Positions 1 through 50,691 of a stretch of DNA of 50,691 nt are shown here, in pieces. Origin of the DNA: an uncultured Clostridia bacterium. GTDB taxonomy: Bacteria; Bacillota; Clostridia; Oscillospirales; Acutalibacteraceae. Numbering within the stretch: the stretch's first letter is position 1; every line of letters begins with the position of its first letter. The position numbers and the translations under genes were made by a program. The stretch lies in assembly GCA_947589485.1 (NCBI GenBank), contig CANQBK010000004.1, positions 1-50,691 on the forward strand, in the 5' to 3' direction. Under the pieces are notes generated by a model, which saw only the letters and a program-made list of their open reading frames with translations, ran no database searches and was not told the DNA's origin.

Positions 1-1
1 T

Positions 2-88
2 CTGCCGCCTGATAATTTAATCAAAGAACTCAAAAAATTGTTACGAGATGAAACTATAAGGGTAAATGAACAAAAATTTCTTCGATAA
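2..88 (+). CDS. C-terminal end of an unidentified protein (partial)
   Basis: An open frame enters from the left edge in frame 2 and stops with TAA at 86-88, giving 28 residues ending in KFLR. The peptide is hydrophilic and helix-like (Leu/Lys/Glu rich). The gene continues outside the window, so no family can be named. It could be a chance open frame; its only support is that it is open from the edge. Confidence 0.3.
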   Translation: MPPDNLIKELKKLLRDETIRVNEQKFLR

Positions 89-248
89 TTTTTCTTATGT
101 TCGGCTGACCCCCTTGAGGAAACATTTCAAAATTTAAAAAAAAATAGACAGTTCGGTTTTGCGTACTAAAATTGAGCAGACGAGAGGGGGAACTTAGCTT
201 GCGTGTCTCCGTTGCCCCCTCTCGGCTCTGCGAACTAAGCACGCAAAA

Positions 249-300
249 TTTTTAAAGTCAAGGGCGGCGGAGCCGTTCATTTTACCCTTGACTTTAAAAA
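249..300. repeat. 16-bp perfect inverted repeat, large hairpin
   Basis: Arms at 249-264 and 285-300 are perfectly complementary (core AAAGTCAAGGG / CCCTTGACTTT) around a 20-nt spacer. T-rich and A-rich ends make it look like a bidirectional terminator. The stretch 89-403 holds no convincing gene: besides this hairpin it contains an AGAGGGGG/CCCCCTCT pair near 183-230 and GC-rich palindromic patches. It separates the partial upstream gene from the toxin-antitoxin promoter. Confidence 0.6.
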
Positions 301-403
301 AGAGCTGTCGGACGCGGACGGTAAAAAAATTTTCTTATGAAAAGTTGCCTTGTTGTTTCCTGTTTTTTGACTGTTTTTTGCTGAAATTTCTTTACCGAAA
401 CTA

Positions 404-432
404 TTGATTTTTTCGGGAAGATGGCATATAAT
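404..432 (+). promoter_or_regulatory. Strong sigma-A promoter of the antitoxin RNA
   Basis: TTGATT (404-409), 17-bp spacer, TATAAT (427-432); transcription should begin near 439. It sits about 55 nt upstream of the first antitoxin repeat, the arrangement expected for a type III toxin-antitoxin locus in which the RNA is made in excess. Confidence 0.75.
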
Positions 433-493
433 GTTGATAGAGATATAATAAGTTTTATCTCTAAGTATGGAATTGTATGATTCCATAAAAAGT

Positions 494-592
494 GGTGAGT
501 CCTACCATATAAGTGGAAGTTGTACAAGAGGTGAGTCCTACCGTATAAGTGGAAGTTGTACAAGAGGTGAGTCCTACCGTATAAGTGGAAGC
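494..592 (+). repeat. 36-bp direct tandem repeat array (2.75 copies)
   Basis: Copies at 494-529, 530-565 and 566-592, head to tail with no spacers. Copies 1 and 2 differ by one base (CCATAT versus CCGTAT); copy 3 diverges after AAGTGGAAG. Absence of spacers rules out CRISPR; period and position fit a type III antitoxin. Confidence 0.95.
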
Positions 593-603
593 TATTGTTT
601 GTG

Positions 604-635
604 AAGGGGCTGTGTGGATTGCACGGTCCCTTTTT
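604..635 (+). terminator. Terminator between antitoxin repeats and toxin gene
   Basis: An 11-bp stem (604-614 with 622-632, including G-T pairs), 7-nt loop, then a T run at 631-635. ToxIN loci characteristically have a leaky terminator here so that antitoxin RNA exceeds toxin mRNA; toxin is then made by readthrough. Confidence 0.8.
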
Positions 636-664
636 AAATTTAGGCAAGGAGGAATATAAAAGCA

Positions 665-1417
665 GTGGAACAGCCAAGATTAAAATTATATACCATAGAT
701 ATGAAGTATATTCGAGATTTATCCAATGTAGATAGAAATGTGATGTCAGTTTCTCCTCAAATCGATAAATCGTCGAGACCTTTTGTTGGAATACTTATTC
801 TTATAAACCAAAGGAAATACTGTATTCCTTTGACATCACCTAAAGCCAAATTTGAAGGAAGAAAGAATTCGGTTGATTTTATAAAAATATTACATCCAAC
901 AGAAAAAAACGAACATGGAGCAAACAAAGTAATTGGTGCGCTCAACTTAAACAATATGATTCCTGTTGAAGATTCATTACTCACACCCATTGATCTGAAT
1001 AGCCATTCATCTGATAATAGAAGCACAATACTGTACAAGCAGTTAATGAAAGATCAGCTGAATTGGTGTCAATCCAATCACGAAATTATCTTGAAGAGAG
1101 CAAACCAGCTATATAACCTTGTATCTAATCATCCGGAAAAGAATAGAAATCTTGTGAAAAGATGCTGTAATTTCAAAAAATTAGAAACTGCTTTGGATAG
1201 ATACATCGAGAAACACTTTCCTGTTGTCAGCAGAACAGCACACTCATCGTTACCATCAAAGCCACGGGAGTATGTTCCAAAGGAGAATCCAAAAAAACCG
1301 TTCTATATTGGACGAAAAGCAATCCTCGGTCATAAGCCTTCCTCCAAACAGCAAGAGCCTGCAAAAAGCCAAGAGAGAAACAAACATAATCACCGCAACA
1401 ATAATAACTTAGAATAG
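665..1417 (+). CDS. toxN: ToxN/AbiQ-family type III toxin, endoribonuclease
   Basis: 250 aa, recognised as the ToxN_toxin family: N-terminal LKLYTIDMKYIRDL, SRPFVGILI (res 37-45), PLTSPK (55-60), LNLNNMIPV (about 101-109), a LYKQL helix and CNF...L near 160-167. The Thr-Ser-Pro-Lys at 57-60 aligns with the active-site T52-S53-P54-K55 region of ToxN, and R38 with the basic residue before the PxxG strand. Members cut AU-rich mRNA and the antitoxin precursor, and act in phage abortive infection or plasmid maintenance. The start is GTG at 665 (AAGGAGG at 646-652, long 12-nt spacing), because the conserved LYTI precedes the first ATG. The fold should end near residue 182; a roughly 65-residue Lys/Pro/Ser/Asn/His-rich tail follows, unusual since relatives are about 170 aa. 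Transcription comes from the antitoxin promoter through the leaky terminator. Confidence 0.93.
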   Translation: MEQPRLKLYTIDMKYIRDLSNVDRNVMSVSPQIDKSSRPFVGILILINQRKYCIPLTSPKAKFEGRKNSVDFIKILHPTEKNEHGANKVIGALNLNNMIPVEDSLLTPIDLNSHSSDNRSTILYKQLMKDQLNWCQSNHEIILKRANQLYNLVSNHPEKNRNLVKRCCNFKKLETALDRYIEKHFPVVSRTAHSSLPSKPREYVPKENPKKPFYIGRKAILGHKPSSKQQEPAKSQERNKHNHRNNNNLE

Positions 1418-1520
1418 CCGTCAGACATTCTCAGAAGCCCTCTAACGACTTTTAGAAGAGCAAATGATTTAAAGTGTCGAATGACAGCAAAACCACCTTA
1501 TAGACGATTTTAGAGTACAA

Positions 1521-1550
1521 AAACAGCCGCCCGAAATGGGCGGCTGTTTT
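1521..1550. terminator. Bidirectional terminator
   Basis: A 12-bp GC-rich stem (1521-1532/1538-1549) with a 5-nt loop, A-run on one side and T-run on the other. It lies between toxN and the convergent leftward operon ending at 1552. Confidence 0.9.
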
Positions 1551-1551
1551 G

Positions 1552-1977
1552 TTATGTTCCGTAAAGCGTTGGTCTGAGCATTTCTTCTGCTCTGCTTCTG
1601 TTGTTACGCTCCAGTGCTTCGTATTTATACATATCTCCGAGTTTGAGGGCAAGCTCCATTTCCTTATCAGTCTTGCAAAGCTCTTCTGTTTGATTTTTGA
1701 CAGCTTTGTTATACTTTCTGACCTTTCTTATTACATATCGATACAGACAACAGTCATCTAAGAGCCTCTGAAGATGTTCCGGAGAATTATACATTAGATG
1801 ATTAACCAACATTGCTTCGTCCATAATCAGCGTTCTTTCTCCGTACCAGTGATGTCTTTTGTCCCAATAGTAGTACCTGTACATTTTTTGATCTGGTTCG
1901 TTGATACATTCTTCTATGTAGCAGAACGCAAGGCTTGGATTTGCTTTCGTTTTACTGAAAACTTTATTGTTTGCCAT
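1552..1977 (-). CDS. Hypothetical protein of mobile element (possibly TnpV-like)
   Basis: 141 aa, soluble, charged. An aromatic N-terminal half (YRYYYWDKRHHWYG) is followed by long helices with many Lys/Glu. The C-terminus (RAEEMLRPTLYG) faintly recalls the RAEEI..EL.Y ending of TnpV-type small transposon proteins, but the match is too short to assign. Last gene of the leftward operon, overlapping the upstream secreted-protein gene by 14 nt and followed at once by a strong terminator. Function unknown. Confidence 0.7.
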   Translation of the reverse strand: MANNKVFSKTKANPSLAFCYIEECINEPDQKMYRYYYWDKRHHWYGERTLIMDEAMLVNHLMYNSPEHLQRLLDDCCLYRYVIRKVRKYNKAVKNQTEELCKTDKEMELALKLGDMYKYEALERNNRSRAEEMLRPTLYGT

Positions 1978-2890
1978 TATTATTCTCTCTCTTTCTCATA
2001 CCGAGCATAATGATTATAACTATTATGCCGATAAGTATCAAAACACCTATGATTATTATAATTGTCGTACTGGTATTATCTTTTGATTCGGCTTCTGTTG
2101 CTATAACGGATTCATCAACAACTACTTCCTGTACTCCCTGTGAAACTGTTGCTGCGGAACTTTCTACGGATACATAATTATCAGTAGTTTCAGGATACGT
2201 TTCATCGACTGCTACCGCACTGTCACTGTATGTGTTACTGCTCGCAGTAACGGCATCCGACTTCTCGGATGTTTCTTCGGATATTTCTGAAATTCCGAAA
2301 GGCTGACTGTATGCGTAGACCGTTTTGACAACTTTTCCGTCAGTGTTTTTACCTACAAACTGTGTCTTTTCCTTATCGTATGTCCAAATAATCATATTGT
2401 CTAAATCTTTTTGGTTGTACTGCATTTCGGGAGTATCGAAATCCGAACTACTTTTATCAACAAGCAAAGGGGATGGTTGGGCATTATTATCATAAACTGT
2501 ATAAGAATCACTACCTGTACTTGTCCATCTCAAATTAGCGTTTGGATTTTCCCTAAGATATTTGACTACTTTTTCGTTATAAGGATGTATCTCAATACCA
2601 TCATTTTTCTTATTGTACCATTCTATAAAATCTTCATAACCATCTAAAGCGTCATAATCCATACTGGAAACTTCAAGATTAGAAACAAATTCTTGCAACT
2701 CATCGTGCATTAACGAACCCTTTAATCCTCGCCAACCGCTTTTTACTTGCTCATAAATTATATTAAATTTTTCTTCTTCGGATAGACCATATAAATCGCC
2801 GTATGCAGAAACTGCAAAAGCTGAAATTGAAACTGCTGATAAACAGACAGCACAAAGTATCAGGCAAAACAATTTTTTAACAATTTTCAT
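1964..2890 (-). CDS. Secreted, C-terminally membrane-anchored protein
   Basis: 308 aa. An N-terminal signal peptide (KK, hydrophobic LFCLILCAVCLSAVSISAFA, cleavage near residue 27-30) leads an extracellular domain of about 180 residues, a Thr/Ser/Val-rich linker (about 205-265) and one C-terminal membrane helix (IIIIIGVLILIGIIVIIIML), then a short basic tail. The topology is that of a cell-surface type I membrane protein. No enzymatic motif is recognised. It overlaps the downstream 141-aa gene, so the two are probably co-translated. RBS GAGGTG lies just upstream of the ATG at 2890. On a mobile element it could be a surface, exclusion or adhesion factor, but this is a guess. Confidence 0.8.
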   Translation of the reverse strand: MKIVKKLFCLILCAVCLSAVSISAFAVSAYGDLYGLSEEEKFNIIYEQVKSGWRGLKGSLMHDELQEFVSNLEVSSMDYDALDGYEDFIEWYNKKNDGIEIHPYNEKVVKYLRENPNANLRWTSTGSDSYTVYDNNAQPSPLLVDKSSSDFDTPEMQYNQKDLDNMIIWTYDKEKTQFVGKNTDGKVVKTVYAYSQPFGISEISEETSEKSDAVTASSNTYSDSAVAVDETYPETTDNYVSVESSAATVSQGVQEVVVDESVIATEAESKDNTSTTIIIIIGVLILIGIIVIIIMLGMRKRENNNGKQ

Positions 2891-2928
2891 TTTTTAGCAC
2901 CTCGTATTTTTTATAATTTTCTAACGCA

Positions 2929-3110
2929 AATTTTACTATAGAACTTATTTGTTCTTTGTCGAATTTTGTCGAATATTTTTTAATGTCACTATAAATTTTT
3001 ATTTTTTATAGTTTTGAAAAATACATTTCAAGCGCATTTTCTATTATAGAACTTATTTGTTTTTTGTCGACGTTGGTCAAATACTTTTCAAAAATGTTAC
3101 TATTGATTTT
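2929..3110. repeat. Imperfect direct repeat duplicating the 3' end of parB
   Basis: About 75 bp at 2929-3003 is a diverged copy of 3038-3110. Both contain TATAGAACTTATTTGTT followed by a TTTGTCGA-type sequence and TTACTAT/TCACTAT-like ends. The right copy encodes the ParB C-terminus; the left copy lies just after the parB stop and no longer reads as protein. Confidence 0.8.
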
Positions 3111-3908
3111 TACTGATTTTGTAGACGTCTCTTTCTCTTTTTCTGATAGCAAATCGTTAAATGATTTATTTTCATCGTTTGCCGTTTTTCTTATTTCCTT
3201 GGCTAATTTTTCACTGATTTTTTTAATCATTCCACCAGAAGAAGTATCTGTATTTAATTTTGCAATTTTTTCTTGCTCGTTTTCAGAAAGGTATGACAAC
3301 TCAACGGCAGCCCTTATTGACAATTCTCTTCTATCGACCCACGCTTTTATTCCGTCATTTAATTTATCCACACGCAACAGTCTGGCTACTGTATTCCTAC
3401 TCAGACCATACTCGGCTCCGACTTCTTCCCTTGAATTATGCTTTTGTTTCGGTTGCCCTTCAAGCTCTAAAAGTTCATTAATAATATCATTTCGTTTACC
3501 TTGCGAAAATACACTCTCGTAACGAAGTGCAAGGACACGAGCTTGTTCTGAAATTTTTAATTCATTAAATCCTCTTTGCAAAAGATTACTTTCAATAACG
3601 TATATCTCTGCTTCTTCGTCTGTAAGACCTTCCTTGATGATAGCCGGCACGGTTTCACGTCCGGCTATTTTTGAAGCATTCCAACGATTATGACCGATCA
3701 AGATTTCGTACTTTTCGCCGTTCATTACAGGCTGTACAACAATCGGTGTCATTACTCCGTTGGTCTTTATGCTCTCGACCATATCGTCAAGCCGCTCACC
3801 CTGATAAAGGGTGAACTGATGATTATGGTATGGAACAAGCATATCAACAGGTATCTGCTTAATCTGGTTTTCCTGCGACATCATAGCACCAAAGTTAAAT
3901 TCTGTCAT
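3006..3908 (-). CDS. parB: ParB/Spo0J-family partition protein
   Basis: 300 aa. ParB/Sulfiredoxin-type N-terminal domain (about 14-115) with GHNRW at 72-76 and the ESNLLQR box at 106-112, then a helix-turn-helix region (EYGLSRNTVARLLRV, about 166-180) and a Lys/Glu-rich C-terminal dimerisation tail. ParB proteins bind centromere-like sites and load as CTP-dependent clamps; with ParA they segregate plasmids or mobile elements. It lies downstream of parA in the same operon with three small genes between. Its ATG overlaps the stop of the small Cys-rich gene by 4 nt (ATGA), implying coupled translation. Confidence 0.93.
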   Translation of the reverse strand: MTEFNFGAMMSQENQIKQIPVDMLVPYHNHQFTLYQGERLDDMVESIKTNGVMTPIVVQPVMNGEKYEILIGHNRWNASKIAGRETVPAIIKEGLTDEEAEIYVIESNLLQRGFNELKISEQARVLALRYESVFSQGKRNDIINELLELEGQPKQKHNSREEVGAEYGLSRNTVARLLRVDKLNDGIKAWVDRRELSIRAAVELSYLSENEQEKIAKLNTDTSSGGMIKKISEKLAKEIRKTANDENKSFNDLLSEKEKETSTKSVKINSNIFEKYLTNVDKKQISSIIENALEMYFSKL

Positions 3909-4060
3909 CTTCTTTTCCTCCGTTTCTTGTTTTTAGGCAGCCAACCACAACGCACATTACACGAATTATTGCACTCGGCACAGCAATTATAAGGCTCACC
4001 GCAATATGCAGCTGCACCGCAGTAATTGCTTTTGCTATAACCGGTTATACATTTTTTCAT
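3905..4060 (-). CDS. Small cysteine-rich basic protein
   Basis: 51 aa, from ATG at 4060 to a TGA overlapping the parB start. It has eight cysteines (MKKC..., YCG, YCG, NCCAEC, NSC, VRCGW) and ends in a run of Lys/Arg. The spacing suggests a small metal-binding or DNA-associated domain. Small Cys-rich ORFs with a CGW motif are common beside ParB or mobilisation genes in Firmicutes elements (from memory, no family named). RBS GAGGTAATA precedes the start. Tight 4-nt coupling to parB argues it is real and may act with partition. Confidence 0.75.
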   Translation of the reverse strand: MKKCITGYSKSNYCGAAAYCGEPYNCCAECNNSCNVRCGWLPKNKKRRKRR

Positions 4061-4071
4061 TATTACCTCTT

Positions 4072-4437
4072 TTAATTGTACAGGTTATTTGCGATTCCAA
4101 AAATAACCGTTGCGTATCCAATCAAAACACCTGCAAACACCCAAAAATACATACATATTCGAATTTTAGTTGTTTTTTTTAAATAAAAATCATCTATTTG
4201 TATTAATGAACCCAATGCAAGCATTAATAGAGGTGCAGCACATATCATCAGTATTGATGTTCCTACATCAATAGATGCGATCATACCGAATAACCCTGCT
4301 ACTATCGTTCCAAGCAATACGTTGATTATATCTGATTCTGCTGCTGCCTTTGATAGTATTATTGGTATGAAAATTATCTGAAGTACAAACGAGATTGTAA
4401 GACAGGGGTAATTGGTTATAAATTCAACGATATTCAT
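4072..4437 (-). CDS. Small integral membrane protein, unknown function
   Basis: 121 aa with about four hydrophobic segments (approximately 10-30, 38-58, 60-80 and 95-117), joined by a short Lys-rich loop (KKTTKIR). No conserved catalytic motif. Lies between the 127-aa hypothetical (4-nt gap) and the Cys-rich gene in the par operon. Could be an entry-exclusion or holin-like protein of the element, but nothing in the sequence proves it. Confidence 0.7.
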   Translation of the reverse strand: MNIVEFITNYPCLTISFVLQIIFIPIILSKAAAESDIINVLLGTIVAGLFGMIASIDVGTSILMICAAPLLMLALGSLIQIDDFYLKKTTKIRICMYFWVFAGVLIGYATVIFGIANNLYN

Positions 4438-4441
4438 CCTG

Positions 4442-4825
4442 TTATTCCTCTTCGTTTTTCTTCATTTCTATAATTTTGTTATTTTCAATCAGATGTTTCC
4501 TCAATCGGCTGAAAGATGACCAATATGGGGTGTAGTATGTGTATGTAGCCCACTCTTTGACTTCCTGCCTTTTCTTCTTACTTTTTATTTTGGACAGTTC
4601 CTTTTGTGGCAGCGTACATTTCTTTTGTGGACACATAAACCTCCTTCTTATATCGCAGTCCTCGGTACACCATTCAAAGTTAATTTTACCGTTAATGAAT
4701 ATAACGGTATAGAGACTGTTTTTTTCTCGAGTACGAATAAGTGTAACATCGTACTCATCTATCCGAAGCTCAACAGGAAGTTGGCAGTCCATTATTTTAA
4801 CTTCAACCTCTTTCCAATTAATCAT
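4442..4825 (-). CDS. Hypothetical protein with possible Cys-based metal site
   Basis: 127 aa, basic and soluble. The middle carries WCTEDCDIRRRFMCPQKKC, four cysteines consistent with a small metal-binding knuckle, followed by a Lys-rich helix (KIKSKKKRQEVKEW) and an aromatic stretch YTYYTPYW. Directly downstream of parA (15-nt gap) and upstream of the membrane protein, so part of the par operon. No family recognised. Confidence 0.7.
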   Translation of the reverse strand: MINWKEVEVKIMDCQLPVELRIDEYDVTLIRTREKNSLYTVIFINGKINFEWCTEDCDIRRRFMCPQKKCTLPQKELSKIKSKKKRQEVKEWATYTYYTPYWSSFSRLRKHLIENNKIIEMKKNEEE

Positions 4826-4840
4826 TGTACCTCACCTCAA

Positions 4841-5638
4841 TTACTCCATACGGTGTAATAGCTCGCAGGAAATGGCTCTATATTCCTCTCCAAGGCGATT
4901 TTTATACAAACATAAACTCCTATGCTTGTTTGTACTTTCTGTGGCTTCTGTGGCTCTGTGGATAACTGTATTGAATAACTTGTCGGTATATGTTTCTTTC
5001 AGTTTCTCAATGACACGTTTGCTTGCATTAGTATGATCAACCATTGTCGGCAGGACACCAATCAACTTCAGGTCGGGTTTCAACGTAGATTTGACTTGTT
5101 CAAATATGCTGTTCAGCATTCCTAAACCGTCAAAAGCAAATTTTTGTGACTGAACGGGTATTATTATGCCGTTGCTCGCAACAAGTGCATTCATCAGCAA
5201 AACGCCGAGAGAGGGCAGACAGTCTATAATTACGAAATCGTAACCTGACAGTAGTTCCTCACTAAGCATACGCTTCAATACGGTTTCCCTCGACAATGCT
5301 CCGGCAAGGTAGCAATCGGCATTAGCAAGGTTTATGTCGGAGGGGATGTAGTCAATGTCATTCAGCTCATTGTGTCTTATGTATTCATTGACATTTGCAA
5401 GCTTCTTACCCTGACCGATAGCAGCCATCATTAAATGGCTGATTGTCGGTAGCTCATCAACCGGATCGCCCTCATCATCATCAGTAAATCCAAGATAAGT
5501 CGAAAGATTAGCCTGTGGGTCAAGGTCAATCAGAAGTACACGCTTTCCCTCAAGTCTGAGTCCGACTCCTACATTCATTGCTGTGGTAGTCTTTCCGACT
5601 CCGCCCTTTTGGTTTGCTATTGATATTATTTTGCACAT
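4841..5638 (-). CDS. parA: ParA-family partition ATPase
   Basis: 265 aa with a deviant Walker A KGGVGKTT at 11-18, LLIDLDPQANLS (motif A', about 35-46) and a Walker B DFVIIDCLPSLGVL near 135. These are hallmarks of the ParA/Soj/MinD ATPases that bind DNA non-specifically when ATP-bound and drive segregation with ParB. It lacks the N-terminal HTH of type Ia ParA, so it is a Soj-like (Ib) type. RBS AGGAGG lies just upstream (AAGGAGGAATTTATA before ATG at 5638). The cognate parB is in the same operon. The gene suggests a phase of autonomous existence or strict stability control for the element. Confidence 0.95.
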   Translation of the reverse strand: MCKIISIANQKGGVGKTTTAMNVGVGLRLEGKRVLLIDLDPQANLSTYLGFTDDDEGDPVDELPTISHLMMAAIGQGKKLANVNEYIRHNELNDIDYIPSDINLANADCYLAGALSRETVLKRMLSEELLSGYDFVIIDCLPSLGVLLMNALVASNGIIIPVQSQKFAFDGLGMLNSIFEQVKSTLKPDLKLIGVLPTMVDHTNASKRVIEKLKETYTDKLFNTVIHRATEATESTNKHRSLCLYKNRLGEEYRAISCELLHRME

Positions 5639-5702
5639 TATAAATTCCTCCTTGAATCATTCGTTATTTTGTTTTTTCATAGTAAATCTGCGATTTCAAA
5701 TT

Positions 5703-6077
5703 TCAAAATGGATCTGTCGGTTCGTAGGCTTCTATTGCCGCCTTTGCCATATTAAGCATTTTTATAACAGTTGTTTTTTCTTTGAGAGCTACTTCATTTG
5801 GATAATCCGTAGGATACACTGTATCGTCATCGGTTACAATAACCGCACAGCGTATTCCGCTCAGCTCACTGTAATTAATCTCCGTATCGTCTGTTGCTCT
5901 ACCTATAACGGTAATTTTGTCACCGTTATGTATCTTACCTGAAACGATATTGTTAAGACTTCCTATACATTCCACTGTTATTTTTCTGCCTATCTCCGGT
6001 ATAAGTGTAAAAATACACTTGCCGTCTTTCGTTATACGAATGTTTTGACATTTACCGATTCGATTTGCATTGTTCAT
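5703..6077 (-). CDS. Hypothetical protein, possibly OB-fold
   Basis: 124 aa. The middle (RKITVECIGSLNNIVSGKI then HNGDKITVIGRATDD) has the beta-strand rhythm and GDKITVIGRA turn seen in OB-fold/SSB-like proteins, but this is a weak impression. An acidic, helix-forming C-terminus follows. ATG at 6077 overlaps the stop of the leucine-rich-repeat gene by 4 nt. Its RBS AAAGGATG is also the RBS sequence of that upstream gene (see the finding at 6074-7603). Confidence 0.6.
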   Translation of the reverse strand: MNNANRIGKCQNIRITKDGKCIFTLIPEIGRKITVECIGSLNNIVSGKIHNGDKITVIGRATDDTEINYSELSGIRCAVIVTDDDTVYPTDYPNEVALKEKTTVIKMLNMAKAAIEAYEPTDPF

Positions 6078-7561
6078 TTTAAAAACATCCTTTCAATTAT
6101 ACTGTTGGGAATGGTTACGCTTGTAAGTCCTGTGCAACCGGCAAACGCACCAATGCCTATTGATGTAACACTATCGGGTATCGTATAAGAACCTTTAAAA
6201 CCTTTTGGGCAATATATCAATTCCTTTTGTCCCTTATCAAAAAGTACTCCGTTATTGCTACTGTAATATTTATTATCCGTACTTACATTGATACTTGTCA
6301 GTCCTTTGCAACCATCAAACGCATACCTACCTATCTCCGTAACACTGTCGGGAATGGTTATGCTTGTCAGTCCTGTGCAGTCCTCAAACGCAAAATTACT
6401 TATTGATGTAACACTGTCGGGGATTGTTACGTTTGTCAATCCTGTGCAGTCGGAAAACGCACTTTTGCCTATTAATGTAACACCATCGGGGATTGTTACA
6501 CTTGTCAGTCCTGTGCAGCCATAAAAAGCATATTCACCTATTGATGTAACAGACTTACCGTCAATTTCAGACGGAATAACAACATCTCCGCCGTTTCCGG
6601 TATAACCTGTTATCGTTACACTGCCGTCCTCATTTTCCTCCCACTCGTAATCATTGGCTGTTTCAACATCTATTGCAGTAAAAGTAATTTCGTTTTCATT
6701 TGCATAAGTTTCGGCATAGCTGTTTTTGTAGCCGTGAATGGTAATATTATCACATCCGTAAAACGCACTCCTGCCTATATCCGTAACACTGTCGGGTATT
6801 GTTACGCTTGTCAGTCCTGTGCAATTGTAAAACGCCAAACTGCTTATTGATGTAACGCTGTCGGGTATCGTTACGTCTGTCAATCCTGTGCAATTGTAAA
6901 ACGCCAAACTGCTTATTGATGTAACGCTGTCGGGTATCGTTACGTCTGTCAGTCCTGTGCAGCCGAAAAACGCCTTATAGTCTATATCGGTAACACTATC
7001 GGGTATGGTATAGGTACCTTTCTTACCTACGGGATATTTGATTAAAACAGATTTATCTTTGTTAAATAAAACACCATCTTCGGATGTGTAGCATTCGTTA
7101 TTTTTATCAACACTTATTGCTGTAAGTCCTGTGCAGCCTGAAAACGTATCACCACCTATTGATGTAACACCTTTTCCTATTGTTACACTTGTAAGTCCTG
7201 CGCAATCGGCAAACGAACAATCTCCTATTGATGTAACACTTTCGGGAATGGTTACGCTTGTAAGTTCTGTGCAGTCCTCAAACGCAAAATTACTTATTGA
7301 TGTAACACTGTCGGGAATTGTTACGTTTGTCAATCCTGTGCAGTCGGAAAACGCACTTTTGCCTATTAATGTAACACCATCGGGGATTGTTACACTTGTC
7401 AGTCCTGTGCAGCCATAAAAAGCATATTCACCTATTGATGTAACAGACTTACCGTCAATTTCAGACGGAATAACAACATCCCCGCCGTTTCCAGTATAAT
7501 CTGTAATTGTTACACTGTCTTTGGATGTTGTTATCCCTCTAAGAAAGTTCATTTCTAACAT
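6074..7561 (-). CDS. BspA-like leucine-rich repeat protein (TpLRR/LRR_5)
   Basis: About 495 aa from ATG 7561 (509 from 7603). It has about 16 repeats of the 23-residue LRR_5 type, consensus AF.GCTGLTSVTIPDSVT.IG, in two blocks separated by a loop (NSYAETYANENEITFTAID). Such proteins are usually surface adhesins, but here neither signal peptide nor anchor is visible, and the chain ends abruptly with NSIIERMFLK. I prefer the start at 7561: the promoter at 7609-7638 would begin transcription at about 7602, past the upstream ATG at 7603, and AAAGGATG is well placed before 7561. The two blocks share a near-identical 240-bp segment. First gene of the leftward par operon. Confidence 0.85.
   Translation of the reverse strand: MLEMNFLRGITTSKDSVTITDYTGNGGDVVIPSEIDGKSVTSIGEYAFYGCTGLTSVTIPDGVTLIGKSAFSDCTGLTNVTIPDSVTSISNFAFEDCTELTSVTIPESVTSIGDCSFADCAGLTSVTIGKGVTSIGGDTFSGCTGLTAISVDKNNECYTSEDGVLFNKDKSVLIKYPVGKKGTYTIPDSVTDIDYKAFFGCTGLTDVTIPDSVTSISSLAFYNCTGLTDVTIPDSVTSISSLAFYNCTGLTSVTIPDSVTDIGRSAFYGCDNITIHGYKNSYAETYANENEITFTAIDVETANDYEWEENEDGSVTITGYTGNGGDVVIPSEIDGKSVTSIGEYAFYGCTGLTSVTIPDGVTLIGKSAFSDCTGLTNVTIPDSVTSISNFAFEDCTGLTSITIPDSVTEIGRYAFDGCKGLTSINVSTDNKYYSSNNGVLFDKGQKELIYCPKGFKGSYTIPDSVTSIGIGAFAGCTGLTSVTIPNSIIERMFLK
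6373..6612. repeat. 240-bp near-identical internal repeat (copy 1 of 2)
   Basis: Copies at 6373-6612 and 7267-7506 differ at only a few bases over about 240 bp, and encode the same run of LRR units starting YTGNGGDVVIPSEIDGKS. Divergence elsewhere in the gene is much higher, so this is a recent duplication or gene conversion within the leucine-rich-repeat gene. Confidence 0.85.
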
Positions 7562-7586
7562 TTTTAAAAAACATCCTTTCAATTTA

Positions 7587-7849
7587 ATATTTGCATTTGA
7601 CATAAGTAATTATATAATATAGTGGTACTATTTGTCAATACCCTTATTAAAATTTTTTGTTGACTTATTAAGTCTATTGGAATAAAATCAATTTTGTTAG
7701 GACTTTCTATAATTTCTTGTTATCATTATCTACTTAAAACATTTTTCGGTTTATATTTGCATTTGATATAAAATAGTGGTACCATTTATCAATGCCCTTA
7801 CTAAAATTTTTTGTTGACTTATTAAGTTTGTTGGAATGAAATCAATTTT
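7587..7849. repeat. Duplicated promoter-region repeat (7587-7694 and 7753-7849)
   Basis: About 100 bp is present twice as direct copies. Shared landmarks are TTTGCATTTGA, ATAGTGGTAC, ATTTTTTGTTGACTTATTAAG and TTGGAAT.AAATCAATTTT. The left copy has about 10 extra bases that build the TATAAT box of the leftward promoter. The right copy provides the TTGACT box upstream of the rightward zinc-ribbon gene. No gene is seen in 7604-7867. Confidence 0.85.
7609..7638 (-). promoter_or_regulatory. Promoter of the leftward LRR-par operon
   Basis: Read leftward: TTGACA (7638-7633), 18-bp spacer, TATAAT (7614-7609). Start of transcription is expected near 7602. The spacer includes AGTACCACT, close to a GGTACC palindrome seen in the second copy, a possible operator. 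Confidence 0.7.
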
Positions 7850-7867
7850 AAAGTTTGGAGGAATTTT

Positions 7868-8311
7868 ATGAAAACATTTATTTGTAAAAAATGCGGCAAG
7901 GAATTTGAAAGTCCCGGAAATTACGCCTACTACTGTGTAGACTGTCGTGCGAAAAGGCAGACAGAACGAACGAGGGAATATAAAGCAAAGAAAAAAAATA
8001 ACGAGGCAATAAAAGGGGTTGGTCAAGCTGATATATGTAAGTTTTGCGGCAAAGCATATATTAGAACCAGTGGCAATCAAAAAGTTTGTGACAATTGCCG
8101 TGAAGAATATAATAAAAAGTCAAATCAAAAGCCTCACGATAACTATGTATCCCGTAATTACGACGTCGTAAAGGTATATGTAAAAAAAGGTGAAAGAGCA
8201 AAGCTGAAAGAATTTGCAGCTCAATGCCACACAAGTGTGAATGAAATAGTAAATTACGGTATCTCCTTAGCTGTTAAAGAATTTTCAAAATCTATAAAAG
8301 AAGAAAAATAA
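7868..8311 (+). CDS. Zinc-ribbon protein with C-terminal RHH-like domain
   Basis: 147 aa. Two CxxC...CxxC zinc knuckles: CKKCGKEF...YYCVDC (res 6-25) and CKFCGKAY...KVCDNC (about 57-77). The C-terminal half (VVKVYVKKGERAKLKEFAAQCHTS then VNEIVNYGISLAV) has the strand-helix-helix order of a ribbon-helix-helix or Arc-type DNA-binding domain, as in antitoxins or relaxosome regulators. RBS TTGGAGG at good spacing; upstream TTGACT (7814-7819)-17-TGAAAT is a weak promoter within the duplicated repeat. Convergent with the relaxase and abutting it (stop at 8311, relaxase stop at 8312). Likely a regulator of the element. Confidence 0.8.
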   Translation: MKTFICKKCGKEFESPGNYAYYCVDCRAKRQTERTREYKAKKKNNEAIKGVGQADICKFCGKAYIRTSGNQKVCDNCREEYNKKSNQKPHDNYVSRNYDVVKVYVKKGERAKLKEFAAQCHTSVNEIVNYGISLAVKEFSKSIKEEK

Positions 8312-9685
8312 TTATTCCAACACACCATTGTTTTTTTGATGAATTTTATCAATATTTTTTAAATATTCGTTTAGAGAGTTTCTTGAAAATTCAATCTCTT
8401 TTAGTTCAGCAACAATTTCCTTATAGGTTTCGTTTAATTCTGTTCTTTGTGTTATCAGAGCAGTTCGCTCTCGCTCTAAAGATTCAATATTGGGTAGTTT
8501 CTTGTTCGGATAAAGAACCATCAAATTCTTAACAACGCTTTCGTATTTATCTATTGCGGAAGCGTTTTCTTTTTTGTATTTTTTACTCATACCACTCTGC
8601 CGGTAACCGTCATAGACAGGCTTATATTTTTTATATGCTCTCAGCAGCTTGATACGGTCTGAAAGATCGTCAATCTGACCTTGTGTTTTATTCAGCTGAG
8701 TAACGATAATCATACGGTTGTTGTAGGTAGAGGTTGCTCTGCTTTCAAGCTCCTGTTCGCTGTGGATTTGGTGAGTTGACAGAAAGTTTATCAGTCTGGA
8801 AACTTCCTGCATATTTTTTATTTCAGCCCAGTTAAGCAGTCCTTTAGAAGTTTGAAAAATTTCATTTGACGTGTCAATAATTTTTGTATGAACATTCCGA
8901 CCGCTTATTCCTGTTTTAAGGAAAATATATTGCTCGATTCTTTTTCTTATTTGCGGTTCGTCATAGTACCAACCAAGAGTCTTTCCTCGTGTAAATCTTT
9001 CTTGATTCGGCATACGAAATTTTATTTTTATAACATTTTGGGGAGTATAAACGCACTCGATGTTTTTTGACCGAATTTTTTCCAAAAAATCATCAAAATT
9101 ATTACTCTCCATTATCACTTCATCAATAACACTACGAAGTTTTGATTTCCACGATTTCCCCAGTAAATCTTGTTGCCATTCATAATAACATTTGCCTTTG
9201 CTCTTTTGAGGATTTTCTATTACAGATAATCCGTGTTCTCTGCATATTTCGTCACTAATATTTCTTAAATTCTCCCACGATTTTCCACCGCGATTTTCTG
9301 TATATTCAAAAGTTTTTAAATCCTCAAAACTGACATTATTAAAAATGATATGGTTATGAATATTATTATTGTTTATGTGAGTGGCAATGATATACTGAAA
9401 TTTTCCTTTTAAAAATCTTTTTGCAAGTTTCTCTCCGATTTTTATTGCCAGTTCCGGTGTAACTTCTTTCCCCTTAAAAGATTGATAAATGTGCTGTGCA
9501 AGAACCGTTCCTTTACCACTGCCACAGGAACGAATTGTTAAAAATTCATTTGCTGCTTTTTGAAAATCCTCCGAGCAGTTATAACTACTAACGTACAATC
9601 CTTTTTCGGTTTTATCAGGATTCATAATATAAGCTATTGCTTTAGAGAGAGTAGTACGGATTGGATGGATGTTAGTGACTGCCAT
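8312..9685 (-). CDS. mobA: MOBP-type relaxase (Relaxase/Mobilisation nuclease)
   Basis: 457 aa. Relaxase domain in the first 200 residues with SKAIAYIMNPDKT (14-26), AQHIYQSFKG (63-72) and the metal-binding histidine motif HINNNNIHNHIIFN (H103, H110, H112). These enzymes nick the element at oriT and lead the strand into a recipient. The C-terminal half is helical and charged, as in MobA/MobL proteins of Firmicutes mobilizable elements. No type IV secretion or coupling-protein genes lie in the window, so the element is probably mobilised in trans. The start at 9685 overlaps the end of mobC by about 50 nt, a usual mobC-mobA layout. Confidence 0.92.
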   Translation of the reverse strand: MAVTNIHPIRTTLSKAIAYIMNPDKTEKGLYVSSYNCSEDFQKAANEFLTIRSCGSGKGTVLAQHIYQSFKGKEVTPELAIKIGEKLAKRFLKGKFQYIIATHINNNNIHNHIIFNNVSFEDLKTFEYTENRGGKSWENLRNISDEICREHGLSVIENPQKSKGKCYYEWQQDLLGKSWKSKLRSVIDEVIMESNNFDDFLEKIRSKNIECVYTPQNVIKIKFRMPNQERFTRGKTLGWYYDEPQIRKRIEQYIFLKTGISGRNVHTKIIDTSNEIFQTSKGLLNWAEIKNMQEVSRLINFLSTHQIHSEQELESRATSTYNNRMIIVTQLNKTQGQIDDLSDRIKLLRAYKKYKPVYDGYRQSGMSKKYKKENASAIDKYESVVKNLMVLYPNKKLPNIESLERERTALITQRTELNETYKEIVAELKEIEFSRNSLNEYLKNIDKIHQKNNGVLE

Positions 9686-9978
9686 ATCTCGTTTAGCACC
9701 TCTTTTAGATAATTAAAATCATCTTCATACATTCGGCTCGTTGTATTCACTCTAATTGCCATTTGATTTATGTTTTTCTGTATGCCTACAAGCGATTTCC
9801 GCAATTTTTTTAAGTCCTGATTTTCATAATTTACAATTACTCCTGTAATTGCCATTTTTCGAAGATAGGCACCTATTGATTTACTGTCCGAAAGTTTTGC
9901 TTTTTTTATAATAAAAATTTTTTCTTCCTCCGTAACACGGAACGTTATTTTTAAATTACGTCTATTTTCATCTTTCAT
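9634..9978 (-). CDS. mobC: MobC-like relaxosome accessory protein
   Basis: 114 aa from ATG 9978 (125 from the upstream ATG at 10011). The nearer ATG has AAAGGAAT at proper spacing, so I chose it. N-terminal ribbon-helix-helix (NLKITFRVTEEEKIFIIKKA), then SIGAYLRKMAITG and helices NQMAIRVNTTSRMYEDDFN, the MobC pattern. MobC binds near oriT and helps open DNA for the relaxase. Overlaps mobA and lies just downstream of the palindromic oriT-like region. Confidence 0.88.
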   Translation of the reverse strand: MKDENRRNLKITFRVTEEEKIFIIKKAKLSDSKSIGAYLRKMAITGVIVNYENQDLKKLRKSLVGIQKNINQMAIRVNTTSRMYEDDFNYLKEVLNEIWQSLTSIQSVLLSLKQ

Positions 9979-10099
9979 ATTTACATTCCTTTCTGCTTCA
10001 CTAAAACGCATAAATTTGTGAGTTAGGTTAAACTTACTTGCTGAGTTTCTGTAATGACTGATAGTCTAAAACGGTTATTAATTAGATGGAAATTTTTCT

Positions 10100-10200
10100 G
10101 CAACAACGGGGTCTTAGGGGTGTCCCCTAACAAGCACAATGCCTGACGGAACGGAGGGCATTTTTGCCAAATGTCCGACATTTGGCAGTGCTTGCTATTC
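10100..10200. other. Candidate origin of transfer (oriT), nested palindromes
   Basis: The gene-free region 9979-10430 upstream of mobC contains TTAGGGG-TGT-CCCCTAA (near 10117-10133), ATGCC...GGCAT (about 10139-10161), and a 10-bp perfect hairpin TGCCAAATGT/ACATTTGGCA (10165-10174/10178-10187) enclosed by CAAGCAC/GTGCTTG. Nested inverted repeats directly beside mobC-mobA are typical of oriT. The nic site cannot be placed by eye. Confidence 0.5.
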
Positions 10201-10278
10201 TTGAGTACACTATTCTTGTCACATTTTGCTATAATGGCGAAAATCATGTGTTTACGAATAAAAAAGCCGTCTATATAT

Positions 10279-10308
10279 AAGCCGAAAAAAATGCAAAATC
10301 GCACCCCT
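10279..10308 (+). repeat. Left arm of a 30-bp inverted repeat
   Basis: 30 bp starting AAGCCGAAAAAAATGC and ending CGCACCCCT is the reverse complement, with one mismatch, of 10875-10904. The arms flank the promoter and the sigma-like gene and lie 566 bp apart. Confidence 0.95.
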
Positions 10309-10345
10309 TTTTGACAAAAAATTATAAAAAGTTTTTTTAAAAATA

Positions 10346-10374
10346 TTGAGAATTAAATTAATATATGTTATTCT
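10346..10374 (+). promoter_or_regulatory. Promoter of the sigma-like gene
   Basis: TTGAGA (10346-10351), 17-bp spacer, TATTCT (10369-10374), about 55 nt before the ATG at 10431. It lies inside the inverted repeat, so an inversion would move promoter and gene together. Confidence 0.5.
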
Positions 10375-10430
10375 AAAAGTATCAATTATTTACTTGTTTG
10401 TTCGACTTTAGCCGAGGAGGTTAAATAAGA

Positions 10431-10859
10431 ATGAACAATGATTATAATAATAAGGCATCAAGCACTCATAATTTACAAAAAAAAATTCAGCAAATGAATC
10501 GTCGAACACGTTACGTTCTTAATGAGCGTGATTACGGCAAAGGCAAACGTAAATTTATCAAATTCGATGAACGCTACATACAGCAGGATCCTATGTCGGT
10601 AGAAGATGTAATATCTTCCCGATACTTGCACATTGCCCTCAATCAAGCGTTGGCTGAACTGACTGCTGATGAGAATGAGATTATTACTGAGTGCTTTTTT
10701 GAAAGTGAAAAAGTGAACTTCACTAAGCTCGCAAAAAAGCATAAAGTAAGCAGACAGGCATATTGTCGCAAAGAAAAACGCATTTTACAAAAATTGAAAA
10801 AATCTGTCGTTTTTCACTACAACAAACTTTATAATTTGTGTAACACGACGAAATTATAA
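10431..10859 (+). CDS. Sigma-70 region 4-like / HTH regulator of the element
   Basis: 142 aa. A basic N-terminus (NRRTRYVLNERDYGKGKRKF) precedes a C-terminal sigma-4-type helix-turn-helix: ALAELTADENEIITECFFE, then VNFTKLAKKHKVSRQAYCRKEKRILQKLKK. Small sigma-like proteins of this layout recur in Clostridia integrative elements and are annotated as sigma-70 family factors; several are thought to control excision or transfer genes. No region 2 is present, so it may be an RNA polymerase-associated regulator rather than a full sigma factor. AGGAGG RBS. Enclosed by the 30-bp inverted repeat and directly upstream of the recombinase gene. Confidence 0.8.
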   Translation: MNNDYNNKASSTHNLQKKIQQMNRRTRYVLNERDYGKGKRKFIKFDERYIQQDPMSVEDVISSRYLHIALNQALAELTADENEIITECFFESEKVNFTKLAKKHKVSRQAYCRKEKRILQKLKKSVVFHYNKLYNLCNTTKL

Positions 10860-10874
10860 AAAAATACGTTTTTT

Positions 10875-10904
10875 AGGGGTGCGATTTTGTATTTTTTTCG
10901 GCTT
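10875..10904 (-). repeat. Right arm of the 30-bp inverted repeat
   Basis: AGGGGTGCGATTTTG followed by T-runs and CGGCTT; complementary to 10279-10308 at 29 of 30 positions. It begins 15 bp after the sigma-like gene stop and lies 125 bp before the recombinase start. A second small hairpin (AGAGAG/CTCTCT) follows at about 10909-10930. Confidence 0.95.
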
Positions 10905-11029
10905 GTTAATAGAGAGTTTATTCTCTCTATATGCGTTATTTTGCTAAATCAATTGCATTTTGGTGTGAAGTATGGTATCGTGAAAGAAACTGAATTCCAT
11001 TATTTGCCTGTTTGTGGAAAGGAGAAAAA

Positions 11030-12643
11030 ATGGAAATACAAACAGGACGTTACAAAATCACTGCCCTTTATGCACGTTTGTCGGCTGACGACGAGTTGCA
11101 AGGCGACAGCAATAGCATAATCCATCAAAAACAAATTCTTGAAGAATTTGCAGCTAACAATGGTTTAGGCAATTGTCAATTTTACGTTGACGACGGCTGG
11201 ACTGGAACAAATTTTGACAGACCCAATTTTCAACGTTTGGTTACTGATATAGAAAATCAAATAGTTGATACGGTAATTGTCAAAGATTTATCTCGATTAG
11301 GAAGAAACTATTATCAGGTTGGATATTATACTGAAAAATTTTTTTTGGAACACAACATTCGATTTATCTCGATAACCGATAATGTTGACAGTATCAATGG
11401 TACGAATGAATTCGCACCATTTCATAACTTGATAAATGACTTCTATGCAAAAGATATAGCGAAAAAACAAAAGGCTGTGATTGAGAGCAAAGGTAACGCA
11501 GGACAACGATTGACTACGAGGGCAATTTTCGGCTATAAAAAGGACGAAAACGGTCAATGGATTATCGATGAAGAAGCTGCTTCGGTTGTCAAAAAAATTT
11601 TTGACTTATGTTCGAGTGGAAAAGGTGTTCAGCAAATTGCAAATTATCTTTTTGCGAACAAAATTAAAAATCCAACAGCATACAAAGGCAAAGTCAAAGA
11701 GGGAAGCGTTGCAGAACGCAATCCGTATCTTTGGTCAGCACAAACAGTTTCGCAAATTCTGAGCAAACAGGAATACTGCGGTGACACTGTTAATTTCCGT
11801 TATCGCAAGAAGGGACTGTGCAGCAAAATCATTGTCAAGAACAGTCCCGAAGATATAAAGATTTTTGAGGACACACACGAAGCAATTATTAGCAGAGAAC
11901 TATTCGGTAAGGTACAGCAAATTAGAAGTAAAAAACGTCGAAGAGCAGCTATTGAAAAGCCTGTACTTTTCGAGGAGATTTACTGCTCGGATTGTGGTAG
12001 CAGAATGTTAATTATACGTTCAAGAAACTATCATCCGGCATCATACGTTTGCTCTACATACAGAAAGGCTCTGGTGGTTAAAGAACATTCTTGTACATCG
12101 CACTATATATCAGAGAAGGTACTTGCAAAAATTGTTTTAGAATTGATTAATCAGCTTTTACTTTTTGCACGAAAAAGTCCTACAATTTTCCGACAGACTG
12201 TCACATCCGAATTTACCAAACAAAATGGACTTTCACAAGCAAAGCTAAAAAAAGAAATCTTGATTGCTCAGAAAAGAACAACCGAGATCAATAAGATAAT
12301 CAAGGAATTATATGAGGACAAGGTGAAAGGTAATATTTCTCTTGAGATATTCCAAAAGCTCTCTTCCGCATATGGTTTGGAACAAAATGCTATTAATGCA
12401 AAAATTTTAGACGACAAAAAGAAAATTGCTGAACTCGGTAAAACGAGAGAAGCTCTGAAGGGATTTCTTGATGTAGTAGAAAATTATTGTGAAAATGGCG
12501 AAATACAAGAACTTACAAAAGATATTGTAGAAGATTTTATCGACCACATCGTAATTGACCAAGAAAAAAAGGCTGACGGAAAACGTCAACCTAAAATCTA
12601 CTTCAAAGGGATTGGCTTATTAAGTGACAATGTGCTACGCTAA
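11030..12643 (+). CDS. Large serine recombinase (TnpX/TndX-type integrase)
   Basis: 537 aa from ATG 11030 (AAAGGAG six bases upstream; an ATG at 11012 lacks an RBS). Serine-recombinase catalytic domain with LYARLS (catalytic Ser18), VDDGWTGTNFDRPNF, and VKDLSRLGRNYYQVG at about 86-100. Then a recombinase domain (IFGYKKDENGQW... to about 260), a zinc beta-ribbon (CSDCGSRM ... VCSTY, HSC; about 322-366), a coiled coil rich in Lys/Glu (about 405-480) and a short C-terminal domain. Such enzymes integrate and excise mobile elements between short att sites without host factors. Position near the right end of the element fits its role as integrase. Confidence 0.95.
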   Translation: MEIQTGRYKITALYARLSADDELQGDSNSIIHQKQILEEFAANNGLGNCQFYVDDGWTGTNFDRPNFQRLVTDIENQIVDTVIVKDLSRLGRNYYQVGYYTEKFFLEHNIRFISITDNVDSINGTNEFAPFHNLINDFYAKDIAKKQKAVIESKGNAGQRLTTRAIFGYKKDENGQWIIDEEAASVVKKIFDLCSSGKGVQQIANYLFANKIKNPTAYKGKVKEGSVAERNPYLWSAQTVSQILSKQEYCGDTVNFRYRKKGLCSKIIVKNSPEDIKIFEDTHEAIISRELFGKVQQIRSKKRRRAAIEKPVLFEEIYCSDCGSRMLIIRSRNYHPASYVCSTYRKALVVKEHSCTSHYISEKVLAKIVLELINQLLLFARKSPTIFRQTVTSEFTKQNGLSQAKLKKEILIAQKRTTEINKIIKELYEDKVKGNISLEIFQKLSSAYGLEQNAINAKILDDKKKIAELGKTREALKGFLDVVENYCENGEIQELTKDIVEDFIDHIVIDQEKKADGKRQPKIYFKGIGLLSDNVLR

Positions 12644-12662
12644 AACAACAAACACTAAAGAT

Positions 12663-12926
12663 ATGGATATAAAAGACAAGTTAAGACTTGCAATATGTAT
12701 GAATGATAGTCAATGGCTTACTTTAGACTATGACAAAAAAGAAATGTATAATAAATTTGACACACATTTAAGAAAAATTGATGAGGAATATCGAACAACT
12801 TTAATAAATTTTGCACAAAGTAAATATTTTATTATAAATTTTACTATGGCACAACTTATGGAAATGGAACAAACTGATAGAAATAAAATAGCATTATATT
12901 TATTTAATATTATTAGCGAACTATAA
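12663..12926 (+). CDS. Hypothetical AT-rich cargo protein
   Basis: 87 aa from ATG 12663 (100 aa from a GTG at 12624 that overlaps the recombinase). Acidic/amphipathic helices (KFDTHLRKIDEEYRTTLINFA), no known motif. Base composition is clearly more AT-rich than the recombinase or the following PTS genes. No good RBS for either start, so the start is uncertain. A 122-bp AT-rich gap follows before the methyltransferase. Confidence 0.5.
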   Translation: MDIKDKLRLAICMNDSQWLTLDYDKKEMYNKFDTHLRKIDEEYRTTLINFAQSKYFIINFTMAQLMEMEQTDRNKIALYLFNIISEL

Positions 12927-13048
12927 TAAATATGATTTTAGATGATTTTTGTATGGATTTCTAATTTTATTTAATAATTTATAGTAATATTTTTGAAAAA
13001 TTGATATAATTATTAACATAAATAGTAAATATTAGAGGAGATTAGAAA

Positions 13049-13741
13049 ATGGAATGTGATGATGATAGAAGTGAAGAAGCTATTGAAAAAGCAAATGAAA
13101 GATGGAATAGTATACATAGTCATTATGAAAGAAAAAAAATCAAATATGATGATTGGTTAGAATTATTTGATAGAGCAATTAAAAATTGCAAGACACCAAT
13201 TATAGATTTAGGTTGTGGTAGTGGTAATGATACATTATACCTAATTGAAAGAGGTAAAAAGGTAATACCTTGTGATTATTCCAAAAATGCAATTGAGAAC
13301 ATAAAAAACAATTTTCCGGAGATAGAAAGAGCAGAATGTTTTGATATGACTAAAGGTCTTCCTTTTGAAGACAATTTAACTGATATAATAATTAGTGATT
13401 TATCATTACATTATTTTACAGAGAAAAAAACTTTTGAAATATTAGATGAGATAAAAAGAGTTTTAAAACCTAATGGTTTATTATTTTTTAGAGTTAATTC
13501 AATAAATGATGTTAATTATGGAGCTAAAGAAGGCAAGGAAATTGAATCTCACTTATATGAAACAGCTGATGGAAGATATAAAAGATTTTTTGATGAAAAA
13601 GATATTGCAGCATTCTTTGCAAATTGGGAAAAATTATATATTCACGAAGAAAAAATAGGAAGATATGGTGCAGAAAAAGTATTATGGAGAGGTGCCTTTC
13701 AGGTGCCGTTAAAAATAAAACCTTGTATCATACGGGTATGA
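13049..13741 (+). CDS. Class I SAM-dependent methyltransferase, altered C-terminus
   Basis: 230 aa, Methyltransf_11/25 type. Motif I IIDLGCGSGNDTLYL (about 50-65), post-I acidic DYSKNAIENI, motif II region LTDIIISDLSLHYF, motif III ILDEIKRVLKPNGLLFFRVNS, then a C-terminal substrate-side segment. Substrate unknown; relatives include TehB-like and small-molecule methyltransferases. RBS AGAGGAG, good spacing. Strongly AT-rich, unlike neighbours, which suggests recent transfer. After EKVLWRGAFQ the frame runs through a terminator hairpin (13720-13765) that belongs to the convergent pts operon, so the last dozen residues are probably host sequence and the native end was lost or changed at the element junction. 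Confidence 0.85.
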   Translation: MECDDDRSEEAIEKANERWNSIHSHYERKKIKYDDWLELFDRAIKNCKTPIIDLGCGSGNDTLYLIERGKKVIPCDYSKNAIENIKNNFPEIERAECFDMTKGLPFEDNLTDIIISDLSLHYFTEKKTFEILDEIKRVLKPNGLLFFRVNSINDVNYGAKEGKEIESHLYETADGRYKRFFDEKDIAAFFANWEKLYIHEEKIGRYGAEKVLWRGAFQVPLKIKPCIIRV

Positions 13742-13765
13742 TAATTTACCCGAATGATACAAGGT
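13720..13765. terminator. Terminator of the fructose PTS operon (bidirectional)
   Basis: 12-bp perfect arms ACCTTGTATCAT/ATGATACAAGGT (13720-13731 and 13754-13765) extended by an inner CGGGTA/TACCCG pair. Read leftward it ends the ptsI transcript with an A/T-rich tail. The end of the methyltransferase ORF overlaps it. Confidence 0.85.
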
Positions 13766-13805
13766 ATTTTATTAAAACTATATTAACCGATTGCCGAAAG
13801 TAGGT

Positions 13806-15506
13806 CTAAATAACGGTTTTTAAATAATCGCGTACAGACTGTTCGGTATCAAGCGCCGCCGCTTTTTCCGCAACTTCATCTGCTTTTTGTTTTGTCCAAC
13901 TTGAAATACATTTTCTTACTTTTAATACGGACGGAGGTGAAACGCTAAATTCGTTAAGCCCGTATGATATAAGCAAAGGAATCATCATAGGATCGGCGGC
14001 GGCCTCTCCGCACATACCGACAGGTATATTATTGTCCCTTGCACATTTTATTATATGCTTTAACATTCTTAACACACTCGGCTGAAGTACACTGTACAGA
14101 TAAGAAACATAACTGTTGCCTCTGTCACATGACATAGTGTATCCTGTAAGATCATTTGTTCCTATACTGAAAAAATCCGCTTCTTTGGCAAGTATATCGG
14201 CAATAACAGTAGCAGATGCAGTTTCGACCATTATACCGACCTTTATGTTTTCATCAAAATCCGTACCGCTTGATTTAAGCTCTGATTTTACCTCTTCAAT
14301 CAATGCTTTTCCTTCCCTGAGTTCTTCAATACAGGTGATAAGGGGGAACATAATACTAATGCTACCGAATGAACTTGCTCTCAATATAGCTCTTAATTGA
14401 GTTTTAAAAATATCACGATTTTTAAGGCAATATCTTATTGCACGAAATCCCATAAAAGGATTGGCTTCTTTTTTAAGTCCCATATAGGGAATATCCTTAT
14501 CTCCGCCTATATCGAGCGTTCTTATGATAAGCGGCTTTCCTTTTAATATAAGAGCTGCTTTTTTATAAGCTCGGAACTGCTCCTCCTCGGTGGGTAATGA
14601 GGTTTTATTCATAAACAAAAACTCTGTTCTGAAAAGACCTACGCCCTCACCGTCAAATTCAACAGCCTGCGCCGCATCATCGGGGTCACCTATATTGCAA
14701 ACAAGCTGATATATTTCTCCGTCGGCAGAAATTGTTGCTTTGCCTCTGAAACTTTCAAGAGCTTTTTTCTCACGCATTAACTGTTCACGTTTTGCATTAT
14801 AGTGTTCGAGCTGTGCATTGTCGGGAAGATTAAATACTTCTCCGTTACTGCCGTCAACTATTACGGTATTTCCGTTTTTTACATCATTTAACAAATCGGG
14901 AATGCCCATAACGGCAGGTATTTCCAAAATTCTTGCAAGAATTGCACTATGTGAAGTCATTCCGCCCGTTTCCGTGATAATTCCTGCTATGTTCTCACGA
15001 TTTATTCCTGCAACCATTGACGGGGTAAGCTCTTTGACGGCAAGTATCGTATCCTTTGGAGCATCGCTTATATTTACTTCCTCAATTCCGAGAAGAATTT
15101 TCATAACACCCGTCTTTACGTCACGAATATCGGCGGCTCTTTGTTTAGTCAATTCATCATCTGCCGATGAGAAAATGGTTATAAACATATCGCAGATATT
15201 TTCAAATGCAGCTTCGGCACAATATCCGTCGTTTATGAGTTTTTCTGTTTCGCCGATCATATACGGATCTTTTACTATACTGATATGACCAAGCATAATT
15301 TCCGCATCTGCTTCACCCGCAGATACACTAAGTGCATCAGCTTGCTTTTGCGTATTTTGGCAAAAAAGCTCGACAGCACTGTTAAGGCGTTCTTTTTCGG
15401 TCTTAATGTCGGTCACTTTTTTGGGCGTATATTCAAGCGAACATTCTTCGATAATAAGTACCTTTCCTATTCCGATACCGTCTGAAACACCTGTTCCTTT
15501 AAGCAT
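13806..15506 (-). CDS. ptsI: PTS enzyme I (phosphoenolpyruvate-protein phosphotransferase)
   Basis: 566 aa from ATG 15506 (GAGGTGATAA RBS; an upstream ATG at 15533 lacks one). The N-terminal HPr-binding and phosphohistidine domains contain TETGGMTSHSAILARILEIPA, with active His about 186 (E. coli His189). The C-terminal PEP-binding TIM barrel has FRTEFLFMNK, IIRTLDIGGDK, and GMCGEAAADP with the conserved active-site Cys. It moves phosphate from PEP to HPr, the first step of sugar uptake. Last gene of the fructose operon, 36 nt after ptsH, so general PTS enzymes are encoded with a fructose-specific permease here. Length is normal (about 570). Confidence 0.96.
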   Translation of the reverse strand: MLKGTGVSDGIGIGKVLIIEECSLEYTPKKVTDIKTEKERLNSAVELFCQNTQKQADALSVSAGEADAEIMLGHISIVKDPYMIGETEKLINDGYCAEAAFENICDMFITIFSSADDELTKQRAADIRDVKTGVMKILLGIEEVNISDAPKDTILAVKELTPSMVAGINRENIAGIITETGGMTSHSAILARILEIPAVMGIPDLLNDVKNGNTVIVDGSNGEVFNLPDNAQLEHYNAKREQLMREKKALESFRGKATISADGEIYQLVCNIGDPDDAAQAVEFDGEGVGLFRTEFLFMNKTSLPTEEEQFRAYKKAALILKGKPLIIRTLDIGGDKDIPYMGLKKEANPFMGFRAIRYCLKNRDIFKTQLRAILRASSFGSISIMFPLITCIEELREGKALIEEVKSELKSSGTDFDENIKVGIMVETASATVIADILAKEADFFSIGTNDLTGYTMSCDRGNSYVSYLYSVLQPSVLRMLKHIIKCARDNNIPVGMCGEAAADPMMIPLLISYGLNEFSVSPPSVLKVRKCISSWTKQKADEVAEKAAALDTEQSVRDYLKTVI

Positions 15507-15541
15507 ATTTATCACCTCGTATTTATAAAGCAAATGTTTGT

Positions 15542-15805
15542 TTATTCGCCGAAACCGCTTTCAATAAGTTTGCCGGCTTCTGAAAGTGCTTCGTTTTCGT
15601 CATCGCCGTCACATATTAGTTCTATCTCACTTCCGCACTTCATACAGGCGGCTATTAAATTAAGTGTGCTTTTGGCATTGTAGTTGTTGCCGTTGAAGTT
15701 TATCGTTACTTTGCACGAATATTTTCCCATAGCTGCGGAAAATATCGAGGCAGGACGCATATGAAAGCCCTGAGCATTTGAAATTGTAAATTTTTTTGTG
15801 ATCAT
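15542..15805 (-). CDS. ptsH: HPr phosphocarrier protein
   Basis: 87 aa, full length. GFHMRPAS carries the phosphoacceptor His15, and NAKSTLNLIA carries Ser46, the site that HPr kinase/phosphorylase modifies in Firmicutes for carbon catabolite repression via CcpA. Shuttles phosphate from enzyme I to the IIA domain of FruA. Immediately upstream of ptsI in the same operon. The run NFNGNNYNAK before Ser46 differs from canonical HPr but keeps the fold length. Confidence 0.95.
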   Translation of the reverse strand: MITKKFTISNAQGFHMRPASIFSAAMGKYSCKVTINFNGNNYNAKSTLNLIAACMKCGSEIELICDGDDENEALSEAGKLIESGFGE

Positions 15806-15859
15806 AATAATTACTCCTTTTTATTTAATTATTGAAAATGAAGAATATCATTTTTATAT

Positions 15860-17833
15860 TTAATCAGATTCTTTTTTCGGGCGTTTGAGAATTGCCAAAA
15901 GAAACATTCCAACAACAGATCCTATAATTAAGGATAAGAAGTACATAAAAGGATTTCCTATTGTTGCAATTACGAAAATTCCTCCGTGCGGTGCCATAAG
16001 GGTACAACCGAACAGCCATGAAAGACCTCCTGCAACAGCGGCGCCTAATGCACATGAGGGAATTACCTTTAGCGGATATGAAGCGGCGTAGGGAATAGCA
16101 CCCTCAGTCACAAACGAAAGACCCATAATATAATTTACTATACCGCTCTTTCTCTCATCGGCAGACCATCTGTTTTTGAAGAATGTTGTTGAAAGTGCAA
16201 TAACTATCGGAGGAACCATACCGCCTATCATTACAGAAGCCATTATCTGCCAGCAAATTTGTTGTACGGCAGGATCCGTGACAGATGCGGCGGTTGTAAG
16301 CATACCCGTTCCGAATACATAGGCGGCTTTATTAAACGGTCCTCCCATATCTATCGACATCATAGCGCCGAGAATACAACCGAGAAGTATTCCGAAATTA
16401 TTATCGCTAAGCCAGGTAAGACCATTATTAAGACCTGTATTTATAAGGCCCATTATCGGATTTACTGCACACATCATTACTCCGACGATTCCAAGACCCG
16501 ACAGCGGGTAAATAAGAACCGGTTTGATACCCTCAAGAGCAGATGGCATCTTATCGCAAAGCCTTTCAACGCACTTCATAATAAATCCGGCAAGAAATCC
16601 GGCAAGCAAAGCTCCCAAAAATCCGGAGGGTACGGTTTCAGCGGCGGCAGGGTCGGTGAATGTGGCACCGTTTGAGGCCAGAAGTCCTCCGACAATTCCT
16701 ACAAGGATACCGGGTCGGTCGGCAATGGACATAGCAATAAATCCTGCAAGTATCGGGAGCATAAAGTTAAACGCATATCCGCCTATGGTTTTGAACCATG
16801 CCGCCGCAGGCGTTACCGTGCCAAATGCACTGTTTCCGGCGGCTTGAACTCCGTTTGCCGAATCTATAAGGAAAGCTATTGCTATAAATATTCCTCCTGC
16901 AACGACGAATGGCAGCATGTGGGATACACCGTTCATAAGGTGCTTATAGAGTTTTCTTCCAATACTTTCTTCATTATTATTGTTCGGAGCAGACTGATCG
17001 GCTTTTTGATTTGAGTGAAAGACAGGTGCTTTTTTGTTGATGATTATGTTTATTAATTCTTCGGGTTTATGTATTCCGTCCGCAACTTTGGTTGAATAAA
17101 CGGGTTTTCCGTCAAATCTCGCAGTTTCCACACTTTTATCCGCTGCAATAATAATTCCGTCACATTCTGCTATTTCCTTAGCTGTCAGCACATTTTTTGC
17201 TCCGCCTGATCCGTTAGTTTCAACTTTAATTGTTATGCCCATTTTTTTACCGGCTTTTTCAAGAGCTTCGGCAGCCATATATGTATGAGCAATTCCCGTA
17301 GGGCAGGCTGTTACAGCGAGAACCCTAAATGTGCCGTTTGGATTTTCGGCATTTTTCTGTTTGTTTTCTTCGGGAAATTTCTCATTCTCCTTTTGGTCAA
17401 TAATCTTAAGAAATTCTTCAGATGTCTTTGCCTTTTTCAATTTTGCTGTAAATTCCTCGTCCATCAGCATTTGCATAAGTCTTGCAAGAACTTCAAGATG
17501 AACGTCGCCGTCCGTGGTTGCTGCAATCATAAATAAAAGTTCACACTTTTCTCCGTCGGGAGAATCGTAATCTACGCCATCAGGTACGGTTATGGCGGCA
17601 AGCGAGGGCTTTTTTACCGAGCTGCTTTTGGCGTGGGGTATCGCAATTCCCATACCGATTGCCGTTGTAGACATTTTCTCTCTTTTAATGATTCCCTCAC
17701 GATAAGCGTCTATGTCGTTCAAATTTCCGCTTTTGCTGTGCAGAGAAATGAGCTTTTCAATAGCCGACGCTTTGTCTTTTACGGACACTCCGATTTCAAT
17801 GCTTTGTCTGCTTAAAAGATCTGTAATTCTCAT
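15860..17833 (-). CDS. fruA: Fructose PTS permease, IIABC fusion
   Basis: 657 aa in the order IIA-IIB-IIC. IIA (1-150): GMGIAIPHAKS with phosphoacceptor His67. A Glu/Asn/Lys-rich linker (150-168) follows. IIB (169-270): VLAVTACPTGIAHTYMAAEAL with Cys177. IIC (about 295-650): membrane domain opening with KLYKHLMNGVSHMLPFVVAGG and containing GGPFNKAAYVFG. Imports fructose and phosphorylates it to fructose-1-phosphate, the substrate of fruK upstream. The short basic C-tail (KRPKKESD) is cytoplasmic. Transcribed fruR-fruK-fruA-ptsH-ptsI. Confidence 0.96.
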   Translation of the reverse strand: MRITDLLSRQSIEIGVSVKDKASAIEKLISLHSKSGNLNDIDAYREGIIKREKMSTTAIGMGIAIPHAKSSSVKKPSLAAITVPDGVDYDSPDGEKCELLFMIAATTDGDVHLEVLARLMQMLMDEEFTAKLKKAKTSEEFLKIIDQKENEKFPEENKQKNAENPNGTFRVLAVTACPTGIAHTYMAAEALEKAGKKMGITIKVETNGSGGAKNVLTAKEIAECDGIIIAADKSVETARFDGKPVYSTKVADGIHKPEELINIIINKKAPVFHSNQKADQSAPNNNNEESIGRKLYKHLMNGVSHMLPFVVAGGIFIAIAFLIDSANGVQAAGNSAFGTVTPAAAWFKTIGGYAFNFMLPILAGFIAMSIADRPGILVGIVGGLLASNGATFTDPAAAETVPSGFLGALLAGFLAGFIMKCVERLCDKMPSALEGIKPVLIYPLSGLGIVGVMMCAVNPIMGLINTGLNNGLTWLSDNNFGILLGCILGAMMSIDMGGPFNKAAYVFGTGMLTTAASVTDPAVQQICWQIMASVMIGGMVPPIVIALSTTFFKNRWSADERKSGIVNYIMGLSFVTEGAIPYAASYPLKVIPSCALGAAVAGGLSWLFGCTLMAPHGGIFVIATIGNPFMYFLSLIIGSVVGMFLLAILKRPKKESD

Positions 17834-17845
17834 AATTAACCCTCC

Positions 17846-18763
17846 TCAAAATTGTTTTGAACTGAGTAAATTCAGTATTTCTTTGATTTTTTCTCTTGTG
17901 GCGAGTCCTCTTGAAAAGGCGGTTGCATTTCCGCAGGCTGTGCCGAGCATAAATGAATAAGAGTAATCATTTGTTTGTTCGTATCCTGCAATAAAACCTG
18001 CTACCATTGAGTCACCTGAACCGACGGTACTTATTACTTTTTTATCGACTACACCGGATCTGTATTTGTTTCCTGTTTCGTCGAATAATAATGCGCCGCC
18101 GCTGCCGAGAGAAACTATGACGTTTCTTGCTCCCATTCTTTTTAATTCGCATACATATTTTTCGATGTCACTATTGTTTTTTATGTCCGTATTGAATATT
18201 TCGGATAATTCCTGCTTATTCGGTTTTATCAAAAACGGTCTGTGTTTCAGCGAATCTGTAAGGAGCTTTTTAGCGGCGTCGATTACTATGCGAACATTGC
18301 GCCCCTCCAATCTTTTTAGTATTTTTTCATACGAATTTGACGGAAGAGTATTCGGTATGCTGCCCGCAATAACTATCGTATCTCCGTCCTTGATCATATC
18401 TGTTTTTTTCAGAAGTGTTTCAAATTCTTCCTCACATATTTTCGGACCTTGACAGTTGATCTCGCTTTCCTCTCTTGCTTTAAGTTTGATATTTATTCTC
18501 GAAATACCGTCTTTTAATCTTATAAAATCGGTTTCGATACCTTTCAAACTTAAATCATCTTCGATAGCCTTTCCTGTAAATCCCGCCGTAAAACCTATGG
18601 CTTTATTTTTTATGCCGAGTTCGGAAAGTATGCAGGATACATTTATTCCTTTTCCGCCGATGTGGTATTCCTCACAAATTGTTCGGTTTGTAATTCCCGG
18701 TATAAAGCTGTCAAGTTGAACGGTGTAGTCGATAGAGGGATTTAATGTAACTGTGTATATCAT
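17846..18763 (-). CDS. fruK: 1-phosphofructokinase
   Basis: 305 aa from ATG 18763, which has GGGAGGTG upstream and overlaps the fruR stop by 4 nt (an ORF extension to 18835 lies inside fruR). PfkB/ribokinase family: N-terminal MIYTVTLNPSIDYTVQL, GGKGINVSCILSELG (anion site), and C-terminal STVGSGDSMVAGFIAGY with the catalytic Asp. Converts fructose-1-phosphate to fructose-1,6-bisphosphate. The product is the substrate of the divergently encoded class III FBPase. Confidence 0.95.
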   Translation of the reverse strand: MIYTVTLNPSIDYTVQLDSFIPGITNRTICEEYHIGGKGINVSCILSELGIKNKAIGFTAGFTGKAIEDDLSLKGIETDFIRLKDGISRINIKLKAREESEINCQGPKICEEEFETLLKKTDMIKDGDTIVIAGSIPNTLPSNSYEKILKRLEGRNVRIVIDAAKKLLTDSLKHRPFLIKPNKQELSEIFNTDIKNNSDIEKYVCELKRMGARNVIVSLGSGGALLFDETGNKYRSGVVDKKVISTVGSGDSMVAGFIAGYEQTNDYSYSFMLGTACGNATAFSRGLATREKIKEILNLLSSKQF

Positions 18764-19509
18764 GGAGTCACCTCCCTTATTACGGTTTTGTCGGAAAATT
18801 CGTCGCAAAGAAGTTTGTCGGTTATTATACAGCATTTTTTCAGAGGAGCAAATGTAATGGGGAATACTTTTCGGAATTTACTGTGGTCGGCAAGTACAAA
18901 GGAGATATAGCTTTTTTCTACTGCTTTTTCCTTTATTATGCCTTCCTCAATATCGGGAGTTGTAAATCCGGCTTGTATGTCTATACCGTTTGTTCCTATA
19001 AATGCCTTTGTGAAATTATAATTTGATAGGCTTTTTATACTTTCAGAGCCTATAACTGCCGCTGTTACCGCTTTTATCCTGCCTGCTGTGATATATGCGT
19101 TAAGCCCTTTTGCGAGGAGCTTTTGTGCATGGATTATTCCGTTCGTGACAAATACGGCTTTTGTATTTTCAATAAAATCTATCATTCGTGCCGTAGTCGT
19201 TCCGGCGTCGATATAAACGAAATCTTCATCGTTTATCAAAGCCGCAGCATATTTTGCTATACTGCTTTTTTCATCGGGCATCAATATTTCACGGGTCGGG
19301 ACTGCCTGTTCGGAAACACCTTCCGTCGGTTTTATGGAAACCGCACCTCCGAATACTTTTTTTAGTTGTCCTGCATCGTCAAGATTATTCAAATCACGGC
19401 GAACGGTAGACTCTGAAGTATTAAGTATTTCCGAAAGCTCTGTTACAGTAATTGAACCACGGCTGTTCAATAAATTAAGTATTGTTCGATGTCTTTCTGA
19501 AGTAAGCAT
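18760..19509 (-). CDS. fruR: DeoR-family regulator of the fructose operon
   Basis: 249 aa from ATG 19509 (AGGTGATTGAAA upstream). N-terminal DeoR HTH: ERHRTILNLLNSRGSITVTELSEILN and STVRRDLNNLDDAGQLKKVFGGAV. The C-terminal DeoRC sensor domain has YIDAGTTTARMIDF and IGTNGID..GF. Relatives repress the fru operon and are released by fructose-1-phosphate. First gene of the operon, so autoregulated; overlaps fruK by 4 nt. Repeated ATCAA/TTGAT motifs in 19520-19690 may be its operators and could also affect fbp. Confidence 0.93.
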   Translation of the reverse strand: MLTSERHRTILNLLNSRGSITVTELSEILNTSESTVRRDLNNLDDAGQLKKVFGGAVSIKPTEGVSEQAVPTREILMPDEKSSIAKYAAALINDEDFVYIDAGTTTARMIDFIENTKAVFVTNGIIHAQKLLAKGLNAYITAGRIKAVTAAVIGSESIKSLSNYNFTKAFIGTNGIDIQAGFTTPDIEEGIIKEKAVEKSYISFVLADHSKFRKVFPITFAPLKKCCIITDKLLCDEFSDKTVIREVTP

Positions 19510-19530
19510 TTTCAATCACCTCTTGATTAT

Positions 19531-19558
19531 ATTATAGTCCAAAATCAATCAAAGTCAA
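19531..19558 (-). promoter_or_regulatory. Promoter of the fru operon
   Basis: Read leftward: TTGACT (19558-19553), 16-bp spacer rich in TTGATT repeats, TATAAT (19536-19531), about 20 nt before the fruR ATG. The TTGATTGATT run in the spacer is a plausible repressor site. Confidence 0.65.
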
Positions 19559-19692
19559 GCATAAATCATCAATTATTTTCAAATTTACTAAAAATTCATA
19601 AGCTGTTCATATTTATCGCTTATAACATAATTGTAAACAGTCAAATTTAATCAAAATATGATTTAGTATGCTCATTTGATTGGAGGAATATT

Positions 19693-21570
19693 ATGGACAA
19701 CATTAAATATCTGAAATTACTTTCCGAGAAATACCCTACGGTAAGTTCTGTTTCAAGGGAAATAATCAATCTTACCGCTATTCTTAATCTTCCGAAAGGA
19801 ACAGAACATTTTATGAGTGATATACACGGTGAGTATGAAGCCTTTTACCATATTTTAAATAACTGTTCGGGCGTTATAAAGGAAAAGGTTGATATGCTTT
19901 ACAGCGACACTATATCAGAAAGTGAGAGAGAGGAAATTTGTACTATAATTTATTATCCGAATGAAAAATTAAATTTGATAAAAAAAGAGAGGGGGATAAG
20001 CTCCGACCGTTACAGAATTATCATAAATCGAATGATAAAAATTGCGGGAATTTTATCATCAAAATATACACGCTCTAAGGTGCGTAAAGCTATGCCGAAA
20101 GATTATGCCTACATTATAGACGAATTACTTCATGCCCAAAAAGATGAGGACGATAATCAGGTTTTATATCACCGTAAAATACTTGATACTATCATAAATA
20201 TAGGTGCAGATGATTTTATTGTTGCGCTTGCGGGACTTATAAAGCGGCTTGCTGTTGACCGTTTGCATATAGTCGGGGATATTTTCGACAGGGGAGCGGA
20301 CGCAGATAAAATACTTGATCTGCTTATTGAATATCATTCACTTGATATACAATGGGGGAATCATGATATGTTATGGATGGGAGCAGCATCGGGAAATGAA
20401 GCGTGTGTTGCGAATGTTGTTCGTAACTGCATAAAATATAGGACAGTGCGTATACTCGAAAGCGGATACGGAATAAGTCTTAGAAAGCTCACGCTTTTTG
20501 CTGAAAATAAATATAAATCAGCCGACCCCATGAGCGCAGCAATGAAAGCTATATCAGTTATACAATTTAAGCTGGAAGGTCAAATCATATTAAGACGTCC
20601 CGAATACGAAATGAACGACAGACTTTTGCTTGACAAAGTTGATATGGAAAACGGTACGGTAATATCGGAAGGAAAGAAGTACAAGCTGAACAGTACAGAT
20701 TTCCCGACTGTTGACAAAAATTCACCCTATGAATTGACGGACGATGAAAAGAAAATAATTGATGAACTGAGAGAGTCATTTATAAACAGCAGCAGACTGA
20801 AACGACATATTACATTCCTATTTGATAAGGGCAGTATGTATAAATGCTTTAACGGGAATTTACTTTATCACGGCTGTGTTCCTCTTGACGAAAACGGGAA
20901 TTTTTTCGGAATAAGGCTTTTTGGAAAAGTATTCAAAGGAAGAGCATATTTTGATGTTGCGGAAAAAATCGTAAGGCGTGCATATTTCGGAAGCAATAAA
21001 AACATAGAAGATATTGATTTTATGTGGTATTTGTGGTGCGGGAAAAAATCACCTTTATGCGGTAGGACGATAAAAAGTTTTGAGCGTTATTTTATAGACG
21101 ACAAATCCGCATGGGAGGAGGAAACAGACCCCTATTACCGATTTTATCATACGGAAAAAATATGCAATATGATTTTGCGTGAATTTGATATGTATTCTCC
21201 GTCTTCTCATATTGTAAACGGACATACACCTGTTTTGACAGCAAGAGGGGAACAGCCCATAAGAGCAAACGGAAAGCTTATCGTTATTGACGGAGGTTTT
21301 TGCAGAGATTATCATAAAAAAACAGGAATAGCAGGATATACGCTTATATACAATTCCCACGGGCTGAGAATTAAGGCACATCAGCCGTTTGAAAGTATAG
21401 AAAATGCTATGAAAGAAAATAGGGATATTCTTTCAAGCTCGGAAAATATTGAAACGGAAAATTACAGAATAATGGTAAAGCATACCGATAACGGCAAAAA
21501 CATACAAACGGAGATAAATGACTTATACGATTTGCTTGAAGTTTACAGAAACGGGGAAATTGATGAATAA
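19693..21570 (+). CDS. fbp: Fructose-1,6-bisphosphatase class III
   Basis: 625 aa, FBPase_2 family as in Bacillus/Clostridia. N-terminal RGTEHFMSDIHGEYE-like metal site (FMSDIHGEYEAF), VDRLHIVGDIFDRG and IQWGNHDMLWMG, the metallophosphoesterase motifs. Late HIVNGHTPV and VIDGGFCRDYH complete the Mn-binding set. Hydrolyses fructose-1,6-bisphosphate to fructose-6-phosphate for gluconeogenesis. TTGGAGG RBS. Divergent from the fructose operon across a 183-bp AT-rich region, a logical pairing because fruK makes its substrate; shared control is possible. Confidence 0.95.
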   Translation: MDNIKYLKLLSEKYPTVSSVSREIINLTAILNLPKGTEHFMSDIHGEYEAFYHILNNCSGVIKEKVDMLYSDTISESEREEICTIIYYPNEKLNLIKKERGISSDRYRIIINRMIKIAGILSSKYTRSKVRKAMPKDYAYIIDELLHAQKDEDDNQVLYHRKILDTIINIGADDFIVALAGLIKRLAVDRLHIVGDIFDRGADADKILDLLIEYHSLDIQWGNHDMLWMGAASGNEACVANVVRNCIKYRTVRILESGYGISLRKLTLFAENKYKSADPMSAAMKAISVIQFKLEGQIILRRPEYEMNDRLLLDKVDMENGTVISEGKKYKLNSTDFPTVDKNSPYELTDDEKKIIDELRESFINSSRLKRHITFLFDKGSMYKCFNGNLLYHGCVPLDENGNFFGIRLFGKVFKGRAYFDVAEKIVRRAYFGSNKNIEDIDFMWYLWCGKKSPLCGRTIKSFERYFIDDKSAWEEETDPYYRFYHTEKICNMILREFDMYSPSSHIVNGHTPVLTARGEQPIRANGKLIVIDGGFCRDYHKKTGIAGYTLIYNSHGLRIKAHQPFESIENAMKENRDILSSSENIETENYRIMVKHTDNGKNIQTEINDLYDLLEVYRNGEIDE

Positions 21571-21649
21571 GATTATCAAAAAGTGCGGTACGGTTTTTGG
21601 TGTTGTAAGAGATCAACATAAAAAGGAATTAATGAAAGACATAGACTGA
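21563..21649 (+). CDS. Possible 28-aa peptide overlapping fbp end
   Basis: ATG at 21563 inside the last codons of fbp opens a 28-residue basic peptide starting MNKIIKKCGTVFGVV. Overlap with the fbp stop would allow coupled translation, but there is no independent support. The rest of 21571-21906 holds a terminator and no gene. Confidence 0.2.
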   Translation: MNKIIKKCGTVFGVVRDQHKKELMKDID

Positions 21650-21715
21650 AAGAAAATTTTATTCGTTATGTTTTAGACTATCAGAGGGGAACAATAGAAA
21701 AATGCTGAATAAAAA

Positions 21716-21745
21716 ATACCGCAATCCCATTAAGGACTGCGGTAT
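21716..21745 (+). terminator. Terminator downstream of fbp
   Basis: ATACCGCA/TGCGGTAT stem (21716-21723, 21738-21745) with A-run before and TAAAAAAT after. A second partial hairpin with GGGACAG/CTGTCCC-type arms lies at about 21785-21833, perhaps the leftward terminator of the flavodoxin operon. Confidence 0.6.
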
Positions 21746-21906
21746 GTAAAAAATAAACTTGGTTTTTTCGGGCGGCGGATAGCCTGTCCCGATTCGTGGT
21801 ATTTCCATAATTGCTCCCATTTCGGGGACAGCTTTCGGCTTTTCAAATGTTAATACGTCAACACAGGAATTATATTGTATGAAGCTAATCTAAAGCACTA
21901 CAATAT

Positions 21907-22374
21907 TTACAGCAATTTTTCCCATTGTTTCAGTTCGGAAGCGGAATTTAAAATTCTCCCTTCGATAATTTCGGTATTTGCCGAAACTGATGTTTTTAGG
22001 CCTTCAACAGCCTTTCCGAAACCGCTGCCACCGGAGGTGGCGAACAGCACGATTTTTTTGCCGGAAAAGTCATAGCTTTCCAAAAACGTGTTTATGATCG
22101 TCGGCGCAACATACCACCAAATCGGGAATCCCAAAAGAATCGTATCATAAGCGACGATGTTTGCGTCGGTGTCCGCCAATGCCGGACGGCAGGATTTATC
22201 GGACATTTCCACACTGCTGCGGGATTTTTTATCCATCCAGTTGAGGTCTGCCTGCGTATAGGGGACGGCAGGCCGAATTTCGTACAAATCGGCTCCAATG
22301 GAGCTTGCCAAGTCTTTCGCAACACCGGCTGTCGTTCCGCTTGCTGAAAAATATGCTACCAATGTTTTGCTCAT
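21907..22374 (-). CDS. Flavodoxin
   Basis: 155 aa. Flavodoxin_4-type: N-terminal [19 protein letters not shown] is the FMN phosphate loop; [19 protein letters not shown] is the aromatic isoalloxazine loop; [16 protein letters not shown] the third loop. Small electron carrier or NAD(P)H-quinone type partner in the cytoplasm. Last gene of the cluster TetR, CMD-cupin, Fe-ADH, flavodoxin, a grouping common in gut Firmicutes and Bacteroidetes and probably used in aldehyde or quinone detoxification (inference). Confidence 0.92.
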
Positions 22375-22391
22375 TGTGATTTTCTCCTTTC

Positions 22392-23567
22392 TTACCTGAA
22401 CGACCGCTCAAAAATGCCGGCCACATCTTCATCTGTCATTTCGCACGGGTTGGCGGCATACAGACCGCCCATTGTTTCTCTCGCATTGACCGCCAACGTC
22501 ATACATTCATCTTTTGTAAATCCGTAATCGCTCATCTTCAAATCGTCCACACCGCAGTCCTTTTGAAGCTGTACCAGAGCGTCTATAAAATCCTGCGGGG
22601 AGGTCGGATTTTCCACGCCCATCGCTTTTGCCATTTTTATGAACCTGTCGTCGCAAGCGTGTCTGTCCACAAAGAACTGTGCAAATTCTTTGGAAATCAT
22701 TATAAGCCCTGCGCCGTGTTGGAGATTACGGTGGTATGCGCTCATCGCGTGTTCCATTGAGTGCTGCGCCGTTGTTGAAGTAAGCTGCATAGTGATACCT
22801 GCCATTGTGCTTCCGTATGCAACGTGTTCTCTTGCCTCAAGGTCGCTGCCGTCTTTCACCGCACGAGGCAGATATTTTGCAATATTTTCAATGGCGGATA
22901 ATGCGATAGCTTCTGACAGGATATTCAGAGATGTTGACATCATAACTTCGGTATTGTGGAACAGAGCATCAAAGCCTTGATAAGCCGTATATTTAGGCGG
23001 TACGGTCACCATATATGTCGGATCGACTACCGCAAGATAAGGCTTTCCTACTCCGGGTATGCCGAAGCCTATCTTCTCGTGCGTATCTTCCTTGCAAATA
23101 ACGCCCCATTCATTCATTTCCGAGCCGGTACCCGAAGATGTAGCAATCGTCACAATAGGCAGCGGCTTATTTACAAGCGGCAGAGCCTTTCCCGTTCCGC
23201 CGACAACATAATCCCACAAATGACCGGAATTTGTTGCCATAGTTGCCACTGCCACGGAAGAATCAAGAACCGCACCGCCGCCAAGTGCAACGATAAAATC
23301 ACAGCCGTTTTCTTTGGCGAAAGCGGCAGCTTCTTCCACCACTTCGACAAGCGGATTTTCCATTATTTTTGCAAATTCTGCATATTCCACTCCGGCTCTT
23401 TTGAGTTCTTCGACTGTCTTATCATAAGAGCCGTTTTTATGGACTGATTGACCTTTTGACAACAGCAGCAGAGCCTTTTTACCGGGCAGTTTTTCGTTAT
23501 GAAGTTCGCCGAGTTTTCTTGTTCCAAATAGCAGCCTTGTAGGGTTGTTAAATACAAAATTCATCAT
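22392..23567 (-). CDS. Iron-containing alcohol dehydrogenase (BDH/YqhD type)
   Basis: 391 aa. N-terminal [20 protein letters not shown](P) motif [15 protein letters not shown], then [18 protein letters not shown], and metal ligands in [36 protein letters not shown]. Matches NADPH/NADH-dependent butanol dehydrogenase/YqhD family, which reduces short aldehydes. RBS AGGAGGAATT lies inside the tiny ORF upstream; starts ATGATG at 23567. 17 nt before the flavodoxin gene. Confidence 0.95.
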
Positions 23568-23659
23568 ATATAAATTCCTCCTGATTTTAGTCTATATGCG
23601 GCAAGAGTAAACATCATAACAGGTGCAGGTAAAAGCGTTACGATATTTTTTATTTTCAT
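23564..23659 (-). pseudogene. Remnant of a lipoprotein signal peptide between two genes
   Basis: A 31-aa ORF whose sequence (VTLLPAPVMMFTLAAYRLKSGG) looks like a bacterial lipoprotein signal peptide with a broken lipobox: LAAY-R-x-KSGG where LAAC-G-S-KSGG would be usual. It overlaps the stop of the CMD-cupin gene and the start of the ADH gene by 4 nt each (ATGA). Most likely the 5' remnant of a deleted lipoprotein gene, now serving at most as a translational bridge. Confidence 0.55.
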
Positions 23660-24411
23660 TTTAAATCTCCATATTGCTTGTCATCAACCGGTTCCAGCCA
23701 TTCGTTCGAGCCGTTTTCTCCGGGGACTTCAATCGCAAGGTGGGAGAACCAACTGTCGGGCGCGGCGCCGTGCCAATGTTTAACGCCTGCGGGAATATTG
23801 ATACAATCGCCGGGCTTCATTTCCACGGCTTCTTTGCCCCATTCCTGATAGTATCCGCGGCCGCCGACGCATACAAGAATTTGTCCGCCGCCCTTATCGG
23901 CATGGTGAATGTGCCAATTGTTGCGACAGCTCGGCTCAAAGGTCACGTTGAAAATACCCACCTGTTCCTTGGACACCGGCGCAAGATAGCTTTGACCTAT
24001 GAAATACTGCTTGAATCCGTCGTTCGGCGCGCCAATAGGGAAAAGTATAGTGTTTTGATATTTGTCTTTTTCCGTCAGTTCAGGCTCTGCCTCGTTCCAA
24101 ACATCTTTGGCAAGTCTGAACACCGCCCACGCCTTCGGCCAGCCGACATAGAAGCCGACGTGCGTCACGATAGCGGCTATCTCCGCTTTTGTCACGCCGT
24201 GGGCTTTTGCGTTTTCGAGGTGGTAGGTCAGCGACGAATCGGTTATGCCCGAACTCATCAGTGCCACGACGGTGATAATGCACCGGGTTTTCAGGTCGAT
24301 GTCGGGATTGTTCCAGTTCTCACCAAAGAGAACGTCGTCGTTGAAGTGGGCAAAATCCGGCGCGAAGTCGCCAAGTTGATTTCTGCCTGCGGTCTGTGTG
24401 ATTTTTTCCAT
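23656..24411 (-). CDS. CMD domain-cupin fusion protein
   Basis: 251 aa. N-terminal carboxymuconolactone decarboxylase (AhpD-like) domain: DLKTRCIITVVALMSSG, then YHLENAKAHGVTKAEIAAIVTHVGFYVGWPKAW. The C-terminal cupin (about 140-235) has NNWHIHHADKGGGQILVCV, GDCINIPAGVKHWHGAAPDSW; the His/Glu-type metal site is HIHH...H. The AhpD CxxC is absent, so it is not an obvious peroxidase. Seen in clusters with flavodoxin and Fe-ADH; substrate unknown. AGGAGG RBS. Confidence 0.92.
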   Translation of the reverse strand: MEKITQTAGRNQLGDFAPDFAHFNDDVLFGENWNNPDIDLKTRCIITVVALMSSGITDSSLTYHLENAKAHGVTKAEIAAIVTHVGFYVGWPKAWAVFRLAKDVWNEAEPELTEKDKYQNTILFPIGAPNDGFKQYFIGQSYLAPVSKEQVGIFNVTFEPSCRNNWHIHHADKGGGQILVCVGGRGYYQEWGKEAVEMKPGDCINIPAGVKHWHGAAPDSWFSHLAIEVPGENGSNEWLEPVDDKQYGDLK

Positions 24412-24488
24412 GATAAAATCCTCCTTATAAATTATTTCTTAAACTTCATTGCCTGCTTTTTGTTTGCCGTTCTGCGCCATCACGCCAA

Positions 24489-24569
24489 CTAAGGCATGTG
24501 GGACATACAGCCCATACAAATACGGGAAACAGTCAAGTCGGCTTTTCCTAATTTTGTGTACCTCATCAT
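24489..24569 (-). pseudogene. 5' fragment of an aldo/keto reductase gene
   Basis: 26 aa: RYTKLGKADLTVSRICMGCM is the AKR N-terminus (Y..LG...L.VSR.CLG), stopped by TAG soon after. It keeps its own AGGAGG RBS 14 nt after the tetR stop, so the gene once followed tetR in the operon. Nothing AKR-like continues downstream; the rest to 24412 is non-coding apart from the next gene's RBS. A deletion remnant. Confidence 0.8.
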
Positions 24570-24582
24570 AAAACCTCCTTGC

Positions 24583-25206
24583 TTATTTTCCTAATAACAT
24601 TCTTGCACAGTTATAGGTTATCTCGTAAATCGACATAAACACATAGTTGACGCCTGCTTCCTCCATTGCAGTCCTTTGCTTTTCCGTCACAAACGTGTAC
24701 GGATAGATACCGAACATAAACGGGAAAAAGGTGTAGAGGAAACGTTGCTTTTCGGCGATCGGCATTTCCGGGAAATACTGCTCTAAACAGTGCATGACTG
24801 TTTTTAAGGAGTTGCCGTAAGCGATTTTAAATTCAACGAGCCGTTCGGGGCGGCTGCTGCTTTCGAGGTCGTAATGATTCATGGACATTATTTTGAGCAG
24901 TTGCGCGCGCTCTTCAAGGGAACGTGCCAATTTATCCGCAAATCCGTCCTTGGTAAGCGTTACATTTTCCGCCATGATACGGTCTAAGTCAGCGATCCAC
25001 AGCTCGTACTCCCGTTTGAGCAGAGCGAGGAAGATTTCCTCTTTCGTCTGAAAATAGTTGTAAATCGAGGTTCGGGTAAAGCTGGTGACGCTGCCAATGT
25101 CCTTTAATGTGATTTCCTTGAAGCTCTTGGTCTGATATAGCTTTTCGCAGGCATTAATAATTTCCTCTCTGCGTGCCTCTGTCAGTTCCGGTGATCCTTT
25201 TGGCAT
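24583..25206 (-). CDS. TetR/AcrR-family transcriptional regulator
   Basis: 207 aa. N-terminal TetR HTH: ARREEIINACEKLYQTKSFKEITLKDIG, TSIYNYFQTKEEIFLALLKREYELW. The C-terminal ligand domain is divergent (TetR_C-type), with RFLYTFFPFMFGIYPYTF. Likely controls the downstream CMD-ADH-flavodoxin genes and itself through the palindrome at 25398-25410. RBS AGGAGG before ATG 25206. Confidence 0.93.
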   Translation of the reverse strand: MPKGSPELTEARREEIINACEKLYQTKSFKEITLKDIGSVTSFTRTSIYNYFQTKEEIFLALLKREYELWIADLDRIMAENVTLTKDGFADKLARSLEERAQLLKIMSMNHYDLESSSRPERLVEFKIAYGNSLKTVMHCLEQYFPEMPIAEKQRFLYTFFPFMFGIYPYTFVTEKQRTAMEEAGVNYVFMSIYEITYNCARMLLGK

Positions 25207-25219
25207 CTTGTGTCCTCCT

Positions 25220-25345
25220 TATTTTTTCGCCATATAGGGTGTTGTCGATAGTACAGATGAAGCTCTCAAAATCGGGGGGTATTGTAAATTTATAGATACG
25301 GGATAAAGCGCCGGCTTGGAACCGATATTTTTCTTTATAATTCGT
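25220..25345 (-). pseudogene. Possible remnants of a flavin-reductase-like gene
   Basis: Between the promoter and tetR, two short leftward peptides read KKNIGSKPALYP and DFESFICTIDNTLYGEKI in different frames. These resemble pieces of flavin reductase-family proteins carried in similar clusters. Matches are short and judged from memory, so this is tentative. An RBS-like CGGAGG precedes the first piece. Confidence 0.25.
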
Positions 25346-25382
25346 ACCTCCGAATTTCTATTCTGACATCATGTTAATATGA

Positions 25383-25411
25383 AGTATAACACTATTCTGA
25401 CACAGTGTCAA
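25383..25411 (-). promoter_or_regulatory. Promoter and palindromic operator of the tetR operon
   Basis: Leftward TTGACA (25411-25406), 17 bp, TATACT (25388-25383). The -35 box is embedded in the palindrome TGACACAGTGTCA (25398-25410), and GTCAGAATAG recurs twice. A TetR dimer bound here would block RNA polymerase. Confidence 0.75.
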
Positions 25412-25532
25412 CACATTTTTTAAATTTTCTTCAGTCTTTCAAAAGATTTTTACATTGCACTCGTATGAGGTTACTTAGCAATGCCACGGTATTTTTTTAA
25501 TGAAAAGACTGTATGTTTATATTTTGATAAAA

Positions 25533-25568
25533 AAGTGCGGCACAGAATAGATCCTGCGCCGCGCACTT
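25533..25568 (-). terminator. Terminator after the AKR 3' fragment
   Basis: Arms AAGTGCGGC / GCCGCGCACTT (one bulge) followed leftward by TTTTTTAT. It ends the leftward AKR remnant. Confidence 0.6.
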
Positions 25569-25572
25569 CAAT

Positions 25573-25800
25573 TTACCCATATATTTCAAAAATTTTTTCA
25601 CGTTTGGACGGTCTTGATATATCCATTTGCATTGCAGTATTGTCTAAGTTATCCCGAATATGCTGCGGATTTGTGGACTTCGGAAAGATGACGTTGCCCG
25701 CCTGAATGTGCCAACGGAGAATGACTTGTACATTAATCTTGCCGTATTTCTTCGCAAGCTCGGTAAAGACCGGCTCATTTATCGGCTTCTTAAAGCAATC
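25573..25800 (-). pseudogene. 3' fragment of an aldo/keto reductase gene
   Basis: About 75 codons reading leftward: FTELAKKYGKINVQVILRWH, then GNVIFPKSTNPQHIRDN and a stop at 25573. This is the AKR C-terminal region (NVQVILRW..Q.G.V.FPKS..P.HI..N). No N-terminal part lies upstream: the sequence switches at about 25800 to the AT-rich leader of the GntR operon. The ending after IRDN is also atypical. It cannot be the other half of the 24489-24569 fragment by simple insertion, because the order on the strand is reversed. Confidence 0.85.
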
Positions 25801-25859
25801 TACTAAAAATGAGCATAAATAAGAATTTTAGTTTGATTGTGCGGAGTTTGCTTTTTGTG

Positions 25860-25907
25860 TTGACAATTGGAAAACTATATGTTATATTTGTAATGTAGTT
25901 AGCTACA
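25860..25907 (+). promoter_or_regulatory. Promoter and operator of the GntR-ABC operon
   Basis: TTGACA (25860-25865), 17 bp, TATATT (25883-25888). Start is expected near 25895, inside the inverted repeat TGTAG-TTAG-CTACA (25894-25907), a natural autoregulatory site for the YtrA-type repressor encoded next. Confidence 0.7.
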
Positions 25908-25949
25908 CTACTAACAAACCGACAAACATATAAAATGGAGGTGCTGTTT

Positions 25950-26333
25950 TTGTATGTAGATCCAAACATAGAAAAGCCGATATTCATTCAGATTGCTGAG
26001 CAAATCGAGGATTCGATTTTTACAGGTATCTTTCCCGAAGAAACACAAATTCCTTCAACAAATGAAATATCTTCTCTATTAAATATCAACCCACATACTG
26101 TACTGAAAGGTATGAATATGCTCGTAGATGAAGATATTATCTACAAAAAACGGGGTCTTGGTATGTTTGTTAGGTCGGGCGCTGTAAAAAAAATTCGGAC
26201 AAAAAGAAAAAATCGGTTTTATGAACAATATGTAGAACCACTAATCAATGAAGCTGAAAAACTGCAAATGTCAAAACAAAGTATTATTTCCTTGATAGAA
26301 AGGGGCTATAACAATGGAAGCCATACAGATTAA
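25950..26333 (+). CDS. GntR-family regulator, YtrA type
   Basis: 127 aa from TTG 25950 (GGAGG at 25936-25940 fits this; the ATG at 25935 would overlap the RBS). Winged HTH: PIFIQIAEQIEDSIFTGIFPEETQIPSTNEISSLLNINPHTVLKGM and a short C-terminal helical tail, the YtrA-subfamily layout without a large ligand domain. These repress adjacent ABC transporter genes. Overlaps the ABC gene by 20 nt. Confidence 0.92.
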   Translation: MYVDPNIEKPIFIQIAEQIEDSIFTGIFPEETQIPSTNEISSLLNINPHTVLKGMNMLVDEDIIYKKRGLGMFVRSGAVKKIRTKRKNRFYEQYVEPLINEAEKLQMSKQSIISLIERGYNNGSHTD

Positions 26334-27174
26334 GAATATAAGCAAAAAATACAAAGACGTTGTTGCTCTTGATAATGTGTCTTTCTCTTTTGAATATGGA
26401 AAGATTTACGGACTTCTGGGGAGGAACGGCGCCGGAAAATCCACGCTGATAAATATAATTGCAAACAGGATTTTTGCCGATAGTGGGAATGTATTAATTG
26501 ACGGTATTTCCGCAAAAGAGAATATAGCTATACATAACAAGATTTTTTGTATGAGCGAAGCTGATTTATACAACAGGGATTTAAAGGTGAAAGAGCATTT
26601 TAAATGGGCATCTCGATTTTATGACAGCTTTGATTCAAGCAAAGCCTTGGAAATTGCAAAACAGTATGATCTTGATATTAACAAGCGTTTCAAAGAATTG
26701 TCCGAAGGGTATCAATCAATTTTTAAACTAATTATTGCTTTATCGCTGAACGTACCCTATGTTATTTTTGACGAACCGGTATTGGGGCTGGATGCTAACC
26801 ACCGTGAGCTGTTCTATAATCTGCTTTTAAAAGAGTTTGAGGCAGGGCAACAAACCTTTATTATTGCCACTCATTTAATTGAGGAGGTCACTGAAATTAT
26901 TGAGGAAGTCGTTTTTATCGACAAAGGCAAAATTATTGTTAACGAAAGCGTCGAAACATTGCTCCAAAAGGGATACAGCGTTTCCGGCTCGATAAAGGAA
27001 GTAGACAGTTACTGTAAAGGCAGGGAAATCATCGGATATGATGAATTGGGCGGTTTGAAGATTGCTTATATAATAGGCGAGAAGCCTGCAATGTCCGAAA
27101 AAAGAAATTTACAAATCAGTACAATGACTTTGCAAAAGCTGTTTATCAAAATGACGAATGAAAGAGGTAAATGA
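26314..27174 (+). CDS. ABC transporter ATP-binding protein
   Basis: 286 aa. Walker A GLLGRNGAGKST (about 34-45), degenerate signature LSEGYQSIFKL in place of LSGGQ, Walker B VIFDEPVLGLDAN, H-loop IIATHLIEEV. Belongs to the CcmA/YtrB-like exporters coupled to GntR regulators. Partner of the permease that follows with a 4-nt overlap. Substrate unknown; relatives act in peptide or antibiotic efflux. Confidence 0.94.
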   Translation: MEAIQIKNISKKYKDVVALDNVSFSFEYGKIYGLLGRNGAGKSTLINIIANRIFADSGNVLIDGISAKENIAIHNKIFCMSEADLYNRDLKVKEHFKWASRFYDSFDSSKALEIAKQYDLDINKRFKELSEGYQSIFKLIIALSLNVPYVIFDEPVLGLDANHRELFYNLLLKEFEAGQQTFIIATHLIEEVTEIIEEVVFIDKGKIIVNESVETLLQKGYSVSGSIKEVDSYCKGREIIGYDELGGLKIAYIIGEKPAMSEKRNLQISTMTLQKLFIKMTNERGK

Positions 27175-27896
27175 ATATGATTAAACTGAAACCGGCTGTT
27201 TTGTATAATTGTTCCACTAAGATAAAACCGATTGGTATTTTTTATCTTGTTCAGTATACTATATTTGCTCTTATTTGTATTATAATTAACATTTGTACAG
27301 GGAAAAATCAGAATGGCAGTAACGGTCTTGAACTTTGTACTATCGTTTTTGTAAGCATTACGGGAGTGTTGAGTTTCAAAGAGGATTTTAAAACGCTTTT
27401 ACAAAACGGTTATACAAGAAAATACATTTTTCTGTCTACTGTATGTATGTTTGTCACAATAACGGGTTCAATGGCCATTATTGATACCGTAATAGGAAAC
27501 GTCTTACATCATTTTATTTCCGGTTACAATACTATTTTCGGTATGATGTATGGCTATGACAATCTGCTTTTAAATTGGTTGTGGCTGACGGTTGTTTATA
27601 TGTTGTTTTGCAGTCTGTTTTATTTGGCGGTGTTGGTCATAAATAAAGTCGGAAAGATGACGTCGCTCCTTATTGGCGTTGGACTTGTCGGCGTTATCCT
27701 TGTTATTGTTTCACTGTTCCGTTTTGTATTCTCTTCGGAAATCGTTAGTAATATAATGCGTTTTGTAATGAACGCAATGGGTTTTATGAATGACGGAACC
27801 CAAAATCTTCTATTCCCGATTTTGTCCTTTTTTGGCATCGGATTTGTTTTGACCGTATGTTCCTATGCAATAATCCGTCGTACAGAGTTAAATTGA
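27171..27896 (+). CDS. ABC transporter permease (6 TM)
   Basis: 241 aa with about six hydrophobic segments (near 17-40, 55-70, 85-105, 115-150, 155-185, 210-235). No recognisable catalytic domain; typical membrane subunit of a two-component GntR-type ABC exporter. ATG overlaps the ATPase stop (ATGA). Ends the operon; 27897-28111 is AT-rich with no gene seen. Confidence 0.85.
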   Translation: MNMIKLKPAVLYNCSTKIKPIGIFYLVQYTIFALICIIINICTGKNQNGSNGLELCTIVFVSITGVLSFKEDFKTLLQNGYTRKYIFLSTVCMFVTITGSMAIIDTVIGNVLHHFISGYNTIFGMMYGYDNLLLNWLWLTVVYMLFCSLFYLAVLVINKVGKMTSLLIGVGLVGVILVIVSLFRFVFSSEIVSNIMRFVMNAMGFMNDGTQNLLFPILSFFGIGFVLTVCSYAIIRRTELN

Positions 27897-28111
27897 CAAT
27901 ATGAATTATTTCAATTAGATCTTATGGTGCAGATTGCATAAAATATTAGTGTAATAATTTAAACCGACTTTTCAAAAAAACTTGATGTACGGTACAGAAA
28001 TAGAGTATTATAATATTGACGGTAATCTCACAAAAAGTTTGATTCGTAAAGCGGCCGAAAATGGAATGTATCAAAGATATGGATACAAAAACGGAAAGGA
28101 GCGTGAACGGC

Positions 28112-29008
28112 GTGTATAAGCCACAGCTTGAAACTTTTATTAAAGTTGCAGATGCGGGCAGCTTTAACAAGGCGGCGGAAAATTCTTACATAACTCCCAC
28201 AGCGGTTATAAAACAAATAAATCTTTTTGAAGATGAAATCGGCGTTAAATTGTTTAATCGCAATCATAGGGGGCTTTCGCTGACAGCCGCAGGACAGTCA
28301 CTCTATAAGGACGCAAAATACATTATTGAATACAGCAAAGACGCCGTTCAGCGTGCTAAAAATGTCACAATTGAGGAAAGCTGTATTGTGCGGATAGGTA
28401 CATCTCCTATGACGCCGGCACAGCTTTTGACGAACCTTTGGCCCCGTATACATAAGTATTGTTCGGACATCAGCTTTCAGCTTGTACCGTTTGAGAATAC
28501 TCCGGAAAACGCCAGGGAAATTCTAAAAAATCTTGGTGATAAAATCGACGTAGTTGCGGGCATTTTTGATGAAACTATGCTGAAACTGCGTGAATGTGCG
28601 GGCTTTGAAATCTCAAAGGAGCAAATTTGCTGTGCCGTTTCCATATCTCACCCGCTTGCGGAAAAGGAAAGATTAAAAATCACGGATTTATACGGGGAAC
28701 ATCTAATGATTATGCACAGAGGTTGGAGCCGTTATATGGACGAAATTCGTGACGATTTGACTGCCCACCATCAACAGATTATGCTGGAAACCTTTGACTT
28801 TTACAATGTGGAAGCCTTTAACCGATGTGAACGTGAAAAGAAAGTCCTGCCTGTTATCGGCAAGTGGTCGTGTATTCACCCTATGATGAAAGTGATCCCT
28901 GTAGAATGGGACTATTCGATTCCGTTTGGTATTCTGTATCCGCCTGTTCCGTCACCTATGCTGACACGCTTTTTAGATGCGGTACGTCAGGTTACGGATA
29001 AATTATAA
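28112..29008 (+). CDS. LysR-family transcriptional regulator
   Basis: 298 aa from GTG 28112 (AAAGGAG 10 nt upstream; an ATG at 28061 lacks an RBS). N-terminal LysR HTH: YKPQLETFIKVADAGSFNKAAENSYITPTAVIKQINLFEDEIGVKLFNR; then a periplasmic-binding-protein-like effector domain. LysR regulators usually control a divergent neighbour, but none is divergent here; the next leftward unit is the ABC operon on the same strand. Target unknown. Confidence 0.93.
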   Translation: MYKPQLETFIKVADAGSFNKAAENSYITPTAVIKQINLFEDEIGVKLFNRNHRGLSLTAAGQSLYKDAKYIIEYSKDAVQRAKNVTIEESCIVRIGTSPMTPAQLLTNLWPRIHKYCSDISFQLVPFENTPENAREILKNLGDKIDVVAGIFDETMLKLRECAGFEISKEQICCAVSISHPLAEKERLKITDLYGEHLMIMHRGWSRYMDEIRDDLTAHHQQIMLETFDFYNVEAFNRCEREKKVLPVIGKWSCIHPMMKVIPVEWDYSIPFGILYPPVPSPMLTRFLDAVRQVTDKL

Positions 29009-29091
29009 TCGGTTATAACCTTTGGGGAACATTCCCGATGGCTATATTTTCACAGCTTGAGTTATTTGAAAAGCAAAAAAATAAAAAATAC

Positions 29092-29120
29092 TTGCATTAA
29101 TTCGGCTTATGTGTTATAAT
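29092..29120 (+). promoter_or_regulatory. Promoter of rpsB-tsf
   Basis: TTGCAT (29092-29097), 17 bp, TATAAT (29115-29120); start near 29127, leaving a leader of about 93 nt before rpsB. Confidence 0.8.
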
Positions 29121-29137
29121 TCATAGCGCAGTACACA

Positions 29138-29191
29138 CGTCGGCGTTTTTGTTAGGTGTATCGCAGGATATGTTTTGATTGTGCGCCGACG
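29138..29191 (+). promoter_or_regulatory. Structured rpsB leader (possible S2 autoregulatory site)
   Basis: CGTCGGCG (29138-29145) pairs perfectly with CGCCGACG (29184-29191), closing a 38-nt loop just before the AAGGAGG RBS. S2 often represses its own rpsB-tsf mRNA through a leader structure; placement fits but the motif was not matched to a known family. Confidence 0.55.
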
Positions 29192-29219
29192 GAGGAAAAA
29201 CCTAAGGAGGATATTTAAA

Positions 29220-29954
29220 ATGGCATCAGTAGTATCAATGAAACAGCTTTTGGAGGCAGGTGTTCATTTCGGACATCTTACAAAAAGATGGAACCCGAAA
29301 ATGGCTCCGTATATTTTTACCGAAAGAAACGGTATATATATTATTGACCTTCAAAAAACAGTAAAAAAACTGGAAGAGGCTTACAGCTTTGTTCGTGAGC
29401 TTTCTGCGGAGGGTAAGTCAATACTCTTTGTCGGAACCAAAAAGCAGGCTCAGGATTCGGTTAAGGAAGAGGCTCTTCGTGCAGGCGCTTATTATGTAAA
29501 CGCAAGATGGCTCGGCGGTATGCTGACAAACTTTACAACTATTCGCCGCAGAATAGAAAGACTTAAACAGCTCCGCACAATGGAAACGGACGGAACATTC
29601 GATCTTCTTCCCAAAAAAGAGGTTATCAAGCTCAATCTTGAAATAGAGAAGCTCGAAAAATTCCTTGGCGGCATTAAGGATATGAAAGAAATTCCGGGCG
29701 CATTATTTATAGTAGATCCGCGCAAAGAGAGAATTGCCGTTGCCGAAGCTAAAAAGCTCGGTATACCGATTGTTGCAATAGTGGATACAAACTGCGATCC
29801 CGATGAGATCGATTATGTAATTCCCGGCAATGACGACGCTATCCGTGCCGTAAAGCTCATTTCGAGTGCGATAGCAAACGCTGTTATTGAGGGTAACGAA
29901 GGTAAAATGGGAGCGGCAGCCGAGGAAGAAACCGAGACTGAAGCTGAGGAATAA
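29220..29954 (+). CDS. rpsB: Ribosomal protein S2
   Basis: 244 aa from ATG 29220 (AAGGAGG upstream; a GTG-started extension to 29175 falls in the leader). Full S2: [75 protein letters not shown]. Acidic C-tail typical of the family. Component of the 30S subunit; co-transcribed with tsf. Confidence 0.97.
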
Positions 29955-29970
29955 CTTAACATAACAGAAT

Positions 29971-29999
29971 ACCCGCAAAATAATTTGCGGGTATAATTT
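29971..29999 (+). terminator. Attenuator hairpin between rpsB and tsf
   Basis: ACCCGCAAA/TTTGCGGGT (29971-29979/29984-29992), 4-nt loop, then ATAATTTTT. Likely a partial terminator that tunes the EF-Ts to S2 ratio. Confidence 0.6.
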
Positions 30000-30021
30000 T
30001 TGAATATGGAGGTAATTAAAA

Positions 30022-30930
30022 ATGGCTTTTACAGCTAAAGATGTTATGGCATTGAGAGAAAGAACAGGCTGCGGTATGATGGACTGCAAAAAGGCTCTTA
30101 CTCAAACCGATGGTGATATGGATAAGGCAATTGATGTTCTGAGAGAACAGGGTCTTGCAAAGGCTGCAAAAAAAGCGTCGAGAATTGCTGCCGAGGGCGT
30201 GGCTTATGCCTGCACAAATGATGATAATACGGTAGGAGTTGCCCTTGAGGTAAATGCGGAAACGGATTTTGTTGCAAAAAATGCTGATTTCCAAGCATTC
30301 GTAAAGACGGTTGCCGAAACCGTTATGAACGAAAATCCTTCAGATGTTGACGAGCTTCTTACCAAGACTGCCGTAGGCACTGATATGACGGTTGCAGACC
30401 TTCTTCGTGAAAAGATTCAAACCATAGGCGAGAACATTATTATCCGCCGCTTTAAACGTTATGAGGGAAATGTTGCAACATATATTCATGCAGGCGGAAA
30501 AATTGCCGTAATGGTAAAATTTGATACAGATGTTGCTGATAAGGACGGATTCAAAGTATATGCAAAGGATATTGCAATGCAGGTTGCTGCCGCAGCTCCG
30601 TCTTACCTCAACAAGGAGCAGGTTCCCGCAGAAACGATAGAACACGAAAAGAAGATTATGACCGAGCAGGTTGTCAATGACGGTAAACCCGCAGCTATTG
30701 CCGAAAAAATCGTTATGGGTAAAATCGGTAAATACTATGAGGAAAACTGCCTTGTTAATCAGGTATTTGTAAAAGACAACAAGATGAAAGTTGACGGATA
30801 TACGGCTCAGACGGCAAAAGCTCTTGGCGGTTATATTAATATTGTTGATTATGTACGTTTTGAAAAGGGAGAGGGTCTTGAAAAACGTAATGACGACTTT
30901 GCTGCAGAGGTCGCAAATATGGTTAAGTAA
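30022..30930 (+). CDS. tsf: Elongation factor Ts
   Basis: 302 aa. UBA-like N-terminus LRERTGCGMMDCKKAL and EQGLAKAAKKASRIAAEG, then NAETDFVAKN, the EF-Tu-contacting motif, and core domains with GENIIIRRFKRY and YIHAGGKIAVMV. Catalyses GDP release from EF-Tu during translation. Normal length; second gene of the rpsB operon. Confidence 0.97.
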   Translation: MAFTAKDVMALRERTGCGMMDCKKALTQTDGDMDKAIDVLREQGLAKAAKKASRIAAEGVAYACTNDDNTVGVALEVNAETDFVAKNADFQAFVKTVAETVMNENPSDVDELLTKTAVGTDMTVADLLREKIQTIGENIIIRRFKRYEGNVATYIHAGGKIAVMVKFDTDVADKDGFKVYAKDIAMQVAAAAPSYLNKEQVPAETIEHEKKIMTEQVVNDGKPAAIAEKIVMGKIGKYYEENCLVNQVFVKDNKMKVDGYTAQTAKALGGYINIVDYVRFEKGEGLEKRNDDFAAEVANMVK

Positions 30931-31025
30931 TTTAACTCAATATTGTTTTGTTAATATCTTTATTTTGACTTATGCTCGATTTTAAATGTTTTTGGCAGAT
31001 AGAAAAATGAATCAATTATAAATAT

Positions 31026-31057
31026 AAGCGACAGCATAATTTGCTGCCGCTTGTATT
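31026..31057 (+). terminator. Terminator downstream of tsf
   Basis: AAGCGACAGCA/TGCTGCCGCTT stem (31026-31036/31042-31052, one mismatch) followed by GTATTTTC. Closest terminator for rpsB-tsf. Confidence 0.65.
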
Positions 31058-31066
31058 TTCGTATTA

Positions 31067-31109
31067 AAAAAGCACTTGATTAAGGGCATTGCCTTTTCAA
31101 GTGCTTTTT
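31067..31109. terminator. Bidirectional terminator between tsf and GH3 gene
   Basis: 13-bp perfect arms AAAAAGCACTTGA/TCAAGTGCTTTTT (31067-31079/31097-31109), so both strands end in a T-run. Confidence 0.85.
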
Positions 31110-31139
31110 ATATTGTTGTCTATATGGTTTTTAAGGCAT

Positions 31140-32852
31140 TTAACGCGGTGATATTTTCTTAAGCTCGTCAAATTCCTCTTGCAGACCAAAGAAAAATTTT
31201 CTCTGCATTTCGTTGGAAATTACGTTTACGGGTTTTAGCTGTCCCACAGAATATCCTTTCATAAGCATTAAATCACGGTAGAGAAGATATGTTTCCGGCT
31301 GCAGGAACAGAACTTCTGTCGGTTTGCATAATCCTTTCTTTACCTTATCGCCCATTGACGGATTCGCCTTTGCGAGATTTGCTTCAAGCGAGTCCCGCAG
31401 TGCTTCTTTGGTCAAACTCTCCGGAATTTTTGCAATTTCCATAAGATATACATAACGTGTATTGTCCGTATCGGGATAAATCGAGCAGTCGATTAAGTCA
31501 AATCCGCATTCGTCCGCAGTATCTTCAGCCGCACGGCGCAGAGCGATTTCCGTTGTTTTTTCACCCATAAGACTTACTGTTTTATCCGTGCGGTACTGAT
31601 ATTCTATTGTGGGAGTGTTGTTATATTTTCCAGTAATGAGGAATACGTCTTTCATTCTGTATCGGTAGAAACCGGACAAATTTGTAATAACAAGCTCATA
31701 TTTTTTGCCAACCTCCAGTTCGTCAAGGAGCTTAATATTGTTAAGGTCGGGCTCGTCATCCGTTATTTCAATAAATTCGTAGAAATTTGATTCCGGTATA
31801 ATCACGGAATTGAAGTTGTCAAATTCAAACGCCTCCGAGAAAATACCCTCAGAAGGGGCTACACCCCTGGAAAAAATTGATACTGTCGGACCTGTGTAAC
31901 GCTCACGGCATTTTTTCCAGTATTCTTTAAATGTGCCTGTCACCGCACCGTTAAAGTATTGCATATTCGGCCATACCTTAGGTATGAACGGCTCGTCAAA
32001 GCCCTGTTCAAATATAGCTCGAAGCTCTTTTGCGCGTTCCGGCATCGGCTTGACTTTTGCTTCCATTATTTCACGCAGTCCGTCGGCTAAATCAATAGAC
32101 GAATCAATCGTGCCTTTTCTAATATCTTCAACTAACAGCTCCCAGTTATCCTCAATATAGCGCAGCACTTCAAGTGCAAAGCTGCAGAATGAAAATGTTA
32201 CGGCCTCCGTATCAGGGTCAACAAGAGCGAATCTTGCGTGCAGATGACGTGTGTTTGTACCGGGAGATGCAAAATTAGCCTCTTTCGGGGAGGTATTTAC
32301 CTTTTCCCAGTAAGGAACGGAAGCAAGCACCGCCGTATCCGAGAACGCCGCATACGGCAAACCGTCCGGTTGAATATTAAGATTTTCGTTCGGCTGTATA
32401 ACGGACATACGTCTTCCTTTTCCCAAGTTAGGCTTTGCTTCAGCCATAACAGCCATTTCGTATCCCGACACATAGCTCATAAACAAATTGCGGCTTACAG
32501 TCGTCATCGGGACTTTTTTCGGTATACCTACGGTTCCCGAAGATTTATTGTAAAGCGCCAACTCGTAACTCGTGATAAGATTGCGTTCGCCCTTTTGGCT
32601 CATACGCTCAATGTATGGTACGTAAGTATCGTAAGTGGAAAGAGGTACGTTTTTACGGTATGAATCTATGGAATCAATCTCCGCAAAATTGTATTTTTTC
32701 CCGTATTCCGTATCCTTGTTGTCCTCTAAAATTTTCTTTAGAAATTCCCTTTGTGTACGCATTGGGTCTTTCGTAATTCTTTCGAGTTTTTCCCTAATCG
32801 GTTTTCCTGCCTTCATACCCGATTGAATAGATGCTTTTGTTATTTCGCTCAT
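31140..32852 (-). CDS. GH3-family acyl-adenylating enzyme
   Basis: 570 aa. GH3 auxin-responsive-promoter family of the ANL superfamily: N-terminal helices, QREFLKKILEDNKDTEYGKKYNF, phosphate-binding YNKSSGTVGIPKKVPMT (res about 104-120), FSRGVAPSEGIFSE, ITNLSGFYRYRMKDVFLITGK and GEKTTE. Plant GH3 enzymes adenylate and conjugate acyl acids such as auxin or jasmonate with amino acids; the bacterial substrate is unknown. No signal peptide. Single gene between convergent and divergent neighbours, so context gives no pathway. Complete length. Confidence 0.92.
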   Translation of the reverse strand: MSEITKASIQSGMKAGKPIREKLERITKDPMRTQREFLKKILEDNKDTEYGKKYNFAEIDSIDSYRKNVPLSTYDTYVPYIERMSQKGERNLITSYELALYNKSSGTVGIPKKVPMTTVSRNLFMSYVSGYEMAVMAEAKPNLGKGRRMSVIQPNENLNIQPDGLPYAAFSDTAVLASVPYWEKVNTSPKEANFASPGTNTRHLHARFALVDPDTEAVTFSFCSFALEVLRYIEDNWELLVEDIRKGTIDSSIDLADGLREIMEAKVKPMPERAKELRAIFEQGFDEPFIPKVWPNMQYFNGAVTGTFKEYWKKCRERYTGPTVSIFSRGVAPSEGIFSEAFEFDNFNSVIIPESNFYEFIEITDDEPDLNNIKLLDELEVGKKYELVITNLSGFYRYRMKDVFLITGKYNNTPTIEYQYRTDKTVSLMGEKTTEIALRRAAEDTADECGFDLIDCSIYPDTDNTRYVYLMEIAKIPESLTKEALRDSLEANLAKANPSMGDKVKKGLCKPTEVLFLQPETYLLYRDLMLMKGYSVGQLKPVNVISNEMQRKFFFGLQEEFDELKKISPR

Positions 32853-33176
32853 TTTCTATCTCCTTTTCTTATTTCTTTTATTGGCGGCTGTGGCTTTAAA
32901 AACATAAAATCAGAAATATTGTTTTGCGCGGCTGATTTAATATATATTAAAATATCATATTTATATGGGAAAATCAATGATTTTTTACGGCAGTTATACT
33001 CCGTGTACAATACATTCGTATTGCCGTATTCGGTTTGCAGGCAGTGTTGTTTTTTTGATATAAGCGTGATATTATTATTTTACAGAAACGAACTTACGGC
33101 TTAGATAAAGGCGAAAAATACGGTGTTGGGCAAAAATATTTTTTGTCGAAGGTCAAAAAGATAATTTAATATACGT

Positions 33177-33204
33177 TTGAATTACAGCAAAAATAATATA
33201 CAAT
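33177..33204 (+). promoter_or_regulatory. Promoter of the Rrf2-type gene
   Basis: TTGAAT (33177-33182), 16 bp, TACAAT (33199-33204). The intergenic stretch 32853-33224 is otherwise AT-rich; a leftward TTGATT near 32976 may begin a GH3 promoter. No gene seen in it. Confidence 0.5.
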
Positions 33205-33224
33205 ACTGCAAAGAGGTGTTTATT

Positions 33225-33650
33225 ATGAAGATTACGTCAAGATTCACCGTGGCGGTTCATACTCTGCTTGCGATTTATGTTCTCGGAAAGGATTATAAAA
33301 TGACGTCGGATTTTATTGCATCGAGCGTTAACGTAAATCCTGTTGTGATACGGCGCACGCTTTCGAGTTTAAAGGCGGCGGGAATAATAGACGTTAAAGC
33401 CGGAAGCGGCGGCGCTATGCCCGTAAAGAATGCGGACGATATTACTCTTTACGAAATTTATACGGCGGTTGACTGCGTGGAGGGCAGCCTGTTTAATTTT
33501 CACGAAAATCCGAACCCAAAATGTCCGGTCGGAAAAAATATACACGCGGTGCTTGACTCGCACCTTGCAGACGCTCAGGCGGCACTGGAAAATAAGTTAA
33601 AAAGTGTGACGCTTTCCGATTTAATGAAGCAGTTAAACATATTGATATAA
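33225..33650 (+). CDS. Rrf2-family transcriptional regulator (YwnA-like)
   Basis: 141 aa from ATG 33225 (AGAGGTG RBS). Winged HTH MKITSRFTVAVHTLLAIYVLG, TSDFIASSVNVNPVVIRRTLSSLKAAGIIDVKAGSGGA. Lacks the three-cysteine FeS cluster of IscR/NsrR; only two cysteines (VDCVEG, KCPVG), as in YwnA-type redox or thiol-sensing members. Probably regulates the following cupin gene and itself. Confidence 0.92.
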   Translation: MKITSRFTVAVHTLLAIYVLGKDYKMTSDFIASSVNVNPVVIRRTLSSLKAAGIIDVKAGSGGAMPVKNADDITLYEIYTAVDCVEGSLFNFHENPNPKCPVGKNIHAVLDSHLADAQAALENKLKSVTLSDLMKQLNILI

Positions 33651-33678
33651 AAATATTTATAAATTTTTGCTGTAACCA

Positions 33679-33717
33679 TTGACATTACAACAAAAATATG
33701 CTAATATATTGTTGTAA
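33679..33717 (+). promoter_or_regulatory. Promoter with inverted-repeat operator for the cupin gene
   Basis: TTGACA (33679-33684), 17 bp, TAATAT (33702-33707). Inverted repeat TTACAACA (33685-33692) / TGTTGTAA (33710-33717) brackets the spacer and -10, and another GGTTACAACA follows near 33725-33735. A likely binding site of the upstream Rrf2 regulator. Confidence 0.7.
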
Positions 33718-33761
33718 TTAAAAGGGTTACAACAATACGATTATTTTTGGAGGTGCTTTTT

Positions 33762-34115
33762 ATGAAAAATTACAGTAAAGTAAATGTAAGCGGCACGGAC
33801 AGAGTGGAGCTGCACGACACGCTCGGACTTACCGGTGCAGAGGTCAGTGTGAATTTTATGCCTGCGGGAGCGGGAGTTCCGTTTGTTCATGCACATAAGC
33901 AGAATGAGGAAATTTATATAATCCTTGAGGGCAGGGGATATATGGAGATTGACGGGGAGAAAGTTGCTCTTGCGGCAAATGATTTCCTGCGTGTATCGCC
34001 GGAAGCAAAAAGACAGCTTTTTGCTGATGACGATTCCCCGATTAAATACCTGTGCGTACAGGTCAAAGCCGGCTCAATTGAGGAGTATACCGCAAATGAC
34101 GCGGTTATGGCGTAA
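33762..34115 (+). CDS. Small cupin-domain protein
   Basis: 117 aa from ATG 33762 (GGAGGTG RBS; an ATG at 33747 overlaps it). Single conserved beta-barrel: VNFMPAGAGVPFVHAHKQNEEIYIILEGRGYMEIDGEKVAL and FLRVSPEAKRQLFADDD. Metal ligands HAH...E present, third His replaced (PEAKRQ). Substrate unknown; in Firmicutes such cupins often sit beside Rrf2/YwnA regulators. Confidence 0.9.
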   Translation: MKNYSKVNVSGTDRVELHDTLGLTGAEVSVNFMPAGAGVPFVHAHKQNEEIYIILEGRGYMEIDGEKVALAANDFLRVSPEAKRQLFADDDSPIKYLCVQVKAGSIEEYTANDAVMA

Positions 34116-34214
34116 TAATTATACAAGACCGAAATTCGGTAAGGTAAGATACGTTGTTATTCACTGTTCCGATTGAGGAATATTTTGGGTTAGTCATAAT
34201 AAAAGATAATGCTT

Positions 34215-34253
34215 AAAGCAGCACGGTCAATCAATCGAACCGTGCTGCTTTTT
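34215..34253 (+). terminator. Terminator after the cupin gene
   Basis: AAAGCAGCACGGT / ACCGTGCTGCTTT stem (34215-34227/34239-34251) and T-run. Confidence 0.85.
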
Positions 34254-34291
34254 GAATATATTTAAAATGTATTATAAAAAGAAAGGACTAT

Positions 34292-34336
34292 ATGAACATT
34301 TCAAAAGGAAAAATAAAATCTGCAAAAATGTCATAA
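34292..34336 (+). pseudogene. Possible 5' remnant of a phage ATP-binding gene
   Basis: A 14-aa ORF MNISKGKIKSAKMS, preceded by AAAGGA. The first dozen residues resemble the start of phage AAA ATPases (MNIS.GKIKKA..VVIYG.EG.GKS), recalled from memory, but it stops before the P-loop. Lies beside tRNA genes, a usual prophage site. Very short, so speculative. Confidence 0.2.
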
Positions 34337-34380
34337 CACACGAATCGGAGGGGGTGATAAATCGACAATTAAAAAAATAA

Positions 34381-34411
34381 CCGCATAAACGCTGAAACAG
34401 CATTTATGCGG
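34381..34411 (-). terminator. Terminator of the tRNA-Ser genes
   Basis: CCGCATAAA/TTTATGCGG stem extended by GCTG/CAGC around a single-base mismatch; leftward it is followed by TTATTTTTTT. Confidence 0.8.
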
Positions 34412-34417
34412 ACTTTA

Positions 34418-34504
34418 CGGAGGACAAGGGATTTGAACCCTCGCGCCGGTTTCCCGACCTACTCCCTTAGCAGGGGAGCCTCTTCACCACTTGAGTAATC
34501 CTCC
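34418..34504 (-). tRNA. tRNA-Ser (GCT)
   Basis: 87 nt. Seven-pair acceptor stem starting GGAGGAT, long variable arm, anticodon loop CTGCTAA giving anticodon GCU, T-loop GTTCAAAT. The CCA end is not encoded. Reads serine AGC/AGU. Confidence 0.93.
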
Positions 34505-34557
34505 AAATAGCAAAACATAATTTAATAATATTCTAAATTTAAAAAACAGAGTTTTTA

Positions 34558-34646
34558 TGGCGGAGAGGATGGGATTCGAACCCATGTGTCCTTACGGACA
34601 AACGGTTTTCAAGACCGCCTCGTTATGACCGCTTCGATACCTCTCC
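34558..34646 (-). tRNA. tRNA-Ser (TGA)
   Basis: 89 nt including an encoded CCA. Acceptor GGAGAGG/CCTCTCC, anticodon loop CTTGAAA giving anticodon UGA, long variable arm with GTCC..GGAC, T-loop GTTCGAAT. Upstream member of a two-tRNA transcript. Confidence 0.95.
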
Positions 34647-34694
34647 GTATATATTCAGACAATGCAAAAGCACTGTCGTCTTGCAACGTATATT

Positions 34695-34723
34695 ATAATA
34701 TCACACCGATTTGAATTTGTCAA
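34695..34723 (-). promoter_or_regulatory. Promoter of the tRNA-Ser pair
   Basis: Leftward TTGACA (34723-34718), 17 bp, TATTAT (34700-34695), about 50 nt before the tRNA-Ser(TGA) 5' end. Confidence 0.75.
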
Positions 34724-34740
34724 CTGTTTTTTTATATAAT

Positions 34741-35375
34741 TTTATAAAATAAAAGTTAAGGGCTCCGGCGCAGTTAAGGGCGCTGCCCTTAAAACCCGCC
34801 AAAGGCTCCGCCTTTGGAATCCGCAAGCCTTTGAAAAGGCTTGACCGAAACTTTTGACTATGGGTACATAAACTTATTGCGCGCGAACGTAGTTTTGGTT
34901 TGCAGTAAGAGCGAACGGAGTGAGCGATAACGCGAATCGCCTGCGCCGGCTCGGCGCCGCCAAAGGCTCCGCCTTTGGAATCCGCAAGCCTTTGAAAAGG
35001 CTTGAGCGAAACTTTTAATTATGGATATATAAACTAACGCCGCGCGATGGCACTTTTTGTTTGCAGTAAGAGCGAGCGGAGCGAGCGACAACGCGAATTG
35101 AGAGCGCAGGCACTGCGCCGAAACTTTTAACTATGGTACATAAACTTATTGCGCGCGAACGTAGTTTTGGCTTGCAGTAAGAGCGAACGGAGTGAGCGAT
35201 AACGCGAATCGCCCGCGCAGGCACTGCGCCGCGAATTGCCGGTGCCGGCTCGGCACCGCGCGAACGTAGTTTTGGCTTGCAGTAAGAGCGAGCGGAGCGA
35301 GCGATAACGCGAATCGACAGTGCGGGCACCGCACCGCGTGTTGCCTGCGCCGGCTCGGCGCCGCCGGGTTTTACA
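34741..35375. repeat. Nested dispersed GC-rich repeats (four module copies)
   Basis: Four partial copies of one module: an AAGCCTTTGAAAAGGCTT hairpin arm, GAAACTTTTAACTATGG..ATAAACT, GCGCGAACGTAGTTTTGG, TTGCAGTAAGAGCGA(A/G)CGGAG, ATAACGCGAATCG, then a GC palindrome such as CCGGCTCGGCGCCG. Starts near 34790, 34960, 35120 and 35258. Open frames through it are artefacts of the repeat. The same module recurs at 50394-50691 in the opposite orientation, with a small piece at 42666-42715. The remaining 35376-35596 is AT-rich with no gene. Confidence 0.9.
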
Positions 35376-35596
35376 TAATGCTTGAAATTAGTGGAACTGT
35401 CAATTATAATTATATTTAGTACAGTTGTCTTTTTTGGTTTAATGAAAAAACCGTCTGTATTAAATGTTACAATTGCGGTTGTATCACATATACATATTTA
35501 GGTATCTGCTATCTTATTCGGCTGTATGAAAGTTGCTTAAATTTTCGTTGATACTTATGTGTATTATAAATACTAATTTAAAGTGGTGAAAATATT

Positions 35597-36304
35597 ATGA
35601 TGAAAAATTTCGTGGAGTTTGAAAATGTATATAAGCGATATAAAATGGGGGAGGTTACTATAACCGCTGCGGACGGCGTGACTTTTTCCGTAAATGAGGG
35701 CGAATTTGCCGTTGTTGTCGGTTTGAGCGGAGCCGGCAAAACTACGGTTTTGAATATCCTTGGAGGAATAGACAGCTGCGACGAGGGGCGTATAATGGTC
35801 GGGGGAAAGGATATAAGTCATCTTAATAAACACGACTTGGCTTCATACCGCCGTTACGATATTGGCTTTGTGTTTCAATTTTACAACTTGATTCCAAACC
35901 TTACGGCTAAAGAAAATGTGGAACTTGCAACTCAAATATGCCGTGAATCGCTCGACGCCGATACCGTTCTTGACAGTGTGGGACTTTCGGAAAGAAAAAA
36001 TAACTTTCCCTCTCAGCTTTCCGGAGGTGAACAGCAAAGAGTATCAATTGCAAGAGCACTCGCCAAAAAGCCGAAATTGCTGTTGTGTGATGAACCTACC
36101 GGCGCACTTGATTACAATACGGGCAAAACCATATTAAAGCTGCTGCAAACAAAATGCAAAGAGGACGGAATGACGGTAATATTGATAACGCACAACTCTG
36201 CAATTACTCCTATGGCAAACAGGGTAATAAATATGCGCAGCGGAAAAGTAATAAGCAATGTGGTTAATCCAAATCCGATTCCGATAGAAGAAATTGAATG
36301 GTAA
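35597..36304 (+). CDS. ABC transporter ATP-binding protein (MacB/LolD type), orphan
   Basis: 235 aa. Walker [11 protein letters not shown]-loop [17 protein letters not shown], signature [15 protein letters not shown], Walker [14 protein letters not shown]-loop ILITHN. This subclass normally works with FtsX-like permeases (MacB/BceB type) encoded next door, but no permease follows: 36305-37647 lacks protein genes apart from a possible tiny ORF. It may serve a permease elsewhere, or the permease gene was lost. Upstream start ATGATG at 35597 with GTGGTGA as weak RBS. Confidence 0.93.
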
Positions 36305-36413
36305 TCGTACTGCCTATGTTTAGATTATGCAAGCAATAAGTCTTTGTTCCTTGTTTAATGTTTCGATTTTTTATCTAACGTGTAATAAGTTTCTGTACAT
36401 ATATAATCTTAGA

Positions 36414-36489
36414 CGGCAAGAGTATGCCTTAAGTCTCATATTGTTACCATATATTATGTCGGTTTCAATATGAGTCTTTTCTTTTGCCG
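36414..36489 (+). terminator. Large hairpin after the ABC gene, probable terminator
   Basis: Outer arms CGGCAAGAG/CTTTTGCCG (36414-36422/36481-36489) and inner arms CTCATATTG/CAATATGAG (36435-36443/36466-36474), followed by CTTTATTTT. Separates the ABC gene from the next transcription unit. Confidence 0.55.
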
Positions 36490-36549
36490 CTTTATTTTAA
36501 ATCGTGCAACAAGTTTAAAAAAATTTTTTAAAAAAGTTCAAAAAAACTA

Positions 36550-36577
36550 TTGACATTTTATAATTAGGTGCTATAAT
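36550..36577 (+). promoter_or_regulatory. Strong promoter of a gene-less transcription unit
   Basis: TTGACA (36550-36555), 16-bp spacer, TATAAT (36572-36577), preceded by A/T tracts resembling an UP element. No sizeable ORF follows; transcription would start near 36584. Confidence 0.75.
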
Positions 36578-36704
36578 ATAATCAAGATAAGAAAAGAACA
36601 ACGACAGACCATAACGAGTGGTTGAAGTAAAGCGTAGGTTCTTTTGACTGCAAGAATTTGCGATTTACCTTTTCTGTCTAATCCACGAAGGGAGGCAAGC
36701 TCCA

Positions 36705-36785
36705 ATGGGCGATTTGGAACCTGTTATTCAAGATGACCTCGATGCCTTTTGGTGTAAGGTCTTCGGCAAGGATAAAACAGAGTAA
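36705..36785 (+). CDS. Possible 26-aa leader peptide in the large RNA
   Basis: ATG 36705 to TAA gives an acidic 26-residue peptide (MGDLEPVIQDDLDAFWCKVF...). GGGAGG lies 9 nt upstream but is part of a GGAG-GCAAG-CTCC hairpin that would hide it. May be a regulated small protein or chance. Confidence 0.3.
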   Translation: MGDLEPVIQDDLDAFWCKVFGKDKTE

Positions 36786-37593
36786 AAACGATTTTGTTTG
36801 AGTTTAGCTATGGCTGTACTGTACGAATGTGATAGCTCCGGTCGTGTGTAACTTAATATTTCGGTTGTATATACCGTGAGTTTGGAAATGTTTTTGATTT
36901 GCATGAAGGTGCTCGACAATAAAAGTCAGCCGGTATTTTTTTAAAATCTTTGTTGCACTTTATCGGCAGAGTGACCTTATAATTTTACAATTTAATATTG
37001 ATGGTTGTATGTATCCGTTTTTCGGTTCATTTCAGCCTAACCCTAAGACGCAAGGGGGATTGTCCGTATAAAGACGGAAATTTGTGTCATTGTATGGTTG
37101 AACAGGATTTTGCTCCGTCGTAGCTTGAATTTTTCTTGTATTCAGGCAATCGTTTTGTTGAGGACGGTTCGTTGTTTAGTGGATTGGTTTTCTTTTTATA
37201 CTTCTGCGATTGTCTGTATTTGAATGTATATGTTGTTTTTCGTATGGATTCAGGCGATGATTGGATTTGAACTTTAAATTTGTTTATACATATAATTTGT
37301 TTTAAATAAGGATTGAGTCCAATGTAATTTTTGCATTACGATTTTCTGATCAACTTGCAATATTAAGATGTTATATCTTGTATTTCTAAAATGGCTGCCG
37401 CAATCCCGTTGTTTTAAACGAGGGTTACGGTTACATAGGTACAAAGCGACGGAAGCGGATTGGTCGGGATTTGTGCCTGTGGTATGATAGACTGTTGGTG
37501 GGTTAGGTGCATCTTCCTTTAATTGTTATATAATAGACGGTCTATCGTATAATTGGTTTAGGATTTTTTTCATTTTATTCACTTCTGAGTATG

Positions 37594-37633
37594 CGGAAGC
37601 GGCTTCGACACAAATATGTCGGAGCCGCTTCCG
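37594..37633. terminator. 17-bp stem terminator (bidirectional)
   Basis: CGGAAGCGGCTTCGACA/TGTCGGAGCCGCTTCCG (37594-37610/37617-37633), 6-nt loop, one G-T pair. Ends the candidate RNA rightward and the TSCPD gene leftward. Confidence 0.9.
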
Positions 37634-37647
37634 TTTATAATTTTAAA

Positions 37648-37896
37648 TTACTTTGAAATAGCTTCTTCTATTGCCTTTGCCAATTGGTCGGGACATGAAG
37701 TGCCTTTGAAACCGCATTGTATGTTTTTGCATTTTTTAATTACATCTTCGGCGCGCATACCTTCTGCAAGTGCAGCAACACCTTGTGTGTTTCCCATACA
37801 GCCGCCCTCAAATTTAATATTTTTTACTATGCCGTCTTCAAGGTCAAATTGAATGGAACGTGAGCATGTTCCTTTGGTTTTATATGTGTATTTCAA
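37648..37896 (-). CDS. TSCPD domain protein (TIGR03905 type)
   Basis: 82 aa. GTCSRSIQFDLEDGIVKNIKF, GGCMGNTQGVAALAEGM and CGFKGTSCPDQLAKAIEEA; the TSCPD motif and conserved cysteines identify this small Clostridia family. TSCPD domains also occur at the ends of ribonucleotide reductases, where they bind metal; the stand-alone protein has no proven role. AGGAGG RBS. Separated from rpsR by a terminator. Confidence 0.93.
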   Translation of the reverse strand: MKYTYKTKGTCSRSIQFDLEDGIVKNIKFEGGCMGNTQGVAALAEGMRAEDVIKKCKNIQCGFKGTSCPDQLAKAIEEAISK

Positions 37897-37920
37897 TGTT
37901 TGTATCCTCCTTTTATTAAC

Positions 37921-37949
37921 AAAGACCGATGCCGTTGCATCGGTCTTTT
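37921..37949. terminator. Terminator of rpsF-ssb-rpsR
   Basis: AAAGACCGATGC/GCATCGGTCTTT with a CGTT loop; A-run and T-run on each side make it work in both directions. Confidence 0.92.
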
Positions 37950-37955
37950 ATATTA

Positions 37956-38207
37956 TCAGTCACTTGTGTAGGGAATGAGTGCCAAATATCTTGCACGCTT
38001 AATAGATACTGTAAGCTCACGCTGATGACGTGCGCAAGTACCTGTTACACGGCGAGGAAGGATTTTGGCTCTTTCCGAGATAAAACGGCGAAGTCTTGAA
38101 ATATCTTTGTAATCAATAACTTCAATTTTATCAACACAAAAAGCGCAAACTTTCTTGCGGCTTTTACGTCCGCCTCTGCGGTTATCTCTTTCAGGTCTGT
38201 CTGCCAT
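37956..38207 (-). CDS. rpsR: Ribosomal protein S18
   Basis: 83 aa. Basic N-terminus, [63 protein letters not shown] is complete S18 with the Cys pattern of zinc-binding (C+) paralogs: CxxC plus TGTC..H. Forms a heterodimer with S6 on the 30S platform. Last gene of rpsF-ssb-rpsR. Confidence 0.97.
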
Positions 38208-38233
38208 TGGTTATTTCCTCCTTTACTGGTTTG

Positions 38234-38701
38234 TCAGAAGGGCAAGTCTTCATCGTTAGGCATATCCACAAAATCACCCGTGTCACCGCTTGAATATGAG
38301 GTGTTTGGTTGTGTGGGTTCCTGGCGAGAAGAAGTATGCCGATAGTTGTTAGAATAGTCGTTTGAACCTCCGCTGTACGAATCACGTTTCGGTTCGCAAA
38401 ATTCAACATTATCTGCCTGAACTTCAAAGGTGTAACGCTTATTGCCGTCACGATCCGTGTACGAACCGGTGCGGATTTGTCCTGTTATACCTATACGCTG
38501 TCCCTTTGAAAAATATCTGCAAATAAATTCCGCCGTCTGACGCCACGCGATAATATTTATAAAATCGGCTTGACGTTCTTCACCCTGACGGGAATAAGTA
38601 CGGTCGACCGCAATCGAAAATCTTGTCATTGCAATATCCGACTGCGTGTGTTTTAACTCCGGATCTGCCGTTAATCTGCCAATTAAAGATACATTATTCA
38701 T
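38234..38701 (-). CDS. ssb: Single-stranded DNA-binding protein
   Basis: 155 aa. OB-fold: MNNVSLIGRLTADPELKHTQ, TRFSIAVDR, ADFINIIAWRQTAEFICRYFSKGQRIGITGQIRTGSY, YTFEVQADNVEFCEP; a Gly/Ser/Asn-rich linker; acidic tip MPNDEDLPF that recruits replication and repair proteins. Classic position between rpsF and rpsR. Confidence 0.97.
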   Translation of the reverse strand: MNNVSLIGRLTADPELKHTQSDIAMTRFSIAVDRTYSRQGEERQADFINIIAWRQTAEFICRYFSKGQRIGITGQIRTGSYTDRDGNKRYTFEVQADNVEFCEPKRDSYSGGSNDYSNNYRHTSSRQEPTQPNTSYSSGDTGDFVDMPNDEDLPF

Positions 38702-38719
38702 TAAATACTGCCTCCTTAA

Positions 38720-39016
38720 TTATACGATTTCTTTTTTGATGATCATAGAACGGAGAATACCGTCGGTAATCTTTGTGATTCTGTCAAGCTCAGCCGGAAA
38801 TTCAGCCTCTGACTTAAAGTTAAAAAGAACATAGTACGCATCAGTTTCTTTTTTGATGGGATAAGCAAGTCTTCTTTTACCCCATTCGTCAATGCTTTCA
38901 ACGGTAGCATGTTTTTCAATAAGCGTCTTGAACTTTTTAACAGTTTCTGCAACAGCTTCTTCACCAAGTTTAAGTGAAATAACGATAACTGCTTCATAGG
39001 AATTGATAACTGCCAT
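38720..39016 (-). CDS. rpsF: Ribosomal protein S6
   Basis: 98 aa: YEAVIVISLKLGEEAVAETVKKFK, EWGKRRLAYPIKKETDAYYVLFNFKSEAEFPAELDRI. Full length. First gene of the operon; RBS AGGAGGTG. Probably autoregulated together with S18 through the leader upstream. Confidence 0.97.
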   Translation of the reverse strand: MAVINSYEAVIVISLKLGEEAVAETVKKFKTLIEKHATVESIDEWGKRRLAYPIKKETDAYYVLFNFKSEAEFPAELDRITKITDGILRSMIIKKEIV

Positions 39017-39044
39017 TTTAATTGCACCTCCTTATGGACTTATG

Positions 39045-39089
39045 GCTCCCCTTAAAAACGGGAGCAAGGATAGTTATGCAGCGCATAAC
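39045..39089 (-). promoter_or_regulatory. rpsF leader, candidate S6:S18 binding structure
   Basis: Leftward the leader forms GTTATGC-GCT-GCATAAC (39089-39073) then GCTCCC/GGGAGC (39065-39045) with CCG at the loop side, 20-25 nt before the RBS. Firmicute rpsF leaders carry an S6:S18 hairpin with an exposed CCG; this fits in position and general shape. Confidence 0.5.
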
Positions 39090-39172
39090 AATTAACAGTA
39101 TATCATTGGAATTTTAAAAAGTCAAGAGTACGGTTGTATATTTTGGCGAATTTGGCAAATTATCGTGTAACG

Positions 39173-39218
39173 TCAAAAAATCTCCCCGAAAATCGGAATT
39201 TTATCCTGATTTTCGGGG
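39173..39218 (-). terminator. Terminator of galU
   Basis: CCCCGAAAATC/GATTTTCGGGG (39184-39194/39208-39218), then a T-run leftward (39174-39181 on the complement). Confidence 0.9.
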
Positions 39219-39252
39219 GGCATATAAATCATTTTAAATGTTTTTGTGATGA

Positions 39253-40125
39253 TTAAAGTTCGGCGGCAATCTGTTTAATGTATTCTTTGAAAGCCGCACC
39301 GAGTACGGGATTTTGCAGAGCTATTTCAACGGTTGCCTTTAGTATTCCGAGTTTGTCGCCCATATCGTAGCGTTTTCCGGTAAAGTCAACACCGGTAATT
39401 CCGATTGTACGGGCAAGAGTCCTCATTGCGTCTGTAAGCTGTATTTCGCCGCCTGCGCCCGGTTCGGTTTTGTCCAAAATGTCAAAAATATCGGGAGTAA
39501 GCACACATCTTCCGAGAATGGAGTACAGCGACAAGACTTCTTCTTTCGTTTTGGGTTTTTCTATCATATCGGTACAATTGTACAAATTGTTTTCAATATG
39601 CTCCACTTTAAGAGAGCTGTATTTTGAAATCGAATCTTCCGGTACTGATTTTATACCAACAACAGATTTTCCGTATTTTTCGTATGCTCTTATAAGCTGA
39701 CCGCAGGCGGGGTCATCTCCGATAATTACATCATCTCCGTAAAGAACGGCAAACGGTTCGTTTCCGACAAAGGATCTTGCACAATTAACGGCGTGACCAA
39801 GACCTTTGGTTTCTTTTTGACGTACAAAGTAAATATTTGCCAGTCTTGAAATATTTACGACTTCTTCGTATACGTCTTTTTTGCCGGAAGCAAGAAGTCT
39901 TTCCTCCAACTCGGGGCTGCGGTCAAAATGATCCTCAATTATGCCTTTACCTCTGTTTGTTATGATTAGTATGTCGGTAATTCCGGAGTTGACAGCCTCT
40001 TCGACAATATATTGTATTGCCGGTTTGTCAACTATTGTAAGCATTTCTTTAGGCATCGACTTTGTTGCCGGCAGAACTCTTGTACCAAGACCTGCTGCAG
40101 GAATGACTGCTTTTGTTACTTTCAT
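39253..40125 (-). CDS. galU: UTP-glucose-1-phosphate uridylyltransferase
   Basis: 290 aa from ATG 40125 (GGAGG at good spacing; the ATG at 40140 overlaps the RBS). Nucleotidyltransferase motifs: KAVIPAAGLGTRVLPATKSMPKEMLTIVDKPAIQYIVEEA, AVLYGDDVIIGD, EKPKTKEE, GAGGEIQLTDAMR, DMGDKLG. Makes UDP-glucose for cell-envelope polysaccharides and glycolipids. Confidence 0.97.
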   Translation of the reverse strand: MKVTKAVIPAAGLGTRVLPATKSMPKEMLTIVDKPAIQYIVEEAVNSGITDILIITNRGKGIIEDHFDRSPELEERLLASGKKDVYEEVVNISRLANIYFVRQKETKGLGHAVNCARSFVGNEPFAVLYGDDVIIGDDPACGQLIRAYEKYGKSVVGIKSVPEDSISKYSSLKVEHIENNLYNCTDMIEKPKTKEEVLSLYSILGRCVLTPDIFDILDKTEPGAGGEIQLTDAMRTLARTIGITGVDFTGKRYDMGDKLGILKATVEIALQNPVLGAAFKEYIKQIAAEL

Positions 40126-40166
40126 TTGGTTTGCCTCCATTTTTTTGAATTTTGTATTTTTTTATT

Positions 40167-41201
40167 TTACATAAACAATGTTGAAAACATCAATATTAAA
40201 TAACACACAAATATTACCCAAGCAATCGAGGTGTTTACACCTCCGCACACCGCAATGGTGTTTGAAATATCTTCGTTGCTTTTGACCAGCTTTATATGTT
40301 TTATCTTTTTGATTGAGTGTTTATAGTAGCTTCTGTTTGCGCTGAACCCGCACCAAAACATTATTACCCACGATATTAAGTTGATAATATATGGAGCCAG
40401 CATTAACCATATTTCATAGTCATAGCAATTTTTAAATATCCACGAAAAGTAGTCCTGATAGGTTGCGTAGTTTATTCCGGCATCGACAAGGGATTCGGTT
40501 GCCTTGTTCCATAGCTGAATCGCATAAAAGGACGATATATAGCTGTTTGCTATGTTAAGTATAAATGAAAGTATGGTAATAATTGCACCTTTTAGGTACT
40601 GTTTTCTGTACAGGAACCACCCGCCGCTGAAGAAAAAAGCCATAAAGTTAAACCGACTTTTTCCTATTGACTTTATTTTCTTGAATATTTGCATATAATA
40701 AGGGGTGTTTACCTTTACGAATTTTGACAGTTCGGCACCGGTAACCCCGTTAAAGTCCTCGTCCTCTGACACACCGCCCATAGGGTCAATAAATATTGAA
40801 AACGGGCTGACGTTGTTTGCGTCTTTAAATTCGTTCGGAATGTTGCCGTACTGTTCGTCGAAGTTATTATGTTCGGGGTCATTGTACGGATTTCCTGCTA
40901 AGGGAATATAGGAGCCGCAATTTTTGCATACGCCGTTATCCTTTTCGTTTTTTGTTCCGCAAAAAGGGCATATAATTACAGCGTCGTCATCGGAACCGTC
41001 ATTTTCGTTTTTCGGTTCATCTTGGCAGTAAACTTCTTTCCAGCTTTTGTTTTCCTTGTGAAGGTTTGGGTAAATACATTTTCCTTTTTCCTTATAACAT
41101 TCTCTGTGATAAGGAGCGCCGCATTTTGGGCAGACAACAATATCGTCACCCTGCTGAAATTTTTCGGAGCAGACAGGGCAGTTTTTTCCCAAAAAATCCA
41201 T
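40167..41201 (-). CDS. Prok-RING/zinc-ribbon membrane protein
   Basis: 344 aa. The N-terminal prokaryotic RING-like finger CPVCSEKFQQGDDIVVCPKCGAPYHRECYKEKGKC (about 8-42) is followed by a zinc ribbon ICPFCGTKNEKDNGVCKNC (about 77-95), a flexible linker, and a C-terminal membrane part with 4-5 helices (FFSGGWFLYRKQYLKGAIITIL, resembling DUF2628). Such RING-membrane fusions are typical of Clostridia; some may sense metals or bind ubiquitin-fold-like partners, but function is unknown. Confidence 0.85.
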   Translation of the reverse strand: MDFLGKNCPVCSEKFQQGDDIVVCPKCGAPYHRECYKEKGKCIYPNLHKENKSWKEVYCQDEPKNENDGSDDDAVIICPFCGTKNEKDNGVCKNCGSYIPLAGNPYNDPEHNNFDEQYGNIPNEFKDANNVSPFSIFIDPMGGVSEDEDFNGVTGAELSKFVKVNTPYYMQIFKKIKSIGKSRFNFMAFFFSGGWFLYRKQYLKGAIITILSFILNIANSYISSFYAIQLWNKATESLVDAGINYATYQDYFSWIFKNCYDYEIWLMLAPYIINLISWVIMFWCGFSANRSYYKHSIKKIKHIKLVKSNEDISNTIAVCGGVNTSIAWVIFVCYLILMFSTLFM

Positions 41202-41445
41202 AACTCAGCCTCCTTTGAAAGTAATATTGTCGGTTATTTTCATATTATACTATATTTAAAAAAAATTGGCAAGGTAAAATTGCAATGTATTGAAAAATGG
41301 AACATAAGTGACTAAATAACACGTCAAAATTTTTCTTTCCACTTTACAAGAGATGATTTTTAAACTATAATTATATAGTTTAATTTATGTCTTTGGTCCG
41401 CACCTCAAAGACAGTAAAGACAATTAGTTTCCGTGCGGAGAAACG

Positions 41446-42588
41446 GTGAAATTTATGATACAATTTGAAGAACTCAGACTGCGGCTTGAGGCGATTGAGC
41501 CGGAAATAAAAGAATTGTCGAACGCATTAGGACTTGACAAACTGAAAATGGAAATAGAACAGTTGGAACAAAGAGCTGCACAGCCCGGATTTTGGGACGA
41601 TGTTGAAAATTCACAAAAAATTTTGAGGAAAACCGGCTCATTAAAAAATAAGGTAAATGCTTACAATGATTTGGTTTCGGCTTATGACGATACGCTTGCC
41701 CTTATTGAGCTTGCGAACGAGGAAGAGGATTTGTCACTGCTCGATGAAGCCAAGTCAGAGCTTGAGTCTGTACAAAAAAACCTTGAATCACAGCGGTTAC
41801 AAACATTGCTTACGGGAGATTACGACTCAAAAAACGCAATTTTAACATTTCACGCCGGTGCAGGAGGCACAGAAGCACAGGACTGGGCAATGATGCTGTA
41901 CAGAATGTATTGCCATTGGGCTGAATCCCACAGCTTTAACGTAAAGGAAATAGATTATCTTGACGGTGAAGAAGCAGGTCTGAAAAGTGCGGTTCTTCTT
42001 ATTGAAGGAGAAAATGCCTACGGGTATCTTAAAAGCGAGTCGGGCGTACACCGTCTTGTTCGGGTATCTCCGTTTGATTCTTCGGGCAGACGTCATACAT
42101 CATTTGCTTCTATCGAGGTAATGCCCGAAATAGATAACACAATTGAGGTTGATATTAATCCGGAAGACATAAAAATGGACGTTTACCGTGCCAGCGGCGC
42201 AGGCGGTCAGAAGGTAAACAAGACGTCTTCGGCGGTTCGCCTTACGCATATTCCCACGGGAATTGTCGTATCTTGTCAGGTTGAACGCAGTCAGTACCAG
42301 AACCGTGATGTTGCAATGACTATGCTCAAATCCAAACTTCTTGAAATAAAAGAGCGTGAGCATTTGGAAAAGATTGAGGATATTAAGGGTGTTCAGAAAG
42401 AAATTGCGTGGGGCGCTCAAATTCGGTCTTATGTGTTTATGCCCTACACTATGGTAAAGGACCACCGTACAAGTTACGAAACAGGTAACATAAATGCCGT
42501 TATGGACGGCGACCTTGACGGTTTTATCAATGCTTATCTAAAAGCCGCAAGTCTTAATCAGCTCAATGAAAACTTTTCTGAAGATTAA
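41446..42588 (+). CDS. prfB: Peptide chain release factor 2
   Basis: 380 aa from GTG 41446 (GGAG six bases upstream; ATG 41455 is possible). N-terminal coiled coil, PGFWDD, PCRF core, SPF stop-codon (UGA/UAA) reader at SPFDSSGRRHTS, catalytic GGQ in RASGAGGQKVNKTSSAVRLTHIPTG, RSYVFMPYTMVKDHR. Frees the peptide at UGA and UAA. The programmed +1 frameshift of most prfB genes is absent: at the shift site (41533-41538) the gene reads CTTGAC in frame rather than CTT-TGA-C. The 244-bp upstream region has a palindrome AAACTATAATTATATAGTTT and a CCGCAC/GTGCGG pair near 41398-41437. Confidence 0.97.
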   Translation: MKFMIQFEELRLRLEAIEPEIKELSNALGLDKLKMEIEQLEQRAAQPGFWDDVENSQKILRKTGSLKNKVNAYNDLVSAYDDTLALIELANEEEDLSLLDEAKSELESVQKNLESQRLQTLLTGDYDSKNAILTFHAGAGGTEAQDWAMMLYRMYCHWAESHSFNVKEIDYLDGEEAGLKSAVLLIEGENAYGYLKSESGVHRLVRVSPFDSSGRRHTSFASIEVMPEIDNTIEVDINPEDIKMDVYRASGAGGQKVNKTSSAVRLTHIPTGIVVSCQVERSQYQNRDVAMTMLKSKLLEIKEREHLEKIEDIKGVQKEIAWGAQIRSYVFMPYTMVKDHRTSYETGNINAVMDGDLDGFINAYLKAASLNQLNENFSED

Positions 42589-42624
42589 ACGGATTTATAC
42601 GAGCCTACATATTCTGTATTCGTC

Positions 42625-42660
42625 AATACACCAAGTGCGACAGTGTGCTTGGTGTATTTT
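42625..42660 (+). terminator. Terminator of prfB
   Basis: AATACACCAAG/CTTGGTGTATT stem (42625-42635/42648-42658) and T-run. Confidence 0.88.
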
Positions 42661-42665
42661 GCTTA

Positions 42666-42715
42666 TAGCGCAGTTAAGGGCTCCGCCCTTAAAAACCCGC
42701 CAAAGGCTCGGCGCT
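42666..42715 (+). repeat. Short piece of the dispersed repeat before addB
   Basis: GCGCAGTTAAGGGCTCCGCC followed by CTTAAAAACCCGCCAAAGGCTCGGCG; close copy of 34762-34811. Contains a TTAAGGG/CCCTTAA hairpin and ends directly at the addB ribosome binding site. Confidence 0.85.
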
Positions 42716-42740
42716 TGAATAGTGAGGAGTGATGGATTTT

Positions 42741-45700
42741 ATGCTTCAGATATTTGCAGGAAGAAGCGGCAGTGGAAAAACAGAAGAAATATTTCGGAGA
42801 ATTTGTGACGATGTAGGTAAAAAGGATATAGTTTTGATTGTACCCGAACAAAGCTCTTTTCAAAGTGAACGCAGAATACTAAATATGCTTGGAACAAAAA
42901 AAGCGTCGTTGGTTTCGGTTCTCAGCTTTAAAAGATTGTGCGATAAAGTATCGGAAATATACGGGGGAATTACTGCCAAACGTATTGATGACGGCGACAG
43001 GGCAGTGTTTATGTCACTTGCGGTTCAACAGCTATCCGACAAGTTGACACTGTACGGCGTCGGAAACTCTCGAAATGATTTAGTGGAAATTATGCTTAAT
43101 GCTGTAAAAGAATATAAAATGTGTGCAATAAGCGTGGATACTCTGTTTTCGACCGCTCAAAAAATAAAAAATAAACGCCTAAGACAAAAGCTGGAGGAAA
43201 GTGCGGCAATTTATGAGGCTTATTCGGCAATGCTGGGCAGAACCTATTGTGACCCCGACGACGACCTTGTTTACCTTTACAATCTGTTGTGCAAAAATCC
43301 GTACTTTAAAGGAAAAACCGTATATATAGATTCATTTAACGGATTTTCGGGACAGGAAAAAAAAATAATAGAATGTATAATAAAACAAGCCGATTATACG
43401 GGAATAACTCTCGGTTGTGATAAAATTTCGGTGAGGGATATAAAAAGTTCGATTTTTGCTGAACCAAATAAAACAATGCTTAATTTAAAGGAAATTGCGG
43501 AAATGTGCGGCTCGGAAATTGCGGAGGATATTTGGTTTGAAGAACAAAAACGGTTCAAATCATCTGCCGTTGCCGCAATTGAGGAATCCGTGTTCCGCTT
43601 TGACGGTGATAAATATACTAACGACGGTTCGGTGGAGCTTTATAAAGCAGAGGACGAATATGACGAAGTACAACAGACAGCACGAGATATATCAAAACTG
43701 GTAAGAGATAATGATTATGTTTACCGAGATATAACGGTTATATGCCGCAATATTGATAATTACAAAAATATTATCGAATCCGAATTTCAAAAATTCGATA
43801 TACCATTTTTTATGTCCAACCCTCAATCGACGGAAAGTAAGCCGTTGATAAAGCTGATAATAGGCGCATTTGAAACGGTACACTCTTCATTTGATACAGA
43901 AAAGGTTTTTTCTTTTCTTAAAACGGGACTTACAAAGGTGGACACAGACGAAATTTTTATGCTTGAAAATTACGTTTATATGTGGGACATTCGAGGAAAA
44001 GCGTGGAAACAGCCGTTTACGCTGAATCCCGACGGAAATACGGACAGGGAAAACAACGAGGAACTTTTAAAACTGGAAGATATTAGAAAGCGTGCCGTGG
44101 AACCTCTTGAATTATTCGGTGAGGAAATAAAAAAAGCGGAGAACGGAGGAGAAATATCAAGAGCTGTTTTTATGCTTTTGAGCAGAATGGATACCGCAGG
44201 TAAAATAAAAAAACTTGTGGGATATTTTGATAAGCTCGGAGAGATAAAAGCAAAAGAGGAACAGGCAAGGATATGGGACTTAACGATTAATATTCTTGAT
44301 AAGATGTACAATATATTGTCAAACGTACATATTGACAGCAAACAGTATTTTGAACTCTTACTTCTTATGATACGCAAAAGTCCCGTTTCGGATATTCCGC
44401 AAACGCTCGATTCGGTTACAGTAGGAACAGCCGGAAATATACGCAGTGACAATCCCCGTGCGGTATTTGTTTTGGGTGCTGTCGAAAACTCTTTTCCGGC
44501 TGTTCCGGAGGTATCGGGCATATTTGGCGACAGCGAACGTGAACAGCTTATCAATGCCGATTTACCGCTTTATGATACATTGTATTCGTCGTCGCTAAAG
44601 GAAAAATATATTGCGTATTCGGCGCTTTGCGCACCAAAGGAAAGACTGTTTGTGAGCTTTTGCAAATCGAACGTCAGCGGTGAACAATGTGAGCCGAGCG
44701 TTATTGTTCGTGAACTATGTGCAATGTTTGACAATATAAATATAAGAACAAAACGGGAATTGCAAAATGAAGATATATTTTTTACTCCGCGTCAATCATT
44801 TGAAATATGCGCTTCCGAGTGGAACGACAATACATTGCTGTCGGAGTCTTTGAAGAATTACTTTATATCCGACAGCGAATATCGTTCCCGTACCGCCGCA
44901 ATAGAAAGAGCGGTTCTTGACGTACCGTTTTCCATAAAAAATCCTGTAATCCCTAAAAGGCTTTTCGGAGAAAAACCCGTTTTGTCGGCATCTCAAATTG
45001 AATTATATTATCTTTGTCCGTTTGCTTATTTTTGTAAATACGGTCTTTCCGCTATGCCGAGCAAAAAAGCGTCTATGACTTCAAGCCTTTACGGAAGTGC
45101 GGTACATTTTATACTTGAAAAAATTCTTTCGGAAACAGACTTTGATGAATTTAAGGCTTACAGTACGAAAGAGCTTGATGAGCTTGTTGAAAAGTATCTT
45201 GCCGAATATATAAAATGTATAGGCGGCGATGAAAAACGTACAAAAAGGTTTGTTTCACAGTGCAGAAGTATGAAAAAAAATATTGTTATTGTAATTGAGC
45301 GTCTTGTTGAAGAATTTAAAAACAGCAGTTTTCGACCAAGTGATTTTGAGCTTTCGATAGGAGGCGGTGACGGCGGTATTTTGCCTTACGAGCTTGAAAT
45401 GCCGGACGGGAATAGAGTTTCAGTTGTAGGAAAAATTGACAGGGTGGATACTTATGTCAAAGATAACCAAAAATATATACGAGTTGTCGATTACAAAACA
45501 GGCAACAAAAAATTCAGACTATCCGATATTTTGTACGGACTAAATATGCAGATGCTTTTATATCTTTCGGCAATTCAAAAAAACGGAACAGAAAGGTATT
45601 CCGAAAACAAAGAACGGACTATTGTGCCCGCAGGTGTTTTGTATATGCCGTCAACTCCGGCGTCCGAGGCGGCACTTTACAATTCGGGTGAACAGCGTAA

Positions 45701-46097
45701 AAATTTGATAAATGACAGAAGTAAATCGTTTAAAATGAACGGAATAATAATAGACGATTCGGAAATTATTTTGGCAATGGAAAATGGGGCAAAGGGTATA
45801 TATATACCTGCCGCCTTGAAAAAGGACGGGAGTTTCTCGGCAGCGTCAAGTCTTGCGTCACTTGAAGATTTTGGTAAAATTTTCCATTCGATAGATAAAA
45901 AAATTATAAATATGGCATATAGCGTTTTAAACGGCAATATTGAAAGAAAGCCCTCAAAAGGCAGCGTTGATGCGTGTGAATACTGCGATTACAAAACTGT
46001 CTGCGGTTATGAAGAAGGAAAGCCGAACCGAAATGTTGTAAACATAAAGACAAATGAGGCTCTTGAAAGTTTAAGAAGGGAGGATAATAATGAGTAA
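42741..46097 (+). CDS. addB: ATP-dependent exonuclease/helicase subunit B
   Basis: 1118 aa from ATG 42741 (GAGGAG 11 nt upstream; upstream GTG/ATG at 42729/42732 overlap the RBS). N-terminal LQIFAGRSGSGKTEEIF Walker A, inactivated-helicase middle, C-terminal RecB-type nuclease with VVDYKTGNKKF, and Fe-S cysteines YYLCPFAYFC (about 760) plus CEYCDYKTVC near the end (CX2CX5C). With AddA forms the RecBCD-equivalent that resects double-strand breaks and halts at Chi. 4Fe-4S cluster ligands are complete. Overlaps addA by 8 nt. Confidence 0.96.
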   Translation: MLQIFAGRSGSGKTEEIFRRICDDVGKKDIVLIVPEQSSFQSERRILNMLGTKKASLVSVLSFKRLCDKVSEIYGGITAKRIDDGDRAVFMSLAVQQLSDKLTLYGVGNSRNDLVEIMLNAVKEYKMCAISVDTLFSTAQKIKNKRLRQKLEESAAIYEAYSAMLGRTYCDPDDDLVYLYNLLCKNPYFKGKTVYIDSFNGFSGQEKKIIECIIKQADYTGITLGCDKISVRDIKSSIFAEPNKTMLNLKEIAEMCGSEIAEDIWFEEQKRFKSSAVAAIEESVFRFDGDKYTNDGSVELYKAEDEYDEVQQTARDISKLVRDNDYVYRDITVICRNIDNYKNIIESEFQKFDIPFFMSNPQSTESKPLIKLIIGAFETVHSSFDTEKVFSFLKTGLTKVDTDEIFMLENYVYMWDIRGKAWKQPFTLNPDGNTDRENNEELLKLEDIRKRAVEPLELFGEEIKKAENGGEISRAVFMLLSRMDTAGKIKKLVGYFDKLGEIKAKEEQARIWDLTINILDKMYNILSNVHIDSKQYFELLLLMIRKSPVSDIPQTLDSVTVGTAGNIRSDNPRAVFVLGAVENSFPAVPEVSGIFGDSEREQLINADLPLYDTLYSSSLKEKYIAYSALCAPKERLFVSFCKSNVSGEQCEPSVIVRELCAMFDNINIRTKRELQNEDIFFTPRQSFEICASEWNDNTLLSESLKNYFISDSEYRSRTAAIERAVLDVPFSIKNPVIPKRLFGEKPVLSASQIELYYLCPFAYFCKYGLSAMPSKKASMTSSLYGSAVHFILEKILSETDFDEFKAYSTKELDELVEKYLAEYIKCIGGDEKRTKRFVSQCRSMKKNIVIVIERLVEEFKNSSFRPSDFELSIGGGDGGILPYELEMPDGNRVSVVGKIDRVDTYVKDNQKYIRVVDYKTGNKKFRLSDILYGLNMQMLLYLSAIQKNGTERYSENKERTIVPAGVLYMPSTPASEAALYNSGEQRKNLINDRSKSFKMNGIIIDDSEIILAMENGAKGIYIPAALKKDGSFSAASSLASLEDFGKIFHSIDKKIINMAYSVLNGNIERKPSKGSVDACEYCDYKTVCGYEEGKPNRNVVNIKTNEALESLRREDNNE

Positions 46098-49000
46098 AAT
46101 GGAATTTACGCCTGCCCAACAGGACGCAATTGACGCCGCAGGCGGTTCTGTCATAGTGTCGGCGGCTGCCGGTTCGGGAAAAACAAGGGTACTGGTACAG
46201 CGTGTAATAAAGCGTCTTACGGACGCCGAAAGTCCCATAAGTGCCGACAGACTTTTGATTGTTACATTCACGAAAGCCGCAGCAGCGGAAATGAGGCTGA
46301 GAATATCCTCTGAAATAGACGATATGCTGAGAAAAGAGCCTAACAACGAGGTTCTCAGACGGCAGCAGCTTTTGCTTCCGAGTGCGGATATATGTACCGT
46401 CCACAGCTTTTGCGGAAAAATTTTAAGAGAAAATTTTTATATGCTGGATTTGAACCGTGACTTTAGAATAGGAACAGAAAACGAATTGTTCGTAATAAAG
46501 CATAGGACAATGGCGGACATTATTGAAGAAAAATATGCTTCGGGCGATGAACGCTTTAAGTTGCTTAGTGAATTGCTTTCGGGTGCTAAATCGGACGTTG
46601 AACTTGAACGTTCACTGATGACCCTTTATGATGGTACTATTGCTCACCCTTTTCCGTCGGAATGGCTTGAACAGGCTTCCGAAAACTATGACCCGAATAT
46701 TCCCATAAATAAAACACGCTTTGCGGTTTATGCACTTGATATTCTTAAATCTGTAATAAATCTTATTGAACATCTTTTGCGCCGTGCCGATGACGTTATA
46801 TGTTCAAACACAGCGTTTCAGGGAGGAAAAGCGTCCTCTGCCGACACAAAATATTATTATATTCTTGGTTTTACGGACAGGCTGAAAAAAGCGTTGGAAA
46901 GTATGCAATGGAATGAAATTTCAAATGTTGTTATGTCATATTCAAAAATTACTTACCGCAAACCGACAGGTAAAAAATTGACAGTCGGGGACGGGGAACA
47001 CAGAATAGTAAAAGGCTGTTTTGACGCTGTTGATACGGCGGTTTCCGAAAAGCTGATTCCGATATTCGGCATTGACGAACAGGCATATAAAGAGGATACA
47101 GAGCAGTTATATCCTGTTGTGTGCTGTATGTGTGAACTTCTGGCGGAATTTGACAATCGTTACCTTGAGGCGAAAAAGGAAAGGGGCATACTCGACTTTT
47201 CCGACCTTGAACATCTTATGATAAAACTCCTTTATGACACGGACGAAAAAGGACATAAGCCAAGCGCATTTGCGTCTGAACTGTCACATCGTTATGACGA
47301 GGTTATGGTTGACGAATATCAGGATACAAATGAAATTCAAGAGAAAATATTCAGAGCGGTTTCAAATAACGGTAAAAACCTATTTGTGGTAGGTGACGTA
47401 AAGCAAAGTATTTACAGATTTCGTGAGGCTGAGCCGAGAATATTTATAAACCGCCGAAACAATTCGGAGCTTTTTGACAGAAATTCCCCTGTTTTTCCTG
47501 CAAAGATTATCCTTGATAAAAATTTCCGCAGTCGAGAAGGAATAATTGACAGTGTTAATTTTGTTTTTGACTGTCTTATGTCCAAAGAAGTGGGGGATAT
47601 TGATTACAACGATGAGGAGCGTCTTAAAGTCGGTGCTTCCTATCCTGAAAAGGACGAACCTGAAACGGAAATACATATAATTGAAAAACCCGCAGGCGAT
47701 GGTACAGATGAGTTGGACGAAAAAAATGCGGATATTTCCGTATATGAACGAGAGGCTTATTACATAGCCCGTTTAATATCCGATAAAATAAGTGCAGGAG
47801 AAACCGTTACGGAAAATAATGAACTGCGTCCAGTAAGATACAGCGACTTTTGTATACTTATGAGAAACCTGTCAAGCCACGCACACATTTACTGCAATAT
47901 TTTGAACAGGTGCGGAATACCGGCATATACGGACAAGCCGTACAGTCTTTTTGAATGTTACGAGGTAAATATTGCATTGTCATTTCTTAAAATAGTTGAC
48001 AATCCGCTCAGGGATATTCCTATGCTTGCCGTATTGATAAGTCCTGTTGCGGGATTCACGCCGGACGATATTGCAATGCTTAAAATTGATTCCGAGGGTA
48101 AATATCTGTACGGAAAAATCGTCTTTTATGCACAAAAAAAAGACGGCGACCCTGCTCTTAAATCGAAATGTTCGGATTTCACGGAAACAATAACATATTA
48201 CCGCAATATGTCGTTAACTCTTTCGACAGACGGAATACTTGATTTGTTTTTTGAAAAGACAGGATATATCCCCATTATAAGTGCTATGAGCAACGGTGAT
48301 ATAAGGGTACAGAACATTCACAAGCTGATGAATTTTGTTCGGGATTACGAAAGAGGTACGGGCGGAGGTCTTACGGGATTTATACGTCATATTACATATC
48401 TTGAAGAAAACGGTACGGAAATAAGTGCGGGAGATACTGCCCCCGAAAATTCGGTAAAGATTATGACCGTACACCATTCAAAGGGGTTGGAATTTCCGAT
48501 ATGTATTCTTGCGGCATTAAGCTCCAAGGGTGACGGGCGTGTACCTGCGGTTCCGTGCCATACGGAGCTGGGTTTTGGGTTCAATTCGATAGACAGCGAA
48601 AATATGCTTAAATTCAGCACTCTTCAAAGAAACATAATTAAGATTCAGCTTCAAAGGGAGAGCAAAAGCGAAGAAATGCGTGTTCTTTATGTTGCCCTTA
48701 CCCGTGCAAAGGAAAAGCTGATACCCGTTATTTCCGTTACTTCAAAATCAAAGGACGGATATGCGAAAACTCTTGAAAAAACAGCTTCCCTTGTAAATGT
48801 TGAGGACGGTAAAATTTTACCGTATTGTGTTGACGGTGCATCGGACTTTGCACAATGGCTTCTTATGTGTGCTTTTGTTCACCCGAAAATAAAGACCCTG
48901 CGGGAAGATGCAGGCATAGAAGATATTAGAACTATACCTACAAAAGCAAACTGGAGCCTTGTTCACGAGTTTGCCGATATTTACGAACCGGAGGACTTAG

Positions 49001-49707
49001 AAGTTAAAACGGACGAAGATTTAATTATTGAGCCGAGTGAAGAGCTTATCGAATTTTTTAAAAAGAGATTTTCATATTTTTATAAATATTCCGACAGAAT
49101 ATCGGTTCCCGCCAAAATATCCGCATCATCTCTTGCACATAATGATTTACGGCTTTATCACATTGCCGAAACACGTCCGGCGTTTATGCAGGAATATAAT
49201 ATGACGGCAACAGAGAGAGGAACTGCAATACATAATTTTTTTCAGTATGCGGATTTTGAAAAATTTACCAAAAATCTTGAGAGTGAAAAGCAAAGACTTA
49301 TAAATGAAGGATTTATGACCGAACAGCAATGTTCCTCGCTGAATGATAATGATATATATATGTTTGCCGACAGCGGAATATACAGTGATATTATCAACTC
49401 GGACAAAGTATTGAGGGAGTATAGGTTTACCGTAAATATTCCTGCAAATACAGCCGATGAAAACAGTAAATGTACGGAGGACATAATATTGCAGGGAGCA
49501 ATAGACTGTCTTGTATTTATGAACGACGGTATAATTATACTTGATTATAAAAGCGACAAGGTAAAGGATATTTCCGAGCTTTTGGAGCGTTATTCAAAGC
49601 AACTGATGTTGTACAAAAAAGCGGCGGAGCAGTTGTTTGAGCTTCCCGTAAAAAAATGCGTAATATATTCTTTTCATTGCGGCAAGGAAATAGATGTACC
49701 GGTATAA
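46090..49707 (+). CDS. addA: ATP-dependent helicase/nuclease subunit A
   Basis: 1205 aa. UvrD-type helicase: TPAQQDAIDAAGGSVIVSAAAGSGKTRVLVQR (Q motif and Walker A), TFTKAAAAEMRLRI, VDEYQDTNEIQ (Walker B), VGDVKQSIYRFREAEP, MTVHHSKGLEFPICIL, VLYVALTRAKEKL; C-terminal nuclease GAIDCLVFMNDGIIILDYKSDK. Motor and one nuclease of AddAB. GGGAGG RBS within the end of addB. Confidence 0.97.
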   Translation: MSKMEFTPAQQDAIDAAGGSVIVSAAAGSGKTRVLVQRVIKRLTDAESPISADRLLIVTFTKAAAAEMRLRISSEIDDMLRKEPNNEVLRRQQLLLPSADICTVHSFCGKILRENFYMLDLNRDFRIGTENELFVIKHRTMADIIEEKYASGDERFKLLSELLSGAKSDVELERSLMTLYDGTIAHPFPSEWLEQASENYDPNIPINKTRFAVYALDILKSVINLIEHLLRRADDVICSNTAFQGGKASSADTKYYYILGFTDRLKKALESMQWNEISNVVMSYSKITYRKPTGKKLTVGDGEHRIVKGCFDAVDTAVSEKLIPIFGIDEQAYKEDTEQLYPVVCCMCELLAEFDNRYLEAKKERGILDFSDLEHLMIKLLYDTDEKGHKPSAFASELSHRYDEVMVDEYQDTNEIQEKIFRAVSNNGKNLFVVGDVKQSIYRFREAEPRIFINRRNNSELFDRNSPVFPAKIILDKNFRSREGIIDSVNFVFDCLMSKEVGDIDYNDEERLKVGASYPEKDEPETEIHIIEKPAGDGTDELDEKNADISVYEREAYYIARLISDKISAGETVTENNELRPVRYSDFCILMRNLSSHAHIYCNILNRCGIPAYTDKPYSLFECYEVNIALSFLKIVDNPLRDIPMLAVLISPVAGFTPDDIAMLKIDSEGKYLYGKIVFYAQKKDGDPALKSKCSDFTETITYYRNMSLTLSTDGILDLFFEKTGYIPIISAMSNGDIRVQNIHKLMNFVRDYERGTGGGLTGFIRHITYLEENGTEISAGDTAPENSVKIMTVHHSKGLEFPICILAALSSKGDGRVPAVPCHTELGFGFNSIDSENMLKFSTLQRNIIKIQLQRESKSEEMRVLYVALTRAKEKLIPVISVTSKSKDGYAKTLEKTASLVNVEDGKILPYCVDGASDFAQWLLMCAFVHPKIKTLREDAGIEDIRTIPTKANWSLVHEFADIYEPEDLEVKTDEDLIIEPSEELIEFFKKRFSYFYKYSDRISVPAKISASSLAHNDLRLYHIAETRPAFMQEYNMTATERGTAIHNFFQYADFEKFTKNLESEKQRLINEGFMTEQQCSSLNDNDIYMFADSGIYSDIINSDKVLREYRFTVNIPANTADENSKCTEDIILQGAIDCLVFMNDGIIILDYKSDKVKDISELLERYSKQLMLYKKAAEQLFELPVKKCVIYSFHCGKEIDVPV

Positions 49708-49814
49708 AAGTTGCGCCTTATACATACTATTAAGTAATTGACGGTGAAAACGTATAATTATTTGTTTAATTCACTTGAAATTATTGTAACTGATATGGTA
49801 TGAGAGGTGGTAAG

Positions 49815-50381
49815 GTGGACTTTATGTCAGCCGCCGCGCTTGGTGCGGCGCTTGCGATGGATGCGGCGGCGGTTTCGGTATCGTGCGGTGCCGGATGCAA
49901 GTACAAAAGGTTAAAGGTATGCACTGTTACAGCGGCGTTCTTTGGATTTTTCCAGTTAATTATGCCTATACTCGGCTGGAGCATAGGCAAGGTAGGCAGT
50001 GGTGTATTTGGTGCGGTAGACCACATAATAGCGTTTATAATACTTTTGATATTGGGCGCGAAAATGCTTTTTGACGCAAGGGACAAAAATGATATTTATG
50101 AATGTGACAGTTTATACGGTATAAAAGAGCTTTTTTTACTTGCGGTTGCAACGAGTATAGATGCTTTGGCTTCGGGCATAGTGATTCCGGTATCGGTAGG
50201 TGCAGATACGCCTGCTGAAATGGCGATAACTGTTACAATGATAGGTTTAATAACATTTGCGCTTTCGTTTTTGGGATTTTTTACAGGCAGTGCGTTCAGT
50301 AAATTAAAACCGAAATATGCCCGAATTTTTGGGGGTCTTGTTCTTATACTTATAGGAATGAAAACGCTTATATCCGGCTAA
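49815..50381 (+). CDS. mntP: Manganese efflux pump MntP/YtaF-like
   Basis: 188 aa from GTG 49815 (GAGGTGG five bases upstream; ATG 49800 overlaps the RBS; ATG 49824 would be the next choice). Six-helix membrane protein with two repeats: ALGAALAMDAAAVSVSCGAG and AVATSIDALASGIVIPVSVG carry the conserved Asp residues (AMDA, SIDA). Loops contain basic residues. Exports Mn2+ in E. coli; in this family likely the same. No Mn riboswitch noticed in the 92-bp gap after addA. Confidence 0.92.
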   Translation: MDFMSAAALGAALAMDAAAVSVSCGAGCKYKRLKVCTVTAAFFGFFQLIMPILGWSIGKVGSGVFGAVDHIIAFIILLILGAKMLFDARDKNDIYECDSLYGIKELFLLAVATSIDALASGIVIPVSVGADTPAEMAITVTMIGLITFALSFLGFFTGSAFSKLKPKYARIFGGLVLILIGMKTLISG

Positions 50382-50393
50382 ATCAAAATGTTT

Positions 50394-50691
50394 GGCTCGG
50401 CGCCGAGCCTGCGCTGTCAATTCGCGGCGCCGAGCCGGCGCGGGCGATTCGCGAAGTCGTTCGCTCCGCTCACTCGTACTGAAAACCATAGGTACATTCG
50501 CGCGGCGTTAGTTATTTTAACCATAATTAAAAGTTTCGGTCAAGGCGCAGTGCCTGCGCCCTCAATTCGCGTTATCGCTCACTCCGTTCGCTCTTACTGC
50601 AAACGATGAGTACGTTCGCGCGGCGTTAGTTATTTTAACCATAATTAAAAGTTTCGGTCAAGCCTTTTCAAAGGCTTGCGGATTCCAAAGG
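50394..50691. repeat. Dispersed GC-rich repeat block at the right edge
   Basis: Begins with a 16-bp perfect palindrome GGCTCGGCGCCGAGCC (50394-50409), then two module copies (about 50420-50565 and 50566-50691), in reverse orientation to 34741-35375: CGTTCGCTCCGCTCACTCGT, GCGCGGCGTTAGTTATTTTA, ACCATAATTAAAAGTTTCGG, AAGCCTTTTCAAAGGCTT. Continues beyond the window. No gene in it. Confidence 0.9.

Follow-up and report, generated by a model that had tools for sequence, protein, structure and literature searches.

A complete type III ToxIN locus, the probable cargo of a mobilizable element, and toxin-free ToxI arrays in related genomes

The window analysed here, a stretch of 50,691 bases that forms the beginning of contig C4, contains at positions 404–1,417 what is by its sequence a complete type III toxin–antitoxin locus of the ToxIN kind, as a preliminary description had correctly read it. 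The order of its parts is a promoter, two leader hairpins, three ToxI pseudoknot cores, a terminator and a ToxN gene, and the same layout is repeated in relatives of the locus. It is very probably a functional toxin–antitoxin pair that an integrative mobilizable element carries as cargo. The locus itself is an ordinary, well-formed member of the known ToxIN family. The surprise lies in related genomes, where ToxI arrays of several specificities are stacked in banks that contain no toxin.

Architecture of the ToxIN locus

The promoter, TTGATT-17-TATAAT, occupies positions 398–432 of the plus strand (hexamers at 404–409 and 427–432). Sites of this pattern are no commoner than in shuffled sequence (5 found against a mean of 4.7); the call, already made in the preliminary description, is independently supported because the sequence is nearly that of three promoters in the sibling element L093: 398–432 is 91% identical to L093 17088–17054 and 16873–16839, both of which lie ahead of ToxI arrays, and 97% identical to L093 19207–19173, the promoter of a third RNA, the PBECR4 RNA.

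Two leader hairpins ahead of the first unit, here and in relatives, are new around the locus. Both come from the fold of 438–492 (z −4.8). H1 (438–463, plus strand) is near the expected 5′ end of the transcript, and its place is taken in relatives by hairpins of differing sequence. H2 (466–487, plus strand) directly precedes the first ToxI unit. Across 15 leaders from 14 loci (13 distinct; L006 and L008, with a longer H2, omitted), the H2 arms are 98.1% paired, against a shuffled mean of 92.2 and a maximum of 96.2 in 2,000 shuffles, a percentage that is partly circular given that the leaders were chosen from folds. The evidence is the number of double changes, 8 against a shuffled mean of 2.3 and a maximum of 7. 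By eye, L009, L013, L018, L039 and L040 have no such leader.

The intrinsic terminator described earlier between antitoxin and toxin was recovered by pattern at 603–633 (plus strand), and 598–640 folds at z −6.1; terminator-like sites number 2 against a shuffle mean of 1.0. A terminator pattern is also present downstream of toxN (1,520–1,550, plus strand).

ToxI units and their pseudoknots

The repeats of about 36 bp reported head to tail were found again by TRF at 490–591 (period 36, 2.8 copies, 96% matches). The accompanying statement that only two full antitoxin units are present is a count of the DNA period, and has to be revised: there are three complete pseudoknot cores. On the plus strand, unit 1 spans 489–524 (positions −3 to 32 in ToxI numbering; core 493–517) and unit 2 spans 525–560 (core 529–553), both from TRF, the sequence-only model R1 and pseudoknot pairs, with boundaries set by analogy; unit 3 (561–596; core 565–589, complete) was delimited by sequence and alignment. 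R1 returns three units with E values of 2.7e-10, 1e-9 and 6.3e-9, which speak for unit number and order only, the window units being in its seed. Nor is the array short of repeats, as its comparison with the 5.5 of the Pectobacterium system had implied: 2.8 is the usual number, judging by ToxI-Bt (34 nt × 2.9) and antiQ (35 nt × 2.8) in the available text of PMC5086642. Internal junctions read UA|CAAG, a sequence absent from the 3′ overhang of unit 3 alone. With three full cores and a last end of this kind, two units should therefore be freed as exact 36-mers, at cleavage sites placed by analogy.

In silico, the units are predicted to fold as H-type pseudoknots in which GGU pairs with ACC (stem 1) and UCC with GGA (stem 2). 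Units of this kind, here called type A, were collected as 53 regular-expression matches, in which single stem letters were constrained, though not jointly, and 5 matches from near-identical sister loci (L007, L011 and L071) were dropped. The resulting 48 rows (44 distinct) pair in 93.2% of cells, a level attained by 0 of 500 shuffles (mean 86.2). Covariation scores 0.280, compared with 0.145 in shuffles, again with 0 of 500 as high and slid versions at most 0.069; both values are to be read knowing that an alignment of related sequences may outscore all of its shuffles. Of the five covariation measures, two lie within the shuffled range: both-side changes (3, shuffled mean 2.8) and further pair types (5, shuffled mean 6.8). 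The outer pair of stem 1 is broken in 20 of 44 type A units, window units 2 and 3 among them, and stem 2 carries a change from U-A to C-G in 17 of 44, which matches the compensatory change U9C/A25G given for pseudo-ToxI in the portion of PMC3475682 consulted. A related unit, type B, occurs in L003, L004, L020, L021 and L093, once in L018, and in toxin-free arrays. Its 19 rows (27 matches, 8 terminal units omitted) are 97.7% paired against 91.1 in shuffles, with covariation of 0.222 against 0.096 (0 of 500; largest slid value 0.100) and further pair types not above shuffles (4 against 4.3).

Among the type A loci read, three units are the commonest state (the window, L002, L005, L006, L007, L009, L013, L019, L036, L037, L039, L170 and L171). 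Two are found in L008 and L040 and one in L010/L011, L012, L014 and L055, and in L018 a hybrid array (1,288–1,440), with a type B unit ahead of three of type A, precedes a single ToxN. A search of the window's own genome for a second ToxIN or type A array, which among the unit types covered type A, found none. A covariance search did not extend the earlier ToxI assignment: the array scores below the gathering threshold of every Rfam 15 family, and relaxing the limit to E ≤ 10 over 300–1,500 gives five matches, each falling well short of its own family's threshold. Candidate structured RNAs, possibly ToxI, are reported upstream of ToxN in Clostridiales in the available text of PMC8040213.

A set of ToxN relatives, 43–46% identical, lacks a tandem repeat and has just one ToxI core, placed shortly after the −10 box (L010:1962–2100, L012:2869–2990, L014:2883–3000, L055, L056 and L022). 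Folds place a further hairpin between core and terminator in most of them.

The ToxN toxin and known relatives

The toxN gene (665–1,417, plus strand) starts with GTG behind the ribosome-binding site AGGAGG (647–652, plus strand) and encodes a predicted endoribonuclease of 250 residues. Its placement in the ToxN/AbiQ family, as first proposed, holds against PF13958 (157.2 bits, E 5e-46, cut-off 25), against PADLOC, in which AbiQ is the sole match at E ≤ 1 (127 bits), and in phmmer, which finds four ToxN/AbiQ chains of the PDB (E 6.6e-13 to 3.6e-7); no NCBIfam family matches at E ≤ 1e-3. Of the type III families ToxIN, CptIN and TenpIN, it is ToxIN that the 36-nt unit fits. The LTSPK motif was also rightly placed at the active site: it aligns with LTSPK of chain 2xd0, and R38, T57, S58 and K60 fall at positions K33, T52, S53 and K55, listed as active-site residues (K/R at 33) in the accessible part of PMC8860590. 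In 14 aligned proteins, the window's included, R38 and K60 never vary, 13 retain S58, and position 57 is T or S in 12 (G in L005, D in L009).

Among known systems, chain 2xd0, which we take to be ToxIN-Pa of Pectobacterium atrosepticum, shares with the window the promoter–array–terminator–toxN order, 36-nt units, the LTSPK active site and a pseudoknot with a U9–A25 pair ending stem 2. It differs in having 5.5 repeats rather than 2.8, and the window ToxN is a protein of 250 residues with a tail; the literature surveyed, as far as its text was available, makes no mention of two leader hairpins for ToxIN-Pa. Chains 4ato, 7d8o and 4glk, presumably ToxIN-Bt, ToxIN-Ec and AbiQ, belong to the same toxin family, with 2.8–2.9 repeats in Bt and antiQ, but are distant in sequence (phmmer E 5e-12 to 4e-7). 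The ToxN/AbiQ chains of the PDB have 171–194 residues and no tail of this length, and the tail accounts for the extra length of the window protein. E. coli and Lactococcus plasmid ToxN are 30.5–34.7% identical to it. On the Sutcliffiella horikoshii plasmid NZ_CP020881, the array is 80.5% identical over window positions 486–589 and an annotated ToxN/AbiQ adjoins, whereas the toxin is just 34.5% identical. The classification paper for type III systems is reportedly Blower 2012. A phage origin was considered and rejected: viral contigs hold no relative of ToxN and no exact match to three unit patterns; among phage records there are 2 distant ToxN, and nothing there matches the array.

The last 64 or so residues of ToxN (amino acids 187–250; 1,223–1,414, plus strand) form a basic, hydrophilic tail common to other proteins of the element family. 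It is found in frame at the C-terminus of the L093 ToxN (68% identity), of the L093 PBECR4 nuclease (42%) and of a diverged ToxN in G1032 (48%), and in weaker form (17–25%) at the end of large proteins, those of L092 and L126 being SNF2-helicases by Pfam. A profile of 5 tails gives matches in 10 of 64 genus genomes at E ≤ 0.1, although those in G1052 and G1053 are all above 0.01 and not convincing. In the window's own genome, a first tail search gave one weak match (E 0.17), and the profile points to the C-terminus of a 2,718-residue open frame on contig C6. Tail-like sequence is also present in L135, L136 and L142 (presence only).

The mobile element and its cargo slot

The mobile-element setting proposed earlier is supported by a relaxase, a serine recombinase and ParA/ParB to the right of ToxIN, with the same gene set in siblings. 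The contig starts within the element, so that the left end of the latter is missing. Next to the locus is orf141 (1,552–1,977, minus strand), a conserved frame that borders a variable cargo slot; L092, L093, L172 and L173 also have it at the slot, as does L126 with 34% identity. It is followed on the minus strand by a 308-residue element protein with a hydrophobic C-terminal stretch (1,964–2,890; from the ORF and siblings), ParB (3,006–3,908; PF02195), ParA (4,841–5,638; PF13614), a relaxase of the MobA/VirD2 type (8,312–9,685; PF03432) and a probable mobilization accessory protein (9,634–10,011; NCBIfam MbpA/MobA matches below cut-off). A large serine recombinase (11,012–12,643, plus strand; PF00239/PF07508) marks the right end, where homology to siblings stops at about 12,645–12,657. 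Integrase and relaxase are thus present and the mobilization protein is a weak match, in what is the right part of the element only, with its ORFs partly searched for T4SS genes. The same gene set, whole or in part, occurs in L091, L092, L093, L094, L172 and L173 of the same genus and in L126 of another.

The content of the slot beside orf141 varies. It is ToxIN with type A units in the window, an SNF2-helicase frame with a macro-domain protein in L092, ToxIN with type B units directly before ToxN in L093, and ToxIN with type C units directly before ToxN in L172 and L173. As read from these slots, ToxIN is one of several interchangeable toxin cargos of the element family.

Toxin-free ToxI arrays in related genomes

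The genus was searched with R1, a sequence-only model, under stricter filters; the assemblies are fragmented, and the genome counts refer to type A only. Type A units are present in 6 of 64 genus genomes. A ToxN follows the array in three (the window, G1045 and G1083) and none lies beside it in the other three (G121, G1049 and G1067). PF13958 is matched in 11 of the 64 genomes at E ≤ 0.01. G121 has no match to it at E ≤ 1; in each of G1049 and G1067 there is a single match, located on a contig other than that of the array and preceded by units of another type. In the same family, R1 matched 10 of 300 genomes: ToxN is beside the array in G000, G185 and G192; in G121, G016 and G236 the whole genome is free of PF13958 matches at E ≤ 1; in G113 a lone unit is accompanied by what looks by eye like the beginning of a broken toxin; and the matches in G046, G204 and G284 are weak (E 0.004–0.006) and without PF13958.

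Two of the three genus genomes without an adjoining ToxN hold banks. The G1049 bank (L168:8222–9175), between an Smr-domain gene and phoU, consists of type B × 2.8, type C × 3.0 and type A × 1.9, each array behind a TTGATT-17-TATAAT promoter; terminators match the pattern after B and C and were seen after A by eye only. In the G121 bank (L124:190–1040, minus strand) the order is B, A, C rather than B, C, A, with B × 2.4, two type A units recognised by R1, and C × 3.8. The promoter pattern is present ahead of B and A, not C, and the terminator pattern is found at C only; the contig continues for about 190 bases past that terminator, and no start of a ToxN gene is seen there. G1067 has a toxin-free array at L169:4040–4290, with no ToxN beside it. 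Two toxin-free arrays also directly follow complete ToxIN loci in L005 (1,590–2,240) and L007 (3,640–4,090), one a CCC/GGG variant of type A with a leader, the other type B. As types A, C and B each stand before ToxN in the element family, the banks therefore hold its three toxin-linked specificities. In type B units without a toxin the stems remain paired, stem 2 being UCC/GGA, CUC/GAG or CCA/UGG, and compensatory changes of this kind speak for retention of the toxin-free units over decay.

The literature on toxin-free type III antitoxins, as far as its text was available, reports no bacterial toxin-free ToxI array, though published cases, and published arrays of one unit, may be missed; PMC12654330, in the part consulted, counts orphan type III toxins and names orphan antitoxins of types I, II, IV and VIII only. 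The closest parallel is pseudo-ToxI of phage PhiTE, a set of toxin-free ToxI-like repeats which, once expanded, suppresses ToxN-mediated abortive infection (PMC3475682, available text). It is phage-borne, with 1.5 repeats that expand under selection, whereas the banks are bacterial and multi-unit, with several specificities and their own promoters. The type II anti-addiction loci ccdAB-Ech and ataRT are alike in that a resident antitoxin can disarm the toxin of an incoming element (PMC10305079, in part), and antitoxin genes without a toxin, among them solitary protein antitoxins, are described as common (PMC3874152 and PMC12654330, both in part). The loci of these last two groups encode protein antitoxins, and the available text describes no toxin-less RNA antitoxin of type III among them.

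Further arrays were noted in passing. L093:16950–17400 and L172:7100–7250, both on the minus strand, contain a toxin-free type C unit and type E arrays upstream of complete ToxIN, type E being TTAGTGCTCACCACT...GAAGACTG and by eye like the units before a ToxN-like gene of L034. In G016 (L105/L125), one apparent transcript combines two type A units with a further pair of a different kind. In G236 (L103/L126), a leader and one unit are followed by a gene without a Pfam match and then by an AbiEii-like gene.

Mechanism and role

By inference from characterised systems, the array would be transcribed in excess, ToxN would cut the precursor at unit junctions, the pseudoknots would plug the ToxN active sites in a closed complex, and occasional read-through of the terminator would yield toxin. 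On loss of the element, or when a phage shuts off transcription, the RNA would decay first, leaving ToxN to cleave cellular or phage RNA. The likeliest role on the present sequence data is maintenance of the element (addiction), given the position of the locus in a variable cargo slot on a mobilizable element and the toxin-free arrays of sister hosts; phage defence is a possible second role. A locus devoted mainly to phage defence by abortive infection, and not to addiction, we hold to be rather unlikely. ToxIN-Pa and AbiQ do abort phage infection, and PADLOC files the window protein as AbiQ, but ToxIN-Bt showed no anti-phage activity in its host (for all three systems, the available text of PMC5086642), the surrounding element is mobilizable and brings its own ParA/ParB, and the arrays without toxin in sister hosts fit a toxin directed against a host or rival element. 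It is far less probable still that the locus looks complete while its toxin or array is inactive. Several ToxN-like places in related genomes do contain stops or are fragments, and unit 3 has a divergent 3′ end. That end is, however, also present in relatives, and the window has an open frame, conserved active-site positions, a ribosome-binding site, a terminator and near-identical units; between the window and L093, the ToxN core has a dN of 0.34 against a dS of about 2.0, the latter near saturation.

For the banks, the plain alternative is decay, in which the antitoxin is what was left behind. Against it stand the maintained stem pairs, the arrays' own promoters and their tandem stacking with no toxin remnants in between. 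The banks may be RNA anti-addiction loci, or leftovers, and they suggest that hosts or rival elements keep antidotes. The DNA of the ToxN tail is 81% identical between the window and L093, against 64% for the core, and the homology runs past it through intergenic DNA into orf141; exchange through this segment is therefore the simplest explanation, and the tail would be a captured or exchanged 3′ end. Were it instead a functional module, such as a C-terminal export or localisation signal, ToxN might act partly in the recipient during transfer. Its in-frame position at the end of three diverged ToxN and the PBECR4 nuclease, its weaker occurrence in helicases and its basic, hydrophilic character would suit such a role, as would polyvalent proteins of phages and conjugative elements, thought to enter a new host with the DNA (PMC5512222, in part). 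A recombination scar explains the identity pattern, however; in L093 a fragment of orf141 comes after a second copy of the tail, the helicase matches are low, and 13 other aligned ToxN relatives lack the tail. We consider a module improbable and retain exchange through the tail–orf141 segment. More tentatively, at least three interchangeable ToxIN specificities (A, B and C) in the slot, together with the banks, could amount to multivalent RNA immunity, with the banks disarming elements as they arrive, combined with toxin turnover by tail–orf141 exchange, a joint reading that we think possible rather than probable. If true, toxin-free arrays that match the toxins in circulation would do as RNA what anti-addiction antitoxins do as proteins. 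The open question of why type III toxins ride mobile elements, and how hosts answer, becomes testable, and for work on specificity the element family supplies a naturally occurring set of ToxN proteins, along with ToxI units that match them or do not.

Other observations

On the minus strand of L093 (18,942–19,500), a PBECR4 nuclease gene (PF18813) lies behind a ToxI-like promoter, a structured RNA, a terminator and a ribosome-binding site, which is a type III layout in which toxin and RNA are both different; upstream the RNA occurs once more, this time without a toxin. Within the window, strong inverted repeats were seen by eye just left of the locus (150–300), and TRF reports GC-rich tandem repeats with GAGCGAGCG or GGCGCCGAGCCGGCGCGGGC-type motifs at 34,796–35,364 and 50,398–50,453. 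Finally, a gene of 69-bp repeats within the mobile element (6,074–7,603) encodes repeats like 'VTIPDSVTSIG..AF.GCTGLT'.
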